Shown here in pieces: positions 1 through 40,274 of a DNA stretch of 40,274 bases (position 1 is the stretch's first letter; each line of letters starts with the position of its first letter). Position numbers and translations under genes: made by a program. Origin of the DNA: Pelotomaculum sp. UBA3103 (GTDB taxonomy: Bacteria > Bacillota > Desulfotomaculia > Desulfotomaculales > Pelotomaculaceae); the NCBI GenBank assembly GCA_002365855.1, contig DFAP01000024.1, positions 1 to 40,274 of the forward strand. Direction: 5' to 3'. A model generated the notes under the pieces. It saw only the letters and a list, made by a program, of their open reading frames with translations, ran no database searches and had not been told where the DNA came from.

Positions 1-1
1 A

Positions 2-421
2 GCAGCTTTGGGAGGTATCCCTGTCGAACGGGTGATGTTAAGTGATTTTCGTGTGCTGTCACCCCATGATTCCCTAAGTCAGGCAGTTGAGCAGATTCTT
101 CCGGGTTATCAGCAGGATTTTCCGGTCCTGGATGACGGGCGTCTTGTTGGTATCCTGACCCGCGGCGATTTTCTTGTAGCTCTTGCGCATAAAAACCGGG
201 ATGTGACAGTTGCGGAAGTAATGAAGGGGGATTACCAAACAGCAGACGCATCAGAGATGCTGGAGACGGTGTTCACCCGCCTGCACAGCTGTGATTGCCA
301 TGCCATGCCGGTAGTTAAAAACGGGCAGCTGGTAGGGTTGATATCCATGGACAACGTCGGTGAGTTCGTGCGGATTCAAACCGCTCTGGGCTCAACAATA
401 GCTGAAAGCGTTCACAAGTAA
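2..421 (+). CDS. Tandem CBS-domain protein, 3' end only (probably the tail of a site-2 protease)
   Basis: The reading frame is open from the first bases of the window, so the gene is cut at its 5' end. What remains (about 139 residues) is a pair of CBS domains, roughly residues 5-60 and 65-130, each with the usual hydrophobic strand and a Gly-Xaa-Leu-Val-Gly turn (DGRLVGILT, NGQLVGLIS). CBS pairs bind adenosyl ligands and regulate the domain they are joined to. The frame entering with Ala-Ala-Leu-Gly-Gly matches the link between a membrane metalloprotease of the M50 (site-2 protease) family and its C-terminal CBS pair, so a membrane protease is the best guess. The protease part lies outside the window and was not seen. 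A TTG at 8 could serve as a start but has no visible ribosome binding site. Confidence 0.75.
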   Translation, partial: AALGGIPVERVMLSDFRVLSPHDSLSQAVEQILPGYQQDFPVLDDGRLVGILTRGDFLVALAHKNRDVTVAEVMKGDYQTADASEMLETVFTRLHSCDCHAMPVVKNGQLVGLISMDNVGEFVRIQTALGSTIAESVHK

Positions 422-474
422 TATTTCTTATAGATACAAGGAAACAGGCGGGTAGGTGTGGTAGATTTTTTTAA

Positions 475-498
475 AGGCCGGGAGAAAACACCCGGCCT
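475..498 (+). terminator. Hairpin after the CBS gene, weak terminator candidate
   Basis: A perfect 8-bp GC-rich stem (475-482 with 491-498) with an 8-nt loop lies 54 nt after the stop codon. It has no run of T on either strand, so intrinsic termination is uncertain. The rest of the 422-700 gap holds no gene that I can support. Confidence 0.3.
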
Positions 499-700
499 GT
501 TCTGCCCAATAAGGGCTGGTAATAAGATAGAGAGGATATATTCATGTCTTTAGCTTATTTTGCCAATGTTATTTTACCGCCTGGCAGGAAAACATTTTAA
601 CAGTGTTGAAAATGTTTGAGAAAGGGTACGGCGCCTTTAAAAGATGCCTTAAAAAGGTCTGAAGATCTTTTGAAGAATGTCCCCAAAATGGTGAGGGCGG

Positions 701-2113
701 ATGGATTTGCTGCGCAGGGTCAGACAAAATATTAACCGCCACGGGATGGTGGAGCAGGGCAGCAAGGTGCTGGCAGCCGTTTCCGGCGGACCAGATTCAG
801 TGGCGCTGCTTCACATACTGTATCTATTGAAGGAAGATCTGGGGATATCTCTGCATGTAGCCCATTTAAACCATATGTTTCGGGGAACGGAGTCGGAAGA
901 GGACGCTGCTTTTGTCGCGGACTTAGCTGCACGCTATGATTTGCCCGCAACTGTCAGATCTATTGACGTCCCCTCATACCGGGAACAAAGCCGTGTGTCA
1001 AAACAGGCCGCCGCGCGGGAAGTGCGCTATGGTTTTTTTATAGATACGGCTAATCAGGCCGGGGCTTCAAAAGTTGCGCTGGCTCACCATGCGGATGACC
1101 AGGCCGAGACGGTCTTAATTCATTTTCTAAGGGGCGCGGGCATAACCGGCTTGAAAGGCATGCTTCCCGTGAGACAAAATTTTTTTATCAGGCCGCTTCT
1201 GACCGTCAGGCGCGCTGAGATTGAAAACTTTTGCAATGAAATGAACCTGCCGTTTCGCCACGACCCCTCTAATTTCAAACCTGAATGCGGAAGAAACCGG
1301 ATCAGGCTGCAGCTGATGCCCCAGTTGGAAAAGGAGTTCAACCCGGGTATTGTCCGGTCTTTGCTCAGGCTGGCTGAAATCTGCCGCGATGAGGACTGTT
1401 ACCTTGAGGAACAGGCAGGTGAATTTTTTCAAAACGCGCTTCTTGTTTCAGAGAAAGACAGGGTTTCCTTGTGTCTGGAAAATCTCCAGGACATGCCGCC
1501 GGCTATCTTGCGCAGGGTCTTACGCAGGGCCTGGCAGACACTGACGGGAAGTCCAAGGAACTTGGATTTTCAGCATTCCGAAGCGGTTCTTGGCCTTATC
1601 CGCAGCGCCGGAACGGGTGCGCGGGCAGTCTTGCCCGGTGATGTCTTTGCAGTTAGGAATTATTCTGAAATAATTTTAATAAAAGGCCTCGAAAAAATAG
1701 AAACGCCATATTTCATTTGCCCGCTGGCAGTGCCCGGAGAAACATTTATTCCAGAACTGGGATGTACGATTTGCGCGGCGGAGGTTTCAGCGGGGTATAT
1801 GAAAGGTCCTAAAGAACTCCCACCGGAGGAAGCTTTGCTGGATTTTGACAAGCTTCCTCCCCGGATTTTTGTTCGCCGGCGCCAGGAGGGTGACGTGTTT
1901 AATCCTTACGGGCAGGCCTCGCCAATTAAATTAAAAGATTTTTTTATTAAGCAAAAGATACCTAGGGCAAAAAGAGACCGGCTGCCCCTGGTAAGCACAC
2001 CGGGGGAAATTATCTGGGTTGGCGGGATCCGCACAGGGGAAAAATGGAAGGTAGACGGAAACACTAAAAGAATGCTTCATCTGCGAATTTTCCCGGCTCA
2101 AGCAATTGATTGA
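701..2113 (+). CDS. tilS: tRNA(Ile)-lysidine synthase
   Basis: TilS attaches lysine to C34 of the AUA-reading isoleucine tRNA in an ATP-dependent reaction in the cytoplasm; it is normally essential. The 470-residue protein has the PP-loop ATP-pyrophosphatase motif SGGPDS at residues 28-33 and the second motif HHADDQAET at 129-137. The family's C-terminal substrate-binding domain follows, recognisable in the RRRQEGD...KLKDFF stretch around residues 390-420. Length is normal for the two-domain form. The ATG start has a GAGG just upstream. It is followed after about 70 nt by ftsH; the hypoxanthine phosphoribosyltransferase gene that sits between these two in Bacillus is absent here. Confidence 0.95.
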   Translation: MDLLRRVRQNINRHGMVEQGSKVLAAVSGGPDSVALLHILYLLKEDLGISLHVAHLNHMFRGTESEEDAAFVADLAARYDLPATVRSIDVPSYREQSRVSKQAAAREVRYGFFIDTANQAGASKVALAHHADDQAETVLIHFLRGAGITGLKGMLPVRQNFFIRPLLTVRRAEIENFCNEMNLPFRHDPSNFKPECGRNRIRLQLMPQLEKEFNPGIVRSLLRLAEICRDEDCYLEEQAGEFFQNALLVSEKDRVSLCLENLQDMPPAILRRVLRRAWQTLTGSPRNLDFQHSEAVLGLIRSAGTGARAVLPGDVFAVRNYSEIILIKGLEKIETPYFICPLAVPGETFIPELGCTICAAEVSAGYMKGPKELPPEEALLDFDKLPPRIFVRRRQEGDVFNPYGQASPIKLKDFFIKQKIPRAKRDRLPLVSTPGEIIWVGGIRTGEKWKVDGNTKRMLHLRIFPAQAID

Positions 2114-2183
2114 AACAAGTAATTAAATGTGATAAAATAGCCAGTATGGGTTGGGATACCGCCCTATTGAAAGGAGTGTCAAT

Positions 2184-4004
2184 GTGAACAAGGTTATAAA
2201 AAACCTCAGCATTTATTTGCTGATAGTTTTGGTTATTATTGCCTTGCTTAAATATACGACGCCCACGAGAGAAGTCCCCACACCGGTTAATTACAGCAAG
2301 TTTTACGAGGATGTAAACCAGGGACAGGTTAAAACGGTCACCATACAGTCTGAGAATTTAACAAACATAATAACCGGGGTAAAAATAGACGGGACCAAGT
2401 TTGAGACCAAGGGACCCGCAACCGATGCCGAATTATACACACTGCTAAAAGAAAAGAATGTGGATTGGACCAGTGAGCCCCCGCCCCAACCCGGGTGGTG
2501 GGCCGGTCTTCTGACTACACTATTGCCGATATTGCTGCTTGTGCTCCTCTTCTTTTTCCTGATGCAGCAGACCCAGGGCGGTGGCAGCAGGGTTATGCAA
2601 TTCGGCAAGAGCAAGGCCCGGCTTCATACGGACGATAAAAAGAAGGTGACTTTTGCCGATGTTGCCGGGGCGGACGAGGTCAAGGAAGAGCTTGAAGAAG
2701 TCGTCGAGTTCCTTAAAAGCCCCAAGAAATTCCAAGAGCTCGGGGCAAAAATACCCAAAGGAGTTCTGCTTTTCGGCGCTCCCGGTACGGGCAAGACGCT
2801 TCTGGCAAGGGCTGTGGCCGGCGAGACCGGAGTACCCTTTTTCAGCATCAGCGGCTCCGACTTTGTTGAGATGTTTGTGGGCGTAGGAGCTTCCAGGGTG
2901 CGCGACCTCTTTGAACAGGCCAAAAAGAACGCTCCCTGTATCGTTTTTGTAGACGAGATTGACGCCGTGGGACGCCAGAGAGGGGCAGGTCTTGGAGGCG
3001 GCCATGACGAGCGCGAGCAGACACTGAACCAGCTCCTGGTTGAAATGGACGGATTCGCTCCCAACGAGGGCATTATCATCCTGGCAGCCACCAACCGGCC
3101 TGATATTTTAGACCCGGCGCTTTTGCGGCCGGGGCGCTTTGACCGGCAGGTAGTTGTAGACTCGCCTGATGTGAACGGGCGCAAGGAGATCCTGAAAGTT
3201 CACATTCGCGGCAAGCCGCTTGAAGATTCGGTAAACCTGGAGGTGCTGGCGCGCCGCACACCCGGGTTCACGGGAGCGGACCTGGCCAACCTGACCAATG
3301 AGGCGGCGTTGCTGGCCGCCCGGCAGAACCGCAAAAAAATTACTATGGCCGACCTGGAAAATTCGATCGAGCGAGTGATCGCCGGTCCGGAGAAGAAATC
3401 CAAGGTCATCAGCGAAAAAGAAAAATGGCTCGTATGCTACCATGAAGGCGGGCACGCGGTAGTTGGATTCCTGTTGCCGAATACTGATCCCGTGCATAAG
3501 GTATCTATAATACCCAGGGGCCGCGCGGGCGGCTATACCCTGCTTCTTCCTAAAGAGGACCGTTACTATGCAACCAAGTCACAGCTGTTGGACCAGGTAA
3601 CCATGCTCCTGGCCGGGAGGGTGTCTGAAGATGTAGTGTTGAAAGAAATTAGCACCGGGGCACAAAACGACCTGGAGCGCGCTACAGACCTCGTCAGGAA
3701 GATGGTAATGGAATTCGGCATGAGCGACCTGGGTCCCATGACTTACGGCCGCAAAACGGACACACCTTTTCTTGGCAGGGATCTGTCCAGGGACCGCAAC
3801 TACAGTGAAGAGGTGGCCAGCGCCATCGATGTCCAGGTCAGGGAGACTATCGACAGGTCATATAACTATGCCAAAGGACTATTGGAAAAGCACATGGAAA
3901 CACTGCACCTTGTGGCCAAGACCTTGTTTGAAAAGGAAACCTTGGAAGCCGAGGAGTTTAAGGAACTGATGAAGACAGCCGGCGAGGGGGAGCAGATAGA
4001 GTAA
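2184..4004 (+). CDS. ftsH: ATP-dependent zinc metalloprotease FtsH
   Basis: FtsH is a membrane-anchored hexameric AAA+ protease that degrades misfolded membrane proteins and regulators. I chose the GTG at 2184 because AAAGGAG at 2170-2176 sits 7 nt upstream; the frame stays open to a TTG at 2151 without a ribosome site. The resulting 606-residue protein has a membrane segment at about 10-24, an extracytoplasmic domain, and a second membrane segment at about 106-129. These are followed by an AAA module with Walker A GAPGTGKT (198-205), Walker B VFVDEID and the arginine-finger region RPGRFDR. The peptidase domain carries the zinc site HEGGH (420-424), fitting HExxH; the more usual form is HEAGH. 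The downstream Asp zinc ligand lies in [10 protein letters not shown] clear terminator follows the gene. Confidence 0.97.
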
Positions 4005-4020
4005 ATTGAAATAAGAAGCG

Positions 4021-4050
4021 CCCGCTGGCTTAAATGACAGCGGGTTTTTT
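4021..4050 (+). terminator. Intrinsic terminator of ftsH
   Basis: A perfect 7-bp stem CCCGCTG/CAGCGGG (4021-4027 with 4038-4044), a 10-nt loop and six T residues, 16 nt after the ftsH stop codon. Confidence 0.85.
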
Positions 4051-4118
4051 CTCAAGTGTTAGTGCTGTGTCTTTATGTTGAAATTGGGGCGTCCCTATTC
4101 TCTCAGGATTCGAATTTA

Positions 4119-4147
4119 TTAGCAGTACACGGTGAATAATTTATATA
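4119..4147 (+). promoter_or_regulatory. Possible promoter for ndk-fhs
   Basis: TTAGCA, 17-nt spacer, TATATA, about 80 nt upstream of ndk. Both boxes match the housekeeping consensus at only four of six positions. The location after the ftsH terminator supports a promoter somewhere here. Confidence 0.3.
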
Positions 4148-4224
4148 CCGGCTTTGCCTGTAAAGCATGAAAATATTAAAAAATCCAGGTTCAAGGGTAG
4201 AAAAAATGTGGGGGGTAATAAGTC

Positions 4225-4674
4225 ATGGAACGCACGTATCTTATGGTCAAGCCCGACGGTGTTCAGCGTAATTTGGCCGGAGAAACAATTTCCAGGTTTG
4301 AAAAAAAGGGATTTAAAATTATCGGTTTAAAGATGCTCAAGATCAGCCGGGAACTGGCGGAAAAACACTATGGCGAGCATGTAGGCAAACCCTTTTTCGA
4401 GCAGTTAGTTGGGTTTATCACCAGCGGTCCGGTGGTGGCTATGGTTATTGAAGGTAAGGACGCGGTCAGCGCAGCGCGTGAGATGATGGGGGCGACCAAC
4501 CCGCTGAAAGCTGCGCCCGGCACGATCAGGGGCAGTTTTGGGATAGACATCGGCCGCAATGTCATCCACGGGTCAGATTCCCCGGACAGCGCCAGAAGAG
4601 AAATCGCGCTGTTCTTTAAAGATGAAGAAATAATTGATTACAACCGGGATGTCGACCAGTGGATTTACGAGTAG
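4225..4674 (+). CDS. ndk: Nucleoside diphosphate kinase
   Basis: Ndk transfers the gamma phosphate of ATP to other (deoxy)nucleoside diphosphates through a phosphohistidine, balancing nucleotide pools in the cytoplasm. At 149 residues it has normal family length. The active-site histidine lies in [13 protein letters not shown] (about residues 112-124), and the N-terminal [14 protein letters not shown] strand is typical. A G-rich ribosome site (GGGGGG around 4210-4215) precedes the ATG. It is followed 39 nt later by fhs on the same strand with no terminator visible between them, so the two may be co-transcribed. Confidence 0.97.
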
Positions 4675-4713
4675 CGCCGGCCAGACCGACACATCTGTGG
4701 GAGGGGTTTTGCA

Positions 4714-6474
4714 TTGGTTTATGATGCGACCAGGATGAGGGACTTTGAAATTTCTGAAGCAGCAGAAAAAGGAATGCCCTTGCCGGAAGACTGGATGGAA
4801 AAACTGGACCTGGGAAAAGATGAGCTTATACCTTACGGCAGGATCTGCAAGCTGGATTTTATGAGGATTATAGACCGGCTCGGGGACAGGCCTGAAGGTA
4901 ACTACATAAACGTAACCGCTATAACGCCAACCCCGCTGGGTGAAGGAAAAACCACCACCTCCATAGGGCTGGTCGAGGGGCTCAGCAAGAGGGGAATTAA
5001 CGCGGGAGCCGCTATTCGCCAGCCTTCAGGCGGCCCAACCATGAATATCAAGGGTTCGGCGGCGGGAGGCGGCAACGCCCTGGTTATACCCATGACCGAA
5101 ATATCCCTGGGGTTAACCGGCGACATCAACGATATTATGAATGCCCATAACCTGGCCATGGTGGCCCTTAACGCGCGGATGCAGCACGAGCGGAACTACG
5201 GTGATGCAGAACTGGCGAAGCGCGGCTTGAGACGTCTGGATATCGACCCGACCAATGTTGAGATTAAATGGGTAATTGATTTCTGCGCCCAGGGCCTTCG
5301 TAAAATTATCATGGGTACTGGCGGCAGGCAGGATGGCTACATGATGGAATCCGGTTTCAACATAGCTGTGAGCTCAGAGCTGATGGCAATACTTGCCGTT
5401 GCCACGGATTTAAAAGACTTACGGGAGAGAGTGGGTAAAATCGTCGTTGCCTACGATAAAAAGGGCAGCCCGGTAACAACATCAGACCTGGAAGTTGCCG
5501 GAGCCATGTGCGCCTATATGAGGAATACCATCAACCCGACCCTTGTCAGCACCGCCGAATACCAGCCTGTGTTAATGCATGCAGGTCCATTTGCCAATAT
5601 AGCCATCGGCCAGTCGTCAATTATCGCTGACCGGCTGGGCCTTAAAATGTTCGACTACCATGTAACGGAGAGCGGCTTTGCAGCCGACATCGGCTTTGAA
5701 AAATTCTGGAACGTTAAATGCCGGACAGGCGGCCTGACACCCAATGTTTCGGTTATTACAACCACGATCAGGGCTCTTAAGATGCACGGCGGAGGGCCCT
5801 CAGTGGCGCCGGGCCGGCCCCTGCCGGTAGAATATACGAGGGAAAACCTCAAGCTTCTTGAAAAAGGCATCCCCAACCTGCTGCACCATATTGCCGTGGT
5901 CAAGAAATCCGGGATCAAACCGGTGGTATGTATCAACGCCTTTTATACAGATACCAGGGATGAGATCGAAATGGTGCGGCGCTATGCCACCCAGGCAGGC
6001 GCCCGCTGCGCACTTTCCGAGCACTGGCTGAAAGGAGGGGAAGGCGCGCTTGAGCTGGCGGATGCGGTAATTGACGCCTGTAACGAGAGGGTTGACTTCA
6101 AATTCCTTTACCCGCTGGAAATGCCCCTGCGGCAGAGGGTTGAAGTAATAGCCAGAGAGGTGTACGGCGCCGACGGGGTTTCGTGGACGCCGGAGGCCGA
6201 AGCAAAAGCAAGGCGGTTTGAAGCAGATCCCGCCTTTGCCGATTTTGCCACCATGATGGTCAAAACCCACCTCAGCCTGTCCCACGATCCCACCCTGAAA
6301 GGAGTACCAGGGGGCTGGACCCTGCCGGTGCGGGACGTATTGATCTTTGCCGGTGCGAGGTTCCTCTGCCCTGTTGCGGGCGCGATCAGCCTGATGCCCG
6401 GAACCAGTTCCGACCCCGCCTACCGGCGCATTGACGTGGATGTGAATACCGGTAAAGTGCTGGGCCTGTTTTAA
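4714..6474 (+). CDS. fhs: Formate-tetrahydrofolate ligase, divergent form
   Basis: Fhs joins formate to tetrahydrofolate with ATP, giving 10-formyl-THF. In acetogens and syntrophs it works in the methyl branch of the Wood-Ljungdahl pathway, in either direction. The 586-residue protein has the ATP-binding loop [10 protein letters not shown] (about residues 74-83) and the family blocks [14 protein letters not shown] and [13 protein letters not shown]. The start is taken as TTG 4714 because GGGAGGGG at 4699-4706 is 7 nt upstream; an ATG at 4735 is an alternative. The protein is longer than the roughly 556-residue acetogen enzyme. Several usual acetogen blocks differ, for example [12 protein letters not shown] where acetogens have a form like EPSLGPVFGIKG, so it may belong to a separate branch of the family. 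Confidence 0.93.
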
Positions 6475-6502
6475 TTACGAAACTGGTGCTAATAAAGATA
6501 AG

Positions 6503-6531
6503 CCCGCACTTTTGTCGCCAAAAAGCGCGGG
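6503..6531 (+). terminator. Hairpin between convergent fhs and cupin genes
   Basis: An 11-bp stem with one mismatch (6503-6513 with 6521-6531) lies 29 nt after the fhs stop codon. The tail TAAAATTTTA is AT-rich but not a clean T run. It could serve either convergent transcript. Confidence 0.4.
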
Positions 6532-6623
6532 TAAAATTTTATCTGCACGGTATTTCAGCCGCTGTTGTTGAAACAGGGGGTTTGTCAGACCTCGCGCAGA
6601 TGAAATCACAAGGTGCGGAATTT

Positions 6624-6971
6624 TTACTTGTCCCCTTCTTCAGGCACGATACAGATAAAAGAAAACTCACGGTCTCCGCGATTTAAAAACTGGTGTTCCG
6701 CGTCGCCGGGAATATAGGACACAAAGCCCGCTTCTACCTGGTATTCCTTCCCCTCCAGGAAAAGAGTCCCCTCGCCGCTCACCACGTAATTGATATGCGG
6801 CCAGGAATGTGAGTGCCTGGGCGTAAATCCTCCGCCCGCAAGAGTGAACAGGCGCATGACCCAGCCCTCCCAGCCCTGGCCGGGGCCCAGCAGGGTTTGC
6901 TTTACCGCATTTAACACGCCCGGAGCTTCAACTTTGACAGGCTGTATGTTATTAACGCTATCAACAAACAT
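6624..6971 (-). CDS. Small single-domain cupin protein
   Basis: This is a 115-residue cupin_2-type beta-barrel; the substrate is not predictable. Cupin motif 1 is visible as GGFTPRHSHSWPHINYVVSG, with HxH and then His where the usual Glu ligand sits. Motif 2 is GFVSYIPGDAEHQFLN, with its His and Asn in place. The barrel therefore offers four histidines as metal ligands instead of three His and one Glu. I start at ATG 6971 because GAGGTGA lies 8 nt upstream; the in-frame GTG at 6980 overlaps that ribosome site. It stands alone, convergent with fhs and divergent from folP. Members of this family often store or bind small ligands or act as oxygenases or isomerases. Confidence 0.8.
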   Translation of the reverse strand: MFVDSVNNIQPVKVEAPGVLNAVKQTLLGPGQGWEGWVMRLFTLAGGGFTPRHSHSWPHINYVVSGEGTLFLEGKEYQVEAGFVSYIPGDAEHQFLNRGDREFSFICIVPEEGDK

Positions 6972-7103
6972 TTCTCTCACCTCTCCAACATTAGTTTAAC
7001 TCACTGCACAGTCTTTATCTCCAGTGACAGTTTTAGTTGGCGCTGCCTCTTTAAACATGCCTTAAAATAATTTCTACAGACAAAACAGCACCACCTTTTT
7101 TTG

Positions 7104-7131
7104 TTGCCTGATTAAATTAGTCAATTATAAT
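7104..7131 (+). promoter_or_regulatory. Upstream promoter of the folate block
   Basis: TTGCCT, 16-nt spacer, TATAAT (7126-7131). The -10 box is perfect and the -35 box partly matches. It forms a tandem pair with the promoter at 7167-7195. Confidence 0.5.
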
Positions 7132-7166
7132 TATTTAAGATTACTGTTCCCTGCGGGAGCACACAG

Positions 7167-7195
7167 TTGATTTGAAATGCCTTCCGTTTTATAAT
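7167..7195 (+). promoter_or_regulatory. Proximal promoter of folP
   Basis: TTGATT, 17-nt spacer, perfect TATAAT (7190-7195), giving a leader of about 55 nt. The leader contains a small CTCCG/CGGAG hairpin (around 7206-7225). Confidence 0.6.
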
Positions 7196-7257
7196 TTTTA
7201 CAATGCTCCGTGAAAATCCCGGAGGCAAGTCAGATAAAAATGCCTGGAGGGATATGA

Positions 7258-8463
7258 TTGGCAATCAAAGTTTACACCATCAAGGTCAGTAACAAGGAGG
7301 AGGCCTTCCGGGCCATCGCGTCCGTTGGGGCCGACCGGTCCGGCTGCGGCTGGATGGCGCCCAAAGCTGTTCACAGGCTGATCATGCTGGACGGGGTTCA
7401 GCCAAGGCAGGCCAATATCATCAAACAGGAAATGCTTGGCAAAGGGGGGGAAGCTGCCGTCGACAGGGGCGTGGTTGACTGCTCCAACCCAGAGTCAAGG
7501 GTGCTGCTGATGGGCACCCTGAAGCAGTACGAGGCTTTCCTGGCCAAGATAAAGTACCAGCCTTTCGGCCTGTCAGCCCTGGCCGGACAGATCAGGAAGG
7601 TTTTGGAAGGGCAGGAGGGGTACAGGCCTTTTGACCTCGAGTGCCGTGGAAAGTCCATTCGCCTCGGGGAAAAGACGCATGTCATGGGAATTCTCAATGT
7701 CACACCGGATTCCTTTTCAGACGCGGGAAAATACCTTGACCCGGGCCTTGCGGTGGAACGGGCCATGCAGATGATTGCCGAAGGCGCCGATATCATAGAT
7801 CTGGGCGGCGAGTCCACCCGTCCCGGAGGTGCGCCGGTGAATGAAGAAGAGGAGCTGGCCAGGGTTATGCCGGCCCTCAAAAGGCTGGTAGCAGAAGTTC
7901 CCGCGCCCATATCCATCGACACGACAAAATCTTTGGTGGCCAGGCAGGCGCTTGAGGCCGGGGCAAACATTATCAACGACCAGTGGGCGTTGCGGTCCGA
8001 CCAGGACATGGCCGCCCTCGCAGCTGAATACGATGCTCCCCTGGTGCTGATGCACAATCAGAAAGATACCCGGTACTGTGATTTGATCGGGGATATGGTG
8101 GAGTACTTCCGTGAAAGCATCAGCAGGGCAGTTGAAGCCGGAGTGGACAGGGGAAAAATCATTATCGACCCCGGGCTTGGTTTTGGCAAAACCGCCGGGC
8201 AAAACCTGGAGACGCTGCGCCGCCTGGATGAACTCCGTTGCTTGGGACTGCCCGTATTAATCGGCCCGTCCCGCAAATCCACTATAGGTAAAGTTTTGAA
8301 CCTGCCGGTGGATCAGCGTGTGGAAGGTACCGCGGCAGCTGTGGCTGTGGGTATCTCCAATGGAGCTGATATTGTGCGAGTGCATGATGTAAAAGAAATG
8401 ACGAGGGTAGCCAGGATGACGGATGCCATAGTCAGGCAGCGCTGGGTTGAACGGCAAATATGA
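7258..8463 (+). CDS. folP: Dihydropteroate synthase with N-terminal extension
   Basis: FolP condenses 6-hydroxymethyl-7,8-dihydropterin diphosphate with p-aminobenzoate to dihydropteroate. The 401-residue protein is longer than the minimal enzyme because about 135 residues precede the TIM barrel. That extension is known from clostridial FolP proteins and has no assigned role. The barrel shows MGILNVTPDSFSD (about 143-155), DLGGESTRPG, SIDTTKS, DPGLGFGKT and GPSRKS, covering the pterin diphosphate and pABA sites. The start is TTG 7258 with GGAGGG 6 nt upstream. folB and folK follow on the same strand with gaps of 66 and 122 nt. Confidence 0.95.
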   Translation: MAIKVYTIKVSNKEEAFRAIASVGADRSGCGWMAPKAVHRLIMLDGVQPRQANIIKQEMLGKGGEAAVDRGVVDCSNPESRVLLMGTLKQYEAFLAKIKYQPFGLSALAGQIRKVLEGQEGYRPFDLECRGKSIRLGEKTHVMGILNVTPDSFSDAGKYLDPGLAVERAMQMIAEGADIIDLGGESTRPGGAPVNEEEELARVMPALKRLVAEVPAPISIDTTKSLVARQALEAGANIINDQWALRSDQDMAALAAEYDAPLVLMHNQKDTRYCDLIGDMVEYFRESISRAVEAGVDRGKIIIDPGLGFGKTAGQNLETLRRLDELRCLGLPVLIGPSRKSTIGKVLNLPVDQRVEGTAAAVAVGISNGADIVRVHDVKEMTRVARMTDAIVRQRWVERQI

Positions 8464-8529
8464 CCGTTGCCTAAAACCGCAGTTTGAGGGGCTTAGGTGT
8501 AGAAACGGCAGTGGAGGCATGGTTTTCTA

Positions 8530-8889
8530 ATGGATAAAATAATTTTGGAAGGTATGGAGTTTTACGGTTATCATGGAGCACGGCCAGAGGAAAAGTCGCT
8601 GGGCCAGCGATTTATACTGGATGTTGAACTTTCATTGGACCTGCAGCCGGCAGGTAATTCGGATGACCTTGACCGCACAATCAACTATGTCCAGGTTTTT
8701 GAACTGGTAGAATCAATAGTGTGCGGACCCTCATACCTGCTGATCGAGACTCTGGCGGAAGCAGTCGCAAAAGCATTGCTGGAACAGTTCGCCGCGGCTG
8801 AGGTTAAAGTGCGCGTGAAAAAACCACAGGCGCCCGTACCGGGCCGGTTTAGCTGGGTGGCGGTAGAAATAAACCGGAGTAAAAAATAA
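8530..8889 (+). CDS. folB: Dihydroneopterin aldolase
   Basis: FolB cleaves 7,8-dihydroneopterin to 6-hydroxymethyl-dihydropterin and glycolaldehyde. At 119 residues it has family length. It has the N-terminal GYHGARPEEKSLGQRF block, the LIETLAE segment with the conserved Glu, and the VRVKKPQAPVPG C-terminal strand with the catalytic Lys region. The GGAGG at 8513-8517 is 12 nt from the ATG, longer than usual, and no better in-frame start exists. It lies between folP and folK, so the three enzymes cover consecutive folate steps. Confidence 0.95.
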   Translation: MDKIILEGMEFYGYHGARPEEKSLGQRFILDVELSLDLQPAGNSDDLDRTINYVQVFELVESIVCGPSYLLIETLAEAVAKALLEQFAAAEVKVRVKKPQAPVPGRFSWVAVEINRSKK

Positions 8890-9011
8890 TCTCACATATC
8901 TTGGTAGAACTGCGAGTTTGTTAACACCTTCTCCTTATCTTTTGAATATTTTAGCTAAAATGCATCCGCTATGCCCCCTTCTTTAATAATTTTAAGTTTG
9001 GAGGAAACACA

Positions 9012-9497
9012 ATGCTTACAACCGCCTATATCGGTCTTGGCAGCAATTTGGGCGACAAAGAGGTTAATTTAAAAAACGCTCTGGAACTGCTGGAGGCAAA
9101 CCCGGATGTACAGGTGAAAAAAGCCGCGTCTTTTTACCGGACTGCTCCTCTATACGTGACAAAGCAGGACTGGTTTCTTAATACAGTGGCGGAAATTGAG
9201 ACAACTTTAAGCCCGCACAAACTTCTGTCAGTCTTAAAAGATATAGAGAAAAAGCTTGAACGGGAGCCAACCGTGCGCTGGGGGCCGCGTACGATAGATT
9301 TGGACCTTCTGCTTTTTGGCAACGATAATATCTGCACCTCCGATCTGGTTGTTCCGCATCCCCGTATAGCTGAACGCGCCTTTGTCATGGTTCCGCTGGC
9401 TGAAATTGCTCCTGACTTAATGATACCCGGGAAATGCAAGGCGTCGGAACTGGCCCGGCTTTTAAGAAGAGGACAGTATGTAGAAAAATTAACATAA
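9012..9497 (+). CDS. folK: 6-hydroxymethyl-7,8-dihydropterin pyrophosphokinase
   Basis: FolK transfers diphosphate from ATP to 6-hydroxymethyl-dihydropterin, making the FolP substrate. The 161-residue protein has the N-terminal YIGLGSNLGD block, RWGPRTIDLDLLLFG (metal-binding Asp pair) and the PHPRIAERAFVMVPL motif. GGAGG at 9000-9004 is 7 nt from the ATG. It is the last gene of the folate block; a strong terminator lies about 170 nt downstream. Confidence 0.95.
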   Translation: MLTTAYIGLGSNLGDKEVNLKNALELLEANPDVQVKKAASFYRTAPLYVTKQDWFLNTVAEIETTLSPHKLLSVLKDIEKKLEREPTVRWGPRTIDLDLLLFGNDNICTSDLVVPHPRIAERAFVMVPLAEIAPDLMIPGKCKASELARLLRRGQYVEKLT

Positions 9498-9666
9498 GTA
9501 AAAATATTTTAAAGATTATTCAGTTATTTAATAGAGATTATATACCAAACAGCCGTCGATGCTCCACTTTAAGGAAACGGTACATTATGATGATAAAGGT
9601 GTAATCGCTGCAAAGGCCTGGATTCTATTCATAAACGCAGTATGTTGGAGTTTTTTCTAAAAGAAA

Positions 9667-9710
9667 AGGACCGGATTGGAATAAATCAGTTCCACCCGGT
9701 TCTTTTTTTT
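9667..9710 (+). terminator. Strong intrinsic terminator before the spl homologue
   Basis: Outer stem AGGACCGG/CCGGTTCT (9667-9674 with 9696-9703, one G-T pair), an inner TGGAA/TTCCA stem, and then eight T residues at 9703-9710. It closes the folate transcription unit. Confidence 0.85.
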
Positions 9711-9743
9711 GGACATAATAAAAAATAAACGTGGGTGATGAAT

Positions 9744-10763
9744 ATGGCATTTAAGCCTAAAAGGGTGATTTTTGAGCAGGAAGCGCTTAAATATCCCCTG
9801 GGGCAAAAACTCCAGCGTGATTTTCAGGCGCAGGGAGTAGATACTTCTATCACGGCGTCACATAACCGGGTCACCTCGATACCCGGTAAAACCCGCGCCG
9901 AGGGGTACCTTGAAGCAAAAAGGACGCTTGTGGTAGGCGTCCGCCGTACCATGAAATTTGAAACATGCAGGCCCTCGGCCCATTTTCAGCTACCCCTGGC
10001 CACATCCTGCCCCGGCAAGTGCGAATACTGCTACCTTTTGACCAACCTGGGTAGGAAGCCTTACGTGCGTGTATACGTCAACTTCGAGGAAATTTTAAGC
10101 GCGGCTAAAGGATACATAGAAAAAAGGAAACCTGAGATCACCGTTTTTGAGGGCGCCGCCACTTCCGACCCCATTCCGGTAGAGCCCTACACCGGCATCC
10201 TGGCCCGGGCCATCGAGTTTTTCGGGGGACAGGAGTACGGCCGCTTCCGCTTTGTCACCAAGTTCACCGATGTAGACACCCTGCTGGACATCCCTCACAA
10301 CGGGCACACCAGGTTTCGCTTCAGCATCAACACCGAAGAAATTATCAAGAGTTACGAGCACGGTACCCCACCGCTGGGCGAAAGGCTGGCGGCGGCTAAG
10401 AAAGTTGCCGGGGCTGGTTACCCGCTGGGATTTTTGGTGGCGCCGATCATTATTGAGGATAGATGGAAGGAGAGCTACAGGGAACTTTTTAAGACTGCAG
10501 CGGAAGAGCTTTCAGGCGTTGTACCGGACCTCACCTTTGAGTTTATCACCCACCGGTTTACCAAAAGGGCCAAGGGTAACATCCTGGAGGTTTTCCCGAA
10601 CACGCGGCTGAATTTGGATGAAGAAGCCAGGACCTTTAAATTCGGCCAGTTCGGCTACGGAAAATACGTCTACCCAAAGGAAATTTTTTCCGAGGTCAAA
10701 ACTTGTTTTCAGGATATGGCTGGTGAGTTTTTCCCTGATGCGAAAGTGGAGTATTTTGTTTAA
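9744..10763 (+). CDS. splB: Spore photoproduct lyase homologue lacking the catalytic cysteine
   Basis: Spore photoproduct lyase is a radical SAM enzyme that reverses the thymine dimer 5-thyminyl-5,6-dihydrothymine when spores germinate. The 339-residue protein aligns along its whole length with Bacillus subtilis SplB as I remember it. The Fe-S motif SCPGKCEYCY gives Cys 89, 93 and 96, and the two nearby tyrosines are kept. At the position of B. subtilis Cys141, the hydrogen donor in EASCTSD, this protein reads EGAATSD, with Ala139 in place of Cys (codon 10158-10160). The conserved HNGHTRFRFSIN and KYVYPKE blocks are intact. I start at ATG 9744 behind GGGTGATG; GTG 9735 is an alternative. The family is clear, but classic repair activity is in doubt. 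Confidence 0.88.
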   Translation: MAFKPKRVIFEQEALKYPLGQKLQRDFQAQGVDTSITASHNRVTSIPGKTRAEGYLEAKRTLVVGVRRTMKFETCRPSAHFQLPLATSCPGKCEYCYLLTNLGRKPYVRVYVNFEEILSAAKGYIEKRKPEITVFEGAATSDPIPVEPYTGILARAIEFFGGQEYGRFRFVTKFTDVDTLLDIPHNGHTRFRFSINTEEIIKSYEHGTPPLGERLAAAKKVAGAGYPLGFLVAPIIIEDRWKESYRELFKTAAEELSGVVPDLTFEFITHRFTKRAKGNILEVFPNTRLNLDEEARTFKFGQFGYGKYVYPKEIFSEVKTCFQDMAGEFFPDAKVEYFV

Positions 10764-10799
10764 TTAGGGACGTGCCTGTTTTTGCACATTTAATTAAAC
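10758..10799 (+). terminator. AT-rich hairpin over the spl stop codon
   Basis: Nine-bp perfect arms GTTTAATTA/TAATTAAAC (10758-10766, 10791-10799) enclose an inner GTGC/GCAC stem. The structure includes the stop codon and lacks a T tail. It may mark the end of the transcript or protect the 3' end. Confidence 0.4.
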
Positions 10800-10924
10800 A
10801 GATTGTCATAAACATCCATGTTTAGTGTGCTTACTGTTTTTGTACGTAAGTTTTAGGAAAGCCAATCTCTTGCTGCCATATTTTACCTGGCAAGGCAAAC
10901 CGTCCCCACTTGCTGCCTTTGAGC

Positions 10925-12427
10925 CTATTTCCATGTTTCAACGATACCGGAAGCCAGGGCAATGGCCTGTTCCCGGTTGGTGACCTCACCCCGGACCTGG
11001 GCTTCAGATATTTTTTTCAGCAGTTCCCCTACCTTTTTTGAAGGTGGAAGGCCCAGCGCTTTCATCAAGTCTTCACCTTTTACCAGGGCAGGCGGCTGAA
11101 CGTAGGTGTCAGCCTCAAAATAGTATTTAAACAGGAGGTCACCGATAAAGGCGCGATATCCTGCCAGGTCCTGGTCATGTGTTTCAGCTGAGGCGGTTAC
11201 ATTGGCCAGGGAGAGAAGCAGGAGGTCTGTGGAGTCCAGACCCGATTTATTGAAAAAACGGTAAATGTCCGTAGGCTCGACAGGCTGTTTCAGGAAAAGA
11301 TAAACGGGGTACATATGATAACCCACCATTTTTTTCAGGTAAGACTCCTCCGCCCTGCTCAGTTTCAGCCTTCTGGCAATTTCGCCGATATGCGCCAGCC
11401 CTGCGCTGGAGTGATTGGGAAAAGCAATCCGCCCGTCTTTAAGCACTCTAACGGTATCAACCTTGCCCGGGTCATGGAACAAAGCGGCCAGCTTAATCAG
11501 CTGGAAGCGCCTGCGACCGGCTGAAAGCGCGCAGTTCAGGTGGTTCAGGAGTATTTCCCGCAGCTCGCAGCCAAGGCCGGTTGCCTGGCAGCCTTTCCCA
11601 GCCAGAGAATTCTGAAGCTCTTCTAGGCGTTGAAAGGTTTTCAGGCTGTGTGTCCAGACATCGTCCCTGTGCTTCTCACTCAGTCCCGTAACCTTCATTT
11701 TTTCTCCAACAGGAAAGATTTCCGAGATCGCCCCTATCTGGTCCAATAAAACGATCCACTTGTATGAATCAGAAAGGGCCAAAATCCCCAGCAGCTCATC
11801 CCAGATCCTTTCACCGGCAACCTCTTGTAATAGCCAGCAGCCCTGTTCCATCAGGCCGACAGTATCCGGCTTGATCGTAAAACCAAGTTTGCCTGCCAGG
11901 CGCACTCCTCTCAGAATGCGGATGGGGTCTGCTTCGATAACATATTCATTGATGGCCCGGACGATCCTGTTTTCTATGTCGGCCAAACCACCATACGGGT
12001 CAATCATAACCTCTTGCCAGCACGAGCGCCCCGAACGTCTTTCAAGCAGAGCTTCTCCTCCCGCTGAGAGCTTGAGAAAGGCTGCAAGTTCTAAAGCCAT
12101 TGCATTTATGGTAAAGTCCCTGTTGGACAAGTCTTCTTCGATGTTTAACCCTTTAAAGGAGGAAAAATCAATCTGCCACTTTTCTCCCCGGTGTTCCAGC
12201 ACAACCCGGGCGACCCGGTTGATCCTGTCCAGCGGGATATAAGCGCCGGCAAAGGTTTCAGATACAGCCTGGGCAAAACTCATGGCATTGCCGCTGACAG
12301 CAAAATCCAGATCCCGGCATGGATCACCCAGGTACAGGTCGCGAACGAAGCCGCCCACAAGATAAACCTTCTTATTTGTACTTGCGGCAAGGCTGGAAAT
12401 AGTACCAAAAACTTCTTTCAAATACAT
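10925..12427 (-). CDS. CCA tRNA nucleotidyltransferase/poly(A) polymerase family protein with HD domain
   Basis: Enzymes of this family add or repair the 3' CCA end of tRNAs; close relatives make poly(A) tails. The 500-residue protein has the nucleotidyltransferase head with GGFVRD (25-30) and the catalytic carboxylates RDLDF (Asp39, Asp41). These are followed by RDFTINAMAL and DPIRILRGVRLAGKLGF of the neck region, then an HD phosphohydrolase domain with ALFHDPGK. I start at ATG 12427, where GGAGG lies 9 nt upstream. The frame is open further upstream but without a ribosome site. Whether it adds full CCA, only CC or A, or poly(A), cannot be read from the sequence. It is divergent from the pantothenate block. 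Confidence 0.85.
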   Translation of the reverse strand: MYLKEVFGTISSLAASTNKKVYLVGGFVRDLYLGDPCRDLDFAVSGNAMSFAQAVSETFAGAYIPLDRINRVARVVLEHRGEKWQIDFSSFKGLNIEEDLSNRDFTINAMALELAAFLKLSAGGEALLERRSGRSCWQEVMIDPYGGLADIENRIVRAINEYVIEADPIRILRGVRLAGKLGFTIKPDTVGLMEQGCWLLQEVAGERIWDELLGILALSDSYKWIVLLDQIGAISEIFPVGEKMKVTGLSEKHRDDVWTHSLKTFQRLEELQNSLAGKGCQATGLGCELREILLNHLNCALSAGRRRFQLIKLAALFHDPGKVDTVRVLKDGRIAFPNHSSAGLAHIGEIARRLKLSRAEESYLKKMVGYHMYPVYLFLKQPVEPTDIYRFFNKSGLDSTDLLLLSLANVTASAETHDQDLAGYRAFIGDLLFKYYFEADTYVQPPALVKGEDLMKALGLPPSKKVGELLKKISEAQVRGEVTNREQAIALASGIVETWK

Positions 12428-12532
12428 ATACAGATTCCTCCATTTACTAGGGATATCGACAATATTATACCACTTTTTGGCTAACAGGGATAATCCCCGA
12501 ACTTTTTTACAATTAATTTGGCAAAAAACAAA

Positions 12533-12561
12533 TTGCCCGATGAAATGTCTTATGTTAAAAT
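12533..12561 (+). promoter_or_regulatory. Candidate promoter of the pantothenate block
   Basis: TTGCCC, 17-nt spacer, TAAAAT. It would give a leader of about 180 nt before the first gene, containing the hairpin at 12685-12714. Confidence 0.4.
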
Positions 12562-12684
12562 AAACTCGGTTGGGTGGTATCTGCAAGAACCACACCAAAA
12601 TATACATGTTTTGACAGATAAATATGATACCGTTTGCCGCTTGGAGCCGGTAAGGACCGAGACGGGGGTTATAAAAAACTTACG

Positions 12685-12715
12685 CCTTTCGGGTTTCCCG
12701 GAGGGATTTTGTTTT
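12685..12715 (+). terminator. Terminator-like hairpin in the pantothenate leader
   Basis: A 9-bp stem with two or three G-T pairs (12685-12693 with 12697-12705), a 3-nt loop and the tail ATTTTGTTTTT, only 33 nt before the first gene. It may be an attenuator, or it may end an unseen short transcript. No T-box sequence was found. Confidence 0.4.
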
Positions 12716-12747
12716 TCCCCCTTTATCGTTTGGGGAGCTAATGAATT

Positions 12748-13638
12748 ATGAATAAACCTAAAATAGCAATTGTAGGAGCGGGCAAAGTAGGGTCAGCCCT
12801 TGCGCTTCTTTTGAGCCGCAAGGGATATCCCGTCGCCGGGGTGGCCAGCCGGAGCATATCGTCCGCCAGGCGCGTAGCCGTGGAATTATCAGTGCCCGCG
12901 ACAGATCAGCCGGAAGAGGTTACTGCCGGCGCCGATGTTGTTTTCATAACCACTCCTGACCGTGAAATCGCCCGGGTGGCCGGGCAGATTAACGACCGGG
13001 GTGGGTTTCGGCATGGTCAGGTCGTTTTCCATACCAGCGGGGCACATCCCGCTGATGAGGTTGGCGCCGCCCGCCTTTCCGGCGCCCTGGCCGCATCGCT
13101 TCACCCGCTTCAGTCTTTTGCCGATGTAAAAATGACTATGGAAAACCTTCCTGGTTCATATTTCGCACTGGAAGGCGACGAAGGAACGCTGGCTTTGGCT
13201 GAACAGATTGTGCTGGACCTTGACGGCAGGAGTTTTTCCATAGCTGCTGTGGACAAGCCGCTGTATCACGCTGCGGCCTGTATAGCCTCCAATTACCTTG
13301 TATCCTTGATGCATTTTGCCACGGGGCTGTACAGCCGTTTTGGACTCTCCAGGGAGGAAGCGTTTGAGGCGCTGTATCCCCTGGTTCAGGGCACCATAAA
13401 AAACATCAGGCAGGTAGGTCCGGCTGCGGCTTTGACCGGACCTGTGGCCAGGGGTGACGGCACAACCCTGGAGGGGCACCTGGAAGTATTTAAAGAAGTA
13501 GGCCCGCAGGAGATGGAGCTGTACTGCAAGCTGGGGCTTTACACAGTCAGGGTGGCCCTGGAAAAAGGAAGCATCGACGCCGCCCAGGGTGAAAAGCTGA
13601 CCGGAATATTTAAAGAAATATCTAAGGAGGAAAAGTGA
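12748..13638 (+). CDS. panG: Rossmann/DUF2520 reductase, probable ketopantoate reductase of the PanG type
   Basis: The 296-residue protein begins with a Rossmann nucleotide-binding strand, IAIVGAGKVGSALALLL (residues 6-22), followed by VASRS. It continues with an all-helical C-terminal domain of the DUF2520 family (around residues 160-290, including HAAACIASNYLV). Proteins of this type, named PanG, reduce ketopantoate to pantoate in Francisella, which lacks panE; homologues occur in clostridia. Here the gene overlaps panB by one base and is followed by panC and panD, so the missing reductase step of the pathway fits it well. That assignment is inference from family and context. GGGGAG lies upstream of the ATG. 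No panE or ilvC is seen in this window. Confidence 0.68.
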   Translation: MNKPKIAIVGAGKVGSALALLLSRKGYPVAGVASRSISSARRVAVELSVPATDQPEEVTAGADVVFITTPDREIARVAGQINDRGGFRHGQVVFHTSGAHPADEVGAARLSGALAASLHPLQSFADVKMTMENLPGSYFALEGDEGTLALAEQIVLDLDGRSFSIAAVDKPLYHAAACIASNYLVSLMHFATGLYSRFGLSREEAFEALYPLVQGTIKNIRQVGPAAALTGPVARGDGTTLEGHLEVFKEVGPQEMELYCKLGLYTVRVALEKGSIDAAQGEKLTGIFKEISKEEK

Positions 13639-14474
13639 TGGGCAAAGACACGGTAACTACCTCAACAATCAGGCAGATGAAAGCGGATGGCAGACCTATC
13701 ACCATGCTTACCGCTTATGATTATTCCATGGCTAAAATGGTAGACGACGCCGGGATCGACATGATCCTGGTAGGAGATTCCCTGGGGAACGTTATTTTAG
13801 GGTACGACTCCACTTTGCCGGTGACCATGGACGATATGGTTCACCATGTCAAGGCGGTCTGCCGGGGTGTGAGCCGGGCTATGGTTGTTGCAGACCTTCC
13901 TTTTCTTTCCTACCAGGTTTCTATAGAAGAGGCTGTGCGCAACGCTGGTCGTTTTTTAAAAGAAACCGATGCCAGGTCTGTAAAACTTGAAGGCGGCCGG
14001 GAAGTGGCCGGCGCTGTCAGGGCTATTGTAAACGCCGGCATACCAGTTGTAGGGCACCTGGGTCTGACCCCCCAGTCCATCCACCAGTTGGGCGGCTTCA
14101 AGGTACAGGGCAAAGATGAATCAGCTGCTAAAAAGCTGCTTGACGACGCCAGGGTGTTAGAAGATGCCGGAGTTTTCTGTATTGTCCTGGAATGTGTGCC
14201 CACTCCCCTGGCCCGGCTGGTCACGGAATCGCTCGGGGTAGCGACTATCGGCATCGGCGCCGGATCATACTGCGACGGGCAGGTGCTGGTTATCCACGAC
14301 ATGCTGGGGCTTTACCCCCGCACCTCACCGAAGTTCGTGAAGAAGTACGTCAACCTGCACGAAAATATTGCAGACGCATTACAGCGGTATAAAGAAGATG
14401 TAATCTCCCGAGCTTTCCCCGGCCCGGAGCACAGTTTCGGAATGTCGGAGGAAGTGCTGAAGAAACTGTATTAA
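13638..14474 (+). CDS. panB: 3-methyl-2-oxobutanoate hydroxymethyltransferase
   Basis: PanB transfers a hydroxymethyl group from 5,10-methylene-THF to 2-oxoisovalerate, giving ketopantoate. The 278-residue TIM-barrel protein has MLTAYDYSMAKMVDDAGID, the metal-binding LVGDSLGNVILGY block and SVKLEGG. It also has GHLGLTPQS and the IGIGAG loop. The start is ATG 13638, inside the TGA of the preceding gene (TGATG), with AGGAGG at 13625-13630 and 7-nt spacing; GTG 13635 is less well spaced. The dependence on methylene-THF links it to the folate genes upstream. Confidence 0.96.
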   Translation: MGKDTVTTSTIRQMKADGRPITMLTAYDYSMAKMVDDAGIDMILVGDSLGNVILGYDSTLPVTMDDMVHHVKAVCRGVSRAMVVADLPFLSYQVSIEEAVRNAGRFLKETDARSVKLEGGREVAGAVRAIVNAGIPVVGHLGLTPQSIHQLGGFKVQGKDESAAKKLLDDARVLEDAGVFCIVLECVPTPLARLVTESLGVATIGIGAGSYCDGQVLVIHDMLGLYPRTSPKFVKKYVNLHENIADALQRYKEDVISRAFPGPEHSFGMSEEVLKKLY

Positions 14475-14479
14475 TATAA

Positions 14480-14664
14480 AAAATATTTTAGACAGGATTT
14501 ACAGGGCTAATTGGATTAACGGGATATTAAATGTTTTAAAATATTTTAGATAAAAACTTCAGACCTATTACCCTGTTAAAAGGATTTTAAGTGTATAGTA
14601 GTTAATTAATTACCCTTGAGATATTATCCTGTAAATCTTGAAAAATCATGTTAATCCTGTAAAA
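14480..14664 (+). repeat. AT-rich region with inverted and direct repeats between panB and panC
   Basis: A 13-bp direct repeat AAAATATTTTAGA occurs at 14480-14492 and 14538-14550. A segment at 14491-14526 containing ACAGGATTTACAGG and GGATTAAC is partly matched in reverse orientation by 14625-14664, which contains ATCCTGTAAATC and GTTAATCCTG. Such ACAGGATTTACAGGAT-like modules are scattered in many bacterial intergenic regions. No gene is visible here. Confidence 0.6.
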
Positions 14665-14680
14665 ATTCCTTGGAGGAGTC

Positions 14681-15526
14681 ATGTTTATCTACCACACCAT
14701 AGCCGAAATCCGTGAGTATGTACGGGAGGCCAGAAGTAAAGGTCATGTAATCGGCCTGGCGCCGACCATGGGCTACCTGCATGAAGGGCACCTGGAGCTG
14801 ATGCGCAGGGCTAAAGAGCGCTGCGATACAGTTATTGTCAGTATCTTTGTCAATCCAACCCAGTTTGGCCCCGGGGAAGATCTGGACCGGTATCCGCGCG
14901 ACTTGGAACGGGATGCGCGGCTCGCTGAAGAGGTAGGTGTTGACGCAATATTCAACCCCTCCGCCGGGGAAATGTACCCGGCAGGGTACTGTACTTACGT
15001 AGATGTAGAAGGGGTCACCTCGATCTTATGCGGGATGTCCCGTCCCGGTCATTTTCGCGGGGTTACCACGGTGGTGATCAAGCTTTTCAATATTGTAAAA
15101 CCTGACGCCGCTTTTTTTGGACAAAAAGATGCCCAGCAGGCGCTGGTGATCAAAAGGATGACAGCCGATCTGAACCTCGACCTGGAGGTAATAACACTGC
15201 CAACCGTGCGGGAGGCAGACGGCCTGGCCATGAGCTCCCGCAACATATATCTTGATCCCGTCCAGCGCGAGGCTGCCCTGGTGCTAAACCGCAGCCTGCT
15301 CAAGGGGCGGGAGGCGTTTCTTGCCGGGGAGCGGGATCCTTCAAAAATAATCAATTTGGTTGCCGGGATGATCCGGGGCGAGGCCCTGGCAGAGATAGAT
15401 TATGTTGAAATATACAGCCATCCGGACCTTCAGGCTGTTGCCCGGATCCGGGGCCCTGCGCTCCTGGCCATGGCTGTAAAAATTGGGCGGACGCGGCTGA
15501 TCGACAACATCCTCCTGGAGGTGTAG
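14681..15526 (+). CDS. panC: Pantothenate synthetase
   Basis: PanC condenses pantoate with beta-alanine using ATP, through pantoyl adenylate. At 281 residues it has normal length. The adenylation signature PTMGYLHEGH is at residues 28-37. FVNPTQFGPGEDLDRYPR, FFGQKDAQQ and the MSSRN(I)YL signature are all present. GGAGGAG precedes the ATG closely. panD starts 3 nt after its stop codon, so the two are certainly co-transcribed; the 206-nt repeat-containing gap separates panC from panB. Confidence 0.97.
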   Translation: MFIYHTIAEIREYVREARSKGHVIGLAPTMGYLHEGHLELMRRAKERCDTVIVSIFVNPTQFGPGEDLDRYPRDLERDARLAEEVGVDAIFNPSAGEMYPAGYCTYVDVEGVTSILCGMSRPGHFRGVTTVVIKLFNIVKPDAAFFGQKDAQQALVIKRMTADLNLDLEVITLPTVREADGLAMSSRNIYLDPVQREAALVLNRSLLKGREAFLAGERDPSKIINLVAGMIRGEALAEIDYVEIYSHPDLQAVARIRGPALLAMAVKIGRTRLIDNILLEV

Positions 15527-15529
15527 GCT

Positions 15530-15913
15530 ATGTTAGTAAATATGTTTAAATCAAAAATTCACCGGGCCACCGTGACAGAGGCGAACCTGAACTACATGGG
15601 CAGCATCACTATTGATGAAGCCCTGATGGAGGCCGCTGATATCCTGCCCAACGAAAAGGTGCAGGTTGTGAACAACAACAACGGCTCCCGGTTTGAGACA
15701 TATGTGATCAAGGGTGAGCGTGACTCCGGTGTGATCTGTCTCAACGGCGCCGCCGCACGGCTGGTGCAGCCCGGGGATACAGTAATAATAATAACCTACG
15801 CTATGATGGAACAGGGAGAGGCGCGATTATTCAAGCCGGCCATTGTTATGGTAGACGGCGGGAACAGGATCTGCGAACTGCGGCGGGGTGAGGATCACGG
15901 AGATTTATCTTAG
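15530..15913 (+). CDS. panD: Aspartate 1-decarboxylase precursor
   Basis: PanD makes beta-alanine from aspartate using a pyruvoyl group formed by self-cleavage. The 127-residue proenzyme carries the cleavage site NYMGSITID with Gly24-Ser25, exactly at the usual position when translation starts at ATG 15530. GGAGGTG ends 6 nt before that start. An internal ATG at 15542 would give the more common [16 protein letters not shown] beginning. It completes the pantothenate set; the 46-bp palindrome follows 17 nt later. Confidence 0.97.
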
Positions 15914-15930
15914 CAGCTTTGTGCAATAGG

Positions 15931-15976
15931 CTAATATAAATAAATTGGGGGCCGGCCCCCAATTTATTTATATTAG
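15931..15976 (+). repeat. Perfect 46-bp palindrome, probably a bidirectional terminator
   Basis: Bases 15931-15953 are exactly complementary to 15954-15976, with no interruption. The core is GGGGGCCGGCCCCC, flanked by AT-rich arms. In RNA it gives a hairpin of 21 bp with a 4-nt loop, and the outer arms supply A/U-rich tails on both sides. It lies 17 nt after panD and before the nadA promoter. Confidence 0.85.
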
Positions 15977-16026
15977 TATGCTATATTTTTTTGCAGGATG
16001 TGGTTCATGGATGGCGCACATCTTTC

Positions 16027-16054
16027 TTGTTTTTTCGGCATAATTCGTTATAAT
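16027..16054 (+). promoter_or_regulatory. Candidate promoter of nadA-nadB
   Basis: TTGTTT, 16-nt spacer, perfect TATAAT (16049-16054), 53 nt before the nadA start and after the 46-bp palindrome. Confidence 0.5.
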
Positions 16055-16107
16055 AGAAACATGTAATTTATCAAGTGTGAATTTATGGAAAGGGTTGGAA
16101 TCGTTGC

Positions 16108-17013
16108 ATGCAGGAACTTGCAGAAAAAATCATTCAATTAAAGAAGGAACGCAAAGCAGTAATCCTGGCACACGTTTATCAGCTACCGGAAGTTCAAGAA
16201 GTGGCCGACTTTGTCGGTGACTCTCTGGGCCTCTCCCAGCAGGCAGCTAATACCGACGCCGAGGTAATTGTTTTTTGCGGCGTGCGTTTTATGGCTGAAA
16301 CTGCGTCCATCCTTTCTCCTGATAAGATTGTTGTTCTGCCTGAGATAAATGCCGGCTGTCCTATGGCTGATATGATCAGCCCCGCGCTGTTGGAGAAGGG
16401 GAAGCGGGAAAACCCCGGGACAACTGTTGTCTGCTATGTAAATACTACCGCCGGGGTTAAGGCTTTATGCGATATTGCGTGCACTTCGGCCAATGCTGTC
16501 AAAGTGGTGGCTTCTTTACCCGATGACAGCAAAATTCTTTTTGTCCCGGATAGGAATTTAGGAGAATATATTTCATCCAGGACCGGGAGGTCTATGAGCA
16601 TGTGGGAAGGCTTCTGCCCCACTCACAACCGCCTTACCCGCGAGGATATCATTAAGGCGAAGGCCGAGCATCCGGAAGCGCTGGTGCTGGTGCACCCCGA
16701 ATGTCGTCCGGAAGTGGTGGCTCTGGCAGATATGGTATCGAGTACGACCGGTATGATCGACTACGCCGCGGAAAGCAGCGCCCGTGAATTTATCGTAGGA
16801 ACGGAGATGGGCATCCTTCACCCGCTGCGCAAACAGTGCCCCGGTAAAAAATTTTACATGGCTTCGGATAAGCTTGTTTGCCCTGATATGAAATCCACGA
16901 CCCTGGAAAAAGTATACACGGCGCTTAAGAGCCTGGAGCCAAGGATAACCGTATCAAAAGATGTCAGAGAAAAAGCCATTCACTGTCTGGAAAGGATGCT
17001 GGCGGTTACGTAA
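16108..17013 (+). CDS. nadA: Quinolinate synthase
   Basis: NadA is a [4Fe-4S] enzyme that condenses iminoaspartate with dihydroxyacetone phosphate to quinolinate. The 301-residue protein shows the three-repeat fold of the family. It has the start block AVILAHVYQLPEVQ and FCGVRFMAETA, and its conserved cysteines lie in NAGCPMADM, EGFCPTHN, HPECRPEV and LVCPDMK. The ribosome site before ATG 16108 is weak (GGAA, with AAAGGG further away). nadB starts 14 nt after its stop codon, forming an operon whose products pass iminoaspartate from one to the other. Confidence 0.96.
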   Translation: MQELAEKIIQLKKERKAVILAHVYQLPEVQEVADFVGDSLGLSQQAANTDAEVIVFCGVRFMAETASILSPDKIVVLPEINAGCPMADMISPALLEKGKRENPGTTVVCYVNTTAGVKALCDIACTSANAVKVVASLPDDSKILFVPDRNLGEYISSRTGRSMSMWEGFCPTHNRLTREDIIKAKAEHPEALVLVHPECRPEVVALADMVSSTTGMIDYAAESSAREFIVGTEMGILHPLRKQCPGKKFYMASDKLVCPDMKSTTLEKVYTALKSLEPRITVSKDVREKAIHCLERMLAVT

Positions 17014-17027
17014 GAGGAGGGTTACTT

Positions 17028-18611
17028 TTGCCTGAAAAATACATGCTGAATTTTGATACCCGGGATCTGCCCCAGGAAGATGATGAATATATGGTCCTGG
17101 GTAGCGGAATTGCCGGGCTATATACTGCTCTGGCAGCATCCTGCGCCGGTGGCTCTGTGACAGTTCTGACCAAGCAAACCATGATAGATACTGGCACCGA
17201 TAAGGCGCAGGGAGGCATAGCGGCCGCCCTCGGGGACTCGGACTCCCCTGCTCTGCACAGGGAAGACACCCTGGTTGCAGGGGCAGGCCTCTGCGATACG
17301 GAGGCAGTGGCAGTGCTGGTAAATGAAGGGCCGGACCGGGTCCGGGAACTAATGCAGATGGGCGCTATTTTTGATATGGATAGCCATGGACTTGCCCTGA
17401 CCAGGGAGGGCGCGCACAGCCAGCGGCGAATACTGCATGCCAGCGGTGATGCCACCGGCGCCGAAATCCAGCGGGTGCTGACCCAGCGTGTCCGGGAAAC
17501 AGACAAGGTCAAGGTACTTGAGAACCATTATGTTACAGAACTCCTGGTCCGGGATAATACTTGCTACGGTGTGCTGGCCTTTGACCGGGAGAAAAAAGCC
17601 TTCAAAGTTTTCCGGGGCAAAGTGGTTGTCCTGGCCACGGGCGGTTTGGGACGTATTTTTGAACATAACACCAACCCGGAGATAGCTACTGGGGACGGTA
17701 TCGCCATTGCTTTCCGGGCTGGCGCTGAAGTTATGGACATGGAATTCATCCAGTTCCACCCCACCGTGTTGAACCTGCCCGGCGCCCCCCGCTTTTTAAT
17801 TTCAGAAGCGGTGCGCGGTGAAGGGGCTTATCTGAGGAACTGCCAGGGACAGCGTTTCATGCCGTTATGTCACGACCTGGCTGAGTTAGCTCCCAGAGAT
17901 ATTGTAGTCAGAGCTATTTTAAAAGAAATGGCTAAAACATCTTCAAGCATTGTTTATCTCGATCTGACCCATATGGATCCTGACGAAATCAGGTCGCGCT
18001 TTCCGAACATCACCAAGACCTGTGCAGAATATAACCTTGATATCACCATCGACCCGATACCAGTGTCGCCCGCAGCGCATTACATGATGGGCGGGGTTAA
18101 AACCAACCTGGTCGGGGAAACTAGTATCAGTGGTCTTTATGCCTGCGGCGAGGTGTCATGCCCCGGCGTGCACGGAGCTAACAGGCTTGCCAGCAACTCC
18201 CTCCTGGACGGCTTGGTTTTTGGCGGGAGGATTGTGCACGAGACTCAGAAGTTTTTAAAAGATTACCGCCCGCACCGCCTGGAATTTGCCTGCGACTGGC
18301 TTTTAGATCCCCTGACGATCGATTACCAGGGGCTGCGCCGGGACCTGGAAGTGCTGATGGGGCAAAAGGCCGGCCCTGTTCGCAGCGGCAACGGGCTGAA
18401 AGAGGCCCTGGAGTTTTTTGATCACTGGGGCCACCTCAAGCGCCACAGCGTGACCTGCGCTGAGCAGATGGAAGTAAAAAACATGCTCCAGGTGGGCGAA
18501 CTGGTCGCCGAGGCGGCACTGGCGCGCAGGGAAAGCCGCGGGGGGCACTATCGTGTTGACTGTCCGGATAACCACCCGCGCTGGCAGAAGCATATTATCT
18601 TCAGGCGATAA
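17028..18611 (+). CDS. nadB: L-aspartate oxidase
   Basis: NadB is an FAD enzyme that oxidises aspartate to iminoaspartate, the NadA substrate. Anaerobes can use fumarate instead of oxygen as acceptor. The 527-residue protein has the dinucleotide-binding loop GSGIAG (25-30), DKAQGGIAAAL, EFIQFHPTVL, RGEGAYLRN and HYMMGGVKTN. It also has the FAD-binding GEVSCPGVHGANRLASNSLL, all of the succinate dehydrogenase flavoprotein superfamily. The start is TTG 17028 with GAGGAGGG 6 nt upstream. A terminator follows directly, so nadC, 5.9 kb further on, is in a different transcript. Confidence 0.96.
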   Translation: MPEKYMLNFDTRDLPQEDDEYMVLGSGIAGLYTALAASCAGGSVTVLTKQTMIDTGTDKAQGGIAAALGDSDSPALHREDTLVAGAGLCDTEAVAVLVNEGPDRVRELMQMGAIFDMDSHGLALTREGAHSQRRILHASGDATGAEIQRVLTQRVRETDKVKVLENHYVTELLVRDNTCYGVLAFDREKKAFKVFRGKVVVLATGGLGRIFEHNTNPEIATGDGIAIAFRAGAEVMDMEFIQFHPTVLNLPGAPRFLISEAVRGEGAYLRNCQGQRFMPLCHDLAELAPRDIVVRAILKEMAKTSSSIVYLDLTHMDPDEIRSRFPNITKTCAEYNLDITIDPIPVSPAAHYMMGGVKTNLVGETSISGLYACGEVSCPGVHGANRLASNSLLDGLVFGGRIVHETQKFLKDYRPHRLEFACDWLLDPLTIDYQGLRRDLEVLMGQKAGPVRSGNGLKEALEFFDHWGHLKRHSVTCAEQMEVKNMLQVGELVAEAALARRESRGGHYRVDCPDNHPRWQKHIIFRR

Positions 18612-18621
18612 AACGATTTAT

Positions 18622-18652
18622 GGGGCGGGTAAATGACCCGCCTCTTTATTTA
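18622..18652 (+). terminator. Intrinsic terminator of nadAB
   Basis: A 9-bp stem with one G-T pair (18622-18630 with 18636-18644), a 5-nt loop and the tail TCTTTATTTA, 10 nt after the nadB stop codon. Confidence 0.8.
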
Positions 18653-18679
18653 CAAAAATCATAAAAAGGTGCATATGAG

Positions 18680-19846
18680 ATGATTGAATTAATTGCCACA
18701 GCTACATTCGGACTGGAGTCGGTGGTGGCAGGAGAAGTCAGAGAACTGGGTTACGAGGATGTTAATGTAGAAAATGCGAGGGTTACTTTTACCGCTGACA
18801 AAGAGGCCGTCTGCAGGGCTAACTTGTGGCTGAGAGCTGCCGACAGGGTGCTTTTGAAAATGGGAGAATTCAAGGCGGTAACATTTGAAGAGCTGTTCCA
18901 ACAGACCAAGGACCTTCCCTGGGAGGACTGGATCCCGGAGGACGCCGCTTTTCCGGTCCAGGGCAAGTCTATTAAATCCGGGCTTTACAGTGTACCGGAC
19001 TGCCAGGCTATCGTCAAAAAAGCGGTTGTAGAGAAACTGAAAAGAAAGTACAGGCGCAACTGGTTTGAAGAGACAGGCCCGCGATATACTATTGAGGTGG
19101 CGCTTCTCAAAGATGTCGTCACCCTGACCATTGACACCAGCGGGGCTGGACTTCACAAGCGTGGATACCGCAGGCTGGGGAGCCAGGCCCCGCTTAAGGA
19201 GACACTTGCGGCGGCGATGGTTTTGTTGAGCCGCTGGAGACCCGGGCAAACACTCATAGACCCCTTATGTGGGTCCGGCACGATACCTATCGAGGCTGCG
19301 CTGATTGGCTTGAACATTGCGCCGGGACTAAACCGGGAGTTTGACGCGGAAAGATGGCCCGCCATTCCAAAAGAATTGTGGGACAGGGCCAGGCAGGAGG
19401 CTGGTGAGCTGGCCTGCCCCGGTCGGCCGGTACATATACTGGGCTCGGATATCGACGGAAAGGTGCTCAGCCTGGCGCGCTATCATGCCCGTCAGGCCCG
19501 GGTCGGGGAAAAGGTTTTCTTTCAGACACTCCCCCTGGCGGATTTGCGTACAAAACACCAATACGGCTGCATTATCTGCAACCCGCCCTATGGTGAGCGT
19601 CTTGGGGAAGTGCGGCAGGCGGAAAGCCTGTACGTGGAAATGGGCAATACTTTCAAGGGAATGGAGACCTGGTCATTTTACATTCTTACATCCCATCCTG
19701 ATTTTGAGCGATTTTTCGGTAAGAGGGCCACTAAAAAGCGTAAGCTTTATAATGGAAGGATCCAGTGCAACTACTTCCAGTACTATGGCCCCCGCCCGCC
19801 CCGGCAGTTAAAAAACGTTCCGGTTGAGCTGAGGCCGCATACGTAA
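18680..19846 (+). CDS. THUMP-domain class I RNA methyltransferase (RlmL/YpsC type)
   Basis: This enzyme family methylates guanine N2 in 23S rRNA (RlmL N-terminal half in E. coli, YpsC in Bacillus). The 388-residue protein has an N-terminal ferredoxin-like and THUMP region up to about residue 155. The Rossmann methyltransferase fold follows, with LIDPLCGSGTIPIEAAL as the SAM site and the catalytic N6/N2-type motif CNPPYGERL. It is a single-methyltransferase protein, lacking the second half of E. coli RlmL. AAAGGTG sits 8 nt from the ATG. It lies between terminators and is therefore monocistronic. Confidence 0.9.
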   Translation: MIELIATATFGLESVVAGEVRELGYEDVNVENARVTFTADKEAVCRANLWLRAADRVLLKMGEFKAVTFEELFQQTKDLPWEDWIPEDAAFPVQGKSIKSGLYSVPDCQAIVKKAVVEKLKRKYRRNWFEETGPRYTIEVALLKDVVTLTIDTSGAGLHKRGYRRLGSQAPLKETLAAAMVLLSRWRPGQTLIDPLCGSGTIPIEAALIGLNIAPGLNREFDAERWPAIPKELWDRARQEAGELACPGRPVHILGSDIDGKVLSLARYHARQARVGEKVFFQTLPLADLRTKHQYGCIICNPPYGERLGEVRQAESLYVEMGNTFKGMETWSFYILTSHPDFERFFGKRATKKRKLYNGRIQCNYFQYYGPRPPRQLKNVPVELRPHT

Positions 19847-19921
19847 AGCCATATGTGTAGAGCTTGATGACTCTGAAACAAAGCATACAACAACATCCAA
19901 CGACAGTGTCTCAATCAGTTC

Positions 19922-19945
19922 CCCCTTCACAAGAAGGGGTTTTTT
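19922..19945 (+). terminator. Intrinsic terminator of the methyltransferase gene
   Basis: A perfect 7-bp stem CCCCTTC/GAAGGGG with loop ACAA and six T residues (19940-19945). Its T run overlaps the stop codon of the convergent DUF2007 gene. Confidence 0.85.
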
Positions 19946-20153
19946 AACTGTTGTCCTGTTCCAATATTTTTTTCGCTTTTTCCAGGTCAGACTGCCTGAC
20001 CACAAGCCTGACCCCCCCTATCACTATAGGTGTATAGGCCGCCGCGTTTTCATCAAAAATCATAGCCTCTATACCCTCGCTTTCCAGCAGGCCTTTAATT
20101 ATATAAGCCTCGCTGGCGTTAAAAAAAGTCGCCACGGTGACGAGCTTATTCAA
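19944..20153 (-). CDS. DUF2007-family small protein
   Basis: A 69-residue protein of the DUF2007 type, described as a putative signal-transducing domain with a ferredoxin-like fold; its role is unknown. The diagnostic pattern is visible: ATFFNASEAYIIKGLLESEG, then FDEN and a VVRQSDLEKAKKIL tail. I start at TTG 20153 because GAGGAGG lies 8 nt upstream; the frame stays open beyond it without a ribosome site. It is convergent with the methyltransferase gene and divergent from the ABC-ATPase gene, with its 3' end inside the neighbour's terminator. Confidence 0.8.
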   Translation of the reverse strand: MNKLVTVATFFNASEAYIIKGLLESEGIEAMIFDENAAAYTPIVIGGVRLVVRQSDLEKAKKILEQDNS

Positions 20154-20363
20154 TACTGTTGCCTCCTCAAATATACTTTTACACTCTAAATAAATAGAAT
20201 TTTCTAGCAATGGTTAATCTTTCCCACAGTATTAATAATACAACAAAAGAGCTAGATCCTGGTAGTATATATTCCCATATAAAAGCGCTGCTAATCAAGT
20301 AGCTTTTTGTGTACAGGACACATAGCTTACATAGATGATAGTTTTTGAAAGGGGAGAGTTCAC

Positions 20364-21143
20364 TTGGTTCGGGATATAACAATTATGCCAGGTTTAGACA
20401 AAGCAGGAGTCCGTGAAAACTTTTCAGTCATTACCTTGTGCGCAGGGGAGACAGTTTCTATCGTTGGACCGACCGGAAGCGGGAAAACAGCTTTTATTAC
20501 GGATATCGAACTTCTGGCCCAGGGAGACACCTCCACCCGGCGCCGGGTTCTCTTGAACGGGGAGGTGCCAGATGATGAGGTTAGAAACAACCCTTCCCTC
20601 AAACCAATAGCCATGATTACCCAAAAAACCAAATGTTTTGCAGACCTCACTGCGGAAGAATTCTTGCAAATTCACGCCAGGGCCCGGGGTATCAAAAATT
20701 TTGGCATAGTAGGCGATACAATTGAGCTGGCAAACAAATTTACCGGAGAAAAGATCACGGCGGAATCCAGAGTCACCATACTATCCGGAGGACAGACACG
20801 TTCCTTGATGATAGCTGACGCGATCCTGATCGGTGCTGCCCCTGTTATTCTGTTGGATGAGATAGAGAACGCCGGTATCTTCAAACAGGAAGTTCTGAGG
20901 ATTATCCATGATTCCGGTAAGATTGTCATTTTCGTCACGCACGATCCGGTCATTGCACTGCTGACTAAAAAGCGGATCATCATGGAGCACGGTTCCGTAA
21001 AGATGGTCCTTTACCGGAGCGAGTCAGAGGTCCGGGCCGCCCAGAACCTCCTGGAACTGGACAACCGGGTCAGTGTGATCAGGGAAAACTTGAGAGCGGG
21101 CAAAACGATCACTAAAGATTTATTGGCTGTTAACTTTTATTAA
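20364..21143 (+). CDS. Stand-alone ABC-type ATPase of the ABC/GTPase/Fe-S cassette
   Basis: The 259-residue protein is one ABC ATPase domain with no membrane partner nearby. It has Walker A GPTGSGKT (35-42), a Q-loop in MITQKT, signature LSGGQ (140-144), Walker B VILLDE (161-166) and the switch His193 in FVTHDP. The start is TTG with GGGGAG upstream. The next two genes, spaced 32 and 1 nt, encode a HypB-like GTPase and an Fe-S protein. The ATPase is therefore more likely to power assembly or activation of a protein than transport. Its signature-containing half is followed by about 60 residues of unassigned C-terminal sequence. The family is certain; the function is inferred only from context. 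Confidence 0.8.
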   Translation: MVRDITIMPGLDKAGVRENFSVITLCAGETVSIVGPTGSGKTAFITDIELLAQGDTSTRRRVLLNGEVPDDEVRNNPSLKPIAMITQKTKCFADLTAEEFLQIHARARGIKNFGIVGDTIELANKFTGEKITAESRVTILSGGQTRSLMIADAILIGAAPVILLDEIENAGIFKQEVLRIIHDSGKIVIFVTHDPVIALLTKKRIIMEHGSVKMVLYRSESEVRAAQNLLELDNRVSVIRENLRAGKTITKDLLAVNFY

Positions 21144-21175
21144 AAAACATAATAACTTTGTGAGGTGGTGATTTT

Positions 21176-21886
21176 TTGAAACTCTTGATGATCGCAGGCC
21201 CGCCGTCTGCCGGTAAAACTGCTTTGGTAAAACAGATTATTAAAAAACTTATGGATAGTATTAAGATTGTTTTTCTGAAAATTGACGTGGTAAAAGCATA
21301 TGAAGATATTGAATTAAAAAAAGAATTTAAAATCGTGACAAAAAAGTTCTATTCAGGTGATTTATGCCCGGATCACGCCGGGGTAATGGTCATGGCGGAT
21401 GCCCTGGAGTGGGCGGAAGGCAATTCCGCGGACCTGCTGATAGTAGAAAGCGCCGGCCTGTGCCTGCGCTGCGCGCCTTATCTAAACCAGGGACTTGGGA
21501 TTGTCGTTTTAAGCTCCATATCAGGTATACACGCGCCTGAAAAAATGGGCGCGATGGTCAGTCTGGCCGATATAGCGGTGATTACAAAGATCGATTTGGT
21601 CAGCCAGGCGGAGAGAGAAGTGCTGATTCAAAAAATCAGAGAAGTCCATCCCGGGGTCATCCTCCTCGAAACGAACGCCCTTCAGGGCACCTCCCTGCAC
21701 CGTCTTTACGATTTGATTTCAAATTCTAAAGACATTGACAAAGAGACCTTGATGCTGAAAGGCAACCCGCCGCTTGGAACCTGCACCATTTGTGTGGGCA
21801 AGAAGGAAATCGGCTGGAAACATCATTTTGGGGTAATTCAAAAACTTGACGGCCATGTTGCCGAGTACCTCTTCCGGGGTGAATAA
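21176..21886 (+). CDS. HypB/CobW-like P-loop GTPase with cysteine motifs
   Basis: This is a 236-residue SIMIBI-class GTPase. P-loop GPPSAGKT is at 8-15, a DLLIVESAG switch at about 87-94, and the guanine-specificity motif appears as TKID (137-140). Candidate metal-binding residues stand out: GDLCPDH (Cys64), LCLRC (Cys96, Cys99) and a C-terminal CTICVG with Cys203 and Cys206, followed by two histidines. HypB and related proteins use such sites to hand nickel or other metals to target enzymes. The TTG start has GAGGTGGTG upstream. It ends 1 nt before the Fe-S protein gene, so the products are probably made together. The metal and target are unknown. Confidence 0.75.
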   Translation: MKLLMIAGPPSAGKTALVKQIIKKLMDSIKIVFLKIDVVKAYEDIELKKEFKIVTKKFYSGDLCPDHAGVMVMADALEWAEGNSADLLIVESAGLCLRCAPYLNQGLGIVVLSSISGIHAPEKMGAMVSLADIAVITKIDLVSQAEREVLIQKIREVHPGVILLETNALQGTSLHRLYDLISNSKDIDKETLMLKGNPPLGTCTICVGKKEIGWKHHFGVIQKLDGHVAEYLFRGE

Positions 21887-21887
21887 T

Positions 21888-22550
21888 ATGCTGCAACCAT
21901 GGCTCCCTCCGGGAAAAAACTGCGGCCAGTGTGGTGAGAGCAGCTGTAAGAATTTCCTGCGCACAGTTAAAACAGGAATGAAAAATTACTCAGACTGTCC
22001 TTATTATTATGAGCGGAAGCCAGAACAAAAAACCTTTATTTGCACCGACGCGATCTACCCGGAGCAGGACGTTCTGGGACATGATTATGACTTTGTGCTG
22101 GGCCCGATGCCGGGGGAAATTTCGGCGCGAAAAATTGTCCTCCCTTTCAGGGCCGACCTGGTAGAAAAGATGCAGATAAAAAAAGGAGATTTTGTCCTTG
22201 GGAGGCCGATGGGGGCTGGCTGTCCGATACCCCATGTCCTGCAAGTTATTAAAGCAGAGCCGGTTACCGGGCTGCTTTATACCTGGGTAGTGGGGCCTAA
22301 ATATTCCCGCGATCAGGAGGTCAAGGATGTTGTTGCTTACCACATGATCGGATTTGAGGGTATTGCCGGCAGGATTCGCAACGAACCCTGCTTTGGGTGC
22401 AGGGTTAGCTTTTTACCGGGTTTTTGTATGATGTCGATCAATCATACTGGTTTGGTGAATATGGTACTGCAGAAAAGCTGTGGTTTGCATGTCCGGATTG
22501 AGGATATTCACTTGCTGGCCGGTAAGAATCAAAGCTGTTCAACTGAATGA
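21888..22550 (+). CDS. Fe-S protein with corrinoid-protein-type 4Fe-4S domain
   Basis: The 220-residue protein starts with a 4Fe-4S module with C-x2-C-x4-C-x16-C spacing (Cys12, 15, 20, 37; CGQCGESSC). This is the pattern of the corrinoid iron-sulfur protein large subunit, RnfB and related redox partners. The rest has no domain that I recognise, but contains further cysteines at 52, 112, 168, 171, 180 and 198, several in the motif EPCFGCRVSFLPGFC, so a second metal site is plausible. The start is ATG 21888, 1 nt after the GTPase stop codon, with GGGGTG as ribosome site. Together with the ATPase and GTPase it suggests ATP- and GTP-driven reduction or assembly of a metal centre. Confidence 0.75.
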   Translation: MLQPWLPPGKNCGQCGESSCKNFLRTVKTGMKNYSDCPYYYERKPEQKTFICTDAIYPEQDVLGHDYDFVLGPMPGEISARKIVLPFRADLVEKMQIKKGDFVLGRPMGAGCPIPHVLQVIKAEPVTGLLYTWVVGPKYSRDQEVKDVVAYHMIGFEGIAGRIRNEPCFGCRVSFLPGFCMMSINHTGLVNMVLQKSCGLHVRIEDIHLLAGKNQSCSTE

Positions 22551-22590
22551 AAATAAAACACCAAATATCAAAAAAATTTTCACTTTATAT

Positions 22591-22619
22591 TTTACTTTCA
22601 CCTCAAGAAAAGATAAAAT
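22591..22619 (+). promoter_or_regulatory. Candidate promoter of the zinc-ribbon gene
   Basis: TTTACT, 17-nt spacer, TAAAAT in an AT-rich gap, about 130 nt upstream of the gene. Confidence 0.4.
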
Positions 22620-22749
22620 ATTAATTAGCTCAAGGAAGGTCATGCTAGGTTCAGTTCATTTATCCTTCTCATTTGCTTTTTGGTAAGGGAGATCAAAGAT
22701 AAGTGAATCACCTGTACCATTGGGCAAAAAATCTCTGAGGAGGATTTCA

Positions 22750-23061
22750 ATGTATCAAGACAAAACGCTAACCTGCCGTGACTGTGGTGCAGAATTCAAC
22801 TTTTCTGTTTCCGAGCAGGAGTTTTACGCCGAGAAGGGTTTCACCAACCTGCCCGGTCGCTGCCCACAATGCAGGGCTGCACGCAAACAAAGAAACAGCG
22901 GCAGCGGCGGTGGCTTTAGCCGCAGTGGCGCCCGTCCCCAGCGTGAAATGCATGCCGCCACTTGTGCGAGCTGTGGTATTGAAACAGAAGTGCCGTTCAA
23001 ACCTAGCGGAGACCGGCCGGTATACTGCCGCGACTGCTTTAATAAGAGCAGCAGGTATTAA
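22750..23061 (+). CDS. Small zinc-ribbon protein with two Cys4 modules
   Basis: The 103-residue protein has two zinc-finger-like modules joined by a glycine/serine/arginine-rich linker (about residues 48-65). The first has CRDC and CPQC in a probable zinc-binding domain seen in many Firmicutes and deltaproteobacteria. The second has CASC and CRDC. Function is unknown; nucleic-acid or protein binding is plausible from the basic linker. ATG 22750 follows GAGGAGG by 6 nt, so an upstream in-frame extension is unlikely. It stands alone between a candidate promoter and a terminator. Confidence 0.75.
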   Translation: MYQDKTLTCRDCGAEFNFSVSEQEFYAEKGFTNLPGRCPQCRAARKQRNSGSGGGFSRSGARPQREMHAATCASCGIETEVPFKPSGDRPVYCRDCFNKSSRY

Positions 23062-23148
23062 GCACAGGCTGGTTAATTCTTTGGCTTAAGACAGGTATTA
23101 TGACCCTTTAGCGCGCTTTTTCATGCAAAAGGCTGGTTGGTAGTTTGT

Positions 23149-23187
23149 AAGGCTGTAGCATATTTTAGTGTTACAGCTTTTTATTTT
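23149..23187 (+). terminator. Terminator after the zinc-ribbon gene
   Basis: A 9-bp stem with one G-T pair (23149-23157 with 23172-23180), a 14-nt loop and the tail TTTTTATTTT. It is the only structure I see in the 316-nt gap 23062-23377, which holds no gene I can support. Confidence 0.6.
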
Positions 23188-23377
23188 GCTTCTAGCACCA
23201 AGAAAGCGAGGCTGAGTTAAAGTAGTGCAATAGCAGCTGCTGTTATAGCCATCTAATAATTACATTCGTTTTCTCTTTATCATGCAGGAAAATTCCTTCC
23301 AGTAGTGAATTTTATAGTAGTAAATAGAGTTAAATATTGGGACTGTTTTAAGGATTTGTTTCGGGGGTGTTGAGCTG

Positions 23378-24451
23378 GTGTTAAATATAAAAGCGTCAAG
23401 GGCAATTAGACTTATCGTGTTACTGGGAGCGGTCCTGACTTTGTCTCTCCTTGTTTCAGGTTGCTCCTCCTGGTTGTCTTTAAAGACCGAGTCAAAGCCC
23501 CTGGTAATAAAGCCGGAGGACTTCAGCGTTTTCTTGTTCGAGTCATCGGAGGAAATTTACCGGGCCAACGTAAAAAGTTCCCAGATGTGGGCAAGTTTGG
23601 ACGAGCAGACGGTTTGGGACAGTGAATACTCTGTTCACTATAGCTGGCTTTATGAAACATACAGCAAATGGGACGACCACCGTCGATCCCAGTTGGCGGA
23701 GATCATGACCGATTACCATTACCAGCAGATGGCTGAGAGGCTGATCCAGAAAGAAAAACAGACGGCTAGCCCGGACGAGATCATTGAATTTATGAAAAGG
23801 GACCGGTTTTTTGGGAAAAATAGAAATACCCTTGTTGATTTTTATTCATGGTATGGGGAAAACTACGCACTGCCTCACTATCAAAGAATTGTCCCCTATC
23901 TGAAGCAAAAGGCCGATATCACGGCCGGCAGGGTAGAAAAAGATTTTGATATTATAGGGTTCATGGAGAAGGAGACCGGGATCAAGCTGAAGAAAAAGCC
24001 GGAAGCCCTCGAACTGATGCTAAACATGCGGCTCATTGGCGCCGCCGGCTTTAACCGCGACAAGGATTCGCTGTACACAATGCGTTGGAGCAGCAGCCCT
24101 GAAATCATTTGGGCCACGGTGTTCAATGAATTTGGCACTCCATTTTTCAGAACTTTTACCGGCAGCTGGTCATTTAAGTTTATGGCCAGGAAAATGAAAA
24201 AAGACGAGCAGCTATACAACAAGTTTGAGGAAGACGTGCCGTACACCTGGGAGGGGTGGATCGAAAAGAACCTGAACGCAGGCCTTGCCCGTTATTTAAA
24301 TATTCGCAAGGGGATCGCCAGAGACGTTGGTGAAGGTGTCTATAATTTTGATAAGGAGTATGCCCAGGCCCTGGTTAAAGGGTTTGACCCGCAAAAGACT
24401 TCTCTTGAGGACTTTACCGTAGAATTCCTTAAACAAAGGTTTGAAATTTAA
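23378..24451 (+). CDS. Predicted lipoprotein, family not recognised
   Basis: The 357-residue protein begins with a basic N-terminus, a hydrophobic stretch and a lipobox LVSGC (Cys29). It should be exported and lipid-anchored outside the membrane. The mature part is rich in aromatic and charged residues. I do not recognise the family. Residues 240-290 resemble the core of DUF4932-like secreted zinc peptidases, with a hydrophobic helix EIIWATVFNEFGTPFF and a later WxxWIE helix. However, the expected HExxH is NEFGT (250-254), so any such enzyme would be inactive; the resemblance is weak. The GTG start follows GGGGGTG. nadC begins 23 nt after the stop, so co-transcription is likely. Confidence 0.65.
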   Translation: MLNIKASRAIRLIVLLGAVLTLSLLVSGCSSWLSLKTESKPLVIKPEDFSVFLFESSEEIYRANVKSSQMWASLDEQTVWDSEYSVHYSWLYETYSKWDDHRRSQLAEIMTDYHYQQMAERLIQKEKQTASPDEIIEFMKRDRFFGKNRNTLVDFYSWYGENYALPHYQRIVPYLKQKADITAGRVEKDFDIIGFMEKETGIKLKKKPEALELMLNMRLIGAAGFNRDKDSLYTMRWSSSPEIIWATVFNEFGTPFFRTFTGSWSFKFMARKMKKDEQLYNKFEEDVPYTWEGWIEKNLNAGLARYLNIRKGIARDVGEGVYNFDKEYAQALVKGFDPQKTSLEDFTVEFLKQRFEI

Positions 24452-24474
24452 AAACAGTTTAATTAGAGGTTACT

Positions 24475-25332
24475 ATGTTTGAACTCAACCCGTTAGGATT
24501 AAAAAAATTAGTGGAAAGATGCCTGGACGAAGACCTGGGAACAGGTGATCTTACGACTAACAGCACAATTCCGCCGGATGCCGTCTCAACCGGGTACATT
24601 GTAGCCAGAGAAAGTGGCGTGGTCGCCGGGCTGCAGCTGGCAGAATTGGTGTTTAAGCAGCTGGACCCTTCTACCGGGTTTCAGCCCAGTACGCGGGATG
24701 GAGACAGAGTAGAAAAGGACGGAGTGCTTGCCGTAGTTACCGGTAGTGCACGGGTGATCCTGACCGGAGAGCGACTGGCGCTTAATTTTCTTCAACACCT
24801 GTCCGGCATCGCCTCCAGGACTGCCCGCCTGGTGGAATTAGTGGCAGGTGAAAAGGCGAAAATAGTTGATACCAGAAAAACTACCCCCGGTTTACGGATG
24901 ATTGACAAATACGCCGTGCGGATGGGGGGAGGGCAGAACCACCGCTACGGCCTTTATGACGCAGTGCTGATCAAAGACAACCACATTAAGATGGCCGGGG
25001 GGGTAGCGCAGGCTGTGGAAGCGGCGAGGCGCAATGTCCCTCACACCGCCAAGATCGAGGTGGAAGTGGAAAACCTGGCCGGGGTAGAAGAAGCCCTCCG
25101 GGCAGGGGCAGATATCATCATGCTGGACAATATGGATCCGGTTGAAATGCGCGGGGCCGTGGCCCTTGTGGCTGGCCGCGCTTTGATAGAGGCATCCGGA
25201 GGGGTCAACGAGGAAAACATCAAGGCAATTGCTGCTGCGGGAGTGGATCTGATCTCGGTGGGGGCGCTGACACACTCGGTAAAGTCCCTGGATATCAGCC
25301 TGGACCTGGAAGAGATTAAACCTAGAAGTTAA
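24475..25332 (+). CDS. nadC: Nicotinate-nucleotide pyrophosphorylase (quinolinate phosphoribosyltransferase)
   Basis: NadC converts quinolinate and PRPP to nicotinate mononucleotide with loss of CO2, the step after NadA. The 285-residue protein has EDLGTGDLTT near the N-terminus, the ERLALNFLQHLSGIAS helix and VDTRKTTPGLR. It also has YAVRMGGGQNHRYGLYD, IKDNH and EVEVENL, all PRPP/quinolinate site blocks. AGAGGT precedes the ATG. It is 5.9 kb from nadAB, and its stop codon lies inside the BirA operator of the next gene. Confidence 0.96.
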   Translation: MFELNPLGLKKLVERCLDEDLGTGDLTTNSTIPPDAVSTGYIVARESGVVAGLQLAELVFKQLDPSTGFQPSTRDGDRVEKDGVLAVVTGSARVILTGERLALNFLQHLSGIASRTARLVELVAGEKAKIVDTRKTTPGLRMIDKYAVRMGGGQNHRYGLYDAVLIKDNHIKMAGGVAQAVEAARRNVPHTAKIEVEVENLAGVEEALRAGADIIMLDNMDPVEMRGAVALVAGRALIEASGGVNEENIKAIAAAGVDLISVGALTHSVKSLDISLDLEEIKPRS

Positions 25333-25357
25333 CCTTAATTAATAATATGGTTGACAA
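25326..25357 (+). promoter_or_regulatory. BirA (biotin) operator upstream of birA
   Basis: Half-sites AAGTTAACC (25326-25334) and GGTTGACAA (25349-25357), separated by 14 nt, match the Firmicute consensus TTGTTAACC-N14-15-GGTTAACAA. The right half overlaps the -35 box of the birA promoter, so occupancy should block transcription. This suggests autoregulation of birA. Confidence 0.75.
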
Positions 25358-25378
25358 TGTGTTTTTTTAATATAAAAT
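25351..25378 (+). promoter_or_regulatory. Promoter of birA
   Basis: Perfect TTGACA (25351-25356), 16-nt spacer, TAAAAT (25373-25378). It overlaps the right half of the BirA operator. Confidence 0.7.
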
Positions 25379-25447
25379 TATGGTAAGCTTATTTTTTTTT
25401 AGGAAACAATCTTCAAAACAGATGTCTTTATTCTTGAGGTGGGTCTT

Positions 25448-26422
25448 ATGAAAGAGGCCATATTGCGCCTGCTTAAGGAAAGCCGGACAGAGTATCTTTC
25501 CGGTGAGGAAATCTGCAGAACCCTGGATGTCTCCAGGACTGCCGTTTGGAAACACATCCAGTCCCTGCGGGAAAGCGGCTACGAGATCGAAGCGCGCCCC
25601 CGGGCAGGGTATACACTGACAGGTGTCCCTGACAGGCTTTACCCCGGGGAGATCCTGGACGGGCTCTCAACCCGGTTTCTGGGCAGGGAAATTTATTACT
25701 GTGACAGTGTGTCTACCACTAACGACCTGGCCAAGGAACTTGCGCGCAAAGGCGCCGGGGAGGGTTCCATGGTTGTGGCGGAAGAGCAGACGGGCGGCAA
25801 AGGTCGGTTGGGGCGGAAATGGTATGCCCCTAAATATAAAGGAATCTGGTTTACCTTGATCCTTCGTCCCCCTGTGACTCCTACCGAAGCCAACCAGGTA
25901 ACCATGATGGCGGCTATAGCAATCGCTACAGCGATTAAGAGGGAGACCGGGGTTTGGGCGGGTATAAAATGGCCCAACGACCTGCTGGTGGGAGGCAAAA
26001 AAGTGTGCGGCATCCTAACCGAACTGAGCGCCGAGATAGAAAGGATTAATTACATGGTGGTGGGCATAGGAATCAATGTGAACCAGGATGAAAAAGACTT
26101 ACCTGAAGAACTCCGGAAAAGCGCCACTTCGCTTAAAGTTGAGTCAGGCGGGAGTATATCACGGGTAAGGCTGATACAGGCTTCACTGACAGAGTTTGAA
26201 CGGTGGTACGGAATATGGCTTGAGCAGGGTTTTGACCCTGTCCTTGCCAGGTGGAAGGAAATGTCCGTTTCCTTGAACTGCCCCGTACATATAAACACCC
26301 CAACCAAGTCCTGGGACGGTTGGGCCGAGGATGTTGACAAGGACGGCGCGCTGCTCTTGCGCCTGCCCGGCGGGGAACTCCAGCGGCTGATTAGCGGGGA
26401 AGTATCTCTGCGTTTGTCGTAA
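25448..26422 (+). CDS. birA: Bifunctional biotin-protein ligase and biotin repressor
   Basis: BirA attaches biotin to carboxylases through biotinyl-AMP and, when loaded, represses biotin genes. The 324-residue protein has an N-terminal winged helix (SGEEICRTLDVSRTAVWKHI, residues 18-37), so it is the regulatory form. The ligase domain follows, with the biotin/ATP loop GGKGRLGRKW (117-126) and KWPNDLL (175-181). A small C-terminal SH3-like domain ends it. The start is ATG 25448, 6 nt after GAGGTG; an upstream GTG overlaps that site. Two matching operators, before this gene and before bioB, support its regulatory role. Confidence 0.96.
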   Translation: MKEAILRLLKESRTEYLSGEEICRTLDVSRTAVWKHIQSLRESGYEIEARPRAGYTLTGVPDRLYPGEILDGLSTRFLGREIYYCDSVSTTNDLAKELARKGAGEGSMVVAEEQTGGKGRLGRKWYAPKYKGIWFTLILRPPVTPTEANQVTMMAAIAIATAIKRETGVWAGIKWPNDLLVGGKKVCGILTELSAEIERINYMVVGIGINVNQDEKDLPEELRKSATSLKVESGGSISRVRLIQASLTEFERWYGIWLEQGFDPVLARWKEMSVSLNCPVHINTPTKSWDGWAEDVDKDGALLLRLPGGELQRLISGEVSLRLS

Positions 26423-26488
26423 AAGTCCGGATTTGCAAAAGAAATAACAAATAATTTTCTTATGTGTCATGGGTTTAAGCTGAAGTAG

Positions 26489-26494
26489 TATAAT
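26489..26494 (+). promoter_or_regulatory. -10 box upstream of bioB
   Basis: A perfect TATAAT lies 11 nt upstream of the second BirA operator; the -35 region (around 26464-26471) is poor. The operator would cover the transcription start. Confidence 0.45.
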
Positions 26495-26504
26495 TTTGCG
26501 GTTA

Positions 26505-26537
26505 TTGTTAACCCATAACCTTATTAGTGGTTGACAA
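26505..26537 (+). promoter_or_regulatory. BirA (biotin) operator upstream of bioB
   Basis: Left half TTGTTAACC (26505-26513) matches the consensus perfectly. The right half GGTTGACAA (26529-26537) has one change. The spacer is 15 nt. The same G-for-A change occurs in the right half of the birA operator. Confidence 0.85.
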
Positions 26538-26563
26538 ATATGCCTATTCAAGGAGGTGTTCTA

Positions 26564-27571
26564 GTGTTAAATTGGTTAGTTGACCAGATTTTATCAGGTA
26601 AGGAAATAACCTTTAATCAAGCGTTAGCCCTGGACAAGCTGGAAGACGACCAATTAAATGAACTTTTTTTAATGGCTTTACGGATAACCCTTTATTTCCA
26701 CGGCAACAGGGTTGATTTGTGCTCCATCATTAACGCTAAATCCGGCTGCTGTTCCGAGAATTGCGCTTTTTGTGCTCAATCTGTACACTATCACACAAAC
26801 ATACCTGCTTACCCTATCCTTTCAAAGGAAGTAGTTTTGAAAAACGCATATGAAATGGAATCAAAAGGAGCCCGTCGTTTTTCCCTGGTTACCAGCGGCA
26901 AAGGTGTTCAGGGCGGTGATTTTGAAAAAGTTATAGACATATATAAAATTCTCAGGCAAAAGACAGGCTTGAGCTTGTGTGCCTCATTAGGAATCATAGA
27001 CTATACCAAAGCTTGGAGATTAAAAGAAGCCGGGGTTTCCATGTACCACCACAATATAGAAACCTCCCGGAGCTTCTACTCTGAAGTATGTACCACCCAC
27101 ACCTTCGAAGACAGGTTAGAGACGATACGCTCGGCGAGAAAAGCCGGCCTTGATATCTGTTCAGGAGGTATTGTCGGATTGGGCGAAAATTGGGAGCAAC
27201 GGGTTGAAATGGCATTCCAGTTAAAAGAACTGGGAGTTGTGTCATTACCGGTAAACATTCTCACCCCAATTCCCGGAACACCCCTCTGGAACAAATCCGC
27301 TCCAGAACCCATGGAAATTCTTAAGACGGCAGCCATGTTTAGAATGGTTCTGCCGAGGGCCATTATCCGACTTTGTGGCGGCAGGGAATCCGCCTTGCGG
27401 AGCCTTCAGTCCGTTGCGTTTATGGCGGGAATTAACGGGATGCTAGTAGGTAACTACCTTACCACTACCGGCAGGGAGGTGGAGGACGACATGCAAATGC
27501 TAAAAGATTTGAAACTTGAGGTAACGCGACCCTTTAAACAAGATGGTCAATTACAAAATTGTGAGGAGTGA
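26564..27571 (+). CDS. bioB: Biotin synthase
   Basis: BioB is the radical SAM enzyme that inserts sulfur into dethiobiotin. The 335-residue protein has the SAM-cluster motif CSENCAFC (Cys63, 67, 70), with the preceding NRVDLCSIINAKSG. It also has the HNIETSRSFYSEVCTTHTF block, whose residues help bind the second cluster. I start at GTG 26564 because AAGGAGGTG at 26550-26558 is ideally spaced; the open frame further upstream runs through the BirA operator and is not coding. bioY starts 5 nt after the stop. No bioA, bioD or bioF is present in this window. Confidence 0.95.
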   Translation: MLNWLVDQILSGKEITFNQALALDKLEDDQLNELFLMALRITLYFHGNRVDLCSIINAKSGCCSENCAFCAQSVHYHTNIPAYPILSKEVVLKNAYEMESKGARRFSLVTSGKGVQGGDFEKVIDIYKILRQKTGLSLCASLGIIDYTKAWRLKEAGVSMYHHNIETSRSFYSEVCTTHTFEDRLETIRSARKAGLDICSGGIVGLGENWEQRVEMAFQLKELGVVSLPVNILTPIPGTPLWNKSAPEPMEILKTAAMFRMVLPRAIIRLCGGRESALRSLQSVAFMAGINGMLVGNYLTTTGREVEDDMQMLKDLKLEVTRPFKQDGQLQNCEE

Positions 27572-27576
27572 GGAGA

Positions 27577-28161
27577 ATGTCCAAGTTTTCTACCCGGGAT
27601 ATTACCTTAACGGCCATGTTTGCTTCCCTGGCAGTGGTGGCGGCCATGCTGGTGCGATATGCCGGGAGTATTGTTCCTTTCAGCTTGCTGCCTTTTGTTG
27701 TGATGCTGGCCGGGGGCATGCTGGGCGCCCGTCTTGGGGCTCTGAGCATAGTTGTTTACATCCTGCTGGGTCTAATTGGCCTTCCCGTGTTTGCCACGCC
27801 TCCTTTTGGCGGCCCGGCCTATGTGCTGCAGCCCACCTTCGGTTTCCTGCTTGGCTTTGCCGTGAGCGCTTACGTGATCGGAGCGCTGCTGAAAAACAGG
27901 GAAGAAAGTAGTTTTACCCGTTATTTCCTTTCTATGGCGGCGGGGATTTTGGTATATTACCTGATCGGTATTCCTTATCTCTATCTCATTTTAAAATTCT
28001 ACCTGGGCCAGGCAGTAACTATAGCGAAAGTTATAGCCATAGGCTTTACTCCATTTATCGCCCTTGACCTGGTCAAGGCAGCGGCAGCGGCAGCCCTGGT
28101 CAGGGCGGTTTCCAGGAGGCTGAACGCTTACGGTCTGGGAGACAAGAAAGAAGCAGTGTAA
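27577..28161 (+). CDS. bioY: Biotin transporter BioY (ECF-type substrate-binding component)
   Basis: BioY is the membrane substrate-capture protein for biotin, working with an ECF energy-coupling module or perhaps alone. The 194-residue protein is almost entirely hydrophobic, with about six membrane segments. It has the family features ALSIVVYILLGLIGLPVFA and GGPAYVLQPTFGFLLGF. The start is ATG 27577 with AGGAG 8 nt upstream (27564-27568). It is translated just after bioB and therefore should be under the same BirA operator. No ECF ATPase or EcfT gene is seen in the window. Confidence 0.93.
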   Translation: MSKFSTRDITLTAMFASLAVVAAMLVRYAGSIVPFSLLPFVVMLAGGMLGARLGALSIVVYILLGLIGLPVFATPPFGGPAYVLQPTFGFLLGFAVSAYVIGALLKNREESSFTRYFLSMAAGILVYYLIGIPYLYLILKFYLGQAVTIAKVIAIGFTPFIALDLVKAAAAAALVRAVSRRLNAYGLGDKKEAV

Positions 28162-28202
28162 GATCATGCCCTCGGCACGGAGGGTCAGTCACATGGCCTG
28201 CC

Positions 28203-28409
28203 TCACCCGGACTTAGGTCTTTGTTCTTTCTCCGGCTCGGGTTTTGGCGGATCCGCCTGTACATTTAAAGGCTCTTGAGCCGGCGGCGTGACATCCTGGC
28301 CGCCGGTTTTATTGTTGGCAGGTGATGGTAAAGGTGCAGCGAGTCCGGGGCTGCTTGTCCTATTTTTTGCCGAAAAAGGAATACAGACAATTATGGCGAA
28401 TAGTTTCAT
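28203..28409 (-). CDS. Possible small proline-rich protein, doubtful
   Basis: A 68-residue reverse-strand frame lies in the gap between bioY and the comFB-like gene. It begins MKLFAIIVC, a short hydrophobic N-terminus. It ends in a proline/lysine/glutamate-rich tail (PPKPEPEKEQRPKSG), which resembles real membrane-anchored small proteins. Against it: no ribosome binding site is seen, and a good forward-strand terminator hairpin lies inside the frame. I keep it only as a candidate. Confidence 0.2.
   Translation of the reverse strand: MKLFAIIVCIPFSAKNRTSSPGLAAPLPSPANNKTGGQDVTPPAQEPLNVQADPPKPEPEKEQRPKSG
28280..28313 (+). terminator. Probable terminator of bioB-bioY
   Basis: A perfect 8-bp GC stem CCGGCGGC/GCCGCCGG (28280-28287, 28299-28306), an 11-nt loop and the tail TTTTATTG, about 120 nt downstream of bioY. 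Confidence 0.55.
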
Positions 28410-28434
28410 ACTTTGAATAAGGGGGCTGGTTTCA

Positions 28435-28713
28435 ATGTTTCGACTGGTAAACGTCATGGAGGTTCTGGTCATGGAAACGGTTGAGGAGATCCTTAAGTCC
28501 AATAAAAATCTTTGCGACTGCCTCAGGTGCCAGCTTGACATGGCTGCAATCGCCCTGAACAAGCTGCCTACTAATTACGTTGTAACAACCGAGGGCGAGG
28601 TGCTGCTCAGGACCAATGCTTTAAAGCAGCAGTTCAAGGTTGACATTATCAGGGCTGCAACCGAGGCTCTCGAGGTCGTCGGCAAGCATCCTCACCATGC
28701 AAAAAACCAGTAG
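28435..28713 (+). CDS. ComFB-domain protein
   Basis: A 92-residue protein of the late-competence ComFB family. The pattern is clear: an N-terminal VMEVLVMETVEEIL helix, the CDCLRC cysteine cluster (Cys27, 29, 32) and DMAAIALNKLPTNYVV. The C-terminal helix ends in VGKHPHH. In Bacillus it is encoded in the comF operon with unknown function. ComFB proteins of cyanobacteria have been reported to bind cyclic dinucleotides, but I cannot tell whether this one does. It stands alone here, with no competence genes nearby. The ATG follows a G-rich site (GGGGG around 28419-28423). Confidence 0.82.
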   Translation: MFRLVNVMEVLVMETVEEILKSNKNLCDCLRCQLDMAAIALNKLPTNYVVTTEGEVLLRTNALKQQFKVDIIRAATEALEVVGKHPHHAKNQ

Positions 28714-28750
28714 GAACAGCGGGGCGCCTGGTCTGGACGGCACAATCATG

Positions 28751-28779
28751 TTGCGCCATCACAGCCTCTTTGGTAGAAT
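28751..28779 (+). promoter_or_regulatory. Weak promoter candidate for coaX-dusB
   Basis: TTGCGC, 17-nt spacer, TAGAAT, about 35 nt before the coaX start. Confidence 0.3.
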
Positions 28780-28814
28780 GATTTTAAATATTGCCGGAAA
28801 GCGGGGACGTATAC

Positions 28815-29585
28815 ATGATCCTGGTTTTTGACGTCGGTAACACCAATATCGTGCTGGGTGTTTTCAAGGGTACCCAATTGACGGCTAATTGGCGCCTGTC
28901 TACCAGCCGCTACAGGACATCAGATGAATATGGGATTATGCTCAGGGAGCTTTTTTCTTTTTCGGGTATTGAAATGAAGCTGGTTAGAGCTGTAGTCATT
29001 TCAACCGTGGTGCCCCCGCTGACTTTTACCCTGGAAAGGGTCAGCAGGAAGTATTTCAATCTTGTCCCACTGATAGTAGGCCCCGGAATGAAAACAGGGC
29101 TGTCGTTGAAAATGGAAAATCCCAGGGAAATTGGCGCTGACCGGATTGTCAATGCTGTTGCAGGACTTGAACTGTACGGCGGGCCGCTGATCATAGTAGA
29201 TTTTGGAACCGCCACTACTTTTTGCGCTATCAGCGCCAGGGGTGAGTATTTGGGCGGCGCCATAGCGCCGGGCGTGAGCATAGCCACGGAGGCGCTCTTT
29301 ACCCGTGCGGCCAAACTGCCACGGGTGGAAATTGTCAAGCCGCCTGCGGTGATCGGCAAAAATACTGTCAGCAGCATGCAGTCAGGTATATTTTATGGCT
29401 ACGTGGGTCAGGTGGATGAAATAGTTAGAAGGATGAAAAAAGAACTGGGCGAAAATACTAAAGTCGTGGCTACCGGCGGTCTGGCGGCCCTGTTCGCGCA
29501 GGAGAGCGAGCATATCGACCGGGTGGACCCCTATTTAACCCTAAATGGCCTGAGAATAATTTACGAGAGGAATGCGCAGAGGTGA
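28815..29585 (+). CDS. coaX: Type III pantothenate kinase
   Basis: CoaX phosphorylates pantothenate, the first step from pantothenate to CoA, so it continues the pathway made by panB, panC and panD. The 256-residue ASKHA-fold protein has the phosphate loop [10 protein letters not shown] (6-15), [11 protein letters not shown] and the DFGTATTF motif with the catalytic Asp. It also has the late ATGGLAALF block. ATG 28815 follows GGGG by 8 nt; the frame extends a few codons upstream. It overlaps dusB by 4 nt. The type III enzyme is not feedback-inhibited by CoA. Confidence 0.96.
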
Positions 29586-30553
29586 GAATACGTTGCCTGC
29601 AACTGGACAACCCCGTTATTTCCGCTCCAATGGCTGGTGTAACGGATAAAGCTTTCCGGATACTAGCCAGGGAAGCTGGCTGCGGCCTGGTCTGCACCGA
29701 GATGGTGAGTGACCAGGCTCTTTTATATGGCAACGTCAAAACCTGCAGCCTTCTGGACGTATCTGGTGAAACCGGTCCCGTGAGTATGCAGATATTTGGG
29801 TCCAACCCGGAGTACATGGCCGCGGCTGCTGAGATTGCCGCCAGACGGGGGGCTGCTTTGATCGATATCAACATGGGCTGCCCTACTCCGAAAATTGTTA
29901 AAAACGGTGAAGGCTCCGCCCTGATGAAAGAGCCCCGGAAGGCGGCGGAAATAGTGAGCGCTGTTGCAAGCCGCGTGGATTTGCCCGTTACTGTAAAAAT
30001 ACGTAAGGGGTGGGATGAGGCTTCCGTAAACGCCGTGGAGTTCGCCCGGTCCGTGGCGGAGGCAGGAGCCGCCGCAGTTACGGTGCACGGGCGCACCCGC
30101 TCGCAATTTTACACCGGGAAAGCTGACTGGGAGATTATCGCTGCGGTTAAAAAAGCCGTAACTGTACCTGTTATCGGCAATGGTGACATCTGGACCCCGC
30201 AGGATGCCCTGTCCATGATGAAACTGACCGGTTGCGACGGGGTGATGATCGGCCGTGCCGCACTCGGAAACCCGTGGATATTTTCCCGCACTGTGCGTTT
30301 TTTAAAAACTGGTGAGCTGATGCCATTTCCCGCGCCAGGTGAGAGGGTCGCCACAGCTTTGAGGCACCTGGATCTGATGGTGGGGATTAAAGGAGAAAAA
30401 GTGGCGGTTTGGGAAATGAGAAAACATGCCGCCTGGTACGTGAAGGGCCTGCGCGGGGCAGCACGCTTGAGAGAGCAGGTGAACAGGGCCAGGTCGGTGG
30501 AGGAAGTCCGGAGCATCCTGCTGAGCCTTGAGCATATTCCTGACCACGGTTAA
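29582..30553 (+). CDS. dusB: tRNA-dihydrouridine synthase
   Basis: Dus enzymes reduce uridines in the tRNA D-loop with FMN and NADPH. The 323-residue protein has the FMN-binding [12 protein letters not shown] start, the catalytic cysteine in [13 protein letters not shown] (Cys100), [12 protein letters not shown] and GNGDI. A C-terminal helical domain begins near residue 245. Its GTG start overlaps the coaX stop codon (GTGA), so translation is coupled. In relatives, greA and lysS often follow; here 6.7 kb of signalling and metabolic genes intervene. Confidence 0.93.
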
Positions 30554-30584
30554 ATTGATCGAAGAAGCGGCAAACTTGGTAAGT

Positions 30585-30988
30585 TCAGCCTGCCATTACA
30601 GGCTCATGGACAGAGGCTTTTCTGCCGGGACCACCCCAGATATTTGCCGCTTTTATAACTTCATCCAGGTCAAATGGCTTGGCGATAAATGTCTTATAAC
30701 AGTCTTTGGACGGGAAATCGTTCTGATCCGGAATGGAACCTGAAATAATGACAACCGGGATGTCCCTGAGCCTGGGCTGGGAACGCATGGTTTCGATCAG
30801 GGCTCGTCCACTCATACCAGGCATGTTAAGATCAACAAAGACTATTTCGCCGCCGGTTCTTTTGCGAGCTGTTCCAGCCCGGCCAGGGCATTGGGGACCG
30901 TGAAGACCCTGTGCCCCTCATCGCTTAAAGCGATTTTTAAAACCAGGGCAATATTGGGCTCGTCTTCGATAACCAGCACACGGGACAT
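30585..30988 (-). pseudogene. Response regulator (CheY-like receiver), interrupted by a frameshift
   Basis: Reading the reverse strand from ATG 30988 (AAGGAGG upstream) gives MSRVLVIEDEPNIALVLKIA with the acidic pair, but the frame stops after 48 codons at 30842-30844. The rest of the receiver continues in the -1 frame, with the phosphoacceptor in VFVDLNMPGMSG, the switch Ser in VVIISGS and the Lys in FIAKPFD. It ends at 30585. One extra A in the AAAA run (complement of 30860-30863) would restore a single 134-codon receiver. It may be a recent pseudogene, a sequencing error, or -1 slippage, since the GCA-AAA codons allow tRNA-Lys to re-pair. It lies beside the histidine kinase block. Confidence 0.75.
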
Positions 30989-31137
30989 TTAAAATACGCC
31001 TCCTTGTAACAAGTCCAAGTATTAATAATTTTAGCACAGGGCCTCGAGGAAAAATGTCGATCCCTGGTATAAAAATATATTTTTTATCAATCAGCTTGTA
31101 AACCGTAGATAAGCCGGTATTTTTTAGCCATAATTTT

Positions 31138-31165
31138 TTGTTTTTTTGTAAAATTTTCTTATAAA
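31138..31165 (+). promoter_or_regulatory. Candidate promoter of the KaiC/kinase block
   Basis: TTGTTT, 16-nt spacer, TATAAA within a very AT-rich 250-nt gap between the divergent response regulator and the KaiC block. A second possible -35 (CTGACA) lies near 31176. No gene is visible in the gap. Confidence 0.35.
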
Positions 31166-31240
31166 AAAAAAGATAACTGACAATTTTCTCGAATGTTAAA
31201 TATTGTGAAAATAAACTATCTCACGGAGGTCTCATAGTTA

Positions 31241-31603
31241 ATGTTTAAAGTAAAATTAGATATGTACAAAGAGATGGTCAGGGAGACATTCAGCTCCGTG
31301 GGGCAGGCCATCGGTACTCATGTCATGCTCCTGGTCGTAGAGCACGCCCTGTGGAAAGCCAGGCAAAAATACGAGGAAGCTGCCCTGATCGAGTTTTCGG
31401 AGGAAGGTGTGTCTTTTGACAGACTGGATAAATTGGACCCGGACAGGTCGGTTCAGGTAGTCCACGAATTTGTCATGTCCATCGTTGCCACCCTCGGACG
31501 CCTGGTTGGGATCCAGCTCGCCCGCCAGCTGACTGAACAACTGCAGGAAAAAACCGCTGATATGGAGGCGCATGATCTTGGAGAGAATTTCGACAGGTAT
31601 TAA
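31241..31603 (+). CDS. Small helical protein encoded upstream of and overlapping KaiC
   Basis: A 120-residue protein that I do not recognise. It has no signal peptide. It reads as long amphipathic helices (about residues 1-50 and 65-105), with one moderately hydrophobic stretch, FVMSIVATLGRLVGIQLA, near residues 77-94. It ends with a charged tail. The ATG follows CGGAGG (GGAGG about 15 nt upstream, so spacing is loose). Its last 32 nt overlap the start of the KaiC gene in another frame, which implies translational coupling and a joint role, for example as a partner or adaptor of KaiC. That role is inference from position only. Confidence 0.65.
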   Translation: MFKVKLDMYKEMVRETFSSVGQAIGTHVMLLVVEHALWKARQKYEEAALIEFSEEGVSFDRLDKLDPDRSVQVVHEFVMSIVATLGRLVGIQLARQLTEQLQEKTADMEAHDLGENFDRY

Positions 31604-32957
31604 CGAACTGGATGAAATGCTGTGCGGGGGTTACCCGGAGGGGTCAACCATCCTGATTGTGGGCCGCCCTGGCACGGGAAAGACTATTTTTGCCCACCAG
31701 ATGATGTTTCATAACGCCACTCCTGCAAAAAAAGCTATTTACCTGACAACGCTCGCGGAGCCTCAGGTAAAGGTGATGAGGTTTCAACAAGAATTAGACT
31801 TTTTCGATCACGCTAAATTTCAGAAGACGGTCATTTACCACGACCTCGGAAGCATTCTGCGCAGGCGGGGGTCATCCCAGTGCCTGGCATATATCAGCGA
31901 GCTTTTACAAAAGTATCAGCCGAGCTTGACCGTTGTTGACGCTGTCAAAAGTCTCGCCGACATGATTCCCTCTTTTACCGAGTTCCGCGAATTTCTCCTG
32001 GATTTGTCGCTTCGGCTGGCCACCTGGGGGTGCACCGCTCTTTTGCTGGGTGAATACTCAGAGGAGGATATCGAGGTCCGTCCGGAATGCGCCATCGCCG
32101 ATGGGATCGTCTACCTTTCCGGGACGGAGGAAGAAAAGAGGCAGAAGCGCTACCTGCGCATCATGAAGATGCGGGGGACCGGCTATGTGGGCGGGCAAGT
32201 AATGTATCTGATTTCGGAGAAAGGCCTGCAGATTTTCCCTCGCTTGAAACCAGAAGTCGGCATGCAGAGTTACGGGCTGTTTACGGATAGGATTTCAACC
32301 GGTCTGGCGGGACTGGACGAGATGACCGGCGGAGGCATAACAAGAGCCACCACTACTCTCTTGAGCGGCTCCTCGGGGACGGGCAAAACCGTGCTGGCGC
32401 TGCACTTTGCCTATGCGGGTTTGGTTGCCGGTGAAGCCGCGGTTTACGTTTCCTTCGAGGAAAACCCCGGTCAGCTCACCTCCAGCGCCCGAAGATTGGG
32501 CCTTGACCTGCAGCCGTACATAGACTCCGGACAATTTCACCTGCTCCACGTTTCCCCCATCGAGCTCGATGTGGATGAGCACACTTTTATTATCCAAAAG
32601 CTGGTTCGGGAGGCCGGCGCCTTGAGACTGGTCATTGATTCCATCTCGGCCTTCGAGATCGGCATGGCGGATAAAATTCAATATACCGATTTCATCTGGG
32701 CTTTATCCGACTATTTTAAAACCTGCGGGGTAAGCTTGCTGCTGACCCACGAGCTGCATGACTGGTCTCAGGCATCGGAAATAACAAGGCATGGTATTAG
32801 TTATTTGGCGGACAACCTGCTGCTGCTGCGGTTCCTGGAGCATGGCCTGGATGTGACGCGCTACCTGCGGGTGGTAAAAATGCGCGGCAGCGGCCACGTC
32901 ACCAAAATGCGGGAGCTGCGGATTGGCGACGGCGGGATGGAACTTTGCGAGGTTTAG
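31572..32957 (+). CDS. Double-domain KaiC-family ATPase
   Basis: KaiC-family proteins are RecA-like hexameric ATPases. The 461-residue protein has two tandem KaiC domains. Domain 1 (1-230) has Walker A GRPGTGKT (31-38); domain 2 (235-461) has GSSGTGKT (266-273) and the glutamate pair in SFEEN (296-297). In domain 1 the matching place reads TLAEP, with a single Glu. Walker B strands are LTVVDA and LRLVIDS, and each domain ends with a KMRGTG/KMRGSG turn. It is shorter than clock KaiC (about 519), lacking the C-terminal KaiA-binding tail, and no kaiA or kaiB is near. The following gene is a histidine kinase, so an output role in signalling is likely. Confidence 0.88.
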   Translation: MILERISTGINELDEMLCGGYPEGSTILIVGRPGTGKTIFAHQMMFHNATPAKKAIYLTTLAEPQVKVMRFQQELDFFDHAKFQKTVIYHDLGSILRRRGSSQCLAYISELLQKYQPSLTVVDAVKSLADMIPSFTEFREFLLDLSLRLATWGCTALLLGEYSEEDIEVRPECAIADGIVYLSGTEEEKRQKRYLRIMKMRGTGYVGGQVMYLISEKGLQIFPRLKPEVGMQSYGLFTDRISTGLAGLDEMTGGGITRATTTLLSGSSGTGKTVLALHFAYAGLVAGEAAVYVSFEENPGQLTSSARRLGLDLQPYIDSGQFHLLHVSPIELDVDEHTFIIQKLVREAGALRLVIDSISAFEIGMADKIQYTDFIWALSDYFKTCGVSLLLTHELHDWSQASEITRHGISYLADNLLLLRFLEHGLDVTRYLRVVKMRGSGHVTKMRELRIGDGGMELCEV

Positions 32958-32992
32958 CAGCATTGATCATGATTAGGCAGGGGGGGGTTGTT

Positions 32993-35161
32993 ATGGATAG
33001 CTCGGCCCAAGTAAATCTGCTCTTGAGCTCTGACCGCTGGAACGAATTTTTAAAGAGCACGGCGCTAGGCCTGCAGCTCAACCTGACCCTGGTCTTTCCG
33101 GGTGCTGACCACCATATACAGGTACCTGGGGAGTGTCCCGTTTGTCATGAAACCTACCCGTCCCTGACCAGCTCTGACATTGCGGCAGCATTAAAAAATA
33201 CTAATAATTACCTCGGAGAGTTTACCTCTGACAGCGGCCTCGCCGCCGTGGTCATGCCCCTGCGGGACGGCCTCTTGGTTATTGCGCGCGAATGCGCCTG
33301 TACCATGGGTTCATGCGGTCAGCCGCTGCCGGACCGCACAATAATAGCCCATAAGCTGCTGGTAAGCTTTCAGGCTGCCCTCGGAGAGTGCTTTGTGGGC
33401 GGCAAACGGGCAGTTGAATTGTCCACCTTGCGTCATATGAACCAGATCGTCCTATCCCTCTTCCAGGGGGAAGGTGATGCGCTGCAGCGGTCCTTTGACC
33501 TTGTCCTCAGCGCCCTGGTGATCCTGTTGGACGCCCGGGCCAGCTGGCTGGAGTGCCGGGGTGAAGGCGGTACCAGCCTGCAGGTAAAGGGTGATCGGCC
33601 TGCGGTTGAATCCTATCTTAAAGATGATCAAGGCCCAGCCGTATCATTTGATATAAATACAGGCAGCACCAGGGGCAGGCTTGGAGTCTTCGCCCCGGCG
33701 GACCAAGAACAGGCTAAAGCTCTGCTGCCTCAAATGGCCCAGGAATGTGTCATCGTATTTGAGGTCGCACGCCTTTTTAAACTGCTGCACAGCCGTTTAG
33801 CCCAGGTGCTTGGTTCCATTGGCAGCGCGGTGGTGCTTGTTGACAGGTACGGTTGCGTCACTTATGCCAATAAAGCCGCGGAACAGCTCCTGGGACGCCC
33901 TGCGCTGACTCTGATAGGAAAACCACATGCCGATATTCCTGCGCCCTGGACACGGTTTATCAAGTCTGATATGGGCGGGCAGGTTACAGGGCGTATGGAT
34001 CCCGTCGGGCAGGGTACCGAGATGCGGTGGGTGGACTGGCAGCTATCTCCCCTGGGGGAGGATGGAACCGCCCTGGGATGGCTCATCCTGGCCGAAGACC
34101 GCACTGATTTCACCCGCTGGCAAAATGCCGCCCGTGAGGCAGAACGGCTATACACGACAACCACGATGGTGGGCAAGCTGGCTCACGAGTTGCGCAACCC
34201 GTTAAGCGCCGCCAGTGGTTTGCTTCAGCTGGTGGGGAGAAAACGGGAGCCTGACAAGGTAAAAGGGTACGTGGATTTGATTATGCGTGAACTTGAACGG
34301 GTTACCCGTCTCTTGAACGAGTTTTTGCTGCTGGGCAGGCCCGCCGACATGGCGCCCGAACCCCTCGACCTGGCTGCCTTCCTTCATGAGCTGACCCCTT
34401 TGCTGGAGGGAGAAGCGGCGGGTACCGGAGTTAAGATCATCATAGATATGGAAGAGACGCCCCCGGTAGCAGCCGATCCGGGCCAGCTTACCCAGGTCGT
34501 GTTAAATCTTACCCGCAATGCTGTAGAGGCTGCGCCAGGGGACGGTCTGGTTGAGATCGCCTTGAGGGCAAATCAAGATGGTGCGGCGCTGTCGTTTTGT
34601 GACAGTGGCCCTGGACTGACGTCCGGAGTTATGGAAAAGCTGTTCCGGCCGTTTTTTACTACCAAGGAGCGCGGCACCGGACTTGGCCTGCCAGTGGTCC
34701 AGGCTATTGTCCACAACCATGGCGGGCGGGTCACTGCAACAAACGCCCCTGGCGGGGGCGCTTTATTTACAGTCATACTGCCGGTATGCGCGGAAACGGG
34801 AAGCGGGAGCGCCAAAATTGACGTGCTCATCGCAGTGGCTGATAAAATGGTCTGCTACCCGGCCGAGCAGGCGCTGAGAGCGTCCGGTTATAATGTTTTA
34901 TCTGCCGACGGCACGGCAGACGCCCTGCTCCTGGCGGATCGCTATGAGCCGGCCATGCTTTTGTTGGACCAGTATGGCCTGGATGAGAATGACCTGGTGA
35001 ATATTCAAAAAGCATGGCCCCTGGTTTACATCCTTATTATCGGTGAACCGCGTAAACAGGGGGATACCGCCTGCCTTAACTTCATACCCAGGCCGTTGGA
35101 TGCTGCCGGGTTGGTGGGCAAAGTGGACCTGGTTCTGGGTCCAGGGATTTGCAGGAATTAG
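32993..35161 (+). CDS. Cytoplasmic sensor histidine kinase with C-terminal degenerate receiver
   Basis: The 722-residue protein has no membrane segment. Order of parts: an unrecognised N-terminal domain with CPVC and CACTMGSC cysteines (1-145), a GAF-like domain (about 150-265) and a PAS domain (about 275-375). A HisKA helix follows with the phosphorylated His398 in LAHELRNPLSAASG, then a HATPase domain (N-box NLTRNAVEAA, DSGPGLT, GTGLGL). A receiver-like domain is last (about 609-722). In that last domain the acidic pair reads AVAD and the conserved Lys is Arg (FIPRPL), though an Asp remains in LLLDQYG, so it is a pseudo-receiver. The start is ATG 32993 behind a run of G. It lies 35 nt after KaiC. 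The layout recalls cyanobacterial CikA. Confidence 0.85.
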   Translation: MDSSAQVNLLLSSDRWNEFLKSTALGLQLNLTLVFPGADHHIQVPGECPVCHETYPSLTSSDIAAALKNTNNYLGEFTSDSGLAAVVMPLRDGLLVIARECACTMGSCGQPLPDRTIIAHKLLVSFQAALGECFVGGKRAVELSTLRHMNQIVLSLFQGEGDALQRSFDLVLSALVILLDARASWLECRGEGGTSLQVKGDRPAVESYLKDDQGPAVSFDINTGSTRGRLGVFAPADQEQAKALLPQMAQECVIVFEVARLFKLLHSRLAQVLGSIGSAVVLVDRYGCVTYANKAAEQLLGRPALTLIGKPHADIPAPWTRFIKSDMGGQVTGRMDPVGQGTEMRWVDWQLSPLGEDGTALGWLILAEDRTDFTRWQNAAREAERLYTTTTMVGKLAHELRNPLSAASGLLQLVGRKREPDKVKGYVDLIMRELERVTRLLNEFLLLGRPADMAPEPLDLAAFLHELTPLLEGEAAGTGVKIIIDMEETPPVAADPGQLTQVVLNLTRNAVEAAPGDGLVEIALRANQDGAALSFCDSGPGLTSGVMEKLFRPFFTTKERGTGLGLPVVQAIVHNHGGRVTATNAPGGGALFTVILPVCAETGSGSAKIDVLIAVADKMVCYPAEQALRASGYNVLSADGTADALLLADRYEPAMLLLDQYGLDENDLVNIQKAWPLVYILIIGEPRKQGDTACLNFIPRPLDAAGLVGKVDLVLGPGICRN

Positions 35162-35209
35162 ACTCAAGTTAATTAAAAAATACATAATGGTTTTGACAAT
35201 AAAAATATT

Positions 35210-35239
35210 ACAGGCCCTTGCCACGGGGCTTGTTTTTTT
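35210..35239 (+). terminator. Intrinsic terminator of the KaiC/kinase block
   Basis: An 8-bp stem with one G-T pair (35210-35217 with 35226-35233), an 8-nt loop and a run of seven T (35233-35239). Confidence 0.8.
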
Positions 35240-35247
35240 GTTAAAAT

Positions 35248-35276
35248 TTGAATGTACACACTTTTGTGCACATAAT
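35248..35276 (+). promoter_or_regulatory. Promoter of the HTH regulator/acyl-ACP-reductase-like operon
   Basis: TTGAAT (35248-35253), 17-nt spacer, CATAAT (35271-35276), directly after the terminator of the kinase gene and about 40 nt before the regulator start. Confidence 0.6.
35252..35273 (+). promoter_or_regulatory. Candidate operator: inverted repeat between -35 and -10
   Basis: ATGTACAC and GTGCACAT (35252-35259, 35266-35273) are inverted with one mismatch around a 6-nt spacer, filling the promoter spacer. It is a likely site for the HTH protein encoded just downstream, which would then regulate itself and the oxidoreductase gene. Confidence 0.5.
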
Positions 35277-35316
35277 GACTTTCTCATTGGGATACCTTAA
35301 AGACAGGTGAATTAAA

Positions 35317-35841
35317 ATGGAAATGATCCGCCTGGGTGAAAAAATAATCAGCCGGCGCAAGATTGACCAGACTGTGGGGAAGATTCTGAGCTTAAGGTCC
35401 AGCGGCCTGTCACAGACGGAGGTTGCCTCACGGCTGAGCCTTGATCGAGCTTTCGTCTGTCGCCTGGAAAACCTTGGGGAAATTCGCAAGGGCCGCCGGC
35501 TGGCGGTCATAGGTTTTCCGATCCTGAACAAGAAAGAAATTCAGGAGGCACTGGAGCGTGAGGGTGTGGATCTGATTTTCCTCATGTCCGAGCAGGAGCG
35601 CTGGGAGTACATCAAACAGAAGAGCGGTGTGGATCTGTTTGATTCAATTATGGAAATGATTTCAAAAGCCCATTCCTTTGATCAGGTGATAATCATCGGA
35701 TCAAACCAGAGAATAAAGATATTTGAGGCGGTCCTGGATAAGGAAGTGGTAGGGTTTGAGATTGGCGAGTCCCCGATCAAGGAAGATAAATACGTAGAAA
35801 CAGAAAAAATCATGGAACTGGTTAGGGCGATCAAAAAATAG
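35317..35841 (+). CDS. HTH transcriptional regulator of the acyl-ACP-reductase-like gene
   Basis: The 174-residue protein has an N-terminal helix-turn-helix of the Xre/Cro-like type (SGLSQTEVASRLSLDRAFVC, residues 29-48). A C-terminal alpha/beta domain follows (65-174) that I cannot assign. It begins with the strand RLAVIGFPI and contains VIIIGSNQRI and a conserved-looking GFEIGESPI segment, possibly a ligand-binding or dimer domain. It starts at ATG 35317. Its stop codon lies against the ribosome site of the next gene, so the two are an operon, and an inverted repeat covers the shared promoter. A dedicated regulator for the next enzyme is the likely role. Confidence 0.75.
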   Translation: MEMIRLGEKIISRRKIDQTVGKILSLRSSGLSQTEVASRLSLDRAFVCRLENLGEIRKGRRLAVIGFPILNKKEIQEALEREGVDLIFLMSEQERWEYIKQKSGVDLFDSIMEMISKAHSFDQVIIIGSNQRIKIFEAVLDKEVVGFEIGESPIKEDKYVETEKIMELVRAIKK

Positions 35842-35851
35842 GAGGAGTCAG

Positions 35852-36940
35852 GTGCAAAATTTTGCCTTTATGATCCACCCCATGCATGCAGGTGATGTTG
35901 CCAGGAAATTTAAATTTGCCAAATTTATTCCCGACCGGGCTATTGAAAGAGCTTTTGGTATGCTGCCCTCGATGAAGGTTTCCCATATAACGGGCATTCG
36001 CTCGTCCCATGAGGAGGCCGAGGGGTGGTTTATCGCCTGTCCCCTGACGACCAGGCTGATGATGAGCCTGCCGCAGTCCTATGTTTTGAACAAAATCATT
36101 CAGGGTGGCCGCGTGGCTGAAAAGCTGGGCGCCAAAATATTCGGCCTGGGCGCTTTTACCAAGGTGGTGGGAGACGCCGGCGTCACCGTGGCCAAAAGTT
36201 TAAATATTCCTGTAACCACCGGGAATAGCTATACAGTCGCGACGGCTATCGAGTCTACCAGGTCAGCGGCGCAAATGATGGGGCACGATCTAAAAAACTC
36301 ATCCGTCGTCATACTTGGGGCAACAGGGGCTATTGGGAGGGTGTGCGCGCTAATTATAGCCAGGGAGGCCCGCTATATGACCCTGGTCGCGCGCGACGAG
36401 CGCAAATTGGAAGAACTGGCTCAAAAAATTCTTTACGATACTGGACTTGCCGTAAAAGTCACCTCTGACACCAAAAAGGCGCTTCGCTCCGGAGATGTTA
36501 TTGTAACCGTTACCAGCGCAGTTGACACGGTGATCGAGCCGGAAGACCTCAAGTCCGGCGCCGTGGTATGCGACGTTGCCAGGCCCAGGGACGTTTCGAA
36601 ACGTGTTACCGAGCTGCGTGATGATGTTCTGGTAGTTGAAGGTGGTGTGGTCGAGGTTCCTGGGGATGTTGCCTTTAACCTTAATTTTGGCTTTCCACCC
36701 GGCACGGCGTACGCCTGCATGGCGGAAACCATGGTCCTGGCGCTGGAAAAGCGCTACGAGAGTTTTACCCTGGGCAGGGAGTTAACCATCAGCCAGGTGG
36801 AGGAGATTGCCGGGTTGGCAAAGAAGCATGGTTTCAAACTTAGCGGCTTTCGCAGCTTTGGCAGGGCGATCTCGAATCAGGAGATTAAGGAGATCAGGGG
36901 CCGGGCAGAAGCAGTACGTGTTACCTCCATGGCAAAATAA
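35852..36940 (+). CDS. Homologue of long-chain acyl-ACP reductase (thioester reductase family)
   Basis: In cyanobacteria acyl-ACP reductase makes fatty aldehydes from acyl-ACP with NADPH. The 362-residue protein shares the family's layout. An N-terminal domain of about 100 residues leads to FGLGAFTKVV and the TTGNSYTVATAIE block. The Rossmann site VVILGATGAIGRV (152-164) follows, then VVEGGVVEVPGD, and finally GTAYACMAETMVLALE, whose Cys289 aligns with the catalytic cysteine (FACFAEAMLLE in Synechococcus, as I recall). The GTG start has GGAGGAG at 6 nt. Such proteins are often mislabelled shikimate dehydrogenase. No aldehyde decarbonylase is present, so the product and physiological role are open. 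Confidence 0.72.
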   Translation: MQNFAFMIHPMHAGDVARKFKFAKFIPDRAIERAFGMLPSMKVSHITGIRSSHEEAEGWFIACPLTTRLMMSLPQSYVLNKIIQGGRVAEKLGAKIFGLGAFTKVVGDAGVTVAKSLNIPVTTGNSYTVATAIESTRSAAQMMGHDLKNSSVVILGATGAIGRVCALIIAREARYMTLVARDERKLEELAQKILYDTGLAVKVTSDTKKALRSGDVIVTVTSAVDTVIEPEDLKSGAVVCDVARPRDVSKRVTELRDDVLVVEGGVVEVPGDVAFNLNFGFPPGTAYACMAETMVLALEKRYESFTLGRELTISQVEEIAGLAKKHGFKLSGFRSFGRAISNQEIKEIRGRAEAVRVTSMAK

Positions 36941-36992
36941 ACCTAGTATAAGTTTAAGCAGGTGTGAACAGGATATGGGAGCAGCTTTCAGA

Positions 36993-37028
36993 AAGAAGAT
37001 GGCCTTGACAAAGCGAGGCCATCTTCTT
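36993..37028 (+). repeat. Perfect 13-bp inverted repeat over the greA promoter
   Basis: Arms 36993-37005 and 37016-37028 are exactly complementary around a 10-nt loop, 52 nt after the oxidoreductase stop codon. The -35 box falls in the loop and the -10 box starts at the end of the right arm. As RNA it may end the upstream transcript, although no T run follows. Confidence 0.75.
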
Positions 37029-37033
37029 ATAAT
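37005..37033 (+). promoter_or_regulatory. Perfect-consensus promoter upstream of greA-lysS
   Basis: TTGACA (37005-37010), 17-nt spacer, TATAAT (37028-37033): both boxes match the housekeeping consensus fully. It would give a leader of about 280 nt before greA. Confidence 0.8.
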
Positions 37034-37081
37034 GTTTAGAAGCGCAAAGGTCATAGAATTTTTTATTGTTGCTTAAGCGGT

Positions 37082-37226
37082 ACTTAAAGGGATGATATTG
37101 CCGGGCTCTGGGACGCTTTCAATTAAATTCCGGTAATATGATTTACCGAAAAAATCAGGTGTAACGCTGGTTCGGTCGTTGCACCGTGCAAGCACTGCAA
37201 AGAGGGGTTTTTGCAGTGCTTTAAGT
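37082..37226 (+). ncRNA. Structured greA leader or small RNA, family unknown
   Basis: Three consecutive hairpins lie downstream of the perfect promoter. They are CGGTAA/TTACCG (37131-37148), a 9-bp stem with one G-T pair (37158-37166 with 37177-37185), and a perfect 12-bp stem (37190-37201 with 37210-37221). ACTTAAAG at 37082-37089 can also pair with CTTTAAGT at 37219-37226, enclosing them and competing with the base of the last hairpin. I match it to no known riboswitch or T-box. The 36941-37320 gap holds no gene that I can support. Confidence 0.45.
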
Positions 37227-37320
37227 GTAGTATGGAGCTTTTTGTGTTAAGCCGAATAATAAAAAGGTTAAAACATATATTGTTTTGTAACGTTATTCCA
37301 GAGGTAAGGAGACTTTGTTA

Positions 37321-37812
37321 ATGAAAGAAAAAGACGTAATGCTGACGCTGCAAGGCCTCAAGAATCTTGAAACCGAGCTGGAGCAGCTCAAGTCGGTTAA
37401 GAGGAGAGAAGTTGCCGAGCGCATTAAACAGGCTATATCATTTGGAGATATCAGCGAGAACTCGGAATACGAGGACGCAAAAAATGAGCAGGCTTTTATT
37501 GAAGGTCGCATTTTAACTCTGGAGAAAATGCTTCGCAATGCAAAAATAATTGATGATGAAAACCTGGTCCCCGGCCTGGTTTCAATTGGCTCAACGATTA
37601 TGCTTAAAGACCTGGAACATGGAAATGAGTTCAAATGTACTATCGTGGGTTCAGTTGAAGCAGATCCAGGGGCAAACAAGATATCCAACGAGTCACCGGT
37701 AGGCAAAGCTATTTTGGGACTTTCAAAGGGCAGTGTGGTGGAGGTTTCAGTGCCGGCCGGGCAGTTGAAATATCAGATCATGGATATTTACGGTAGGAAT
37801 GAGGGCTCCTAA
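37321..37812 (+). CDS. greA: Transcription elongation factor GreA
   Basis: GreA enters the secondary channel of RNA polymerase and stimulates cleavage of backtracked RNA. The 163-residue protein has the N-terminal coiled coil with the acidic tip [20 protein letters not shown]. The globular C-terminal domain ends in [13 protein letters not shown] and [10 protein letters not shown]. The start is ATG 37321, with AAGGAG at 37306-37311; TTG 37315 is too close to it. Its stop codon overlaps the lysS start (TAATG), so the two are translationally coupled, an order common in Firmicutes. Confidence 0.96.
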
Positions 37813-39335
37813 TGTCAGAAGATAAAAGAGCAGTCGCGGAATCGACAGCAGGCGGCACTGTAAACAATGCTCTTGAGCAAGACCTGAATGAATTGATGCA
37901 AGTGCGGCGCGAAAAGCTCAAAGAGCTGCGGGACAGGGGTATCGAACCGTTCGGCGGTCGATATGAGCGAACCCACATGGCACGTGACATAATAGCAAAT
38001 TTTGAGGAACTGGAGAATAATCCTGTTACTATAGCCGGCAGGATCATGTCCAGGCGCGGTATGGGCAAAGCCTCTTTTGCCCATATCCAGGACAGCACCG
38101 GCCAGGTTCAGATATACGCCCGCTTAAACGATATTGGTCCGGAAGCTTACGTACTTTTCGGCAAGCTTGACATTGGTGACATTATAGGCGTTGAGGGTAA
38201 GGTCTTTAAAACCCGTATGGGAGAAATTACAGTGTCGACGGAGAATTTTAGAATGCTTTCCAAGTCGCTGAGGCCGCTCCCGGAAAAATGGCATGGCCTC
38301 AAGCATGTTGAACTGCGCTACCGGCAGCGCTATGTCGACCTGATTGTAAACCCCGATGTTAAAGAGGTTTTTGAAACCAGGAGCAGGATAGTCCGCGCTT
38401 TTCGCAATTACCTGGACCGGAAAGGTTTCCTGGAAGTTGAGACTCCCATGATGCAGGTCATTGCCGGGGGCGCTACGGCCAAGCCCTTTGTCACTCACCA
38501 CAATACCCTGGACATGAAGCTGTTTTTGAGGGTTGCTCCTGAGCTTTATTTAAAGAGGCTTTTGGTAGGCGGCTTTGAAAAGGTGTATGAGATTAACCGC
38601 AGCTTCCGCAACGAGGGCATCTCCACCAGGCACAACCCCGAGTTTACCATGATGGAGCTTTACCAGTCCTATGCCGATTACAACGACATGATGGATTTAA
38701 CCGAAGAGCTGGTTTCTTCTGTTGCAAAGGAGGTCCGGGGAAGCACATACATAGAGTACCAGGGCACAGGTATAGATTTGTCGCCCGGGTGGACAAGGAT
38801 ACCCATGCTTGAAGCGGTAAAACAGCATGCCGGCATTGATTTCAGCGTTCTGAAAACCGCCGGGGAAGCGCGCGCCGCGGTTGAGCGGCTAAAAATGGAC
38901 CTGGAGCCGCAGGATACATGGGGCACAATACTGTACAAGGTTTTTGAAGAAACTGTCGAGCCCTTGTTGATTCAGCCCACCTTTGTAACTGACTTTCCAG
39001 TTGAAGTATCTCCCCTGGCCAAGCGCAAGGCGGAGGACCCTGGTTTAACCTGCCGCTTTGAACTGTTTATTTACGGGCGGGAAATGGCCAACGCTTTTTC
39101 AGAGCTGAACGACCCGATTGACCAAAAGGGGCGCTTCTTAAAACAGGCCGAAAAGAGGAGTGCGGGAGATGAAGAGGCCCACATGATGGACGAGGACTAC
39201 GTGAATGCCCTGGAGTACGGAATGCCTCCTGCCGGCGGCCTCGGAATAGGGATAGACCGCCTGGTAATGCTTCTGACTGACTCGTCTTCCATACGTGACG
39301 TTATCTTGTTTCCTTTGATGAAGCCCCGCGAATAA
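37812..39335 (+). CDS. lysS: Lysyl-tRNA synthetase, class II
   Basis: LysS charges tRNA-Lys. The 507-residue protein has an N-terminal extension of about 20 residues before the usual start, then an OB-fold anticodon-binding domain (about 70-160). The class II core shows motif 1 around [19 protein letters not shown], motif 2 in [18 protein letters not shown] and motif 3 in [17 protein letters not shown] 37812 overlaps the greA stop codon. It is the last protein gene before the rRNA operon, and no clear terminator separates it from the rRNA promoters. Confidence 0.97.
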
Positions 39336-39372
39336 TTTTCCTAATAACCAAATATTACCTGTCGGAACATGA

Positions 39373-39401
39373 TTGACAAGCCCTGATAAGGGTGCTATGA
39401 T
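39373..39401 (+). promoter_or_regulatory. rRNA promoter P1
   Basis: TTGACA (39373-39378), 17-nt spacer, TATGAT (39396-39401), about 375 nt before the 16S gene. Strong boxes and tandem arrangement are typical of rrn operons. Confidence 0.75.
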
Positions 39402-39405
39402 GGTA

Positions 39406-39437
39406 TTCCTGGTGTCGACAGATGACTAAACCAGGAA
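39406..39437 (+). other. Hairpin at the start of the P1 transcript
   Basis: A perfect 8-bp stem TTCCTGGT/ACCAGGAA (39406-39413 with 39430-39437) with a 16-nt loop, at the predicted 5' end of the P1 RNA; no T tail. Confidence 0.45.
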
Positions 39438-39458
39438 AAATTAAAGGGATATACTGGC

Positions 39459-39487
39459 TTGACAACCGTATGTCTTTATGATAACAT
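39459..39487 (+). promoter_or_regulatory. rRNA promoter P2
   Basis: TTGACA (39459-39464), 17-nt spacer, TAACAT (39482-39487). It is the second of two tandem promoters, 86 nt after P1. Confidence 0.65.
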
Positions 39488-39548
39488 AAACATCCGGAGC
39501 CGCCATGTAAATGGCGGGCTAAAAATGTCACCGGGTAAAACGAAAGCG

Positions 39549-39567
39549 GTCTTTGAAAACTAAACAG
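39549..39567 (+). promoter_or_regulatory. boxA-like rRNA leader element
   Basis: GTCTTTGAAAACTAAACAG is the conserved leader sequence found before 16S and in rRNA spacers of Firmicutes, linked to Nus-dependent antitermination and rRNA processing. Confidence 0.6.
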
Positions 39568-39585
39568 TGGATGGATGGAAAAAAG

Positions 39586-39613
39586 GTAGTGAGTAGTGAG
39601 TAGTCAGTAGTCA
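39586..39613 (+). repeat. Four tandem 7-bp repeats in the rRNA leader
   Basis: GTAGTGA twice, then GTAGTCA twice, without gaps. They lie just before the palindrome at 39625-39646 and may belong with it to one small mobile or dispersed repeat. Confidence 0.8.
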
Positions 39614-39624
39614 GATTTAGAGAA

Positions 39625-39646
39625 GGAATTCGCCCATGCGAATTCC
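39625..39646 (+). repeat. Inverted repeat in the rRNA leader
   Basis: GGAATTCG/CGAATTCC (39625-39632, 39639-39646) with loop CCCATG. It could be a processing stem or the core of an inserted repeat element. Confidence 0.7.
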
Positions 39647-39777
39647 GGCAAAGAGTCCGACAGCCGACAACAGACAACCTACTACCGAAAAGACACATGA
39701 CTCGTCAAAGCGAGAGCTTTAATCGAGCAGTAAATTCCGAAACAACGAATTAAGAGCCAATTCAAACCTTTATATAT

Positions 39778-40274
<497 letters not shown>

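Follow-up and report, generated by a model that had tools for sequence, protein, structure and literature searches.

CikA has the domain order GAF, HisKA, HATPase and pseudo-receiver. Its pseudo-receiver is reported to bind KaiB and quinones (PMC12632262). Almost all non-cyanobacterial kaiC genes are reported to lie near kinases or GGDEF/EAL proteins, and KaiC-histidine kinase operons without KaiB have been described, for instance in Ramlibacter (Rta_04330/Rta_04340) (PMC3164672). As for other systems, the kaiBC operon of Rhodobacter sphaeroides includes a kinase (PMC5520375), and archaeal KaiC-like ATPases were proposed as signalling hubs (Makarova 2017, as cited in PMC5847659).

The 40,274-nt stretch of Pelotomaculum sp. 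UBA3103 DNA analysed here (the window) contains three genuine genes in a conserved cassette order, coding for a small helical protein, a two-domain KaiC and a cytoplasmic histidine kinase that ends with a degenerate receiver. The kinase resembles CikA in its kinase core and C-terminal pseudo-receiver, and perhaps in a part that looks GAF-like by eye, with some differences: no KaiB was found, a PAS domain and a Cys region are added, and some related kinases are without a pseudo-receiver. With the Ramlibacter-type operon, as described in PMC3164672, the cassette shares a kaiC directly upstream of a specific histidine kinase, the lack of kaiB and kaiA, and S-Y/S-F sites. In that family the N-terminal domain of the kinase is said to resemble SasA and KaiB, and the passages of PMC3164672 on this operon do not mention a small helical partner; the cassette differs instead in its conserved small protein, its Cys-containing sensor, its pseudo-receiver, and the presence of related sensors on two outputs. 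The R. sphaeroides KaiBC system (PMC10076222) likewise combines KaiC with a kinase gene in the absence of KaiA, but it includes KaiB, and its KaiC is extended by a C-terminal coiled coil, neither of which was found here; the archaeal hubs, compared by description, are similar in that KaiC ATPases are proposed as signalling hubs (PMC5847659). The proximity of KaiC to kinases or GGDEF proteins has been published before (PMC3164672); our literature search found nothing on the small-protein family, nor on an output swap behind the small gene and kaiC.

Organization of the cassette

The three-gene cassette noted in the first-pass annotation is confirmed by the open reading frames, the Pfam domains, and the recurrence of the small protein and KaiC elsewhere (Table 1); that description was incomplete, having missed the divergent gene of a single-domain response regulator. 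As for the start of KaiC, TTG 31578 is more likely than ATG 31572, because it gives a protein that begins with MERISTGI, as in its relatives, and lies 9 nt past the GGAGG motif. The overlap with the small gene would then be 26 nt, and the 32 nt proposed earlier apply to the ATG start (31572-32957, 461 aa); the 35-nt gap before the kinase holds for the kinase start ATG 32993.

Table 1. Features of the cassette and its surroundings (window coordinates)
Feature	Position	Strand	Basis or remarks
Small helical protein, 120 aa	31241..31603	+	ORF list, homologue searches, predicted structure
Two-domain KaiC-family ATPase	31578..32957	+	Likeliest start TTG 31578; ATG 31572 possible; GGAGG 31564-31568
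Cytoplasmic histidine kinase, 722 aa	32993..35161	+	CxxC N-terminal region, GAF-like part, PAS, HisKA, HATPase_c, pseudo-receiver
Pseudo-receiver domain of the kinase	34790..35158	+	Profile comparisons
Divergent single-domain response regulator gene, frameshifted near 30845-30855	30585..30988 (about)	-	Three-frame reading
Terminator-like hairpin, then T run, just past the kinase stop	35210..35233	+	

Terminator-like sites in the region number 11, against 5.7 expected by shuffling, a difference that is weak alone. Six flanking genes used as queries (BioY, PanK3, DusB, a 174-aa gene, a dehydrogenase-like gene, and GreA) had no counterpart at E <= 1e-4 in any of 27 loci, so the cassette occurs without its flanks.

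KaiC and the clock residues

The KaiC protein matched the Pfam KaiC family (4.5e-80) in two stretches, corresponding to a two-domain KaiC, and scored 172 bits against TIGR02655 (NCBIfam), far under the cut-off of 546 bits. A phage or defence origin was rejected, PADLOC and PHROGs giving generic ATPase and recombinase-type matches only.

Two types of cassette are distinguished: type A is linked to the kinase, and type B belongs to a sister KaiC clade and is linked to a predicted cyclase (PocR-GAF-GGDEF). The ATP-site residues are retained in both domains of all 19 KaiCs compared. In CI, the glutamate E77 is replaced with Ala or Ser in all 19, with E78 retained, leaving the catalytic pair incomplete; E77 is also replaced, with Gly, in three KaiCs of contigs L033-L035. 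CII retains E318, the P-loop and S431, and the residue equivalent to Thr432 is Tyr or Phe in the eight type A KaiCs (Tyr in the window, L029, L030 and L040; Phe in 4/8) and Leu in the 11 of type B, so that the Ser431/Thr432 phosphosite pair of the KaiABC oscillator is incomplete. The C-terminal A-loop and tail are absent as well: the window KaiC stops three residues past the match to residue 479 of 519, and the KaiCs of type B have about ten residues more.

These residues bear on the possibility that KaiC is a simplified timer, which would autophosphorylate at the Ser431/Thr432 match (Ser-Tyr here) and, by slow dephosphorylation, act as an hourglass read by the kinase. The retained CII residues and the four Tyr sites are consistent with it; moreover, an hourglass was proposed for KaiC-kinase operons that have SY/SF profiles and no KaiB (PMC3164672), and some KaiC3 proteins are reported to have Tyr at the second site (PMC5520375). 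However, the second site is Phe or Leu in all the other KaiCs above, E77 is lost throughout, and PMC3164672, in its discussion of such proteins, doubts a cyclic timer in KaiCs unable to phosphorylate two residues; key clock residues are thus changed, and we consider an hourglass improbable.

Neither KaiA nor KaiB was found in the source genome, which is 87.3% complete, and KaiB is present in one of the 33 other genomes carrying the small gene. Within this genome, the earlier statement that the cassette is without kaiA or kaiB is borne out.

The small helical protein

The small protein is predicted to fold into helices, a beta hairpin and a single long helix (AlphaFold2 mean pLDDT 91.8, pTM 0.76). 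It had no significant match in Pfam, NCBIfam, PADLOC or PHROGs, the best E value among 31 family members scanned against Pfam was 0.014, and PDB matches were at chance level only; accordingly, its assignment by sequence to a known family was rejected. Carriers include Desulfofundulus kuznetsovii (Desku_0722), Candidatus Desulforudis audaxviator and Desulfotomaculum nigrificans. A fusion of the small protein with KaiC, suggested by the length of an open frame in genome G012, was discarded because a stop codon lies between them.

The kinase, its pseudo-receiver and the divergent regulator

Pfam recognized PAS_4 (1.3e-10), HisKA (1.8e-12) and HATPase_c (7.5e-23) in the kinase, in agreement with the domains assigned earlier, while the GAF-like part rests on inspection by eye: eight members gave a best Pfam E value of 0.011, to a non-GAF family. 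The N-terminal region carries a conserved CxxC. The last 120 residues had no significant Pfam match; profile comparisons identified a receiver, with a best E value of 2.6e-6 to a CheY and 95% probability against the regulators of the cassette itself. PMC12632262 defines, in the relevant passage, a pseudo-receiver as a receiver in which any of the five receiver residues, DD, D, T and K, is missing. By eye, eight kinases have lost the acidic pair in 8/8, the Asp in 3/8 and the Lys in 6/8 (the window protein retains the Asp), and the domain fits this definition, as first proposed.

The first-pass annotation had also suggested that a CikA-like kinase reads a KaiC clock via its pseudo-receiver. The similar domain order and a pseudo-receiver by definition speak for this idea. 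Against it, KaiB, which the CikA pseudo-receiver is reported to bind (PMC12632262), was not found in this genome and in only one of the 33 others described above; the related kinases L041, L088 and L144 have no detected pseudo-receiver; none of the 33 solved sequences that match the kinase at E <= 1e-20 bears a CikA or SasA label, and there is no CikA-labelled chain among the best 60 of 63 receiver matches of the final domain. Because KaiA and KaiB were not found, the C-terminal tail is missing, E77 and Thr432 are replaced, and kinase and regulator exist without KaiC (see below), a clock of this kind is very improbable, and the special link to CikA is not upheld.

The regulator gene is frameshifted here, by decay or by an assembly error; its two pieces, used as separate queries, both match intact regulators located next to related cassettes. 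The regulator adjoins 11 of 12 type A kinase loci, and it is intact beside most related kinases examined. Its best natural PDB match was Spo0F (4.4e-21), yet many receivers score nearly equally, hence this identity is not claimed.

Distribution in other genomes

Among 398 genomes of the phylum, 19 carry the small gene, 19 carry a member of the KaiC clade (at least 380 bits), and 18 carry both, always adjacent and on one strand; four of the 23 KaiC matches (218-234 bits) were excluded because their score and context place them in other KaiC groups. Within the order of the source organism (113 genomes searched), the small gene is present in 18 of the 19 genomes that have KaiC. The genes thus recur together, as the first-pass annotation anticipated, and its suggestion of the 120-residue protein as the KaiC partner is likely on these grounds.

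Between intact cassette genes the gaps do not exceed about 50 nt, and long gaps occur only at split genes; L040, L041, L053, L089 and L091 have a split or truncated KaiC or output gene. Contigs L028-L036 come from one contig scan with the window KaiC as query, with nine loci confirmed; L037, which duplicates L030, enters neither the tree nor the counts, L051 ends just past the small gene, and the third gene of G066, in which the small gene and KaiC were found, lies outside the comparison.

The type A sensor occurs in seven phylum genomes, only three of which have the small gene and KaiC. Kinase and regulator are found without KaiC in six genomes examined: G288, G312, G359 and G043 have neither the small gene nor KaiC, G102 keeps the small gene, and G086 has a broken one. 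Conversely, L032 has the small gene and KaiC without this kinase. As for type B, sensor matches and the pair are found together in 14 of 15 genomes.

Exchange of the output enzyme and the sensor region

In the sister KaiC clade, the small gene and kaiC precede a PocR-GAF-GGDEF protein, expected from its domains to make c-di-GMP, in place of the kinase. The KaiC tree (35 rows, only frames of at least 440 aa) placed 22 cyclase-linked rows on one side of a branch with support 100/100, and grouped nine kinase-linked rows with L032 at 94/89, to be read with the long branches in mind, that of L088 above all, and their meeting at the outgroup. Type B proteins are co-inherited, with distance correlations of 0.87-0.98 (n=22); for type A (n=7), r was 0.12 for KaiC-kinase, 0.30 for small-kinase and 0.54 for small-KaiC.

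Regarding the sensor regions, aligning type A directly with type B gave no convincing match (10.7% probability, E 0.003). The type A profile gave 11.8-19.9 bits on 9/9 type B regions, against 4.2 for shuffles, and the type B profile exceeded its shuffles (7.3 bits) on only 2/8 type A regions. A profile from three bridging kinases, selected because they match the type A/B sensor profiles, gave 24-47 bits on 8/8 type A and 26-41 bits on 9/9 type B regions; controls reached at most 3.0 bits on 340 shuffles, and at most 4.3 bits on eight hand-picked other signalling proteins, six of which gave a score. The scores of the bridging profile speak for a sensor segment common to both types; for the first 125 residues the evidence is slight.

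Kinase and regulator could instead form an independent two-component system, with the small protein and KaiC co-transcribed and either acting elsewhere or being its target. The four genomes with kinase and regulator only, G102, L032 and the weak KaiC-kinase correlation favour this reading, which we still judge unlikely, given the short gaps, the 14/15 association of type B, and a sensor segment apparently common to the third gene of both branches despite the different output.

Proposed mechanism

The same pair precedes the kinase here and an expected c-di-GMP enzyme in relatives, and therefore it looks like a reusable signalling regulator and not like a copy of the clock. On balance, and by a modest degree, we favour a model built on the conservation, adjacency and co-occurrence of the genes, the output swap and the residue patterns, in which the small protein and KaiC would constitute an ATP-dependent unit that controls an exchangeable output enzyme by way of its sensor region. 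KaiC would presumably be an ATP-dependent hexamer, with the small protein as partner or adaptor, and the unit would alter the activity of the third gene's enzyme, most likely through its sensor region. The cytoplasmic kinase would then pass phosphate to the divergently encoded stand-alone regulator; in the sister lineage the controlled enzyme would be a diguanylate cyclase. The input may be the nucleotide state, via KaiC, together with whatever the Cys-containing N-terminal region of the kinase senses, and the pseudo-receiver, which is without some residues of the usual phosphotransfer chemistry, is probably an internal brake or a docking surface. Counted against this unit are the kinase-regulator pairs on their own, the KaiC-less G102 and G086, L032, the weak type A correlations, and the sensor comparison.

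A broader reading, held tentatively, is that in anaerobic Bacillota the helical family replaced KaiA/KaiB as the partner of KaiC, creating an ATP-driven plug-in unit that may have moved between phosphorelay and c-di-GMP synthesis via a shared sensor segment.

In our reading, many bacterial KaiC proteins stand outside clock systems; PMC3164672 and PMC11832031 contain similar statements for their own groups. A compact and recurrent set, made of KaiC, a small partner and an output enzyme with a measurable product, makes a non-clock role of KaiC testable in vitro, and the two versions of the cassette offer different read-outs of its action.

Organization of the cassette

The draft genome (2.38 Mb, 87.3% complete) carries the cassette on contig 99, which is the window, where the genes for the small protein, the two-domain KaiC and the kinase lie on one strand. 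KaiC matched the KaiC/ATPase family (4.5e-80) in two stretches of 120 and 153 bits, the next-best place in its own genome reaching 32 bits. The three-gene cassette proposed in the first-pass annotation is real and conserved across relatives; its gene list holds for the cassette, and missed a response-regulator gene upstream on the opposite strand, whose frame break could come from decay or from an assembly error.

Features of the window and their coordinates
Feature	Position	Strand	Basis or remark
pan motif (RF01749)	12571-12669	+	61.3 bits; overlaps the stretch immediately upstream of the ORF at 12748
Response-regulator gene	30585-30988	-	upstream of the cassette; one frame break; intact in relatives
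Small protein, 120 aa	31241-31603	+	ORF
Two-domain KaiC	31578-32957	+	ORF, Pfam KaiC; TTG at 31578 is the likeliest start
Kinase, 722 aa	32993-35161	+	PAS, HisKA and HATPase_c found
Bacterial 16S rRNA gene, 5' part	39778-40274	+	cut by the window end

The small protein and its pairing with KaiC

Regarding the small protein, 28 homologues were found by single-sequence search and 110 by profile search; the sole Pfam name among them was EAL, on P0108, a homologue of 137 residues in which an initial part resembling an EAL-domain end is joined to the small protein. The AlphaFold2 model is confident (pLDDT 91.8, pTM 0.76) and is built from two helices (2-24, 26-43), a short beta hairpin and a helix of 51 residues; comparison with the PDB by sequence gave only chance-level matches.

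The profile matched 19 of the 398 phylum genomes sampled, and the KaiC clade (380 bits or more) occurred in 19 as well (23 at the looser threshold of E ≤ 1e-60); 18 genomes had both, G361 had KaiC only and G197 the small protein only. The plain hypergeometric value for this co-occurrence, 5e-29, is not a probability because the genomes are related. In all 18 pairs the two genes are adjacent on the same strand, two of the loci (G159, G225) being broken. Within the order (113 genomes; one gene sought by single sequence, the other by profile), the small gene was present in 18 of 19 KaiC genomes and KaiC in 18 of 21 small-gene genomes; the exceptions were G004, with KaiC and no small gene, and G086, G102 and G079, with the small gene and no KaiC, the G079 contig stopping just past the small gene.

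At locus L081, a second copy of the small gene (near 6200-6600) directly follows a GGDEF-EAL-like gene, without KaiC. A search of 33 small-gene genomes for KaiB gave one positive (G012 contig 88, L124), in which the cassette lies on another contig.

Two types of output

As for the third gene, it encodes a kinase in type A loci (the window, L028, L029, L030, L031, L038, L040 and L085, with L041 and L088 more distant) and a protein of about 472 residues (split in L053) in the 22 type B loci (L042-L048, L050, L052-L054, L075-L080, L082-L084, L086 and L087). Both type B proteins scanned (L042, L054) had PocR and GGDEF domains, at 5.4e-8 and 1.7e-47, respectively, in L042, and the region between the two is GAF-like by eye. 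Among the 18 phylum pairs, 14 were of the cyclase type (one broken) and 3 of the kinase type; in G159, where KaiC is truncated, no third gene was found. In the KaiC tree, where long branches were flagged, L088 above all, the cyclase-linked rows form one side of a branch (100/100) and the kinase-linked rows group with L032 (94/89). A single exchange of the output gene suffices to explain the tree.

The sensor regions of the two outputs were compared by alignment and by profile. The direct comparison of the type A and type B alignments counts against likeness (10.7% probability, E 0.003), and with the type B profile only 2 of 8 type A regions exceeded the best shuffle (7.3); with the type A profile, 9/9 type B regions gave 11.8-19.9 versus 4.2 for shuffles. 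A bridging profile, built from three kinases (L041, L088, L144) picked since they match the type A or B profiles, gave 24-47 bits on 8/8 type A and 26-41 on 9/9 type B regions, with maxima of 3.0 bits on 340 shuffles and 4.3 in a hand-picked set of eight other signalling proteins, of which six yielded a score. The best-scoring stretch corresponds approximately to residues 113-215 of the type A region, and support for likeness is thin over the first 125 residues. A CxxC pair is invariant in the kinase N-terminus (23/23 aligned sequences) and may mark a metal or redox site.

KaiC residues

The residue survey covered 19 KaiCs, 8 of type A (including L032) and 11 of type B. All kept the P-loop Lys and Thr, the Walker B Asp, the Lys/Arg pairs equivalent to K224/R226 and K457/R459, E78, E318 and S431; E319 was kept in 18. 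Ala or Ser replaces E77 in all 19, and the three KaiCs of L033-L035 have Gly there, so the replacement extends beyond this module. At the position of T432, type A proteins carry Tyr or Phe and type B proteins Leu. The window KaiC ends three residues past the match to 479 of 519, and type B KaiCs are about ten residues longer. With this pattern it is plausible that both rings bind ATP and that CII carries out some chemistry, and a KaiABC-type cycle is unlikely. The clock and CikA readings of the first-pass annotation find little support. The kinase matched 33 solved sequences at E ≤ 1e-20, the best being "Sensor protein" (3a0r), ZraS and sporulation kinase B.

Regulator, kinase and their coupling to KaiC

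Of 12 loci with a type A kinase, 11 (the window, L028-L031, L039-L041, L049, L085 and L088) have a single-domain regulator next to it, L038 being the only exception; L039 and L049 have kinase and regulator without KaiC. Asp9, Asp53 and Lys104 are invariant in eight aligned intact regulators, which therefore look competent for phosphotransfer. Profile comparison identifies the kinase C-terminal domain as a receiver; by eye, the acidic pair is absent in 8/8, the Lys in 6/8 and the phospho-acceptor Asp in 3/8, the window keeping its Asp, and by the definition in PMC12632262 these domains are pseudo-receivers.

Several loci speak against tight coupling. Kinase and regulator occur without the small gene and KaiC in G288, G312, G359 (with pseudo-receiver) and G043, in whose kinase no pseudo-receiver was detected, and the type A sensor occurs in 7 phylum genomes, only 3 of which have the pair. 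In L039 (G102), the KaiC-start-like stretch VPERVSTGISILDK stands in frame ahead of the kinase, and no KaiC of this clade was found in the genome; because of both, KaiC was probably deleted there, with small gene, kinase and regulator kept. The likely scar of this in-frame deletion lies near 8063-8125, between small gene and kinase. G086 retains kinase and regulator, with the small gene broken. These patterns fit a modulating KaiC, and are equally well explained by an independent two-component system. Distance correlations were high for type B (0.87-0.98, n=22) and low for type A (0.12-0.54, n=7). In L032 small gene and KaiC lie downstream of a different hybrid kinase, and in L117 the place of the small gene ahead of KaiC is taken by a pair of receiver genes, the first recognized by profile and the other by eye.

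Other KaiC contexts and known systems

Elsewhere in the phylum, L122 (G201) has a kaiB-kaiC pair followed by a PAS-SpoIIE-HATPase_c_2 protein, making a KaiBC operon whose output may be of PP2C type. Other KaiC groups adjoin GGDEF proteins in L118 (G379) and L119 (G201; PAS-GGDEF-HD), and in L121 (G381) a KaiC frame with a receiver-profile match at its start, likely a receiver-KaiC fusion, precedes a kinase.

According to PMC3164672, the Ramlibacter genome paper, nearly all non-cyanobacterial bacterial kaiC genes adjoin signalling genes, often upstream of a kinase, and operons that pair kaiC with a kinase, lack kaiB and have SY/TY/SF sites were proposed as possible hourglasses; the window arrangement is thus a variant of the kind described there. 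PMC5520375 reports Tyr as the second site of some KaiC3 proteins, and PMC6627678 records homologues of kaiC from Proteobacteria, Thermotogae and Chloroflexi. Among the matches listed, judged by title and start of abstract, none dealt with the small family or with swapped KaiC outputs in these bacteria, an absence that is unproven as subscription papers fell mostly outside the scope.

In conclusion, KaiC with its new small partner likely controls an exchangeable signalling enzyme in an ATP-dependent manner.
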